Source: Oscillospiraceae bacterium | GTDB taxonomy: Bacteria; Bacillota; Clostridia; Oscillospirales; CAG-272 | Reading direction: 5' to 3' | DNA length: 36,951 bases | NCBI GenBank assembly: GCA_015064185.1 | Contig: SVSS01000012.1 | Span: 1 to 36,951 of the forward strand | Shown here: piece by piece, positions 1 through 36,951 of the stretch | How positions within the stretch are numbered: position 1 is the stretch's first letter | Layout of the letters: every line of letters begins with the position of its first letter | Made by a program: the position numbers and the translations under genes | Notes under the pieces: model-generated | Database searches by the model: none | The model's input: only the letters and a program-made list of their open reading frames with translations | What the model was told of the DNA's origin: nothing

Positions 1-226
1 GATGAGGTGTAGCGCGAAGCGCGTTTGTGCGGCTCGTTGCAAAACTCGAACACGCCGCTATGGCGGCTACACCTCACCACCCGCTACGCGGGAGCCTCTC
101 CTCAAGGAGAAGCCTTATGTAACGATATACTCATACAAAAGGGGTTTAACCCATTGTTCCCCACCCGCATAGCGGGTGGTTGTCTGTTTCGCACTTCGTG
201 CGGGGGTGCCTAAAGGCACTAATAAA
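1..226. repeat. Left copy of a hairpin-array repeat (inverted partner at right end)
   Basis: Positions 30-226 are the reverse complement of 36754-36951, with about five substitutions and one single-base indel. The unit is a string of short perfect hairpins: 53-66 area (GCCGC/GCGGC), 80-92 (CCCGC/GCGGG), 97-110 (TCTCCT/AGGAGA), 142-152 (GGGTT/AACCC), 161-179 (CCACCCGC/GCGGGTGG), 190-202 (CGCAC/GTGCG) and 206-219 (GTGCCT/AGGCAC). A further outer pair, 3-12 with 67-76, encloses a CGCG-AAG-CGCG hairpin, so the unit continues beyond the segment shared with the right end. No convincing protein is encoded. The element looks like a non-coding, structured, multicopy (REP/MITE-like) repeat. Its dispersal in the genome is inferred only from the two copies seen here. 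Confidence 0.85.
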
Positions 227-262
227 GGCGCCGATGCCCGTGTGGGCATCGGCGCCTTTTTT
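224..262. terminator. Bidirectional terminator at the 3' side of rny
   Basis: A perfect 16-bp stem (224-239 with 244-259, loop GTGT) has six T on the plus side and TTTATTA on the minus side. It is the likely terminator of rny transcripts coming from the right. The repeat begins immediately at its minus-strand T-tract. Confidence 0.85.
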
Positions 263-337
263 CATGTATTTACAGCGCGCAGCGCATATTTGCACAATAA
301 CTCTATAAATATATGTTGCTCAATTGAGCCAAGCCGT

Positions 338-1879
338 TTATTTTGCGTAATCCACCGCGCGACTCTCGCGGATGAGATTCACCTTGATCTGACCGGGGTA
401 CTTGACCTCGTCTTGGATCTTCTTTGCCATTTCGCGGGCAATGAACTTCATGCCCTCGTCGGTGACATCCTCAGGCTTCACCATGACGCGCAGCTCTCTG
501 CCCGCCTGAATGGCAAATGCCTTTTCCACACCCTCAAAGCCCTTGGCGATCTCCTCAAGCTTTTCAAGACGCTTGATGTAATTTTCAAGGTCCTCACGGC
601 GCGCACCCGGACGGGATGCCGAAATAGCATCGGCTGCCTGTACGAGAATTGCGATCACCGTTTGAGGCTCTACATCGTTGTGATGCGCCTCAATGGCATG
701 TACGACCTCACGGCTTTCCTTATACTTACGTGCCACATTGACACCAAGCTCTATGTGCGTGCCCTCTACGTCGTGCGGGAATGCCTTGCCGATATCGTGC
801 AAAAGGCCCGCACGCTTTGCGGCAGCAGCGTCCACACCAAGCTCCTCAGCCATAATGCCTGCAAGGAATGCTACCTCAATGGAATGCTTCAACACATTTT
901 GGCCGTAGCTGGTACGGTAGCGCAAGCGACCAAGCAATTTTACAAGCTCGGGGTGAAGGTTGGGAATACCTACCTCATAAGTAGCGCGCTCACCCGCCTG
1001 CTTCACGACCGCATCGACCTCGCGGCGGCATTTCTCCACCATTTCCTCAATGCGTGCGGGGTGAATACGCCCATCTGCTATCAACCTTTCCAGCGTGAGC
1101 CTTGCCACCTCACGGCGCACGGGATCAAAGCCCGAAAGTGTGATCGCCTCGGGAGTATCGTCAATAATGAGCTCAACACCCGTAAGCGTTTCCAGCTTTT
1201 GAATGTTACGGCCCTCGCGGCCAATGATGCGACCCTTCATTTCATCACTCGGGATCTGCACCACCGAAATGGTTGCCTCGGCTACGTGGTCGGTAGCACA
1301 GCGCTGAATGGCAAGCGAGAGAATATTACGAGCCTTGGTTTCTGCCTCGTCCTTAAACTGGGCATCCAGCTCGTCAAGGCGTTGTGCAAGCTCATGCTTT
1401 GCCTCACCCTCAACGCGCTCGATCAGCTCCTCCTTCGCTTCCTCTGCGGTAAGACCCGCAAGGCTCTCCAGCACACGCTTATGCTCGGCGAGCGTCGCCT
1501 CGATCTCGGCGCGCACGCTATCGTTTTCCTGCAGCTTTTGATCAAGCTTGTCATTCTTACGCTCGAGTGCCTCAGACTTCTGATCCAGATTTTCTTCCTT
1601 TTGCGCGAGTCTGCGCTCCATGCGCGTAATCTCGGCACGGCGTTCCTTTAACTCAGCTTCGCTTTCGTTACGGCGTTGCAGAATTTCTTCCTTTGCCTCA
1701 AGCAGCTTTTCCTTTTTCATAGACTCTGCTTGCTGTTGGCAATCGGTTAAGATGCGCTTTGCTTCCTGCTCGGCAGAGCCGATCTTCTTTTCCGCGATCA
1801 TACGGCGCAGCAAAAATCCAACCGCAAAGCCAAGCACAAGAGCAGCAGCAATCAGAGCAACTGCAAGTCCTGAATTCAT
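338..1879 (-). CDS. rny: Ribonuclease Y
   Basis: This 513-residue membrane-anchored endoribonuclease starts bulk mRNA decay in Gram-positive bacteria, where it replaces RNase E. The layout is typical: an N-terminal transmembrane helix at about residues 5-25, a long charged coiled coil at about 30-200, a KH RNA-binding domain at about 205-265 with the [10 protein letters not shown] loop, and an HD phosphohydrolase domain with the catalytic HD pair at 361-362 (LLHDIGKA). The length matches the family (about 510-520). The ATG at 1879 is preceded by AAAGGAGG with good spacing. The gene appears monocistronic, with its own promoter at 1959-1987 and a terminator at 224-262. Nothing suggests truncation. 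Confidence 0.97.
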
Positions 1880-1958
1880 ACGTTATTACCTCCTTTTTCA
1901 GTTTTCAAATATCTTATATACAACAGTAGAACAGTAACACCAATGTATATACTATTTA

Positions 1959-1987
1959 ATTATACACTTATATTTTATAAAAGTCAA
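1959..1987 (-). promoter_or_regulatory. Promoter of rny
   Basis: On the minus strand, TTGACT (1987-1982) and TATAAT (1964-1959) are separated by exactly 17 bases, a strong housekeeping-sigma promoter. It lies about 80 bases upstream of the rny ATG in an AT-rich region and is divergent from the HPr-like gene promoter. Confidence 0.8.
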
Positions 1988-2031
1988 TAAGAACACCCTT
2001 TTTTATTTACCATTTTTATAAAAAACAGATG

Positions 2032-2060
2032 TTGACAAAGCGTATTTCATTCGGTATAAT
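2032..2060 (+). promoter_or_regulatory. Promoter of the HPr-like gene
   Basis: TTGACA (2032-2037), a 17-base spacer, then TATAAT (2055-2060). It lies about 70 bases before the ATG at 2129 and matches the consensus exactly. Confidence 0.85.
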
Positions 2061-2128
2061 GATAGCAAGAACGGAAAAATTCCATAAATGAGAATTTGAC
2101 CCGAAATACAATTAAAGGAGTATGAATC

Positions 2129-2359
2129 ATGAACAGCGTAAGCATTCGCCTTTCCACCATTGCCGACGTGCGTGATTTTGTAAACATCGTTGCCAAAAGC
2201 GACATCGACGTAGATCTGCAATCGGGCAGATACGTCGTTGACGGCAAATCCATCATGGGCATTTTCAGCCTCGACCTGCTCTCCCCCATCACCCTCACCG
2301 CCCACTCTGATGACACTGCAGAGTTGTTTGCAGCGCTCGACCGCTTTATCATCAAATAA
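2129..2359 (+). CDS. HPr-like protein lacking the phosphorylatable histidine
   Basis: This 76-residue protein has the size and motif order of the PTS phosphocarrier HPr. The regulatory serine region is well kept (GKSIMGIFSLDL, Ser41, equivalent to HPr Ser46). The catalytic GLHARPA segment around His15 is not: here it reads STIADVRDFVNI, with no histidine. The protein therefore cannot be a normal PEP-dependent phosphocarrier. By analogy with Bacillus Crh it could act only through the serine site, as a regulator partner. That role is inferred; the fold assignment is firmer. The start has AAAGGAG upstream, a consensus promoter at 2032-2060 and a terminator directly after the stop, so it is a strongly expressed single gene. 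Confidence 0.8.
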   Translation: MNSVSIRLSTIADVRDFVNIVAKSDIDVDLQSGRYVVDGKSIMGIFSLDLLSPITLTAHSDDTAELFAALDRFIIK

Positions 2360-2362
2360 TAG

Positions 2363-2392
2363 AAAAAAGCCGCCCCGTTGGGCGGCTTTTTT
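2363..2392. terminator. Bidirectional terminator between HPr-like gene and exonuclease
   Basis: The stem GCCGCCC/GGGCGGC (2369-2375 with 2380-2386, loop CGTT) is flanked by six A and six T. It serves the plus-strand HPr-like gene and the minus-strand exonuclease gene. Confidence 0.9.
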
Positions 2393-2410
2393 CTATTTTA
2401 TCCTCTTTCC

Positions 2411-3577
2411 TCACACGGGTGCGGGATCCTCACTTACATCTGCAAAGCTGTCAACAGCCTCCTCGCGCGCCTCAGGCTTTGGCATAAGGTGTGAGAGGTC
2501 CATTTTAGGCTTGCGGGAAAGGCGCACCTCGCTGGTTTCAAGGGTATCAAACAGGAGCTTGATCGGATGGATCTCGATATCCTCGCCGTTTTCGATCATT
2601 GCCTCGGCGACGGCAAGACGGCGGTCGCCCTCCTCACCGCAATCATAGGTGAAAAGAATATCGGCATCACGCGTGGAAAGCGTATAACGGCCGCCCGCGT
2701 TTACGATCATCTGCACAAGATACAGCATTTCGTTGAAGTGATAGCGCTGATAGCCAAGGCTGACGGTCACGGTGTGACCCGTAAGCAGCGGCGGCTTTCT
2801 CGTTTTCTTGGGTGCAACGGTTTCGAGATATTTCAGGAACAGCGCCGCATTTTCCGACCCTGCCTCCATCATGTTGGAGGTGTCGGGCTCTGTCGGCTCC
2901 GCCGCCACATCGCCCTTTTTGCGCTTTTTGCCGCCACGGTGGCGCTTTTTCTTGGCGCCTGCCTCGCCCTCAGGCTTCTTCCACGCATACTCCATGGTAA
3001 AGCCCTCGGTAAAGCCACCGCAATCGGGATACATTTCAAGCAGCTCGGGCAGATTTTTGCCATGGTATGCCGCGATCGCCTTGAGAATGAGCATGGTGTT
3101 ATAAGCATCCTCATCACTGCGATGAAGATTTTCGGGCTCGATATGGCACCAGGAAAGCAAAGAATCCTCAAGATTCTTAGCGGTATTATTCTCAGGCTGG
3201 CGCGCGTAGATCTGCTGCACGTCGTAAAAACGGTAGGTAAAGGGGGTAAGGTCGTAGCGCTTGCAGTCATCCTGCAAGAAATGCACGTCGTTGGTCACCG
3301 CATAGCCGATCACAATCGTTTCGGGATCCTCAAACATTGCTTTGAAAAACTCATAAAATTCGGGAAACGCCGGCTTGTCCGCGAAAATACTGCGCGGATA
3401 TGCCATCATTTTTTTGGCAACGTACCAATCAAAGCGGTCACGCGGGTTGATGAGCACATCCTCCTTGTCATGCAGGATGTTAAAGTTTTCATCGGTGATA
3501 CAGTATCCAAGACTGAAGATCTTAGCACAGTTGTTATAGCAATTGGCACATTCAATATCAAAAAATAAATATTTCAT
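2411..3577 (-). CDS. DEDDh 3'-5' exonuclease with a BRCT-like C-terminal region
   Basis: This 388-residue protein resembles the epsilon/PolC-type proofreading exonuclease family. Exonuclease motif I is FDIEC (Asp7, Glu9), motif II is around TND (Asp97), and motif III is HRSDED (His152, Asp157), giving the H-x4-D signature of DEDDh enzymes. After the nuclease domain (about 1-175) comes a lysine/arginine-rich linker at about 209-221, likely nucleic-acid binding. Residues of about 275-345 contain a GG followed by alternating hydrophobics, which looks BRCT-like to me. The acidic C-terminus resembles a tail. Substrate and partner are unknown; a DNA repair or RNA processing role is possible. It is transcribed alone from the promoter at 3646-3674. 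The ribosome-binding site is weak (GCGAG). Confidence 0.8.
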   Translation of the reverse strand: MKYLFFDIECANCYNNCAKIFSLGYCITDENFNILHDKEDVLINPRDRFDWYVAKKMMAYPRSIFADKPAFPEFYEFFKAMFEDPETIVIGYAVTNDVHFLQDDCKRYDLTPFTYRFYDVQQIYARQPENNTAKNLEDSLLSWCHIEPENLHRSDEDAYNTMLILKAIAAYHGKNLPELLEMYPDCGGFTEGFTMEYAWKKPEGEAGAKKKRHRGGKKRKKGDVAAEPTEPDTSNMMEAGSENAALFLKYLETVAPKKTRKPPLLTGHTVTVSLGYQRYHFNEMLYLVQMIVNAGGRYTLSTRDADILFTYDCGEEGDRRLAVAEAMIENGEDIEIHPIKLLFDTLETSEVRLSRKPKMDLSHLMPKPEAREEAVDSFADVSEDPAPV

Positions 3578-3645
3578 CTATTACTCGCAATCATTTCAAA
3601 ATCCATTGTATTTGCGCCGTCTTGTTTATGAAAGCACTACCTTTT

Positions 3646-3674
3646 ATTATATAACGCCAAATCCCGTTTGTCAA
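3646..3674 (-). promoter_or_regulatory. Promoter of the exonuclease gene
   Basis: On the minus strand, TTGACA (3674-3669) and TATAAT (3651-3646) have a 17-base spacer, a consensus match upstream of the ATG at 3577. Confidence 0.85.
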
Positions 3675-3715
3675 GGCAAAACCGCAACTCCAGCAGGTAA
3701 AATGTGAAAGTTCTC

Positions 3716-3744
3716 TTGCATTTTTACAGCATGCTTGATATAAT
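3716..3744 (+). promoter_or_regulatory. Promoter of the DUF1934 gene
   Basis: TTGCAT (3716-3721), a 17-base spacer and TATAAT (3739-3744). The -10 is perfect and the -35 has two mismatches. It lies about 75 bases before the start at 3821. Confidence 0.7.
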
Positions 3745-3820
3745 AGATATGTGGCACGCCACAAGTTTGATATCACAAAAAGCACCTGACCCACAGCGGG
3801 TGCAACGGAGATAAAGCAGC

Positions 3821-4324
3821 ATGTTAAAAAAGGTACGCATTTCCATTCACACCAAGCAACAGGAGATCGGCGGGACTCTGTTTGATGCCCCAAAAGGATC
3901 ATCCGCCACAACGCAAGCGATCAATGCCGAGCCACAAGAAATGGAACTGATGTTCGAGGGGCGCTATTACGACGACGGCACGCGCATTTCAATCTCCTAC
4001 AAAGAGGGCGAGATCACAGGCATGGACAATTCTCGCACCGCCATTTCCTTTCAGAAAAGCGAGCCTGCCCTTATTACCATGACACGTGACGGTGCAGTGC
4101 GCACCGCGCTTGTTTTTGAAGAGGGTCGGCGCCATTTGTGCGTATATCAAACACCGTTTATGCCCTTCGAGGTGGCGGTAAAGACCAAGCAGGTGCAAAA
4201 CCGCATTGAGGAAAACGGCACCCTTCGTATGCAATACACGGTAGAATTAAAGGGCGCCAATGCCGAGCAGACCGATTTTTCGCTCACACTGTTGCCCGAT
4301 ACCAACGCACCGACATCCAAATAA
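3821..4324 (+). CDS. DUF1934 (YwiB-like) beta-barrel protein
   Basis: This 167-residue cytosolic protein resembles the DUF1934/YwiB family of Bacillota, predicted calycin-like beta-barrels of unknown function. Typical features are the short N-terminal strand (KKVRISIHTKQ), the stretch MELMFEGRYYDDGTRISISY at about residues 41-60, a central MTRDG turn and a C-terminal strand running into LKG. There is no signal peptide or membrane segment. The gene has its own promoter and a terminator at 4329-4371. The ATG at 3821 is preceded by ACGGAG at about ten bases. Family members are often near argS or rpoE in Bacilli; here it stands alone between a nuclease and a phosphatase gene, so context adds no function. 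Confidence 0.8.
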   Translation: MLKKVRISIHTKQQEIGGTLFDAPKGSSATTQAINAEPQEMELMFEGRYYDDGTRISISYKEGEITGMDNSRTAISFQKSEPALITMTRDGAVRTALVFEEGRRHLCVYQTPFMPFEVAVKTKQVQNRIEENGTLRMQYTVELKGANAEQTDFSLTLLPDTNAPTSK

Positions 4325-4328
4325 ACAA

Positions 4329-4371
4329 ACTGCCTCAAGTGCGCCAATCGCATTTGAGGCAGTCTTTTTTT
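4329..4371. terminator. Terminator between DUF1934 gene and gph-type gene
   Basis: A 15-bp stem (4329-4343 with 4349-4363, one G-U pair, loop of five) is followed by seven T on the plus strand. The stop codon of the convergent phosphatase gene overlaps this T-tract. Confidence 0.85.
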
Positions 4372-5029
4372 ACACACCTAAAATAAATGCTTCAAGTTCT
4401 TTTGGTGTATGTGCGATCACCCCGGCGCCCTTCTTTAAAAGAAGATCGACCGAGCGAAATCCCCACGATACCGAAATAACATCAACACCCGCATTGGCGG
4501 CGGTCTTGATGTCAACCTCAGAATCGCCGATATAAACGGTATCCGCGGCAAGAGCACCGCATTGCGCCATGATGGAAAACACTGCATCAGGTGCGGGCTT
4601 TTTGGGAACACCCTCGCTCTCGCGCTCCCCCAAAACCACATCAAAAAGCCCTTCAAAGTAGGCGTTGCAAAGCGCCACGGTTGCGGGATCTGCCTTGTTT
4701 GAGAGCACGGCGGTTTTCACACCCCTTGCACGAAGCGTGCGCAGCATGGTAACGATTCCCGCATACGGTGCGGTTTTATCCGCGCAATGCGCGGTATAAT
4801 GTGCCACAAAGGCAGCGTACACACGTGCAATATCCTCTGCCGCTGTGTCGGTAGGCACAGCACGCTCAATCAGTTTTTTAATGCCGTCCCCGATAAAATC
4901 CCGCACCTGCTCTTCTGTGCGTGCAGGATAGTCGCAGGCGGTAAGCGCCGCATTGACGGCATCGGAAAGATCGGCAAGTGTATTCAGCACTGTGCCGTCA
5001 AGATCAAATATAGCCAAACGGTATTTCAT
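4370..5029 (-). CDS. gph: HAD-family phosphoglycolate phosphatase-like hydrolase
   Basis: This 219-residue HAD hydrolase of subclass IA is probably a phosphoglycolate phosphatase or related housekeeping sugar-phosphate phosphatase. Motif I is FDLDGTVLNT (nucleophile Asp9, Asp11). Motif II is the serine in VLSNKAD, and motif III/IV is YIGDSEVD with acidic residues near the C-terminus. A helical cap follows motif I, as in PGP enzymes. I chose the ATG at 5029, with AAGGAT upstream, over an upstream TTG at 5047. It lies 11 bases after the rluD-type stop, so the gene is the last cistron of the ileS-lspA-rluD run. Substrate is not certain; PpaX-type pyrophosphatase is an alternative. Confidence 0.85.
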   Translation of the reverse strand: MKYRLAIFDLDGTVLNTLADLSDAVNAALTACDYPARTEEQVRDFIGDGIKKLIERAVPTDTAAEDIARVYAAFVAHYTAHCADKTAPYAGIVTMLRTLRARGVKTAVLSNKADPATVALCNAYFEGLFDVVLGERESEGVPKKPAPDAVFSIMAQCGALAADTVYIGDSEVDIKTAANAGVDVISVSWGFRSVDLLLKKGAGVIAHTPKELEAFILGV

Positions 5030-5040
5030 ATAAACGATCC

Positions 5041-5988
5041 TTACCAAGATTCCTTTTCAAGCACGCCGAGCAACGCTTCAAACGTTTCGGGCAGCGGTGC
5101 CTTAAAGGTCATGCGCTCGCCGCTTTTGGGGTGCGTCAGTGTAAGCTCCCCCGCAAACAGGCACTGCCCGTCGATAAGCGTGCGGTGTCTTGCCTCAAAT
5201 TTCGTACCGTTACCGCCGTAAACGGGGTCGCCGAGCAGAGGGTGCCCGAGCGATGCCATGTGCACACGGATCTGATGCGTGCGCCCTGTTTCGAGTTGAC
5301 AACGGATATATGTCATTTGTCCAAAGCGACGGAGGACGGTATAATGGGTGATCGCCACCCTTCCCTCTCCCTCACGGCGGCAAATTGCCATACGCTTGCG
5401 GTCTACGGGATGCCGCCCGATCGGTGCGTTGACCGTTCCGCAATCCTGTTTAAAATTACCAAGCGCTATGGCATAGTAGATGCGGCTGACATCATGCACC
5501 TTTAGCTGGTCGGACAGCGCAATGTGCGCCGTATCATTTTTGGCTACCACCAAAAGCCCTGCGGTATCCTTGTCGATGCGGTGTACGATCCCGGGGCGCT
5601 CAACACCCCCAATGCCCGAAAGCGTACCCTTGCAATGGTATAACAGGGCGTTGACAAGCGTGCCCCGCTCATTCCCTGCGGCGGGATGCACCACCATGCC
5701 GCTTGGCTTGTTGATTACAATGATATCGTTATCCTCATAAATAATATCAAGCGGAATATCCTCAGGCTGTGCCTCGGCAGGGGTAGGGTCAGGCAGGGTA
5801 AGTGTGATCTCCTCTCCCCCCTTTAAGCGATACTTTTTGTTCGCTTCTCCCTGAGAAAGCGTCACCTGCCCCTCGGCGATCAGGCGCTCCGCTGCCGAGC
5901 GCGAAAGTGAAAATGCAGCGGCAAGAAAGCCGTCAAGCCGCTTGCCTGCATCACTCTCTGTTGCCGTAACGTGTAGCACCTCAGCCAT
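5041..5988 (-). CDS. rluD: RluD-family 23S rRNA pseudouridine synthase
   Basis: This enzyme converts uridines to pseudouridine in large-subunit rRNA (RluA/RluD family). The 315-residue protein has an N-terminal S4-like RNA-binding domain (about 15-65, KRLDGFLAAAF) and a catalytic domain. The conserved HRIDKDTAG is at 136-144 with catalytic Asp139, and LETGRTHQIRVHM comes later. I place the start at the ATG at 5988, preceded by GGAGAGG, overlapping the lspA stop by 8 bases, which suggests translational coupling. The partnership with lspA and ileS is a conserved Gram-positive gene order (as for Bacillus ylyB). Which uridines are modified cannot be read from sequence. Confidence 0.93.
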   Translation of the reverse strand: MAEVLHVTATESDAGKRLDGFLAAAFSLSRSAAERLIAEGQVTLSQGEANKKYRLKGGEEITLTLPDPTPAEAQPEDIPLDIIYEDNDIIVINKPSGMVVHPAAGNERGTLVNALLYHCKGTLSGIGGVERPGIVHRIDKDTAGLLVVAKNDTAHIALSDQLKVHDVSRIYYAIALGNFKQDCGTVNAPIGRHPVDRKRMAICRREGEGRVAITHYTVLRRFGQMTYIRCQLETGRTHQIRVHMASLGHPLLGDPVYGGNGTKFEARHRTLIDGQCLFAGELTLTHPKSGERMTFKAPLPETFEALLGVLEKESW

Positions 5989-6511
5989 TTTGATCCTCTC
6001 CCTGTTGCGGCTCGCTTTTTCCATCGGACGCCTTTAACAACCCGTTTTCTTTGATCTCGGCAACCAACTCAAGTATCAGATCAAGCACGAAAAGTGCGGC
6101 GCCCACGCAAACGGCAGCATCCGCTATATTAAATACCCAAACCCAAAAATCAAAGGCGCAAAAATCAATAAAATCCACCACAAAGCCAAGGCGCAAGCGG
6201 TCGATCATATTACCGATACCACCACCTATGATAAGGGCAAGCCCCACGCGCGAAAGATTGCGGTGCACATAGCGGAACAAATAATAGGAAACGGCACCGA
6301 TCCCCACCACCGACAGGACAAGAAAGACCCAGCGATGATCGGCAAGAAGCCCAAACGCCATGCCGCGATTTTCCACGTAGGTAAAGCGCAGCACACCTTC
6401 GATAAGTTCCACCTGCTCCTCATAAAGATAAGCAAGCACCAATATTTTACTGATTTGATCCACTAGGATAACTGCCGCGATCACGGCAATGACCATGATG
6501 ATCCAAAGCAT
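5981..6511 (-). CDS. lspA: Lipoprotein signal peptidase (signal peptidase II)
   Basis: This membrane aspartyl protease cleaves signal peptides from lipid-modified prolipoproteins. The 176-residue protein has four hydrophobic segments (about 2-20, 60-80, 88-103, 125-150). The family motifs are VENRGMAFG (46-54) and the two catalytic aspartates, VVDFIDF (Asp113) and FNIAD (Asp131). I chose the ATG at 6511, with AAAGGA upstream, instead of an upstream alternative at 6538. The charged C-terminal tail after about 155 is longer than in E. coli. The gene lies between ileS and the rluD-type gene, the usual arrangement. A client, the DUF4430 lipoprotein at 35697, lies in this same window. Confidence 0.96.
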   Translation of the reverse strand: MLWIIMVIAVIAAVILVDQISKILVLAYLYEEQVELIEGVLRFTYVENRGMAFGLLADHRWVFLVLSVVGIGAVSYYLFRYVHRNLSRVGLALIIGGGIGNMIDRLRLGFVVDFIDFCAFDFWVWVFNIADAAVCVGAALFVLDLILELVAEIKENGLLKASDGKSEPQQGEDQNG

Positions 6512-6574
6512 AAACGATCCTTTCAAAAAGTGCCGCATCCGTCGAAACCGACATTTGCGGCACTTTGTGTTGAT

Positions 6575-9367
6575 TTATTTACCGAGCACCTCGCGGCAAC
6601 GGGGGCAAAGGCACCCGTCCTCCTCGGTTACGGTACCCGCCGTGGTATAATTCCAACAACGGTCACATTTTTCACCTGCGGCAGCATCCACCACAACTGC
6701 AATGGGTGCACCCTCCTCTACCACAGTGCCTGCGGGAGCCGCAGCATTTTTCAGCTCAACCTGCGATACGATAAACACCGTGGGAAGTTCAGCGCGGAAG
6801 TTGCTGAGCAACGCATATACCGCTGCATCGGGTGCATAGACGGTAACGGCGGCATCAAGGGATTTACCGATGCGCTTGTCGGCACGGGCAATTTCCAAAG
6901 CCTTCATAACAGGCTCGCGAAGCACAAACAACTGATCCCATTTTGCGCGCACCGCGGGGAAGGCAAGCGCTTCATCGTATGCGGGCAGATCGTTGAGGAA
7001 CACGCTTGTGGTGTTCTCTCCCTCGGCATGCGGCATTGCCTGCCAGATCTCCTCAGCAGTAAAGGAAATGAGCGGTGCCAAAATGCGGGTGAGCGCATTG
7101 ATGATATAATACATGGCGGTTTGTGCCGAGCGGCGCGCCTTGGAGGCAGCCGCCTCCGCATACACACGGTCCTTGGTGATATCAATATACAGCTTGGAAA
7201 GCTCCACGGTGCAGAAATTGTTTACCTCGTGATAAATGGTATGGAACTCGTACGCGTCGTAAGCCTCGCGCGCACGTTTCACGAGATCATTCATCGAGGA
7301 AACGATCCACTGATCGATCTCATAAAGCTCTTCCATTTTGAGCATATCCTTCTTGGGATCGAAATCGTAAAGATCGGCAAGGAGGAAGCGTGCGGTATTG
7401 CGGATCTTGCGATAAGAGTCAGAGAGCTGCTTGAAGATCGCATCGGATGCACGCACGTCTACGTGATAGTCGCTCGATGCAACCCACAAACGCAACAGAT
7501 CGGCGCCGTATTTCTTGATCATATCAAGCGGATCTACACCGTTGCCAAGCGACTTGTGCATCGCTCTGCCCTCACCGTCAACGACCCAGCCGTGGGTAAG
7601 AACGGCTTTAAAGGGTGCCTCGGGCTTGCCCGTGGAGCCAACAGCAGTAAGAAGCGAGGATTGGAACCAACCGCGATATTGGTCAGCACCCTCAAGATAT
7701 ACATCTGCGGGCCACTCCTCATCCTTCAGCACTGCAAAGTGCGTAGAGCCCGAGTCAAACCAACCGTCAAGCGTGTTGGTCTCCTTGGTAAACTGCTTGC
7801 CGCCACAATGCGGGCAGGCAAAGCCTGCAGGCAGAATGTCAGCCGCCTCGGTATCAAACCAAGCATTGGAGCCCTTTTCGCCAAAGAGCCGAGATACGGC
7901 ATCAATGCTTTCCTCGTTGCAAACGGGCTTTTTGCAATCCTCGCAGTAGAATACGGGAATGGGCAAGCCCCAATGGCGCTGACGGGAAATGCACCAATCA
8001 GCACGCTCACGCACCATAGACTTGATGCGCTCACCGCCCCACTCAGGCAGCCACTGTACCTGATCGCAGGCATCGGCAGCCTCGTTCTTAAAGGCATCCA
8101 CCGAGCAGAACCACTGCGGTGTCGCGCGGAAGATAATGGGTGCCTTGCAGCGCCAGCAGTGCGGGTACTCGTGCTCGATCTCCTCACTTGCAAACAGTGC
8201 GCCGCTTTCCTTCATATCGGCAAGAATAGCGCCGTTACTCTCGTCATAGCGCATGCCTGCAAACTTGCCTGCCTCAGCAGTTTGATAGCCGCGGTCATCA
8301 ACGGGAACAAAAACATCAATGTTATAGCGGCGGCAGGTCTGATAGTCGTCCGCACCAAAGCCGGGCGCGGTGTGCACACAGCCCGTACCGCTATCCATGG
8401 TAACGTAATCGGCATTTACAATGGTGGAAAGACGGTCAAGGAAGGGATGCTGTGCCGTCATATATTCAAAATCCTTGCCCTGCATCACAAGGATCACCTC
8501 ATACTCAGCAATGCCACCGATCGCCATGGTCTTTGCAAGCAAAGCCTCTGCTACGATATAGCACGCGCCGTCTGCCGCCTTTGCCACAACGTAGGTTTCA
8601 TCGGGATTCAGTGCAATGGCAATATTGCCGGGCAGAGTCCAGGTGGTGGTCGTCCAAATGACAAAATAGGTGTTTGAAAGATCGCAAACACCGGCAAGCT
8701 TGCCCTTGTCGTCTGCCACGCGGAATTTTACGTAAATGGAAGTGCAGGCATCGGTCTGGTATTCGATCTCTGCTTCGGCGAGTGCCGTTTCATCCTTCGG
8801 GCACCAATAAACGGGCTTAAGACCCTTATAAATGTAGCCCTTGCGGTACATCTCGCCAAACACGCGCACCTCGCGTGCTTCAAACTCGGGCGCCATGGTA
8901 AGGTAGGGATGATCCCAATCACCCGTGATGCCAAGACGCTTGAATTGCTCCATTTGAATGTTTACAAAATTCTCGGCAAAATTATAACAGGCACTGCGGA
9001 ACTCGGAAATAGACATACGCTTGCGGTCAAGCTTATTCTTCTTGATGATCGCGCTTTCAATGGGCATGCCGTGATTGTCCCAACCGGGAATGTAGGGCAC
9101 CATGTAGCCCATCATGCTACGGGATTTATTGATAAAATCCTTGAGGATCTTATTCAGAGCGTGTCCCATATGAATGTTGCCATTCGAGAAGGGAGGGCCG
9201 TCGTGAAGCACAAAGGTGGGCTTGCCTGCACGCACCTCCTGCATCTGGTCGTAAAGCTTGATCTCCTTCCAATAGTCGAGCATCTGCGGCTCGCGCTTGG
9301 GCAGCTCCGCACGCATTGCAAACGTGGTGCTGGGGAGATTGAGTGATGCACTGTAATCTTTTGCCAT
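6575..9367 (-). CDS. ileS: Isoleucyl-tRNA synthetase
   Basis: This class I aminoacyl-tRNA synthetase charges tRNA-Ile. At 930 residues it has the usual bacterial-type length. The HIGH signature reads HMGH at 66-69 (GNIHMGHALNK). The KMSKS loop reads MHKSLGN near residue 602, an M-H-K-S variant. A large editing domain lies between them, with GTGCVHTAPGFGADDY and WRCKAPIIFRATPQWF. The C-terminal zinc knuckle CDRCW...CPRC is present at the end. AGGAG lies about 11 bases before the ATG. Only 51 bases separate it from ylmH, leaving no room for a T-box leader, so it is probably co-transcribed with the ylm cluster. The His in the KMSKS loop is common in IleS. Confidence 0.98.
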   Translation of the reverse strand: MAKDYSASLNLPSTTFAMRAELPKREPQMLDYWKEIKLYDQMQEVRAGKPTFVLHDGPPFSNGNIHMGHALNKILKDFINKSRSMMGYMVPYIPGWDNHGMPIESAIIKKNKLDRKRMSISEFRSACYNFAENFVNIQMEQFKRLGITGDWDHPYLTMAPEFEAREVRVFGEMYRKGYIYKGLKPVYWCPKDETALAEAEIEYQTDACTSIYVKFRVADDKGKLAGVCDLSNTYFVIWTTTTWTLPGNIAIALNPDETYVVAKAADGACYIVAEALLAKTMAIGGIAEYEVILVMQGKDFEYMTAQHPFLDRLSTIVNADYVTMDSGTGCVHTAPGFGADDYQTCRRYNIDVFVPVDDRGYQTAEAGKFAGMRYDESNGAILADMKESGALFASEEIEHEYPHCWRCKAPIIFRATPQWFCSVDAFKNEAADACDQVQWLPEWGGERIKSMVRERADWCISRQRHWGLPIPVFYCEDCKKPVCNEESIDAVSRLFGEKGSNAWFDTEAADILPAGFACPHCGGKQFTKETNTLDGWFDSGSTHFAVLKDEEWPADVYLEGADQYRGWFQSSLLTAVGSTGKPEAPFKAVLTHGWVVDGEGRAMHKSLGNGVDPLDMIKKYGADLLRLWVASSDYHVDVRASDAIFKQLSDSYRKIRNTARFLLADLYDFDPKKDMLKMEELYEIDQWIVSSMNDLVKRAREAYDAYEFHTIYHEVNNFCTVELSKLYIDITKDRVYAEAAASKARRSAQTAMYYIINALTRILAPLISFTAEEIWQAMPHAEGENTTSVFLNDLPAYDEALAFPAVRAKWDQLFVLREPVMKALEIARADKRIGKSLDAAVTVYAPDAAVYALLSNFRAELPTVFIVSQVELKNAAAPAGTVVEEGAPIAVVVDAAAGEKCDRCWNYTTAGTVTEEDGCLCPRCREVLGK

Positions 9368-9418
9368 AATCTTTTTGTACTCCTATATGTTCACTAAACT
9401 GAAATCCATGCCTAAAAC

Positions 9419-10204
9419 TTATACATAGCGATCCGCCAGCAAGCGAAACCGCCCTTTTTTTGTTTTGTCCGAAAGGGAACGGACAATAAATTTGCCATAC
9501 CCACGCACCGTGATGATCGCGCCCTCGCTGACCTCGCGGTCATATTTTTCCGCAGGCTCGTAATCGATCTCCACCATCGCCCTTGCAAAAAGCGCCTGTG
9601 CTCGCTCGCGCGACAAATTGCAAAGCGCCGCCACCACCGCATCGGCACGTGGCGATGCCACCGTGTCACTGCACGGCTCAAATTTTCTGCCCCCGTCAAA
9701 ATCAGGGGCGAGGCTTATCTCGCACACCCCCACGGCATCATTTGCCACACGCACAAGATGCTCCTGCAAAAAGGATGCCATCACGCGGTCGCAAAACAGG
9801 ATCGCCTCATGGGGGGAGATCACACAGATATCCCCTATGGCATCACGCTCGATGCCAAGATTTAAGACTGCGCCAAGAAAATCGCGGTGCGAGAGCTCAC
9901 GGTAACCGCTACCCCTTACCGACAGCGCCAAAAGCGACGCGGTAAAGGATTCCGCCAACAGCTCGTCACGCACGTTGGGGTCAAGCTCCGCCATATACTC
10001 CGGCAGCATATACATGCGCCGCCGTTCGGCAGCGACGTACCCGCCCGCGCAAAGCACGCGCTCGCGCGCAAAGGCATATTTCACCTGCAGGATCTTCTGC
10101 TCGCGCGGCGTCAAAAACGGGGTATAGACGATCTCGCCCGCCTCCGCCCGCTCAAAAAGGTCGGCAGCGCGCGCCAAAAGCTGCGCTTCGTTTTGCTCCT
10201 TCAT
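9419..10204 (-). CDS. ylmH: YlmH S4-domain RNA-binding protein
   Basis: This 261-residue protein matches YlmH, a ribosome-associated S4-domain protein of the Gram-positive division cluster that has been linked to ribosome quality control. The N-terminal two thirds form the YlmH-specific domain, with FLTPREQKILQ at about 30-40 and the conserved block DRDxIGDICV-like (IERDAIGDICV). The S4 domain lies at about 185-245 (SPRADAVVAALCNLSRERAQ). The ATG at 10204 follows a G-rich ribosome-binding site just after the yggT stop. DivIVA usually follows this gene in the cluster, but here ileS follows directly. Confidence 0.9.
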   Translation of the reverse strand: MKEQNEAQLLARAADLFERAEAGEIVYTPFLTPREQKILQVKYAFARERVLCAGGYVAAERRRMYMLPEYMAELDPNVRDELLAESFTASLLALSVRGSGYRELSHRDFLGAVLNLGIERDAIGDICVISPHEAILFCDRVMASFLQEHLVRVANDAVGVCEISLAPDFDGGRKFEPCSDTVASPRADAVVAALCNLSRERAQALFARAMVEIDYEPAEKYDREVSEGAIITVRGYGKFIVRSLSDKTKKGRFRLLADRYV

Positions 10205-10214
10205 CCCCCGCCCC

Positions 10215-10490
10215 TTACAGCATCAGCAGCACACTGCCAACGGTGTTGACAAGCAAAAAGGAAACAAAGAACGATATGTCGATCGGAACATCGCGAAACC
10301 ACCCAAAGCGGTCGAAGAGCGCACGGATCGGCATGATAAAGGGCTCGGTCACCATAGCGGTAAAGGTAAGAATGGGATTGTCCTCCCGAATGGGAAACCA
10401 GGAAAGCAATGCCCTTATCAAAAAGCATATTTGTACGACAGATAGCAACGCCTGCACCGTGCCGCGCAGTAATGCAATAAATAAGCTCAT
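10215..10490 (-). CDS. yggT: YggT-family membrane protein (YlmG)
   Basis: This 91-residue protein has two hydrophobic segments (about 2-24 and 65-90). Between them is the family motif LLSWFPIREDNPILTF, followed by PIRALFDRFG. YggT/YlmG proteins are small integral membrane proteins next to sepF and ylmH; a role in membrane or division-related organisation is known only loosely. I chose the ATG at 10490 because GGGAGGGG precedes it by eight bases; an in-frame TTG at 10508 lies within that site. It sits between sepF and ylmH in the usual order. Confidence 0.92.
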   Translation of the reverse strand: MSLFIALLRGTVQALLSVVQICFLIRALLSWFPIREDNPILTFTAMVTEPFIMPIRALFDRFGWFRDVPIDISFFVSFLLVNTVGSVLLML

Positions 10491-10519
10491 GCTATATTCC
10501 CCTCCCAAACAGGCTTACA

Positions 10520-10942
10520 TCAATATTCTTCTTTGCCGTCCTCACCGGTCAACTCACCGCAGCGGGGAGAAAGCACCAGCGTGGTTTTGGTTACGCGACG
10601 GAACTCTCCGTCAAGCACCTCAAGGGCACCCAGCAAAAAGTCAATGAGGCGCATGGCGGCAGAGCGCTCAAGCTCCTCTATGTTCATCACAACGGTGTAG
10701 CCATCCATGAGGTAACCCGCAATGGCAGGACCGTCATCATAATTGTGGGGCTTTACTACCTTGAGCATGTTGCCTGTGGCAGCACTTTGCGTGGGGCGCT
10801 TTGAGGGCAATTTTGCGGGCTCGCTGTCGAGATCCTCTACAACACCGTCCTCCTCGTCCTCGTCGCCACGGTAAAATCCGTTGTCGTAATCCTCATAATT
10901 TTCGTAGTCACTTCTTCTGTTTTTTGCAAATGGATTTTTCAT
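10520..10942 (-). CDS. sepF: SepF cell-division protein
   Basis: SepF bundles FtsZ filaments and tethers them to the membrane at the division site. This 140-residue copy has the expected layout: a short N-terminal stretch MKNPFAKNRR, an acidic, Tyr/Asp-rich linker at about 12-40, and a C-terminal beta-alpha core at about 57-130. The core has LKVVKPHNYDDGPAIAGYL and the helix AAMRLIDFLLGAL, followed by FRRVTKTTLVLSP. The N-terminal segment is less clearly amphipathic than Bacillus SepF (MSMKNKLKNF type). The start has GGAGG six bases away. It lies in a tight run with yggS upstream and yggT downstream. Confidence 0.92.
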   Translation of the reverse strand: MKNPFAKNRRSDYENYEDYDNGFYRGDEDEEDGVVEDLDSEPAKLPSKRPTQSAATGNMLKVVKPHNYDDGPAIAGYLMDGYTVVMNIEELERSAAMRLIDFLLGALEVLDGEFRRVTKTTLVLSPRCGELTGEDGKEEY

Positions 10943-10964
10943 AACATTCCTCCGTGCTTATATT

Positions 10965-11663
10965 TCAAATTTCATGATTCTCGTGTACAAACAGCCGTCT
11001 GCCCACACGCACCATATCCGTGCCCTCGGCAACAGCCGCCGCAAAGCTTTCGGACATGCCCATGGAAAGCAGGGGCTGATCGGTACGCCCAAGGTCTTGC
11101 CAGATGCTGCGCGCAAGCTTGCGCGCCTCGGAGAAATACCCACGGTATTCCGCATCACTCTCGCACCTTGGCGCCATGGTCATCAGCCCCACAAGCGAGA
11201 GATTTGGCAATTCCTCTATCTCACGGCAAAGCGCCTCTGCCTCCTCGGGCATAACGCCGCTTTTGGCTTCCTCGCGCCCGATGTTTATCTCGACAAATAC
11301 GCGCATGCAGATGCTGTGCTTGGCAGCATGGCGGTCGATCTCACGCGCCAGCTGGGCGCTATCCACGGAATGTATGGCATGCACCTTGTCAATGATGTAC
11401 TTGATCTTATTTTTCTGCAATGTGCCGATAAAATGAATGCGCAGGTCTTTACCCTCGTATGCACCCATATGCGCCAGCAGCTGCTGCACGCGGTTTTCGC
11501 CCACATCGCTAACACCAAGTGAGATCAACTCCTTGATCTCACAATCACTTGCGTATTTTACGGCAGCGATCAGCGTGGTCTTACCCTCTCTGCCCACCGC
11601 CGCTTCCGCCGCGTGCAGGTCTGCTTGCACCGCTGTCAAATTATCCTTGATATAACTGCTCAT
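10965..11663 (-). CDS. yggS: YggS/YlmE PLP homeostasis protein
   Basis: This single-domain pyridoxal-phosphate-binding TIM barrel (PLPBP/YggS family) helps balance intracellular PLP and amino-acid pools; no enzymatic reaction is established. At 232 residues it has normal length. The PLP-lysine is in AAVKYAS (about Lys36), then GENRVQQL, HFIGTLQKNK, and the C-terminal phosphate-binding stretch SMGMSESF...EGTDMVRVGRRLF. The start codon overlaps the stop of the HlyD-like gene by four bases (ATGA), so the two are translationally coupled. The position ahead of sepF is the usual one in this cluster. Confidence 0.95.
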   Translation of the reverse strand: MSSYIKDNLTAVQADLHAAEAAVGREGKTTLIAAVKYASDCEIKELISLGVSDVGENRVQQLLAHMGAYEGKDLRIHFIGTLQKNKIKYIIDKVHAIHSVDSAQLAREIDRHAAKHSICMRVFVEINIGREEAKSGVMPEEAEALCREIEELPNLSLVGLMTMAPRCESDAEYRGYFSEARKLARSIWQDLGRTDQPLLSMGMSESFAAAVAEGTDMVRVGRRLFVHENHEI

Positions 11664-12862
11664 TTTAACGCTTTTCCCTCATAGATGTGGCGTGCGGTCA
11701 CCAAAATACGCTCGCCCTCCTGCAAAAACTCCGCGGACGTCTGCAGCGACGCCAAGCAATACCCATTCTCCATAAAAAGTGGCTCGATCCTGCGCGTGGA
11801 GGCAACACCGTTATCATCCACAAAAACAGTATACACGCCCTCGCTCTCACGTAACGCCGTCATCGGCACCCAAATGCCACTGACCGCCTCGGTGTTGATC
11901 ACGACCTCCTCGCACCTTGCAAGGTCGCAAGGGGGGGCAATGCCCTGTGCACGAAAGATCAGCAGCACCTCGCCTGCGGTATCTGCGGGCGTAATGCGCT
12001 CCAGCATCAGCATCATACTTTCACCCGTGCGCATCATGTCAATTTTATAACTCTTCTCAACAGCAAGCTTCTCTGCCGCCTCACTCTCAAGCGGCACGGC
12101 AAGATACCACACATCACCCGAAACGATCTTTCCTATAGCAGATGCCGTGCTCTGGGGCGAGGCAAGCAGTGCGCGCATCCCACCCGGGGTAAGCGTTTGT
12201 ACGGCAGCAACGGAAAGTACCGCCTCATAGCCATCTGCATCACGGTAAAAAATGCCGTCACAGGGTGCCTTTACACGGTCGGTCGCATTGCGATCGTTTT
12301 CGATGAGCGCCTCAAATTCAACCTGCAGTGCGGCAATGCGCGCGCTTCTCTCACTTGCCGCCTCGCTTTGTGCGGCATACCGATCAAGCGCAGCATGCAG
12401 CGTGCCTTGCGCCGCCTCGGTATCTAAAACCGTGCCTGCGGAAAGCGAGCCCATCAGCGCCTCATATGCGCCGTAATAGTCGGGAAGTACATTGGGGTCA
12501 TCGATCGCTTGCAATCTCTCGATCTCTGCCACGATCTGTGCCGCGCGTGCGCGTGTGCCTGTGTTGCTTCCGTCAGCATAAACCACCGCCAGGTCGCTGC
12601 CACCCACCACGGCAATACCGTTTGCTGCCGTATATGCCACAGGACCGTTATCCACACTTTCCACAACTGTTTCATCGCGGAAAACATAGCCCACAGCATT
12701 GACGCGCTGCCCTACCGAAACCACCCCGGCAACATCGCGTCGCAGCTCGGCTGCGGTACGGGAAATTTCAAAGGAAAGTATGCTAGTGAGCAAAAGAGCA
12801 AGTACAGCAATGAGAGCGATCTGCAAAATCGGCACAAATCCATGCCCGCGCCTTGCTGACAT
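11660..12862 (-). CDS. HlyD-like membrane-anchored adaptor protein
   Basis: This 400-residue protein has an N-terminal membrane anchor (about 12-32), an extracytoplasmic helical hairpin (about 105-190) and beta-rich flanks. This is the architecture of HlyD/periplasmic-adaptor proteins. The segment RVKAPCDGIFYRDADGYE at about 210-228 looks like the half-lipoyl piece. The C-terminal IWVPMTALRESEGVYTVFVDDNG is the typical adaptor distal domain. There is no exporter gene beside it. Instead it opens the ylm division operon and is coupled to yggS, an arrangement that suggests a role other than simple efflux, perhaps in the cell envelope at division. Function is inferred, not known. Confidence 0.7.
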   Translation of the reverse strand: MSARRGHGFVPILQIALIAVLALLLTSILSFEISRTAAELRRDVAGVVSVGQRVNAVGYVFRDETVVESVDNGPVAYTAANGIAVVGGSDLAVVYADGSNTGTRARAAQIVAEIERLQAIDDPNVLPDYYGAYEALMGSLSAGTVLDTEAAQGTLHAALDRYAAQSEAASERSARIAALQVEFEALIENDRNATDRVKAPCDGIFYRDADGYEAVLSVAAVQTLTPGGMRALLASPQSTASAIGKIVSGDVWYLAVPLESEAAEKLAVEKSYKIDMMRTGESMMLMLERITPADTAGEVLLIFRAQGIAPPCDLARCEEVVINTEAVSGIWVPMTALRESEGVYTVFVDDNGVASTRRIEPLFMENGYCLASLQTSAEFLQEGERILVTARHIYEGKALK

Positions 12863-12918
12863 TACCCTTCACCCCTTTCGCGCATGCGCACTCCTAGCGC
12901 GCGATTTTAATATTAATA

Positions 12919-12927
12919 ATTATATCA
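12919..12927 (-). promoter_or_regulatory. Possible extended -10 promoter of the ylm cluster
   Basis: On the minus strand the sequence TGATATAAT (12927-12919) forms a TGn-TATAAT extended -10 about 55 bases before the adaptor gene's ATG. No good -35 is seen at 17 bases. Confidence 0.5.
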
Positions 12928-12932
12928 CAATA

Positions 12933-13883
12933 TTATTCGTACGAAGCCAATTTTACAGCATTGTTTACAATTTCTTCAAATTTTCGCAATTTTCCTTCAC
13001 AGTCCATAGGAATTCGCGTAACATACGGCTTTGCCGAAAACCATGTGATCTGCCGTTTGGCATACCGCCGTGTCGCCATTTTCAGGGCTTCTGTTGCCGA
13101 GGGAAGGTCACATTCCCCACGCAAGTACGGCAATAATTCCTTATATCCGATTGCTGCCGCCGCAGTGCTTGACACCTCAAACACACCCGCATCAAGCAAG
13201 CGCTTGGTTTCATCAACAAGTCCTGCTTTTATCATCTCGTCCACGCGCGAATCGATCCGCCCGTAAAGCAATGAGCGATCCTCAAACGAAAGGTACAGAA
13301 CCGTAGCGCTGTATCGCATCGGCTGTTGGCGCGAGCGCAGATCCCACTCGGTTTTTGTAACACCCGTTGCGCGATAAATTTCAAGCGCGCGTATCACGCG
13401 GCGCAGATTCGAGGGGTGCGTTGCGGCAGCGCTTTCGGGATCCACCTTGGCAAGCTCGGCATGCAAATATGCATTGCCGTGCGCCTCGGCAAGCGCGGCA
13501 AGCTCCGCGCGCAGCGCGGGATCACCCCCGGGCGACTCCGGCATGCCGCGCAAAAAAGCATCAAGATAAAGACCCGTGCCGCCGCAAAAGATCGGCAGCT
13601 TGCCGCGCGACAAAATATCCGATACGGCACGCTCGGCAAGGGTAAGATAGTCCACCATAGAAAATTCCTGCGCGGGATCTGCCACATCGATCAAATGATA
13701 GCGCACACGTGCACGTGCTTCCCTGTCGGGCTTTGCCGTGCCGATATCCATGCCGCGATAGATCTGCATGGAATCACAGGAAACGATCTCGCCGTTCAGT
13801 CTCTGTGCAAGCTCCTCGGCAAGTGCAGATTTTCCGCCGGCAGTTGGCCCTACTATAGCAAGGATCTTCGGCTTTTTCTCCAC
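12933..13883 (-). CDS. miaA: tRNA dimethylallyltransferase
   Basis: MiaA transfers a dimethylallyl group to the N6 of adenosine-37 in tRNAs that read UNN codons. The protein is 316 residues with the P-loop GPTAGGKS at 12-19. It also has SCDSMQIYRGMDIGTAKP (base and tRNA contacts), the motif GGTGLYLDAFLRG, and the C-terminal TRRYAKRQITWF. The start is a GTG at 13883, with AAAGGGG eight bases upstream. The alternative GTG at 13892 sits inside that site. Upstream is the terminator of the small membrane protein gene. Confidence 0.96.
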   Translation of the reverse strand: MEKKPKILAIVGPTAGGKSALAEELAQRLNGEIVSCDSMQIYRGMDIGTAKPDREARARVRYHLIDVADPAQEFSMVDYLTLAERAVSDILSRGKLPIFCGGTGLYLDAFLRGMPESPGGDPALRAELAALAEAHGNAYLHAELAKVDPESAAATHPSNLRRVIRALEIYRATGVTKTEWDLRSRQQPMRYSATVLYLSFEDRSLLYGRIDSRVDEMIKAGLVDETKRLLDAGVFEVSSTAAAAIGYKELLPYLRGECDLPSATEALKMATRRYAKRQITWFSAKPYVTRIPMDCEGKLRKFEEIVNNAVKLASYE

Positions 13884-13911
13884 CGTTATCACCCCTTTCG
13901 TGTATTTTTAA

Positions 13912-13941
13912 AATGCCGTTGCCCAAGAAAGAGGCAACGGC
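13912..13941 (-). terminator. Terminator of the small membrane protein gene
   Basis: The stem GCCGTTGCC/GGCAACGGC (13915-13923 with 13933-13941) has a nine-base loop and is followed on the minus strand by ATTTTAAAAA. It stops read-through into miaA. Confidence 0.7.
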
Positions 13942-13974
13942 AAGGTAGAATTTCAAGAACAGCAAAGAGCCTCA

Positions 13975-14193
13975 TCAAAGCCCCAAGCCCGCCGATCTCA
14001 CAGTGGATATGATCTCGTTGAGAAAGCTGCTATCCGAAAGGAGCAACCATATCACAAACACCACTACAATGATCACAATAAAAAACTTTGCCAGCTTGCC
14101 AAGCAAGCGCATCGCCAGATAAATTGCCAATACCGTGATCAACACCGCTACAGCAGAGGTGGCGATATCGACCAACAGATCCACACCAAACAT
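13975..14193 (-). CDS. Small two-helix membrane protein, unknown function
   Basis: This 72-residue protein is dominated by two hydrophobic helices (about 8-27 and 34-52), with the short charged loop RLLGKLAK between them and a polar C-terminal tail. No family is recognised. The ATG at 14193 is preceded by AGGAG five bases upstream, so I prefer it to the upstream alternative at 14256. The leader contains CCCC-TGT-GGGG, a small hairpin before the ribosome-binding site. It stands alone between miaA and a repeat-rich gap. Confidence 0.6.
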   Translation of the reverse strand: MFGVDLLVDIATSAVAVLITVLAIYLAMRLLGKLAKFFIVIIVVVFVIWLLLSDSSFLNEIISTVRSAGLGL

Positions 14194-14381
14194 GAGTTCT
14201 CCTCTCCGCCCCCCACAGGGGCAAGTACACAATGATGTTATTGTAACGCAAAACAAGAGAATATTTTTACTTTTACAAAAAAATTTTCATATTGTTTTCA
14301 ATTTTACGAATCCAATATCCAAACACAAGCGACAAAAGAAAGCTTTCATGCGGCATGTACGGGATATAAGGCAAGAAGGCT

Positions 14382-14504
14382 GCTGATTAGGAGAAATTTC
14401 GCAAGACAAGGCAAAGCAAGCGCGAAGCCCGACAGCGTAGTTACCTACGTCGAGGGCGACAAGTCGAAGCTTTAACGCAGTATTGCGGAATTTATACAAT
14501 CAGC
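14382..14504. repeat. 123-bp imperfect palindromic element
   Basis: The ends GCTGATT (14382-14388) and AATCAGC (14498-14504) pair. Inside, AAATTTCGCAA pairs with TTGCGGAATTT with one mismatch, and a central hairpin is GTAG-TTAC-CTAC. The whole can fold into one long hairpin and encodes no plausible protein. It looks like a MITE/REP-type dispersed element; copy number is unknown from this window alone. Confidence 0.7.
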
Positions 14505-14544
14505 ATGCAATCCGCAAAGCTGATGCTATATAAGAAATTTAATG

Positions 14545-14696
14545 AGTTGACGGCAAGCCGTCATGAATTGATGCTTCACATCATGATTTCTCGTCGGCAT
14601 TCCGCCTCCTCCATGATTTGAATTGCCCTGTTCTCAATGCCGAAGGCAATTCATGCCCATCGGGCAATTCATTGCATGCTCATTGGATGAGCATGC
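14545..14696. repeat. Cluster of small hairpins overlapping the queA 3' end
   Basis: Several short palindromes follow one another: GACGGC-AA-GCCGTC, TGATG/CATCA, GCCC-ATC-GGGC and GAATTGCC/GGCAATTC. Last is a perfect 10-bp stem GCATGCTCAT/ATGAGCATGC (14674-14683 with 14687-14696), which contains the queA stop codon. No T-tract follows. The rest of the 14257-14679 gap holds only the 123-bp element and AT-rich sequence. Confidence 0.5.
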
Positions 14697-15759
14697 AGTC
14701 GCCGAAGGAGAAAAAGCGATATCTTTCAGACACAGCTGTTTTATATGCCGAAAGCACAGCCTCACGGTTATAAAACGCAGAAACCAGCATCACTAACGTG
14801 CTCTCTGGCAGGTGGAAATTGGTGATCAATGCATCCACTGCCTTAAAGCGGTAGCCGGGATAGATAAAAATGCCCGTATCCCCACAAACGGGGTGCACAA
14901 TTCCCGCTTCATCGGTCACGCTTTCCAGCGTGCGGCAGGATGTGGTGCCCACAGCGATCACACGCCCTCCGGCGGCGCGGCGCGCGTTAATGAGCGCGGC
15001 ACTCTCCTCACTTACCGAAATAAATTCGGTGTGCATCACATGCTCATCCAGCCGATCCGCCTTCACGGGGCGAAACGTACCAAGCCCCACATGCAGCATA
15101 ACGGGTGCAATTGCCACACCCTTCGCACGCACGCGCTCCAAGATTTCAGGCGTAAAGTGCAGACCTGCGGTGGGTGCTGCGGCAGACCCCTCCTCCCTTG
15201 CGTAAACCGTTTGGTAACGGCTGTTATCGGCCAAGCGCTCGGTGATGTAGGGGGGCAGCGGCATCATGCCGATCTGATGCAAAATATCATAGATATTCGC
15301 GTACCGTTGGCGGTCATATTCAAATTTGATCAAGCGGTTGCCTTCCTCTACGATATCCGTCACCGTCGCAGTAAGGATCCCTTGCCCGAACACAAGCCTC
15401 GCTCCAATGCGTGCGCGCTTGCCGGGCTTTACCAGCGTTTCCCACGTATCAAGCGCGCGCTGGCGAAGCAAAAGCAGCTCAATAGCGGCATCGGGTCTGT
15501 CTGCCACATGCCCGTAAAGGCGTGCGGGAATCACCTTTGAATCGTTAATCACAAGCACGTCATTGGGATTTAAGTACTCCACGATATCATAAAAGTGCCT
15601 GTGCGTTACGGTGCCCGCCTTTCGATCCAAGACCATCATGCGCGAGGAATCGCGCTTTTCCAAGGGGTGCTGCGCGATCAACTCCTCTGGCAGATCGTAA
15701 TAGAAATCAGAGGTTTTCAGATCTGTTTTTACCTTTTCGTTGACAATGATATTTGACAT
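14680..15759 (-). CDS. queA: S-adenosylmethionine:tRNA ribosyltransferase-isomerase
   Basis: QueA transfers and isomerises the ribosyl part of SAM onto preQ1-modified tRNA, making epoxyqueuosine. The 359-residue protein begins TSDFYYDLPEELIAQHPLEKRD and has VINDSKVIPARLYG, the conserved TAGLHFTPEIL and GLGTFRPV, and the C-terminal NFHLPESTLVMLVSAF. I chose the ATG at 15759, with AAAGGAA upstream, over a longer reading. The last codons sit in a hairpin of the repeat cluster just below the gene. No other queuosine genes are in the window, so preQ1 may be made or salvaged elsewhere. Confidence 0.97.
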   Translation of the reverse strand: MSNIIVNEKVKTDLKTSDFYYDLPEELIAQHPLEKRDSSRMMVLDRKAGTVTHRHFYDIVEYLNPNDVLVINDSKVIPARLYGHVADRPDAAIELLLLRQRALDTWETLVKPGKRARIGARLVFGQGILTATVTDIVEEGNRLIKFEYDRQRYANIYDILHQIGMMPLPPYITERLADNSRYQTVYAREEGSAAAPTAGLHFTPEILERVRAKGVAIAPVMLHVGLGTFRPVKADRLDEHVMHTEFISVSEESAALINARRAAGGRVIAVGTTSCRTLESVTDEAGIVHPVCGDTGIFIYPGYRFKAVDALITNFHLPESTLVMLVSAFYNREAVLSAYKTAVSERYRFFSFGDCMLIQ

Positions 15760-15801
15760 ACGGTTCCTTTCACTTGCCACAAGATAAATTTCAAAAAAGC
15801 G

Positions 15802-15830
15802 TTGACAAGCACATAAGATTGTGTTAATAT
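15802..15830 (+). promoter_or_regulatory. Promoter of the lysine riboswitch and dapA-dapB
   Basis: TTGACA (15802-15807), a 17-base spacer and TAATAT (15825-15830) lie about 40 bases upstream of the aptamer. Confidence 0.8.
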
Positions 15831-15870
15831 AAATAGGAAGACCAATTTGGTCGGGAAAACATAATATAAT

Positions 15871-16034
15871 GATAGAGGTGCACATTGCGACCTCGCACGG
15901 GCAAGGCAACCGTTGCCGCTTGAGCCCGCGTTGGGAGCGTAGCGTGCCGAAGTGAGGCGTTCGCGGTGAACGGCTTGCTGGTCTGCACGGTTCAGAGCTG
16001 TGGGACTGTCGTCAAGATTTGATGGAGAGCTATC
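15871..16034 (+). ncRNA. Lysine riboswitch (L box) aptamer
   Basis: The region begins GATAGAGGTGC, the conserved 5' core of the lysine riboswitch, and ends GGAGAGCTATC. The 5' GATAG and 3' CTATC close helix P1. Between lie several stem-loops, including the conserved GGGACTGTC segment. It is followed by a hairpin (16046-16063) and an intrinsic terminator (16084-16105), then dapA. Lysine binding should favour termination and lower DAP/lysine synthesis, as in the known family. The downstream lysine-pathway genes support the call. Confidence 0.93.
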
Positions 16035-16083
16035 TGTATATGTGCGATAAGGGGTGCCTTATCATATTATAGTACAAATACAG

Positions 16084-16105
16084 CTGGTTTTCAACCAGTT
16101 TTTTT
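16084..16105 (+). terminator. Riboswitch expression-platform terminator
   Basis: The stem CTGGTT/AACCAG (16084-16089 with 16093-16098, loop TTC) is followed by seven T, then more T after one A. It precedes dapA by about 35 bases. A second hairpin, GATAAGG/CCTTATC at 16046-16063, lies between it and the aptamer. Confidence 0.85.
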
Positions 16106-16139
16106 ATTTTTTGTGTTTTTCCGCAGAAAGGAACAAAGT

Positions 16140-17036
16140 ATGAGCAAACTGAAACCCACCATTTTTGAAGGCGCCGCCACGGCGATCATCACACCCTTTC
16201 AAAACGGCACGATGGATTTTGAAGCCATGGGCAAGCATATCGACAGCCAGATCGAAGGTGGCATTGATGCGCTTGTCATCGCCGGCACCACGGGCGAAGC
16301 GTCTACCCTTTCCCACGAGGAGCACTGTGATGTGCTGCGCTTTGCAGCCGAAAAGGTTGCGGGGCGTGTACCGATCATTGCAGGCACGGGCAGTAACGAT
16401 ACCGCCTACGGTATTGAGCTTTCCCGCTATGCGTGCGACGTTGGATACGACGCGTTGCTGATCGTTACCCCCTATTACAACAAGGCAACGCCCAAGGGCC
16501 TCATTCGCAATTTCTTGAGCACTGCCGATGCGACAAGCAAGCCGATCATTCTTTACAACGTCCCCTCCCGTACCGGTGTCAATATCCCGATCTCGGTATA
16601 CAAGGAGGTTGCCAAGCACGAGCGTATCGTTGCGGTAAAGGAGGCCTCGGGCAATCTTTCCGCTATCGCACAGCTCTTTGACGAGTGCGGCGATGCGCTT
16701 GACGTATACTCCGGCAACGATGACCAGATCGTACCGATCATGGCACTTGGCGGCAAGGGTGTCATCTCGGTCGTTTCCAACCTTTTGCCCAAAGAAACGC
16801 ACGATCTTTGTGCCGCTTGCCTGAAGGGTGATTATAAAACAGGCGCCGAGATGCAGCTGAAATATCTGAAGCTCATCAACACGCTGTTCTGCGAGGTCAA
16901 CCCCGTTCCCGTAAAGACTGCTGCAGCGCTCATGGGTATTTGCAGCGACGAGCTCCGTCTGCCCCTTTGTGAAATGGAAACGGCAAACTATGAAAAGCTG
17001 CTTGCCGTAATGAAGGACTACGCTCTGATCAAATAA
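16140..17036 (+). CDS. dapA: 4-hydroxy-tetrahydrodipicolinate synthase
   Basis: DapA condenses pyruvate and aspartate semialdehyde, the first committed step to diaminopimelate and lysine. The 298-residue TIM barrel has AIITPF, GTTGEASTLSHEEH (about 49-62), the catalytic tyrosine in ILYNVPSRTG (Tyr139) and the Schiff-base lysine in VAVKEASGN (Lys167). The start ATG at 16140 follows AGAAAGGA; an in-frame start at 16113 is part of the leader and is less likely. The gene is under the lysine riboswitch and 21 bases from dapB. Confidence 0.97.
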   Translation: MSKLKPTIFEGAATAIITPFQNGTMDFEAMGKHIDSQIEGGIDALVIAGTTGEASTLSHEEHCDVLRFAAEKVAGRVPIIAGTGSNDTAYGIELSRYACDVGYDALLIVTPYYNKATPKGLIRNFLSTADATSKPIILYNVPSRTGVNIPISVYKEVAKHERIVAVKEASGNLSAIAQLFDECGDALDVYSGNDDQIVPIMALGGKGVISVVSNLLPKETHDLCAACLKGDYKTGAEMQLKYLKLINTLFCEVNPVPVKTAAALMGICSDELRLPLCEMETANYEKLLAVMKDYALIK

Positions 17037-17057
17037 GAGCCGAAAGGAAGTTCAAAC

Positions 17058-17816
17058 ATGTTAAACATTATGCTTTGCGGCTGTGGCGGTCGCATGGGCG
17101 CGGCGTTTAGTGCCGCGGCCACCGCGGGGGGCGACCGCATCGTTGCGGGTGTAGATATCAACCCCTCTGCCGCCACCCCCTACCCCGTTTACACCTGTGC
17201 CGATGAGTTTGGCGGAAAGGCTGACGTTATTGTGGATTTCTCACACCACTCGGCTCTTTCCGGATTGCTTGCGTATGCCAAGCGCACCTCCACCCCCATT
17301 GTGGTCTGCACCACGGGGCACAGCGAGGAGGAGCTTGCCGAAATGAAGGCGGCAGCGCTCTGTGTACCTGTATTTTTCTCGCGCAATATGTCGCTCGGCA
17401 TCAACCTTTTGATGACACTGTGCCGCAAGGCGGCTACTACACTCGGCGCCGATTTTGACGTAGAGATCATCGAAAAGCATCACAACAAAAAGCTGGATGC
17501 CCCCAGCGGCACCGCCTTGATGCTTGCCGACTGCATCAAGGAAGCAGACGAGAGTGCGGCACACCCCTACGTTTATGAGCGCCAAAGCGTGCGCCGCGCG
17601 CGCGAGCGCGGTGAGATCGGCATCAGCGCCGTGCGCGGCGGTACGATCGTAGGCGAGCACGAGGTACTGTTCTGCGGCAAGGATGAGGTCATCACCCTCT
17701 CGCACAGCGCCGCCTCGCGTGAGGTCTTTGCAACGGGCGCTTTGCGCGCCGCGCGCTTCATGGCAAGCAAGCCCGCAGGCTTTTACAACATGGATGATGT
17801 GGTAAACGAACTGTAA
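17058..17816 (+). CDS. dapB: 4-hydroxy-tetrahydrodipicolinate reductase
   Basis: DapB reduces the DapA product with NAD(P)H. The 252-residue protein has the nucleotide-binding GCGGRMG (8-14), CTTGHSEEE, the catalytic segment EKHHNKKLDAPSGTA with the paired histidines and lysine, and the C-terminal ALRAARFM. AAAGGAAG precedes the ATG. It is co-transcribed with dapA under the riboswitch, and no other DAP-pathway genes follow. A 23-bp perfect hairpin begins at its stop codon. Confidence 0.97.
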   Translation: MLNIMLCGCGGRMGAAFSAAATAGGDRIVAGVDINPSAATPYPVYTCADEFGGKADVIVDFSHHSALSGLLAYAKRTSTPIVVCTTGHSEEELAEMKAAALCVPVFFSRNMSLGINLLMTLCRKAATTLGADFDVEIIEKHHNKKLDAPSGTALMLADCIKEADESAAHPYVYERQSVRRARERGEIGISAVRGGTIVGEHEVLFCGKDEVITLSHSAASREVFATGALRAARFMASKPAGFYNMDDVVNEL

Positions 17817-17866
17817 CACAATTCCCCCTGAGGATATGTTTGAATATCCTCAGGGGGAATTGTGTT
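17815..17866 (+). terminator. 23-bp perfect hairpin at the end of dapB
   Basis: 17815-17837 and 17844-17866 are exact reverse complements around the six-base loop GTTTGA. The stem starts inside the dapB stop codon. No T-tract follows, so it may be a 3'-stabilising structure or a bidirectional terminator rather than a standard intrinsic one. Confidence 0.7.
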
Positions 17867-17891
17867 GCTTGTGTGAAATTTTGTATTCCCC

Positions 17892-17921
17892 TTGACAGGC
17901 AAAAGAAAAACATATTACAAT
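17892..17921 (+). promoter_or_regulatory. Promoter of the MacAB-like operon
   Basis: TTGACA (17892-17897), 18-base spacer, TACAAT (17916-17921). It is located about 33 bases before the ATG at 17954, whose ribosome-binding site is AGAGGT. Confidence 0.75.
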
Positions 17922-17953
17922 AGATATATCATTACACAAACATAGAGGTCGTT

Positions 17954-19288
17954 ATGAAAAAAAGAATTATACGCATGCGCATTCTCTACACCGTCGTTGC
18001 CGTGCTGCTGATCGCAGCGGCCGTTGTCACCATCGTATATTTTTCCACAAGAAAAACCAAGGGGACTCTGGCTGAGGCTTCGGTGGTCCGCGCCTCTTTG
18101 TCCAGCAATCTTTCCTCTACGGGAGTGGTAAAAAATCTGGCTTTTGAAACCGACATACCGCTTGCTGCACTCACCGTTGAGGACATCAAAACGATTTCCG
18201 ACATTACAGAAAACGACTATGCTTTAAATCTTATTACTTTGCTGGGTGAAGGCTCCCAGGGGCCTATCCTTTACCGCGTTACATGGGTCAACAAGGATTA
18301 CCTTGGCAAGGAAACCGATTTTAGCACCGCCGATGCAAGCGCCGACCTGATCACACTGACGCCTGTCTATTTTGATTGGGAAAAGGCTGCCGAGCACTAT
18401 GCTCTCGAGGTATCGGCAGGCACGACCGAAGCAGAAAACGTAAAGGAATACGTACTGTTTTTACTGCTGCGTGAAGGTGTTTCCGATGCCGACCCCTCTG
18501 CATTTCCGGATGAGTTTTGGCGCGAGGATGCCGACGGTGCCGTAACCATCACCACAAAAAGAATTGGCGATCTTATCCTTGCGGAGCTTGAGCACGTTGA
18601 CGAGATAGAGTTTACCGTTTCCCATTTTACCTGGAGAAAGGGTGATATTCTAATACTTGACAACAATCTCTTCCACGTAACCTACAGTGAGCTCTTTGTA
18701 TCCTTTACGCTTAGCGAATACGACGTTGCGGGCATTCACGCACGTATGCAAGCTGGTGAGCGCGTGTATGCCTCTGTTGGCATTAACGCGCTGTCAGGGC
18801 GCGAGCTGCTTGCCGAGATCGTAGAGATAGAAACAGGTAAAAACGCATCGGGTGTATCCTATTTCGCGCTCCTTGGGCGCTTGGTGTTTTCGCAAATCGT
18901 TCAGGATGCCGATGGCAACGAGATCGGTGATTACACCTATTACGATGCATTTTTGACCAACAACACCGTGACCTATCTTGGTATCGATCTTACCGATAAC
19001 GTACGCGCCGAGGAGCTGCTTGACAATTATTCCGTTACCGTATCCGCGCAAAAGACCGTGGTGGAAAACACACTTGTCGTGCCCACAAAATGCATTTATT
19101 ATGACGATGCAAAAAGGCCTTACGTAACCGTGCTTGATGCTGAAAAGAAGGAGAAGCGCGTCTATATCAAGATCACGCTTTCCACGGGCACCGATGCCGC
19201 TGTTGTCGCGGCAGACGGCTATACGCTGAACGAGGGTGACGTTCTGCGTTACATTGCAGATTCCACACTGATAGGATCTCTGTTCTGA
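17954..19288 (+). CDS. Membrane-fusion-like accessory protein of an ABC exporter
   Basis: This 444-residue protein has an N-terminal anchor (about 8-30) and a large extracytoplasmic part. Context suggests a MacA/YknX-like adaptor: it is the first gene of a cluster with a MacB-type ATPase and permease, and its stop overlaps the ATPase start. The C-terminal part (TLVVPTKCIYYDDAKRPYVTVLD) resembles the adaptor distal beta-domain. I do not recognise a clear coiled-coil hairpin or lipoyl motif, and the mid-region (about 60-260) is unlike standard MacA. A divergent adaptor is the best reading. The exported substrate is unknown. Confidence 0.7.
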   Translation: MKKRIIRMRILYTVVAVLLIAAAVVTIVYFSTRKTKGTLAEASVVRASLSSNLSSTGVVKNLAFETDIPLAALTVEDIKTISDITENDYALNLITLLGEGSQGPILYRVTWVNKDYLGKETDFSTADASADLITLTPVYFDWEKAAEHYALEVSAGTTEAENVKEYVLFLLLREGVSDADPSAFPDEFWREDADGAVTITTKRIGDLILAELEHVDEIEFTVSHFTWRKGDILILDNNLFHVTYSELFVSFTLSEYDVAGIHARMQAGERVYASVGINALSGRELLAEIVEIETGKNASGVSYFALLGRLVFSQIVQDADGNEIGDYTYYDAFLTNNTVTYLGIDLTDNVRAEELLDNYSVTVSAQKTVVENTLVVPTKCIYYDDAKRPYVTVLDAEKKEKRVYIKITLSTGTDAAVVAADGYTLNEGDVLRYIADSTLIGSLF

Positions 19289-20007
19289 TGTCCGCCGGCA
19301 AGCCTGTTATTTCCCTGACGGACATCACCAAGTCCTATCAAATGGGCGACGTGCACTTCCCTGTGCTTCACGGCATCACCTTTACCGTAGATGCAGGAGA
19401 ATTTGTATCCGTGCTCGGTCCCTCGGGATCGGGAAAATCCACCTTGATGAATATCATCGGTTGCCTTGATGTGCCGGATAGCGGCACCTATATGCTGGGG
19501 CGTCGCACCGTAAAGGGCTTGCCCGAGCGCACCATGGCTCGTATTCGCAACCGGGATATCGGATTTGTATTTCAAAGCTTTCAACTGCTCCCCCGTATCT
19601 CCGCAATAGAAAATGTAATGCTTCCGCTCATTTATGCCAAAGTGCCTCGCGCGCAGCGCTATGCCCGAGCTATGGCAGAGCTTGAACGCGTGGGGCTTGC
19701 TGACAAGGCAAACAACCTGCCCCGTCAGCTTTCGGGTGGACAGCAGCAGCGTGTTGCCATTGCAAGAGCTCTTGTCACGCGCCCGCGCATTCTGCTTGCG
19801 GATGAACCGACAGGTGCCCTTGACCGTGCCACCGGTGCACAAATTATGGATATCTTTCAATCTCTGAACAAAGAAGGGATCACCGTGGTCATGATCACGC
19901 ATGACCAAAAGGTGGCATCCTTTGCCTCACGCATCGTATATATCCTTGACGGAAAGCTTTACAGCAAAGAGGAATATGCGGCGCTTGAGCTTAGTGGGGA
20001 GGGCTGA
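19288..20007 (+). CDS. MacB/LolD-type ABC transporter ATPase
   Basis: This 239-residue nucleotide-binding protein powers the exporter. Visible motifs are Walker A GPSGSGKS (44-51), Q-loop (about Gln96, [11 protein letters not shown]), signature LSGGQQQR (148-155), Walker B ILLADEP (168-174), D-loop GALD and the switch histidine (His205). Subfamily features, such as ALTD-like GALDRATG and the [14 protein letters not shown] block, fit the MacB/LolD/FtsE-like group. The start overlaps the adaptor stop by one base, and the permease follows after four bases. Confidence 0.93.
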
Positions 20008-20011
20008 CGGT

Positions 20012-21220
20012 ATGTTTTTCTTAAGCACGATCCGTATGAGCTTTTCCAACCTGCGCGCCAACGCCATGCGCACGTTTCTCACAATGCTTGGCGTCATCAT
20101 CGGTATCACCTCTATCCTTGCCCTTTTGACGATCGGTCAAGGTGTGACCGACTCCGTCATCGACCAATTATCGGGGCTTGGCGGAAACCGCGCCACAGTT
20201 ACCATTCACAACACTGCGGTAAAGCCCGGCTTTACCGATGAGGAGCTGGAGCGTTTCGCAAGCCTTGAAGGTGTTGAGGGCGTAGCACCCCAGCTTTCCT
20301 CCTATCACATGCTAACACTGATGCCCGAGCTCACCAACAGCAAATATGACGGCGTTTATACCATTTCTCGCCGCGTAATGGGGGTAAACGACTTTTATTT
20401 TTCTACCTATACCAAAAATGCAGGTATGATGTACGGAAGAAGCATTTCTACAGATGACGTTTTGCATCGAACCAACGTCTGTGTGCTGGGCTATGATCTC
20501 TGGCAACGTCTTTACGGCAACTATTCGCCCGTTGGCGAGGTCATTAAGGTCAACAACACCAATTGCACTGTAATCGGTGTCATGAATGAGTTGGTAGGCA
20601 TCGATGTAACGGGAAACAGCTCGCTTATTGTTCCCTATACCACCGCCGTGCAGACCTTTTCTATGGGATTGCCCGACAGCTTTGATGTTGTGATCAGCAC
20701 CTCTTCGAATTCGGATGAGGTGATTGCCCGTGTGGAAAATCTTTGTGCCACATTACTCAACAGTGCCGGCAATAATGGGTACAGCGTAGTCAACCAAGAG
20801 GAGATCCTTGATATGGTGGTGACCATTACCGACCTGGTTCTTGGCATGCTTGCAGGCATTGCGGTCATTGCGCTTGTCGTGGGCGGTATCGGCATTATGA
20901 ATATGATGCTGGTTACCGTATCAGAGCGCACCGCCGAGATCGGCCTGCGCAAGGCACTTGGCGCGCGTCCGAGCGTCATTATGCTGCAATTTTTGATCGA
21001 AGCCGTCATCATCAGTCTATTCGGCGGTATCATCGGAGTTTTGCTTGGACTCGGAGCATCCTATGTCGCCTCGCTACTGATCGGGTACTCCTTTACCTTT
21101 AATCCCATAACAGCTATGCTCGCATTGGTCTTCTCGCTCGTGGTAGGTATCATCTTTGGACTATTACCCGCGCGACGTGCCGCAAAAATGAATCCCATTG
21201 AGGCTCTTCGCTCCTCTTGA
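20012..21220 (+). CDS. MacB-like ABC transporter permease
   Basis: This 402-residue protein has the MacB topology: one N-terminal membrane helix (about 22-45, TFLTMLGVIIGITSILALLTIGQG), a MacB periplasmic core domain (about 50-270), and a C-terminal FtsX domain with three helices. The FtsX part includes GGIGIMNMMLVTVSERTAEIGLRKALGA and ARRAAKMNPIEALR at the end. The start is placed at 20012, with GGGGAGGG upstream, rather than a long upstream frame overlapping the ATPase. Together the three genes form an export or mechanotransmission system. Antimicrobial-peptide export is possible but not shown. Confidence 0.92.
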   Translation: MFFLSTIRMSFSNLRANAMRTFLTMLGVIIGITSILALLTIGQGVTDSVIDQLSGLGGNRATVTIHNTAVKPGFTDEELERFASLEGVEGVAPQLSSYHMLTLMPELTNSKYDGVYTISRRVMGVNDFYFSTYTKNAGMMYGRSISTDDVLHRTNVCVLGYDLWQRLYGNYSPVGEVIKVNNTNCTVIGVMNELVGIDVTGNSSLIVPYTTAVQTFSMGLPDSFDVVISTSSNSDEVIARVENLCATLLNSAGNNGYSVVNQEEILDMVVTITDLVLGMLAGIAVIALVVGGIGIMNMMLVTVSERTAEIGLRKALGARPSVIMLQFLIEAVIISLFGGIIGVLLGLGASYVASLLIGYSFTFNPITAMLALVFSLVVGIIFGLLPARRAAKMNPIEALRSS

Positions 21221-21273
21221 TCCAAAGACCGCAAGCGCATGCCTTCGCAGCGTTTCATACATCAAAACACGCA

Positions 21274-21317
21274 AAAAAAGCAGGGCAGAGAACGTATGTT
21301 CTCTGCCCTGCTTTTTT
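21274..21317. terminator. Bidirectional terminator between permease and GDPD
   Basis: A 14-bp perfect stem (21280-21293 with 21298-21311, loop GTAT) is flanked by A- and T-tracts. It ends the plus-strand exporter operon and the minus-strand NUDIX-MFS-GDPD run. Confidence 0.92.
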
Positions 21318-21324
21318 ATCGGAG

Positions 21325-22152
21325 TCACGAACGCGGCACAAATCCGTCAAAAATAGGATAGTTTCCCGCCGACAGTTGGCGATCGTAATCGGCTTGATTT
21401 TTTACGGTGTAAACAAGGGATGCCGCGCCAAAGCATTTGATACCGCAGCGAAGTGCAAGACGTCTGGGATAGTGCTGATCCCACGCGTGAAACGCAGGGC
21501 GGCAAAGGAAGGTGAGCCAAAGTGCGGAAAGTGCAAAATTGAGCACCCGTGATCCGCTTTTTTTCTCTTTGATGAGATCGGTCGACAGCAAACCGCGCAC
21601 CGCACTTCTGCGATTCCTTTTAAACCAGCGCAGCAGCAACGGATTAAAGCTTTCCACGCACCATTCCCCCTTGTAATCATCAAGCAGGGCGGCAACGGCA
21701 GGGCAAAGCGCGGTGTTGCCGCTCTCCCCCTTCAGCTCAATGAGAAGCGGCACTTTCCCGTCAACCAGCGCCAGCACCTGTGCCAAGGTGGGGATGCGCT
21801 CCTCGGAATTACCGAGCGTGCATGCTGTAAGCTCCGCCGCACGCAGCGCGGAAAGCTTTACGTCCTTGCCGCACATACGCGTGAGTGTATAATCGTGAAA
21901 GACCATGACCTCGCCGTCGGATGACAGCTGCACGTCAAGCTCAATGGCAAAGCCTGCCTTTACGGCAAGCTCAAACGCCGCAAGCGAATTTTCGGGCACA
22001 GTATCGCTCCAAAGCCCGCGGTGGGCATAGGGGCGCAGAAAAGGCTTTACCGCGCGGCGGCGCGCACGGGGTGCGATCAAGGCAAGCCAAATGAGGAAAA
22101 ATCCACATACGGTAGCAAAAAAGATGACCAAAACAAGGATCACAGGGGGCAT
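21325..22152 (-). CDS. Glycerophosphodiester phosphodiesterase-like protein
   Basis: This 275-residue GDPD-family TIM barrel has an N-terminal membrane helix (about 4-27). It hydrolyses glycerophosphodiesters to glycerol-3-phosphate plus an alcohol. Catalytic and metal-site motifs are HRG (in PYAHRGLWSDTVPENSLAAF), ELDVQLSSDGEVMVFHD (Glu, Asp and His) and IPTLAQVL. Residues after about 175 (WFKRNRRSAVRGLLSTDL) are as in the family. The ATG overlaps the MFS stop by one base, so the gene is translationally coupled to the transporter. It probably acts on lipid-derived glycerophosphodiesters at the membrane. Confidence 0.92.
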   Translation of the reverse strand: MPPVILVLVIFFATVCGFFLIWLALIAPRARRRAVKPFLRPYAHRGLWSDTVPENSLAAFELAVKAGFAIELDVQLSSDGEVMVFHDYTLTRMCGKDVKLSALRAAELTACTLGNSEERIPTLAQVLALVDGKVPLLIELKGESGNTALCPAVAALLDDYKGEWCVESFNPLLLRWFKRNRRSAVRGLLSTDLIKEKKSGSRVLNFALSALWLTFLCRPAFHAWDQHYPRRLALRCGIKCFGAASLVYTVKNQADYDRQLSAGNYPIFDGFVPRS

Positions 22153-23744
22153 CAATCCGCACCTCCGATACCGTCAAGAACGGTTTCGCCGGCATTGGGC
22201 TTTGCATCGCCATGGCGTACAAAGAACATGGTAATAAATGCGAGTGCCACAAAGACAGCGGCATAGGGGAAGAGCGTGCGCCAGCTGATATAGTCAAGGA
22301 ACAGACCCGAAAGTATGGGCGTGATCACCTGCGCCGACATGCTCGCGGTATAGTAAAATCCCGTATATTTGCCGACGTTGCTGCCACGGGAAAGCTCTAC
22401 TACCATGGGGTAAGAGTTTACGTTAATCGTAGCCCAGCCGATGCCTGCCGTAGCAAACAAGAGGGGCATGAGGATCTGCTTGACGACCTGCGGGCTCTCC
22501 GCGCTAAAGAAGGAAGCAAAGAAGAAGGAAGCACCGAGAATGACAACACCGCCAAGGATCATCTTTTTTCTGCCAAGCTTAGAGGAAAGAAGCCCCACAG
22601 GCAGATAGGAAACAATGGCGGCAGCCTGCGCAATGAGAAGCGTGGTGTTGTAATCCACGTTGAGTACCGTGCTTGCATAAACCGAATACTTGCTGGTAAC
22701 GGCATTATAGCCCATAAACCAGAACACCACGGAGGCAAGGATCAAAAACAGCGAGATCTTTTCCCCCTTGGTAAGCGTACGCATTTCGGCACCCTCATGT
22801 GCCGTTTCCTCGGGCGCATCAAGACCAAGGCGCTGGCTCTCTGCCTGCATTTCGGCAGCCCAAGCATTCTCGCGCACCTTCCACAAAAAGAGCGCCAGAC
22901 CTACTAACATAATGCCTGCCACAATGGCAAAAAAGGTGGTATAGTTCATCAGCGCGTTTTGCGCCTTGCCCGTGCCAAAGACGGTACCGAGCAGCAACAC
23001 AAGAATGCCACCCGCTGTGCCCATGAGGTTGATCACGGCATTTGCCTTAGAGCGAAGGGGCTTTACAGTAACATCGGGCATCAGCGCGACAGCAGGAGAA
23101 CGGAAGGTGCCCATTGCAATCAAGGTGAAGAACAGCAGCACCATAAAGATGACTAAGGGCGCGGGGCTTGCCGCAGTCGTTGCGGCGGCATACGCCTGCC
23201 TTGCGGGCACTACGATATTGCTGTAATCCGCATTGGTGGTGCTATCGCCGTTGGCATCCAACACCGTCATGGGAATTGCGGTAAACGCATCGCGCGAGAT
23301 CATTTCCTGCAACGGCTTTTTTTCTGTCATCAGGCTATCCGCGCGCCAATCGCCAACCTCGGGATTCGCATCCCAGATCGCGCCAAGCGACTCGGTATAA
23401 GCCTGACCCTCGGTGGCTGAAACCGCCTCAAGCCTGTCGAGCTGTGCGCTGTCTGCCACGGAAAGTGACACCAAAAGCACTGCGGCACAAATCGAGCCGA
23501 TCACAATAAACGGCGTGCGCCGCCCAAAGCGACTGCTGACCTTGTCGGAGATCGCGCCGAATATGGGCAGCAAGACAAGCGCGAATATGTTGTCAAGCGC
23601 CATAATAGCACCCGATATCGTTTGCGCAAGGCCAAATTTATCGGTTAAGATCTTTGGTACGATGGTATCATAGGCTTGCCAAAAGGCTGTAATCAAAAAG
23701 AAGGCAAATCCCACAAACACCGTGCGCTTATAGCTCAGCTTCAT
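22152..23744 (-). CDS. MFS transporter (GPH/SLC45-like)
   Basis: This 530-residue protein has about 12 membrane segments and the start WQAYDTIVPKILTDKFGLAQTISG, followed by the loop ISDKVSSRFGRRTPFIVIGS. This D-K-x-x-x-R-x-G-R-R-x-P motif is shared by the GPH (melibiose-type) and SLC45 families. A large extracytoplasmic insertion lies at about 85-195. The internal motif FRSPAVALMPDVTVKPLRSKANAVINLMG also fits. The likely substrate is a sugar or glycoside. Downstream, GDPD is coupled; upstream, the NUDIX gene overlaps its start by 17 bases, with the ribosome-binding site GAGGAAG inside that gene. Confidence 0.85.
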   Translation of the reverse strand: MKLSYKRTVFVGFAFFLITAFWQAYDTIVPKILTDKFGLAQTISGAIMALDNIFALVLLPIFGAISDKVSSRFGRRTPFIVIGSICAAVLLVSLSVADSAQLDRLEAVSATEGQAYTESLGAIWDANPEVGDWRADSLMTEKKPLQEMISRDAFTAIPMTVLDANGDSTTNADYSNIVVPARQAYAAATTAASPAPLVIFMVLLFFTLIAMGTFRSPAVALMPDVTVKPLRSKANAVINLMGTAGGILVLLLGTVFGTGKAQNALMNYTTFFAIVAGIMLVGLALFLWKVRENAWAAEMQAESQRLGLDAPEETAHEGAEMRTLTKGEKISLFLILASVVFWFMGYNAVTSKYSVYASTVLNVDYNTTLLIAQAAAIVSYLPVGLLSSKLGRKKMILGGVVILGASFFFASFFSAESPQVVKQILMPLLFATAGIGWATINVNSYPMVVELSRGSNVGKYTGFYYTASMSAQVITPILSGLFLDYISWRTLFPYAAVFVALAFITMFFVRHGDAKPNAGETVLDGIGGAD

Positions 23745-24300
23745 TTTTCTTTTCTTCCTCCTCGTTTTTTAGCATATGAAATACACGCATTGCCGCGACC
23801 TGCGTTTTACCGTCGGGAATATTGCCCGCCATAACCTCGGCAACCAACTCCTCAAGCGGCATGCGAAAAACCTCAAGGAACTCATCCTCATCGGTGTGCG
23901 ACTCTGCAAAGGTCAGCCCACGTGCCAGGTACAGTCGGATGCGCTCATCCAAGATGGCAGGGGAAGCATAATAATCACCGAGATATACCAGCTCCGAAGC
24001 AACAGCACCCGTTTCCTCCTCAAGCTCACGCAGCGCCGCCTTGCGCGGATCCTCCTCGGGGCTTTCGAGCTTGCCTGCGGGAATCTCTACTAAAATTTCG
24101 TGATACGGGTAGCGATATTGACGCTCCAGCACCACCTCGCCCTCATCGGTAAGGGGCAAAACCGCAACAGCACCGATGTGGTGCACGTACTCGCGCGTTG
24201 CAGGCTTGCCATTCGGCAGCTCAATGGCATCAAGACGCACGTGAAGCACGTTACCGTCAAAAATAGCCTTAGAGCTTACCTTTTTTTCTGTTAATTTCAT
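23728..24300 (-). CDS. NUDIX hydrolase, ADP-ribose pyrophosphatase-like
   Basis: This 190-residue protein probably hydrolyses ADP-ribose or a related nucleoside diphosphate. The NUDIX box runs from IPAGKLE through RELEEETG (residues of about 75-97), with one extra residue in the first loop compared with typical ADPRases. The upstream REYVHHIGAVAVLPL and the downstream SPAILDERIRLYLARGL are characteristic of the ADPRase group. I chose the ATG at 24300; a start at 24324 would leave almost no leader after the promoter (24337-24365). The C-terminus is a Glu/Lys-rich tail overlapping the MFS gene. Confidence 0.9.
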   Translation of the reverse strand: MKLTEKKVSSKAIFDGNVLHVRLDAIELPNGKPATREYVHHIGAVAVLPLTDEGEVVLERQYRYPYHEILVEIPAGKLESPEEDPRKAALRELEEETGAVASELVYLGDYYASPAILDERIRLYLARGLTFAESHTDEDEFLEVFRMPLEELVAEVMAGNIPDGKTQVAAMRVFHMLKNEEEEKKNEAEL

Positions 24301-24336
24301 GGATCGATCTATCCCTTCTTGCATATCTGTGTTTAT

Positions 24337-24365
24337 ATTATACTCCATTTTTCTCATTTTGTAAA
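24337..24365 (-). promoter_or_regulatory. Promoter of the NUDIX-MFS-GDPD operon
   Basis: On the minus strand, TTTACA (24365-24360), a 17-base spacer and TATAAT (24342-24337). It is about 37 bases before the ATG at 24300. Confidence 0.8.
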
Positions 24366-24401
24366 CCCACACCCTTCATAATTATAGCGCCACTCTGCCA
24401 C

Positions 24402-24429
24402 AAAAAGCCGTGCTTGACACACGGCTTTT
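24402..24429 (-). terminator. Terminator of recA-recX
   Basis: The stem GCCGTG/CACGGC (24407-24412 with 24420-24425), with flanking A/T runs extending it, has five T on the minus-strand side. It lies just after the recX stop. Confidence 0.85.
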
Positions 24430-24453
24430 AAATTTTTTGGCATTATGATGAGG

Positions 24454-25098
24454 TCAATGCTCATTTTTTTGTGATATTGCCTGCTTGATCTCATGTACAG
24501 TGTATCCGTAACGCACGAGTGATGACACAAAGCGCGAGGCATCCGCCTCGGTCAAGGGTAATGTCATACGGCGCCGCGCTATCAGCTTTTCGCATCGTCT
24601 TGCGGCATTTTTTGTGAGCAAAAATTTTTTTACAGCCGAAAGAGCTGCCTCGCCGTATCCCTTGGCACGCACGTCAAGTAAAATACGCCGATCGCCCCAC
24701 AGCTTGCCTATTCCCTTTTCCGCTTCGCGCAACGCACCTGCCGTTTCATCGGCATATCCGCGCGCAAAAAGCTCTGCTGCAGCCGCCGCGGCGATCTCTT
24801 TTTCCACACCCCGTTGCCGCATTTTTTGTATCAACCTTAACTGTGACACCGCCCCCGCACCAAGCAAACGCAGCCCCATATCAAGCGCCCCTGTCATTTT
24901 GCTCTCGGCAACAAGGCGCTCATACTCATCCCCACTCAGCACGCCGCATTGCGGTACATAAGGAAGGCGCGCGGCAAAAACCGTCAGTATCTCCCGGCTT
25001 ACCTGCTCCCCTTGCAAAATTTTAATATGCAAGAGAAGGCGCGCGCCGCCATCGGCGGCGCGCACATGAGATAACTCTATTTTTCTATCAGTTGTCAT
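24454..25098 (-). CDS. recX: RecX regulatory protein
   Basis: This 214-residue protein fits RecX, which binds along RecA filaments and modulates strand exchange. It is mostly helical and contains the family repeats: [35 protein letters not shown], and a C-terminal [21 protein letters not shown]. The length is in the range for Gram-positive RecX. The ATG overlaps the end of recA by 11 bases, so the gene is translationally coupled to recA. This genetic link strongly supports the call. Confidence 0.9.
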
Positions 25099-26209
25099 CG
25101 CCCATATTCAGTGCCTGCAGGTCGAACTCCTCCTCGTCCTCGTCGTCCACGTCAAAGGTTTCTTCCTTCATATCCATGCTTGCAGAACGCGCACGGATCT
25201 TTTCATCGATCTCGGCAAAGAGTGCGGTGTTGGTTTCAAGCATCTTTCTGATGTTATCCTTGCCCTGCCCCAAGCGCTCTCCGTTATAGGAGAACCACGA
25301 ACCGCTTTTTTGGATCACGTCAAGCGCAAGACCGATATCCACCAGCTCGCCCGCACGGGAAATACCCTTGCCGTAAAGAATATCAAATTCCGCTACACGG
25401 AAGGGGGGTGCGACCTTATTCTTAACGATCTTACATTTTACATGATTGCCATAAATATCATTACCATTTTTCAGTTGCTCGGTCTTGCGCACGTCAATAC
25501 GCACCGAAGCGTAGAACTTAAGTGCACGGCCACCCGTTGTGGTTTCGGGATTTCCGTACATGACGCCGACCTTTTCACGCAGCTGGTTGATAAAGATGAC
25601 AACGGCATTGCTCTTAGAGATCACAGCCGAGAGCTTACGCATTGCCTGCGACATGAGGCGCGCCTGCACACCGACCTGCGACTGACCCATATCGCCCTCG
25701 ATCTCCTGACGGGGCACAAGCGCCGCCACCGAGTCGATCACCACCACGTCGATCGCACCGGAGCGCACAAGCGCCTCGGTAATATCAAGCGCATCCTCAC
25801 CGCAATCAGGCTGGGAAACAAGCAGATTATCAATGTCAACGCCAAGCGCCTTGGCATATACGGGATCGAGCGCATGCTCCGCATCGATAAACGCTGCCTG
25901 ACCGCCTGTTTTTTGTACCTCGGCAACGATATGAAGCGCAACCGTGGTTTTACCCGAGGATTCAGGGCCAAAGATCTCAATAATTCTGCCGCGCGGCACA
26001 CCGCCAATACCCAGCGCCATATCAAGGGAAAGCGAGCCTGTATGAACAGCCTGCACCTCCATGTGCGTGTTTTCGCCCAGCTTCATGATCGTGCCGGCGC
26101 CAAAATCGCGCTCAAGCTGCTTAATGGCGGTATCAAGCGCCTTTTTTCTTTCGGTAGCATCAGCACCGCAAAGTGTGGCGGCTGTTTTTTTAGAGGTTGC
26201 TTTCATCAT
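25088..26209 (-). CDS. recA: Recombinase RecA
   Basis: RecA forms filaments on single-stranded DNA, drives homologous recombination and activates LexA cleavage. This copy has 373 residues with Walker A GPESSGKT at 81-88, the nearby conserved [42 protein letters not shown] (Walker B) and [20 protein letters not shown] (loop L2). The acidic C-terminal tail ([15 protein letters not shown]) is typical. Two adjacent ATGs (26209, 26206) follow AAGGAAGG; either may be used. No intact GAAC-N4-GTTC box is visible in the promoter region. The gene precedes recX directly. Confidence 0.98.
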
Positions 26210-26280
26210 GATTACCTTCCTTTATAAGTAATGCGCGATATATACCCACAAATAGGGGGCGCCATCGCTGAACTGCTATC

Positions 26281-26309
26281 ATTATATCAGCACTTTTTCC
26301 CTTTGTCAA
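26281..26309 (-). promoter_or_regulatory. Promoter of recA-recX
   Basis: On the minus strand, TTGACA (26309-26304), a 17-base spacer and TATAAT (26286-26281): a full consensus match about 75 bases before the recA ATG. I see no GAAC-N4-GTTC SOS operator overlapping it. Confidence 0.88.
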
Positions 26310-26410
26310 GAGGTTTTTGACTTATTTTTTCCAAAAGCGGAAAAATATTTTTATCAAGTGCATAAATTGCACTTTTTGAGTAAAATTATTTTTCCCACTT
26401 TGAGAAAGCT

Positions 26411-26447
26411 AAAAAAGCAGCGCATCTTAGCAAATGCGCTGCTTTTT
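26411..26447 (-). terminator. Terminator of the SPFH/P-ATPase/epimerase operon
   Basis: The stem AGCAGCGCAT/ATGCGCTGCT (26416-26425 with 26434-26443) is followed on the minus strand by six T. It lies about 45 bases beyond the epimerase stop. Confidence 0.9.
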
Positions 26448-26489
26448 AAAAGAAATTTTCCTTTTACAGTTGGACTCCGTGCGTGTCAC

Positions 26490-27362
26490 TCATTGAAACA
26501 AAATCGAGAGCTCCACGCATTTTTCCGTGCCCGGCAAAAGGCGAAACATATTGCATTTTTGCTCGATCGGCAAAACACCGTCCTGCGATGCCATACCATA
26601 CCAAGGCTCTACACAAACATAAGGGCCGTCGTTTTGCGAGGACCAAAAGCCAACATAGGGCGCATCGCCATAGGATACCGTTACGCTGTGCGCGGCTTTA
26701 TCCGATTTCAGCGTCACGCTCTTTGACATGCCCGAGAGGAAAATGCCGTCCACACGGAATAGATCGTGCGAGAGCCACAACCGCTCGCCACCCTCCAAGG
26801 GATAGGGTAACCGTTTACCGCTGTCACAAAACTCCTCGGTAAACACCACATAATCGGGGCTGCACGGCTCGGAAAATTCAAGATAATAGTCGGCGTATTC
26901 GCCCTCACGGGAAAGCGGCACATTAAAGCCGGGGTGGCCGCCCACGGTGGCATACATCAGATCCTCTCCGCGATTTTCTACCAAGAGTCGGCAATTCAGC
27001 TGCATGCCTACCAGCTCGTATTTCACAGAAAACAAGAACTCAAAGGGATAGCAGCTGCGCGTTTCCTCATTGGGGGCAAGCGTGAACGTCAGCGAGGTGC
27101 TGCTCTGCTCGCTGACAGCAAAGACCTGCTTGCGTGCAAAGCCGTGTTGGGACATGCGATAAGTCTTGCCGCGATAGGTAAATTGCCCCTCAAAAAGATT
27201 GCTGCAAATGGGAAAGAGCCAAGGGGATGTTCCTCTCCAATAGGTAGGATCTCCCTGCCAAAGATATTCACAGCCATCCGCCTTTAAAACGCAGGACTTC
27301 AGCTCCGCACCAAGATCAGATATCTTGACCGTAAGGAATTCATTTTCAAGTGTGTAGATCAC
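26490..27362 (-). CDS. Aldose 1-epimerase family protein (LacX-like)
   Basis: This 290-residue protein belongs to the galactose-mutarotase-like superfamily. It has MIYTLENEFLTVKISDLGAELKS, QGDPTYWRGTSPWLFPICSNL, YRMSQHGFARK and GGHPGFNVPL, and near the end CVEPWYGMA. These match the LacX/YeaD-like branch, which may act on aldoses or sugar phosphates. The start is a GTG at 27362 with AAGGAG six bases upstream. It lies 23 bases downstream of the P-type ATPase gene without a terminator between, so it is likely the last gene of the SPFH operon. A functional link with the ATPase is unclear. Confidence 0.88.
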   Translation of the reverse strand: MIYTLENEFLTVKISDLGAELKSCVLKADGCEYLWQGDPTYWRGTSPWLFPICSNLFEGQFTYRGKTYRMSQHGFARKQVFAVSEQSSTSLTFTLAPNEETRSCYPFEFLFSVKYELVGMQLNCRLLVENRGEDLMYATVGGHPGFNVPLSREGEYADYYLEFSEPCSPDYVVFTEEFCDSGKRLPYPLEGGERLWLSHDLFRVDGIFLSGMSKSVTLKSDKAAHSVTVSYGDAPYVGFWSSQNDGPYVCVEPWYGMASQDGVLPIEQKCNMFRLLPGTEKCVELSILFQ

Positions 27363-27385
27363 GGTTTTCTCCTTCTATATAGCAA

Positions 27386-29296
27386 TTATTGCTTGCGCAA
27401 GATGCGAGAGCTGTTAAGCAGCACAGCAAATGCGCCGAAATTGTGAAGCACGGTTCCCGCCAGAGCACTGATCACGCCAAGGGCGGAAAGGGACATCATC
27501 ACAGCGGTGATGCCGATCGACAGCACCAGATTTTGATAGATCACACGGCGCGTTTGGCGCGCGAGTGACACCACAAACGGTATGTTCATAAGGTTGTTAT
27601 TCATCAGCGCAATATCAGCGGATTCAATGGCTAGATCCGAGCCCATAGCGCCCATGGCGATGCCAACCGTTGCCTCGCGCAGGATCAGCGCATCGTTGAT
27701 ACCGTCACCCACAGCAAGCACGTTATGCTCGCCCACCGAGATCTCGCGCAGGCGCTCAAGCTTATCCTGCGGCAACAGCTTTGCCATGACCTCATCCACA
27801 CCAATTTCTGCTGCAATTGCCGCAGCAGGCTCCTCGCGGTCGCCCGTGAGGATCACGGTCCTGCCCGCGCCAAGCGCACGCAACTCCGACACACACGCCG
27901 CGGCATTTTCGCGCACGGTATCGTTAAAGCACACAGCACCAAGCAGCTCCCCATCACGCGCAACATAGCTTACACTACCCAAAGCGCCCTCAGGAAAGCC
28001 GACGGGGATCGCTACGCCAACGCTCTCGAGCCACTCTCGTCTGCCAAAACGGATCACGGCGCCACCCTCGGCACTCTGTGCCTCCACGCCACCGCCCGAG
28101 ATCTCACGCACCTCAAGCGCGCGATCGAAATCAAGATGCTTTGTCGCCGCGCTGATCGCGCGTGAAACGGGATGTACCGATCCTACCGCCACAGAAGCCG
28201 CGGTACGCAGCAGCTCCTCCTCGGTCACATTGCCATAGGGGATGGCGGCATCAAGGCAGAGCTCGCCGCATGTCACAGTACCTGTTTTATCAAACACAAC
28301 GGTATCTATCTCGGTAAGCTCCTCGATAAACTTGGAGTTTTTGATCAGAATGCCGCGCTTGGTAGAAACCGAAAGCGCCGCGATCATGGGTGCTGAGCTG
28401 ACCAGCATCTGCCCACAGGGGCAGGAAACCACCAAAATGGCAATTGCCTTGCCGATATCCGCACTGACAAGCGCCACAGCACCTGCCACAGCCAGCACAA
28501 ACGGAATATAATATCCGAGGAAGCGGTCCGTGAGGCGAGATTCGGGCACTGAGATGCCCTCGGATTGCTCAAGCAATCTCAAGATCTTGGAAAAAGAGGT
28601 ATCTACGTACGCACGCTTTACCTCTACCACGATCCTACCCGTAAGATTGACCGTGCCCGCATATACCGTGTCACCCAAAGCCGCACGTGCAGGCTGCGGC
28701 TCACCCGTCAGAGATTTTTGGTCAATATCGGTTTCGCCGCTTACCACAACGCCATCGATCGGGATGCAGCACCCGGGCTTGATCACGATCAGTTGCCCTA
28801 TCTCAAGGGTGCGCGCATCCACCTCGCGCTCCTCGCCTTCTGCGAGAAGCACCGCTGTGGTCTGCTGCATTTTTTTGAGCCCTTCAATGACGTCACGCCC
28901 ACCCATGATGCTGCGCTCCTCGAGCAAATGCACCACATTAAGGATGAGTGGTATCAGCAAGCCGAGGATCAGCTCCTTCTGAAACACACACGCAACAACC
29001 GCGACGCCCACCAGGATCTCCATAGCGTTTGTTAAATTTTTTGTAAAAATACCCTTCACACCTGCCACGATCACGGGCACGCCCTCAATGAGCACACCGA
29101 CGAAATACAGCAGCTGCGGCACGATCTCATGCTGCCCCTTTAATATGTAGGTATAAAACAGCCCCACCGCAAGACAGGTCAGCGTAATCAGCCCGCATAT
29201 AATATCCCGTGTCAGCTTTTTGCGCCCCTGCTCGGTGAGATTATCCCGAGAGAGGGCCTCCAAGCTGCTACGGCCCATATGATCAATATTTTCCAT
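27386..29296 (-). CDS. P1B-like P-type ATPase without metal-binding domain
   Basis: This 636-residue heavy-metal-type cation pump has TGEP (197-200, actuator), a transmembrane metal-site motif SCPCG (291-295, instead of the usual SCPCAL), the phosphorylation site DKTGT (336-340, Asp336), an HP dipeptide at about 373 (SVHPVS), and GDGIND (530-535). It has no N-terminal CxxC heavy-metal domain; the N-terminus is a short charged stretch before the first helix. About eight membrane helices are visible. The ion is not clear. It follows the SPFH genes at 22 bases and shares their promoter, and an epimerase gene follows. Ribosome-binding site: GTGGGG before the ATG. Confidence 0.9.
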   Translation of the reverse strand: MENIDHMGRSSLEALSRDNLTEQGRKKLTRDIICGLITLTCLAVGLFYTYILKGQHEIVPQLLYFVGVLIEGVPVIVAGVKGIFTKNLTNAMEILVGVAVVACVFQKELILGLLIPLILNVVHLLEERSIMGGRDVIEGLKKMQQTTAVLLAEGEEREVDARTLEIGQLIVIKPGCCIPIDGVVVSGETDIDQKSLTGEPQPARAALGDTVYAGTVNLTGRIVVEVKRAYVDTSFSKILRLLEQSEGISVPESRLTDRFLGYYIPFVLAVAGAVALVSADIGKAIAILVVSCPCGQMLVSSAPMIAALSVSTKRGILIKNSKFIEELTEIDTVVFDKTGTVTCGELCLDAAIPYGNVTEEELLRTAASVAVGSVHPVSRAISAATKHLDFDRALEVREISGGGVEAQSAEGGAVIRFGRREWLESVGVAIPVGFPEGALGSVSYVARDGELLGAVCFNDTVRENAAACVSELRALGAGRTVILTGDREEPAAAIAAEIGVDEVMAKLLPQDKLERLREISVGEHNVLAVGDGINDALILREATVGIAMGAMGSDLAIESADIALMNNNLMNIPFVVSLARQTRRVIYQNLVLSIGITAVMMSLSALGVISALAGTVLHNFGAFAVLLNSSRILRKQ

Positions 29297-29318
29297 ATAT
29301 ACACCCCACTGTACACAA

Positions 29319-30260
29319 CTACGGATTGATAAAGATCTTATTATCCCCGTCTTGCACCACGTAGACCTTTTTCAGCTTTTGCATAAAGGCAATGGATTTG
29401 GCGGAATAGATGCGCGTTTTTACAACATCGGGTCGCTGCTCATATTCATCAAGCACGCCCCAAAACTCCGCGAGCTCCGTGTTTGCCACTGCAATCTTTC
29501 TTGAAAATTCGGCGTTTGCCTCAGCGACCAGCGTCGTTGCCTCTGAATCTGCCGCCAACAGCAGTCCTGCCTTGTATTGATTGGCACGTTCCACAGTAGT
29601 CGTCGCCTGTACGGTAGCGGAATTGACCGCCTCATACACGTCACGCACCTCCTCGGGCATGCTGACGTTTGTCAGCTCTACAGTGGTAAGCGTGACACCG
29701 GCTCCCATAACGGCAAGCTTTTCCTGTGCGCGCTTCAAGACCGACTTGGCATAGGCATCCTTGCCGTCAGTAAGCAAATTGTCAACATTAACGCGTGCCG
29801 CCTCGTTGAGCATGGCGGTGCTCACGGAGGTGTTTATCACAGCGGAAATGTCCTTTACGTACAACGCATACGCAACAGGATCCGAAATAACGTATTTTAC
29901 AGAAGCAGCTACCACGGCAATATTTTGATCACCCGTGATCACATATCCGCCATCAAGCGTAGTAGCCTCGTTAGGATCCGTGTAATACGTGGTAACCTTT
30001 TGCTCCATCACTCTCCCCGTAGGGACCATGATGACCTCATCGATGATATAGGGAAATGCAAACATGAGCCCCGGCTCCTGCACCTGCTCCTCATAATTGT
30101 CGCCCACCAGCTTGCCAAAGCGCAGCACCACAGCTACGTTGCCCGTTTCAACCACACGAAGGCCCGAAAGGAAGATGCCGATGACCACAAGAATGACCAG
30201 TATCAAAAAATACTTAGTGACTGTTTCGAGAACGTCGGCAAATAATGTTTTTTGCTTCAT
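29319..30260 (-). CDS. SPFH-domain membrane protein, HflC/HflK-like
   Basis: This 313-residue protein has an N-terminal membrane helix (about 18-35). The SPFH/band-7 domain begins VVETGNVAVVLRFGKLVGD and continues with EPGLMFAFPYIIDEVIMV. A helical, Ala/Glu-rich stretch (about 215-265) follows, and the tail ends DNKIFINP. In E. coli, HflK and HflC form a cage around FtsH; no ftsH lies here. The ATG at 30260 follows AAGGAG seven bases away, and the gap after the preceding gene is 11 bases. It is the third of three adjacent SPFH genes and precedes the P-type ATPase. Assignment to the SPFH family is firm; the partner is inferred. Confidence 0.9.
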   Translation of the reverse strand: MKQKTLFADVLETVTKYFLILVILVVIGIFLSGLRVVETGNVAVVLRFGKLVGDNYEEQVQEPGLMFAFPYIIDEVIMVPTGRVMEQKVTTYYTDPNEATTLDGGYVITGDQNIAVVAASVKYVISDPVAYALYVKDISAVINTSVSTAMLNEAARVNVDNLLTDGKDAYAKSVLKRAQEKLAVMGAGVTLTTVELTNVSMPEEVRDVYEAVNSATVQATTTVERANQYKAGLLLAADSEATTLVAEANAEFSRKIAVANTELAEFWGVLDEYEQRPDVVKTRIYSAKSIAFMQKLKKVYVVQDGDNKIFINP

Positions 30261-30271
30261 ACACACTCTCC

Positions 30272-31396
30272 TTACGGCATCGTAATGCCGTTATCCGCGG
30301 CAGCCTGCTCAATCAGTGCGGCAATACCGTTGATGAGCGCCTCGCGCTCCGCCTCGGGGAGCTTAGTGAGAATGTAGGTAAGATCCTTGATAACGGTCTG
30401 ATCACCCTCGATCTCCATATTTTTCGAGTACTCGGTCAAAATGTTAAAGGGATACTCATCTGCTTTCACGACCAAAATCGTTGAGTTGTTTACAGAAGAT
30501 ACCACCGTATCAAGGTTTTTGAGGAATTTATAAAGCTCGATATTGGCAGCTTGCGCATCGGCATAGATCTTGGCAACCTCGGTTTCTGTCTGCGCCTTAA
30601 TAGCAGCCGCATCGATCACGCCTTGATTGACTCTATCCGCCGCCTCAACATCCGCGCCCGATGTGATCTCATTTGCCTTTCTTTCAGCCTCTGCAAGTAT
30701 AATATCAATATCCTTTTCACGGTCCGCGCGCATCTGCTCAAACACCGCATTCAGGTTTTGATCCGGCAAGGACAAGCGCAGGATGCTCACATCCACCACA
30801 TTGATGCCGTAATTGACGAGGCAATTCTCCTTCACACGGGTAAAGATCTCATTTTGGATCTCATCGATCTTGATATTTTCCTTTTCAAGCGAAACAAGGG
30901 ACGTAAGCTCGTATGCACCAAGTGTGCTGTTCGTGGCACTAAAGATCTGCGCCTGAATATACGACTCCGCTACGCCTGCCGCGCCAACGCTGTTGTGATA
31001 GAGCACGGGGTCAGCAATCTCCCACACCGCACAGGATTGCAAAATGATATTGCGCTTGTCCTTTGTTGTCGTTTCCAGTCGGTTTGATTCAAGCGTGATC
31101 AGACGGTCATCATACGTTACAACAGTTTCAAAGGGCCATGGCAGCTTCATGTAAAGCCCTGCCTCCTCGGTTTCGGCGCGCACCGCGCCAAAGCGCAAAA
31201 CCACAGCGCAGCTGCCCTCACGCACCTCGTAGGTAAATCCAAACCAGAAGAGCACCAAGAGCACGATAGCAGCGGTCAAATATTTTGCCACTCTGCTCAT
31301 TATACCGAGAGCCCCCTCCTTCTTTTTCGCAGGCGCATTGGTTGCAGTGCTCTCTGCGATCAGCTGCTTTGCATCATTTATCTTTCTTTTACTCAT
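30272..31396 (-). CDS. SPFH-domain membrane protein, HflK-like
   Basis: This 374-residue protein has a basic cytoplasmic N-terminus, one membrane helix (about 45-61) and an SPFH domain. The domain contains VREGSCAVVLRFGAVRAETEEAGLYMKLPWPFETVVTYDDR, the PWPF signature of HflK-type proteins. A coiled helical segment (about 240-300) and a C-terminal extension follow. I chose the ATG at 31396, preceded by GAGGA, ten bases after the preceding gene's stop. The gene lies between the long SPFH fusion and the HflC-like gene in one operon. It probably assembles with its neighbours into a hetero-oligomeric membrane cage. Confidence 0.9.
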   Translation of the reverse strand: MSKRKINDAKQLIAESTATNAPAKKKEGALGIMSRVAKYLTAAIVLLVLFWFGFTYEVREGSCAVVLRFGAVRAETEEAGLYMKLPWPFETVVTYDDRLITLESNRLETTTKDKRNIILQSCAVWEIADPVLYHNSVGAAGVAESYIQAQIFSATNSTLGAYELTSLVSLEKENIKIDEIQNEIFTRVKENCLVNYGINVVDVSILRLSLPDQNLNAVFEQMRADREKDIDIILAEAERKANEITSGADVEAADRVNQGVIDAAAIKAQTETEVAKIYADAQAANIELYKFLKNLDTVVSSVNNSTILVVKADEYPFNILTEYSKNMEIEGDQTVIKDLTYILTKLPEAEREALINGIAALIEQAAADNGITMP

Positions 31397-31406
31397 GATA
31401 GATTCC

Positions 31407-33227
31407 TCACTCCTTTGCATCGGAAGTAATACTTCCGATGTAAATGTTTTCCTCGTTGACGCCGTTTCCGACGATCACGATCTTTGCCCCCGAATATGCC
31501 TGGGAAATGGCTTGCATGTACTTGTAATAGCGGTAGTCATCGGGGTAAGCCTTATCTGCCTCCACGCTTGCAAGAAATTCTGCAACCGACCCCTTAGCCG
31601 CTCCGATCGCATCGTAGCGTTCAATATTGGCAAGTGCCACCTTGCTGTCATAATCCACCCACGCCCAGGCAATGCGCTCGCCCTTGTACGCTTCTGCATT
31701 GATCAAGATCTTTTCCGCCTCGATCTCGGCGCTGATGAGCTCCTGATACACGTCAGCGATCTCCACGGGCGGGTGAATGCTTTCAAGCACCACACTAACG
31801 ACCTCAAGGCCGGTATTGTATCGCGCCATATATGTACTCAGCTCCTCACGGAAGGTTTCGGCAAACACCGCACGGTCGCCCGAAAGCATGGTATCAAGAT
31901 CACTTGTAATGGTGCGCATCGTCACGATCTCGTAAGACGCCGCGCTCATGAGAAGCTCGGGGGTGGCGCTGGTCGTAAGATAGGCACGCAGATCGGAAAT
32001 GCGGTACATCACACGCAAATTGATCGAAACCAGCTCGTTGCCACCGCCAAGCAGCAGGCGATACTCGTCACTGCCATGGGCTTCTGTCCAGAAGTTGTCG
32101 GCATTCCCCTCGGAAACATAGCCCACTGTCATCTGGCTCACGGTTTTGGTGTCATAGACCTCCACCTTGTCAAAGGGCCAAGGAAGCGTCAAATGAAGAC
32201 CGGGGTCAAGTGTTTCCTCCTGCAGCCTGCCGAGGCGATAATGCGCCGCCTCCTGATTGGAGTTGACCAGGACAACACTGCTTGCACCCCAAAGCAACAG
32301 CACCGCGCCAAGCGCGGCAAAGGGCAACGCCTGCTTGATCATCTGCATGCTCCAAAGCGAGCGCATACTGATGCCCGTATTTTTTTCAAGATAGGTAAGA
32401 ATGCCAAGGCTTCCGCCCTCAACCCCCGGTGCGGGGGCTGTGATCTCGGGTGCCACGCCAAGCTCGTGTCTGACCAAAACCACAAACAGTGAGATCATCA
32501 TAAACACCGTTTTGTACGCAAACAGCAACACCAAGGCAAGCGTGAGCCATTTGGAAAGATCGTATGATCCAAGCAATATCAGCAGTATGGTGGCAGCCGT
32601 CAGCAGCAGTGCAAGACGTCCAAGGGCAAATGCGCTTTGCAGATTGCGCAGCAGGGCAATGCCGTATCTTGCCGTCGCGCCGTCACCGGACCTCTGTGCG
32701 ATCTCACGGGCGCGGTGCTTACACCACTTGCCAAGCACAATGAACACCACAAAGACGGCAGCAATAAGTACAAGCAAAAAATAACTCAACCGATTGGTAT
32801 AGGATGTGCCTCGTGCCGCACTCCAAAAGAACACATTTATCACCGCCACGGCGATAACGATCAAGGCGGCCAGCAAAGGCGTGCGCTTGCGCGCCACCAA
32901 GCGCACGCATGCGCGCACCGTGCGCGCAGCTCCGTTTTTCAGAGTCGCGCCAAATCCTTTTTGGGGCTTATCCTTATCAACGTCAGTGTTATTTTCCAAC
33001 GCCTGTGCGTCAGGCTGCTCCGTTTTACCAAAGCTGCCACGCGGGATCAACAAACAAAAATTGATTGCTGCGGGCATTAATAAGAGCAACGCGATCAGCA
33101 GTAAGGGCTGAAAATACGTTTGATAACGCAGCACGATAAGTAGCGTGGCACTTGCCACAAGACAACCGACCGATGCAAGCGTGACCTTGTTTGCCATGCC
33201 CCATGGCTTGCGGGGTTTTTGGCTCAT
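31407..33227 (-). CDS. Polytopic membrane domain fused to an SPFH (HflK-like) domain
   Basis: This 606-residue protein is much larger than HflK (about 400). The first 300 residues carry about six hydrophobic segments (about 13-33, 39-62, 119-137, 146-167, 205-222, 228-252) and no known domain. A seventh segment (about 303-325) leads into an SPFH domain: NSNQEAAHYRLGRLQEETLDPGLHLTLPWPFDKVEVYDTK, again with PWPF. Later comes VVLESIHPPVEIADVYQELISAEIEAEK, the HflK-like helix. The ATG at 33227 follows TGGAGG seven bases away; an upstream frame to 33284 is less likely. This is the first gene of the operon, behind the promoter at 33320-33348. The N-terminal domain could anchor or gate something in the membrane, but its function is unknown. 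Confidence 0.88.
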   Translation of the reverse strand: MSQKPRKPWGMANKVTLASVGCLVASATLLIVLRYQTYFQPLLLIALLLLMPAAINFCLLIPRGSFGKTEQPDAQALENNTDVDKDKPQKGFGATLKNGAARTVRACVRLVARKRTPLLAALIVIAVAVINVFFWSAARGTSYTNRLSYFLLVLIAAVFVVFIVLGKWCKHRAREIAQRSGDGATARYGIALLRNLQSAFALGRLALLLTAATILLILLGSYDLSKWLTLALVLLFAYKTVFMMISLFVVLVRHELGVAPEITAPAPGVEGGSLGILTYLEKNTGISMRSLWSMQMIKQALPFAALGAVLLLWGASSVVLVNSNQEAAHYRLGRLQEETLDPGLHLTLPWPFDKVEVYDTKTVSQMTVGYVSEGNADNFWTEAHGSDEYRLLLGGGNELVSINLRVMYRISDLRAYLTTSATPELLMSAASYEIVTMRTITSDLDTMLSGDRAVFAETFREELSTYMARYNTGLEVVSVVLESIHPPVEIADVYQELISAEIEAEKILINAEAYKGERIAWAWVDYDSKVALANIERYDAIGAAKGSVAEFLASVEADKAYPDDYRYYKYMQAISQAYSGAKIVIVGNGVNEENIYIGSITSDAKE

Positions 33228-33319
33228 AGTATAACCTCCATTTGAACAATTCGTGTCAAATATGCAATCAAAATGCCAACTCAAAAAGAGTTGCTATTTA
33301 ACATTAAATACATGATTTT

Positions 33320-33348
33320 ATTATAATATTACTTTCATAATTTGTCAA
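33320..33348 (-). promoter_or_regulatory. Promoter of the SPFH/P-ATPase operon
   Basis: On the minus strand, TTGACA (33348-33343), 17-base spacer and TATAAT (33325-33320): a full consensus match. The leader of about 85 bases contains a GCAACTC/GAGTTGGC hairpin near 33275-33294. Confidence 0.88.
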
Positions 33349-33375
33349 GGTTACAATTTTTTACAGGTAGTACCC

Positions 33376-33414
33376 AAAAAAGGCACAGCCCTGCGTGGAA
33401 GGCTGTGCCTTTTT
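33376..33414. terminator. Terminator of the 1-phosphofructokinase-type gene
   Basis: The stem AGGCACAGCC/GGCTGTGCCT (33381-33390 with 33401-33410) has T-tracts on both strands, serving the minus-strand kinase gene. Confidence 0.9.
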
Positions 33415-33440
33415 GTTGATGAACGATTCGGGTAGCAGAC

Positions 33441-34337
33441 TCATTTTTCTTGCATGAGCCGTGTGATTTCCTCTCCTGTGGCAAGCCCCACCTTGCACGC
33501 CGTGGCGCCGCCCGCGGCAAGCCCCATGCGAAGGGCGTGTGCGTATCCGCCTTTAACACCGCAAAGAAAGCCCGCAAGCATCGAATCTCCTGCGCCCACG
33601 GTATTTACCGCCGCGCCGCCAACGGCGCCCTCGCGATGTACCTCGCCCTGCTCATCAAGCAGCAAAGCGCCCTGCCCACCCAGAGAAACAAGCACGTTTT
33701 GTGCGCCCGCCTTTTGCAGCTCCCTTGCCGCCTGTACGATCTCGTGGTCGCTCACAAGCTCGCGCCCCACCATATCACAAAGCTCGCGCAGATTTGGCTT
33801 AATAAGGAAGGGACGGTATGGCAAAATGGGCAAAAGCAATGCCTTTTCGGCATCCGCAACCACGCGGATTTCGCGCCCCCTTATACGAAAAAGCATTTGC
33901 TCATAAATATCAGAGGGCACCGAGCGCGGCACACTGCCCGCAAGCACCAAGGTATCACCCGCACAGAGCATATCGAGCTTAGCAAGCAGTGCCTCAATAG
34001 CATCGGGCGGCACGTCGGGCCCGCTTGCGTTGATCTCGGTTTCCTCGCCCGTTTTCAGTTTGATATTGATGCGTGTTTCCCCTTGGGAAAGCCGCACGAA
34101 ATCCTGTGTAACATGCGCGCGGTGCAGCATATTACAAAGCGCCTCGCCCACAAAGCCCGCAGCAAAACCAAGCGCCACCGAGGGCTCACCAAGTGCCGTG
34201 AGCACGGCAGAAACGTTGATGCCCTTTCCGCCAAAACAAAGCGCCTCGCGCGCGGCGCGGTTGGTTTTACCTACCTCAAAGTCCGACACCCAGACCGTGT
34301 AATCCAGCGCAGGATTCAGCGTTACCGTATAGATCAT
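33441..34337 (-). CDS. fruK: 1-phosphofructokinase-type sugar kinase (PfkB family)
   Basis: This 298-residue ribokinase/PfkB-family kinase starts MIYTVTLNPALDYTV with the substrate-site GGKGINVS at 36-43, both typical of 1-phosphofructokinases. The catalytic-base motif is GAGDS at 248-252 (Asp251). It probably phosphorylates fructose 1-phosphate or tagatose 6-phosphate. No PTS fructose permease or FruR gene is adjacent, so the exact substrate is uncertain. AAGGAG lies six bases before the ATG. It is monocistronic, with a promoter at 34383-34411 and a terminator at 33376-33414. Confidence 0.88.
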   Translation of the reverse strand: MIYTVTLNPALDYTVWVSDFEVGKTNRAAREALCFGGKGINVSAVLTALGEPSVALGFAAGFVGEALCNMLHRAHVTQDFVRLSQGETRINIKLKTGEETEINASGPDVPPDAIEALLAKLDMLCAGDTLVLAGSVPRSVPSDIYEQMLFRIRGREIRVVADAEKALLLPILPYRPFLIKPNLRELCDMVGRELVSDHEIVQAARELQKAGAQNVLVSLGGQGALLLDEQGEVHREGAVGGAAVNTVGAGDSMLAGFLCGVKGGYAHALRMGLAAGGATACKVGLATGEEITRLMQEK

Positions 34338-34382
34338 ATCATTCTCCTTGCCGTGTGATATACAAACGAAATTCTTGCCTTT

Positions 34383-34411
34383 AGTATATCATATTTTGAC
34401 AATTACGTCAA
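34383..34411 (-). promoter_or_regulatory. Promoter of the PfkB-family kinase gene
   Basis: On the minus strand, TTGACG (34411-34406), a 17-base spacer, and TATACT (34388-34383). Confidence 0.75.
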
Positions 34412-34421
34412 ACTGTTATCG

Positions 34422-34451
34422 TTGACAGGCAAACAGAAAAAATGATATAAT
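34422..34451 (+). promoter_or_regulatory. Promoter of the Cof-type phosphatase gene
   Basis: TTGACA (34422-34427), 18-base spacer, TATAAT (34446-34451), about 29 bases before the ATG at 34480, which has AAGGAGA as its ribosome-binding site. Confidence 0.82.
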
Positions 34452-34479
34452 TGAGGAGAGTAACAAAAAGGAGATTTCC

Positions 34480-35307
34480 ATGCCAAGCTACAAAATTTTA
34501 TCCTGCGATCTTGACGGCACGCTGCTTGAGCACGGCACGCATGTGAGTGAGGAAAACGACCGCGCGATCCGCACGCTTGCCGCACATGGGTGTCTGTTTG
34601 TGATCAACACGGGCAGAACCTATTCCGAGGTGCCAAAAGAGCTGCGTGAGCACCCCGCAATACAATACATCATCTGCTCTGACGGCGCGGCGATCTACGA
34701 CCAAAAAAACGGCACCCGTATCCCACTTTGTATGAACAACAAGGTAACAAATCAAGTGATGGATATCCTTGCGGACTACGATGTTTCACTCACCCTGCGC
34801 GAGAACGGCTGCTGCTATGTGAACGCAAAAACGCACAACGATGAAGACTATATCGCACACAATGCCAATGCCAGCTGGCGCCGCTTCTTTTACCTGTATG
34901 GCATACCAAAAGAGAACTTTTCCCGCTTTTGCCGTGAGGCAACAGAGGTCGAGATGATCTGCCCGTTTTTTGCAAGCGCTAATGAGCGCGCCGAGGCGGC
35001 AAAAAGACTTGCTGGGCTTGAAGGTGTGCGCATCGCCTCGTCCGCCGATGAAAATCTTGAGATCTATTCCAAAAACGCGGGAAAGGGCAATGCCCTTTTG
35101 CATCTTACGACACAGCTTGGCATAGACCCCTCACAGACACTAGCCGTCGGCGACTCCGAAAACGACAGCGATATGATAAAAAAAGCAGGACTTGGGCTCG
35201 CCATGGAAAATGCCTGCCCCGAGCTTAAGACACTCGCAAGCGCCGTTGCTTGCCGCAACACCGAGCATGTGGTGGACCACATTTTAAAGCATTACTTTTC
35301 AAATTAA
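34480..35307 (+). CDS. Cof-type HAD-IIB phosphatase
   Basis: This 275-residue HAD hydrolase is of the Cof/YidA type, which dephosphorylates sugar phosphates or related metabolites. Motif I is SCDLDGTLLEHG (Asp10, Asp12). Motif II is the Thr in INTGRTY, motif III the lysine in NAGKGNAL, and motif IV is VGDSENDSDMI. The large cap lies at about residues 85-190, characteristic of class IIB. It stands alone on its own promoter, divergent from the PfkB-family kinase gene. The substrate is unknown. Confidence 0.93.
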   Translation: MPSYKILSCDLDGTLLEHGTHVSEENDRAIRTLAAHGCLFVINTGRTYSEVPKELREHPAIQYIICSDGAAIYDQKNGTRIPLCMNNKVTNQVMDILADYDVSLTLRENGCCYVNAKTHNDEDYIAHNANASWRRFFYLYGIPKENFSRFCREATEVEMICPFFASANERAEAAKRLAGLEGVRIASSADENLEIYSKNAGKGNALLHLTTQLGIDPSQTLAVGDSENDSDMIKKAGLGLAMENACPELKTLASAVACRNTEHVVDHILKHYFSN

Positions 35308-35341
35308 ACATTGTTTTTCAAAACAGTTTTTGGAAAAGCGA

Positions 35342-35370
35342 TTGACAAACCCGAAAAGCAGTGCTACAAT
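35342..35370 (+). promoter_or_regulatory. Promoter of the cobalamin riboswitch operon
   Basis: TTGACA (35342-35347), 17-base spacer and TACAAT (35365-35370), about 30 bases before the riboswitch. Confidence 0.82.
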
Positions 35371-35400
35371 TAGGCCATACAAATAAATGAAACACAATTC

Positions 35401-35555
35401 GGCGCGGGCTGTCATTCTTGGCATCATCGCGCAACCGCAAGTTATCTTGCGGGGATGAGGAAAGTACGGTGCAAATCCGTCGCAACAGCCATTGCCGTTA
35501 CGGGCGCACGCCCCCAGTCGGAATGCTCATCGTCTTGTGGTGCAAGGTATCTCCG
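35401..35555 (+). ncRNA. Cobalamin (B12) riboswitch
   Basis: The core contains GGAAAGTACGGTGCAAATCC (the conserved GGTG-AAA-TCC segment, around 35459-35478), then GCAACAGCC, and CAGTCGGAATGCTC at 35515-35528, a B12-box-like sequence. The upstream CCGCAAG/CTTGCGG hairpin (35435-35452) and the long spacing of stems fit the cobalamin family. Boundaries are approximate. A terminator at 35580-35607 follows. The downstream genes suit B12 uptake, which strengthens the call. The aptamer subclass is not assigned. Confidence 0.85.
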
Positions 35556-35579
35556 GGTATTTGGGGGGTATGGCGCTTT

Positions 35580-35607
35580 GCAAGCAGTGTTCCGATGCTT
35601 GCTTTTT
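35580..35607 (+). terminator. Expression-platform terminator of the cobalamin riboswitch
   Basis: The stem GCAAGCA/TGCTTGC (35580-35586 with 35596-35602) is followed by five T. A second stem-loop near 35614-35641 (AACGG-GTTT-CCGTT core) may be part of the switching. Confidence 0.7.
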
Positions 35608-35696
35608 GTCGCATCCCTCAAAACGGGTTTCCGTTTGGGGGGTGCTTTTGCTTTCGTTTGATTGTATTAACAAAAAAACGAAAAGAGGATAAACAA

Positions 35697-36131
35697 ATGA
35701 AGAAGAACATTTTAAGCCGTATATTGCTCGTGCTGCTGGCAATTCTCATGGTTGCGGCTCTTGCCGCATGCGCAGATGTTGACAAAACAGGCGACTGGGA
35801 AACCGCCTCCTACGTGCGTGACACCGAGTTTGGTAAGGGCGCGAAAACCGTCACCGTAAAGGTCATTGCCGACGGACAGGAATTGACCTTTACCCTGCAT
35901 ACCGATAAGGAAAATCTTGAGGATGCGCTCGTCGAGCACAATCTGATCGACGGAGATGAGGGTCAATTTGGCTTGTACATCAAAAAGGTAAACGGCATTG
36001 TTGCTGACTATGATACCGACAAGACCTACTGGGCGATCACCAAGAACGGCGAGGATACCTCAGGCGCCAAAAGCACCCTCATTGCTGACGGGGATCAGTA
36101 CGAGCTTACCAAAACGGTTAGCCCATGGTAA
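35697..36131 (+). CDS. DUF4430 (transcobalamin-C-like) lipoprotein
   Basis: This 144-residue lipoprotein has a signal peptide of about 24 residues ending LAAC, so the lipid-anchored cysteine is Cys25. The mature part (TVTVKVIADGQELTFTLHTDKENLEDALVEHNLID, then YIKKVNGI and YWAITKNGED) matches the DUF4430 domain. This domain is related to the C-terminal domain of animal transcobalamin/intrinsic factor. It is placed behind a cobalamin riboswitch and ahead of an ECF S component. I infer that it captures cobalamin or a corrinoid at the cell surface. GAGGA precedes the ATG at 35697. The stop overlaps the next start. Confidence 0.85.
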   Translation: MKKNILSRILLVLLAILMVAALAACADVDKTGDWETASYVRDTEFGKGAKTVTVKVIADGQELTFTLHTDKENLEDALVEHNLIDGDEGQFGLYIKKVNGIVADYDTDKTYWAITKNGEDTSGAKSTLIADGDQYELTKTVSPW

Positions 36132-36736
36132 TGTGTAACAACAACGAAACAACCCATACGGGCGCACCCACGGAACAGGCGCGCCCTGTGGCGAAAAGCA
36201 GAAAAAAGCAGAAAAAAAGCGCCTTAACGGTACGGGAAATGACGGTTTTTTCCATGCTTGGCACCATGATGTACTGCTCAAAGCTCTTGCTTGAGTGGGC
36301 ACCCAACATTCACTTAATTGCGCTTTTTATCATTGTTTTTACCGTTGTATATCGCGTGAAAGCACTGATCCCCATTTACATTTTTGTGCTGCTTTGCGGG
36401 CTTTTGGGGGGCTTTTCCCCTTGGTTGGCACCTTACTTTTATGTTTGGACCGTTCTTTGGGCAGCTGTTATGCTTCTGCCCCGCCGCATAAGCCCCAAAA
36501 TAGCCGCACCGATCTACATTGCGCTCGGCACGCTTCACGGCCTTTTGTTTGGCGTTTTTTGCGCCCCGTCACAGGCTCTTTTCTTTGGGCTCACATTTGA
36601 GGGCACGATTGCGTGGATCGCGCAGGGCTTTTACTTTGACATCCTGCACGGCATTGGCAATTTCGCCACATGCACGCTTGCGCTCCCACTGATCACACTA
36701 CTTCAAAAAATGGAAAACAGGCGCAACAGTCGGTAA
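36131..36736 (+). CDS. ECF-type transporter S component, probably cobalamin/corrinoid
   Basis: This 201-residue hydrophobic protein has about six membrane segments (after a charged, basic N-terminus of about 35 residues) and the look of an energy-coupling-factor S component. Segments include TVFSMLGTMMYCSKLLLEWAPNIHLIALFIIVFTVVYRVKALIPIYIFVLL and a C-terminal GIGNFATCTLALPLITLL. Cobalamin is the best substrate guess from the B12 riboswitch and the DUF4430 partner. A-A'-T components are not in the window. I prefer the TAATG coupled start at 36131; an ATG at 36125 is also in frame. No good ribosome-binding site is visible. The stop codon lies within the terminator loop. Confidence 0.8.
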   Translation: MCNNNETTHTGAPTEQARPVAKSRKKQKKSALTVREMTVFSMLGTMMYCSKLLLEWAPNIHLIALFIIVFTVVYRVKALIPIYIFVLLCGLLGGFSPWLAPYFYVWTVLWAAVMLLPRRISPKIAAPIYIALGTLHGLLFGVFCAPSQALFFGLTFEGTIAWIAQGFYFDILHGIGNFATCTLALPLITLLQKMENRRNSR

Positions 36737-36757
36737 CCGACCGTTGCGCCCTTTTTA
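36719..36757 (+). terminator. Terminator of the cobalamin-uptake operon
   Basis: The stem GGCGCAAC-GTCGG / CCGAC-GTTGCGCC, with one mismatch, encloses the TAA stop codon of the S-component gene in its loop. CTTTTT then follows. The right-end repeat starts at once after this T-tract. Confidence 0.88.
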
Positions 36758-36951
36758 TTAGTGCCTTCAGGCACCCCCGCACGAAGTGCGAAACAGACGA
36801 CCACCCGCTATGCGGGTGGGGAATAATGGGTTATACCCCTTTTGTATAGAGTGTATCGTTACATAAGGCTTCTCCTTGAGGAGAGGCTCCCGCGTAGCGG
36901 GTGGTGAGGTGTAGCCGCCATAGCGGCGTGTTCGAGTTTTGCAACGAGCCG
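36754..36951. repeat. Right copy of the hairpin-array repeat (inverted)
   Basis: This copy is the reverse complement of positions 30-226, with five substitutions and one indel. At least two substitutions fall in hairpin loops or spacers (GTGCCT-loop-AGGCAC; GGGT-ATA-ACCC), while all stems stay intact. The copy is cut by the window end, so its outer part (matching 1-29) is not seen. Confidence 0.85.

Follow-up and report, generated by a model that had tools for sequence, protein, structure and literature searches.

The locus described here raises the question of why three genes encoding SPFH proteins share one operon with a P-type cation ATPase. The operon is located in a 36,951-nucleotide stretch of DNA from an Oscillospiraceae bacterium, and the whole of this stretch is referred to as the window. 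The sequence-only reading of the window proposed that the SPFH trio may form a scaffold around the pump or regulate it.

Operon layout and protein identities

Five genes, P1 to P5, are arranged on the minus strand of the window and separated by intergenic gaps of 10, 11, 22 and 23 bases. From promoter to terminator, the features are:

33320..33348, minus strand: sigma-70-type promoter, TTGACA-17-TATAAT, 12/12 consensus matches
31407..33227 with stop (33227-31410 coding), minus strand: P1, 606 residues, Band_7 E 3e-13
30272..31396 with stop (31396-30275 coding), minus strand: P2, 374 residues, Band_7 E 1e-23
29319..30260 with stop (30260-29322 coding), minus strand: P3, 313 residues, Band_7 E 2e-21
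27386..29296 with stop (29296-27389 coding), minus strand: P4, 636 residues, P1B-type metal ATPase
26490..27362 with stop (27362-26493 coding), minus strand: P5, 290 residues, aldose-1-epimerase-like, PF01263 Aldose_epim E 2e-26
26412..26447, minus strand: intrinsic terminator, 16-pair hairpin followed by a U run, -23.5 kcal/mol, z -5.2

This layout agrees with the earlier description of one consensus promoter, gaps of 10-25 bases and a single terminator closing the run. A promoter scan of 11 kb gave 18 promoter-like sites, three of them perfect, where 9.7 were expected. The hairpin that closes the run is absent from the list produced by the terminator pattern scan. Purine-rich stretches resembling ribosome-binding sites were noticed by eye 5' of the gene starts. 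No riboswitch was found upstream of the operon at the Rfam gathering thresholds; the single match in the window is a lysine riboswitch located elsewhere. The epimerase-like gene belongs to the same run in the window, as had been claimed, but lies outside the conserved core. P5 directly follows P4 only in three of the 16 loci fetched from the same genus (L038, L039 and L042) and in the window, while L046 ends just past P4 and is uninformative. P5 was therefore discarded as a member of the system, and the conserved unit consists of the four genes P1-P4.

The first three proteins contain Band_7 domains with scores above the Pfam cut-off of 23.6 bits (P1 50.6, P2 84.6, P3 77.0), and Pfam assigns E1-E2 ATPase and HAD hydrolase domains to P4, in agreement with the initial recognition of three SPFH proteins and a P-type ATPase. 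The previous labels of gene two as HflK-like and gene three as HflC-like have to be swapped, because the nearest NCBIfam families are HflC for P2 and HflK for P3. The score of P2 for TIGR01932 straddles the cut-off of 134.4 bits, with 133.5 bits for the window protein and 134.6 bits in the genome-frame search. The P2 orthologues of G003, G014, G470 and G695 are above this cut-off, and the operon P2 proteins of G139, G193, G214 and G707 are below it. P3 (125.7 bits) and the SPFH part of P1 (91.5 bits) are nearest to HflK, but both window proteins score well below the TIGR01933 equivalog cut-off of 159.4 bits. The closest solved relatives are HflC for P2 and HflK for P3, and the SPFH part of P1 is of the HflK type by both profile and fold.

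P2 and P3 each have one main N-terminal hydrophobic segment, and seven membrane helices are predicted in P1, which bears out the description of the first gene as a polytopic-SPFH fusion. From the hydrophobic segments and the loop charges, the latter judged by eye, P1-P3 seem to have their N-termini inside and their SPFH parts outside the membrane. P1 is composed of a six-helix membrane domain resembling CDF/SLC30 proteins (approximately residues 7-254), a seventh helix (288-315), an HflK-type SPFH domain and a long helix. Structure prediction gives residues 7-254 the six-helix fold of CDF/SLC30 zinc transporters such as YiiP and ZnT. Unlike these transporters, P1 does not match PF01545 at E 0.001, and its SPFH part takes the place of the CDF C-terminal domain. 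The metal motif [HDNE]xxx[DEH] is also missing: it was found in TM2 in 0 of 24 rows and in TM5 in one of 24.

Related operons with a fused CDF domain are present in three genomes of the same order, G192, G107 and G290. These sister operons encode a PpiC-type isomerase, a CDF-HflK fusion, HflC and HflK, with one extra gene between the isomerase and the fusion in G107. The CDF part of the fusion matches PF01545 (E 3e-25 to 5e-28), retains the motifs HS[FM]TD and HSKMD and has a His-rich linker, and the HflK part scores above the TIGR01933 cut-off. No P4-type ATPase gene was found in the stretches fetched around the sister operons; the G192 contig ends just past the trio. Both kinds of operon thus appear to combine two HflK-type proteins and one HflC-type protein; the first of the two HflK types bears a CDF-type domain, which either looks intact, with no ATPase, or is apparently dead and accompanied by the ATPase. 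Comparison of the P1 N-terminal domain with the sister CDF domain by hhalign gave a probability of 0, so the CDF reading of P1 is based on structure prediction and the sister operons. P1 did not group with the CDF-HflK proteins in the tree, which leaves a shared origin of the two fusions unsupported. In a sample of 398 genomes from the wider phylum, no CDF-HflK fusion was found at E 1e-60, and two matches cover the HflK part alone.

Distribution and joint inheritance of the four genes

The genus of the window is represented by 21 genomes, including that of the window itself. P1 and P4 occur together in 17 of them and are missing together from four (G006, G009, G011 and G017, which are 70, 88, 82 and 97% complete, respectively). 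In 15 of the 16 fetched genus loci, P1-P2-P3-P4 follow each other in this order on the same strand. The remaining one, from G008, contains P3 and a P4 split into two frames, and P1 is on another contig. All four genes are also present in this order at nine further loci. Seven of these belong to other genera, families or orders: L111 (G193), L112 (G214), L113 (G139), L148 (G707), L149 (G470), L150 (G695) and L200 (G1171). The other two, L105 and L108, come from metagenome-assembled genomes. L106 and L109 are truncated within the operon, where their contigs end, and the adjacency count leaves them out. Adjacency of the SPFH genes and the ATPase, the point on which the sequence-only reading had staked its proposal, is thus conserved beyond this genome.

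The unit is nevertheless rare and patchy. A P1 profile matched 35 of 394 genomes of the order at E 1e-25, and the full-length polytopic protein was present in five (G000, the window genome, and G003, G139, G193 and G214). A profile search of contigs gave at least 19 loci, 18 of them with the polytopic protein among the matches listed, and 13 of these 18 appear to be genus genomes already counted. The sources among the matches listed include sheep colon, roe-deer cecum, water-deer cecum, goat rumen and 'Lapin'. A P4 profile run against 391 genomes of the class identified three more linked ATPases (G707, G470 and G695). In the family of G470, represented by 11 genomes all of one genus, three have the linked ATPase together with the trio. 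At E 1e-140, the profile had matches in 14 of the 398 genomes sampled from the phylum; only that of the window genome, at 1079 bits, scores like a linked ATPase, and the other 13 lie at 470-509 bits. None of the ten stretches inspected around these 13 weaker matches contained an SPFH gene nearby (G1120, G958 and G891 were left out).

Protein distances of P1-P4 from 11 genomes (55 pairs) correlate with each other at r 0.95-0.98 and with those of RecA at r 0.48-0.60. The agreement of the four with one another but not with RecA indicates that they move as a unit. The RecA of G014 is 89% identical to that of the window genome, whereas the identities of P1, P2, P3 and P4 are 32, 47, 44 and 52%. G707 belongs to another order; its P4 is 68-69% identical to those of G193 and G214, with RecA identities of 62-64%. 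Its RecA is closer to those of G695 (75%) and G470 (72%), the P4 proteins of which are 40-41% identical to that of G707. P1, P2 and P3 each form one group in their trees with mostly common branching, and the P4 tree agrees in the main, with L105 and L108 differing in their placement. Judged from these sequence comparisons, P1-P4 seem to have moved between lineages together. We regard the genetic linkage of the SPFH trio and P4 as well supported.

The ATPase and its signature

P4 is a heavy-metal P-type ATPase, with a TIGR01525 score of 468.5 bits against a cut-off of 346.25, and the initial assignment to the P1B-like ATPases is borne out by this score together with the CPC, HP and catalytic motifs. 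It carries the TM4 motif CPCGQMLVSSAP and an HN motif in the last helix, and no Pfam metal-binding domain was detected at its N-terminus. The P1B motifs CPC in TM4, HP, DKTGT, TGE and GDGxND are invariant in 13 aligned operon ATPases, and P4 should therefore be active. An HN motif in the last helix alongside CPC in TM4 defines the CtpC-type 'P1B6-like' ATPases in work on these pumps (PMC9374683), and by its motifs P4 fits this definition.

The ATPases linked to SPFH genes differ from other P1B ATPases in TM4. The motif CPC[GA][QH]xLxSS (in full CPC[GA][QH][MI]L[VI]SS) is present in 25 of 25 SPFH-linked and 0 of 31 unlinked ATPases examined, whereas the usual motif CPC[AS][LF]xx[AS]xP is present in 31 of 31 unlinked and 0 of 25 linked ones; the unlinked rows exclude the P1B ATPase beside the HflK-HflC pair of G707. 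Scores of the genus P4 profile are also separated by a gap, with linked ATPases at 651 bits or above and unlinked ones at 441.4 bits or below. In a tree of 47 sequences (24 linked, 23 unlinked), the linked ATPases form one group with support of 100/100; the root, set at the midpoint, has no meaning beyond the drawing, and a warning about the meeting of long branches accompanied the tree. A 550-residue minimum removed the broken ATPase of G008 from the ATPase table, rows identical over residues 101-400 were collapsed, and L098 was omitted from the alignment A8 for a faulty frame. The HN motif of the last helix, found in 24 of 24 linked rows, is present in some unlinked rows too. Among the ATPases examined, P4 thus represents a distinct P1B subclass seen solely with the SPFH trio.

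Three of the seven unlinked ATPases of the CPC and HN kind with listed neighbours adjoin metal-sensitive repressors (PF02583), an arrangement in favour of a metal as the substrate of the wider ATPase group. Like mycobacterial CtpC with its partner PacL1, P4 is encoded together with a membrane protein partner of the scaffold type. The operon differs in that this partner is the SPFH trio and not a small PacL/DUF6110 protein, in the missing Pfam N-terminal metal-binding domain of P4, and in the TM4 signature, which departs from that of the 31 unlinked P1B rows. DUF6110 was not found among five ORFs scanned with Pfam, all of them beside unlinked ATPases (ORFs were listed near six linked and seven unlinked ATPases). 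Work on PacL-CtpC and on an effluxosome indicates that related pumps can need membrane scaffolds (PMC9374683, PMC13043812).

FtsH and the possible roles of the trio

FtsH is absent from the operon, as had been noted, but its absence is no argument for a new role of the trio. The window genome (1.53 Mb in 16 contigs) has ftsH on another contig (G000:C14), and FtsH is encoded elsewhere in all 13 genomes checked, nine with the operon and four lacking it. The hflK and hflC genes of E. coli are likewise not adjacent to ftsH. A missing ftsH therefore means little, and we discarded it as evidence. The window genome contains six Band_7 matches, namely the operon trio and three others; judged from their sequences, one of these looks like a QmcA-type protein, another like a flotillin and the third like a protein in which cysteine pairs recur.

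On balance, we lean towards the operon encoding a dedicated membrane metal-transport assembly in which the SPFH trio holds P4 as its cargo. E. coli HflK/C with FtsH reach into the periplasm and form closed cages when overproduced and an open nautilus natively (PMC12048511). The operon proteins share with E. coli HflK/HflC the SPFH type, the nearest solved structures and the placement of an HflC-like beside an HflK-like protein; they differ in being three instead of two, in the six-helix CDF-fold domain of P1 and in the P1B ATPase encoded as the fourth gene. P1, P2 and P3, two of the HflK type and one of the HflC type, may co-assemble like their E. coli counterparts into a ring, dome or open spiral, the SPFH parts of which would lie outside the membrane. 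P4 would be held and stabilised in the enclosed membrane patch and may pump metal into the lumen of the assembly. Most likely, the six extra helices of P1, predicted to be a CDF-fold domain with no apparent metal site, would act as a partner of P4 or as the module to which it docks. The sister operons, in which a CDF domain with metal motifs is fused to HflK, look as if a transporter had been built into the cage. The chances that P1-P3 physically enclose P4 are about even. We speculate, with more doubt than confidence, that a hetero-oligomeric SPFH dome encloses the private P1B subclass, that the dead CDF domain acts as its membrane partner, and that the pump thereby delivers metal to a closed extracytoplasmic compartment.

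A rather unlikely alternative is that the trio is a variant of HflK/C still acting on FtsH, and that P4 is a client of FtsH, protected or regulated, with its turnover under the control of the trio. P1-P3 are nearest to HflK/HflC by sequence and fold, the P2 proteins of G003, G014, G470 and G695 pass the HflC cut-off, FtsH was found in every genome checked, and the only HflC-type match of G000 above the cut-off is that within the trio. A P-type ATPase as an FtsH substrate would have a parallel in MgtA: one article counts mgtA among the known substrates of FtsH, and its reference list calls MgtA a P-type ATPase (PMC13220708). However, two of the nine operon-bearing genomes checked, G139 and G707, have an ordinary HflK-HflC pair besides the operon. 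Moreover, the four operon-less genus members keep FtsH and have no HflC-type match above the cut-off, so FtsH does not need the trio there. In addition, a P1B gene is lacking from the fetched 3.7-15 kb around 23 of 24 ordinary HflK-HflC pairs; the set comprises the pairs to which the P1 profile led in the order sample, together with those from G139 and G707. Only at the G707 pair (L202) was such a gene present: the HflC gene overlaps the next one, which encodes a P1B ATPase carrying a CxxC motif near its N-terminus.

Two readings dispense with a cage. The trio could organise membrane lipids or domains generally while the ATPase handles metal, the genes sharing their regulation and the proteins having no contact. 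Genes can be co-transcribed for a common stress, and SPFH proteins are described as organisers of the cell membrane (PMC12005517). However, on sufficiently long contigs the polytopic P1 always came with the ATPase subclass and this subclass with SPFH genes, and the four genes diverge together in G014, as described above, which makes shared regulation alone improbable. The other reading, that P1-P3 mainly chaperone the pump and deliver metal to it, in the fashion of PacL-CtpC and with no closed dome, draws on the CtpC-like CPC and HN motifs of P4 (PMC9374683) and on the clustering and stabilisation of such pumps by PacL proteins (PMC13043812). We judge it very improbable, as the solved relatives of the SPFH parts form rings or cages (fold matches; PMC12048511) and the membrane domain of P1 has no apparent metal site.

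A stomatin dome sits on the cytosolic face of the membrane. For an SPFH dome around a transporter, human erythrocytes provide a precedent, as stomatin domes there enclose AQP1 or UT-B (PMC12407830). These domes are eukaryotic and built from homodimers, their cargo is a channel or facilitator and not a pump, and they involve no genetic linkage. In flotillin-associated rhodopsins, a relative of ion pumps is encoded together with an SPFH gene and membrane microdomains are implicated (PMC10308929). They differ from the operon in pairing a rhodopsin with a flotillin instead of a P1B ATPase with HflK/C, and pumping is doubtful there. No title or abstract opening found in the open-licence literature describes a P1B ATPase together with an SPFH trio, or a CDF-HflK fusion. 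The available parts of a survey of prokaryotic SPFH proteins make no mention of an ATPase, P-type, metal or transporter (PMC2636767), and those of a study of nine Pseudomonas SPFH genes make no mention of an ATPase or transporter (PMC13086221). The latter does cite older work that links SPFH proteins of bacteria to the metabolism of ions or metals.

The cargo of bacterial SPFH proteins beyond FtsH is largely open. The operon offers a genetically fixed candidate with a subclass signature, which makes the caging of a transporter by SPFH proteins testable in bacteria. The CtpC-like group, which is already tied to membrane platforms, gains a metal-pump subclass whose TM4 residues are altered, and the sister operons reveal CDF-type domains fused to HflK. 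If the pump is indeed caged, metal exported into a closed compartment could serve storage, metalation or controlled release, and the CDF-HflK sister operons would follow this principle too, their transporter being joined to the wall of the cage by fusion. The four-gene unit suggests a metal pump in gut Clostridia that operates within, or next to, a protein cage dedicated to it.

Genes flanking the P1-P4 operons

A BspA-type leucine-rich-repeat gene (PF13306) lies immediately 5' of P1, the polytopic HflK-type SPFH gene, in two distant operons.

L105:5851-7791, + strand, BspA-type gene directly before P1
L113:10325-11329, - strand, BspA-type gene directly before P1

The metal ATPase gene P4 and a YibE/F-like gene are convergent in G470 (L149) and G695 (L150) alike; the Pfam scan covered the L149 copy, and the L150 copy adjoins a FeoB-like gene (labelled by eye).

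L149:5559-6746, + strand, YibE/F-like gene
L150:10432-11604, - strand, YibE/F-like gene

P4 of genome G008 is split, reflecting either a sequencing error or a real loss.

L053:944-2867, + strand, P4 gene in two reading frames

Window riboswitch

A dihydrodipicolinate-synthase-like gene (labelled by eye) lies downstream of a riboswitch.

window:15865-16040, + strand, lysine riboswitch (RF00168, 62.8 bits)

Fusions and pairs in other genomes

Three sister operons encode a trio in which HflK is joined to a CDF transporter domain; its HxxxD motifs are intact, and it has a His-rich linker. Upstream of each trio lies a gene for a PpiC-type isomerase.

L132:8259-9785, minus strand, CDF-HflK fusion gene
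L125:2299-3831, minus strand, CDF-HflK fusion gene
L131:8702-10231, minus strand, CDF-HflK fusion gene

In G707, the HflC gene is followed by and overlaps a gene for a P1B ATPase that carries a CxxC motif at its N-terminus.

L202:708-4797, minus strand, ordinary HflK-HflC pair and P1B ATPase gene

This locus is another neighbourhood of SPFH proteins and a metal pump.
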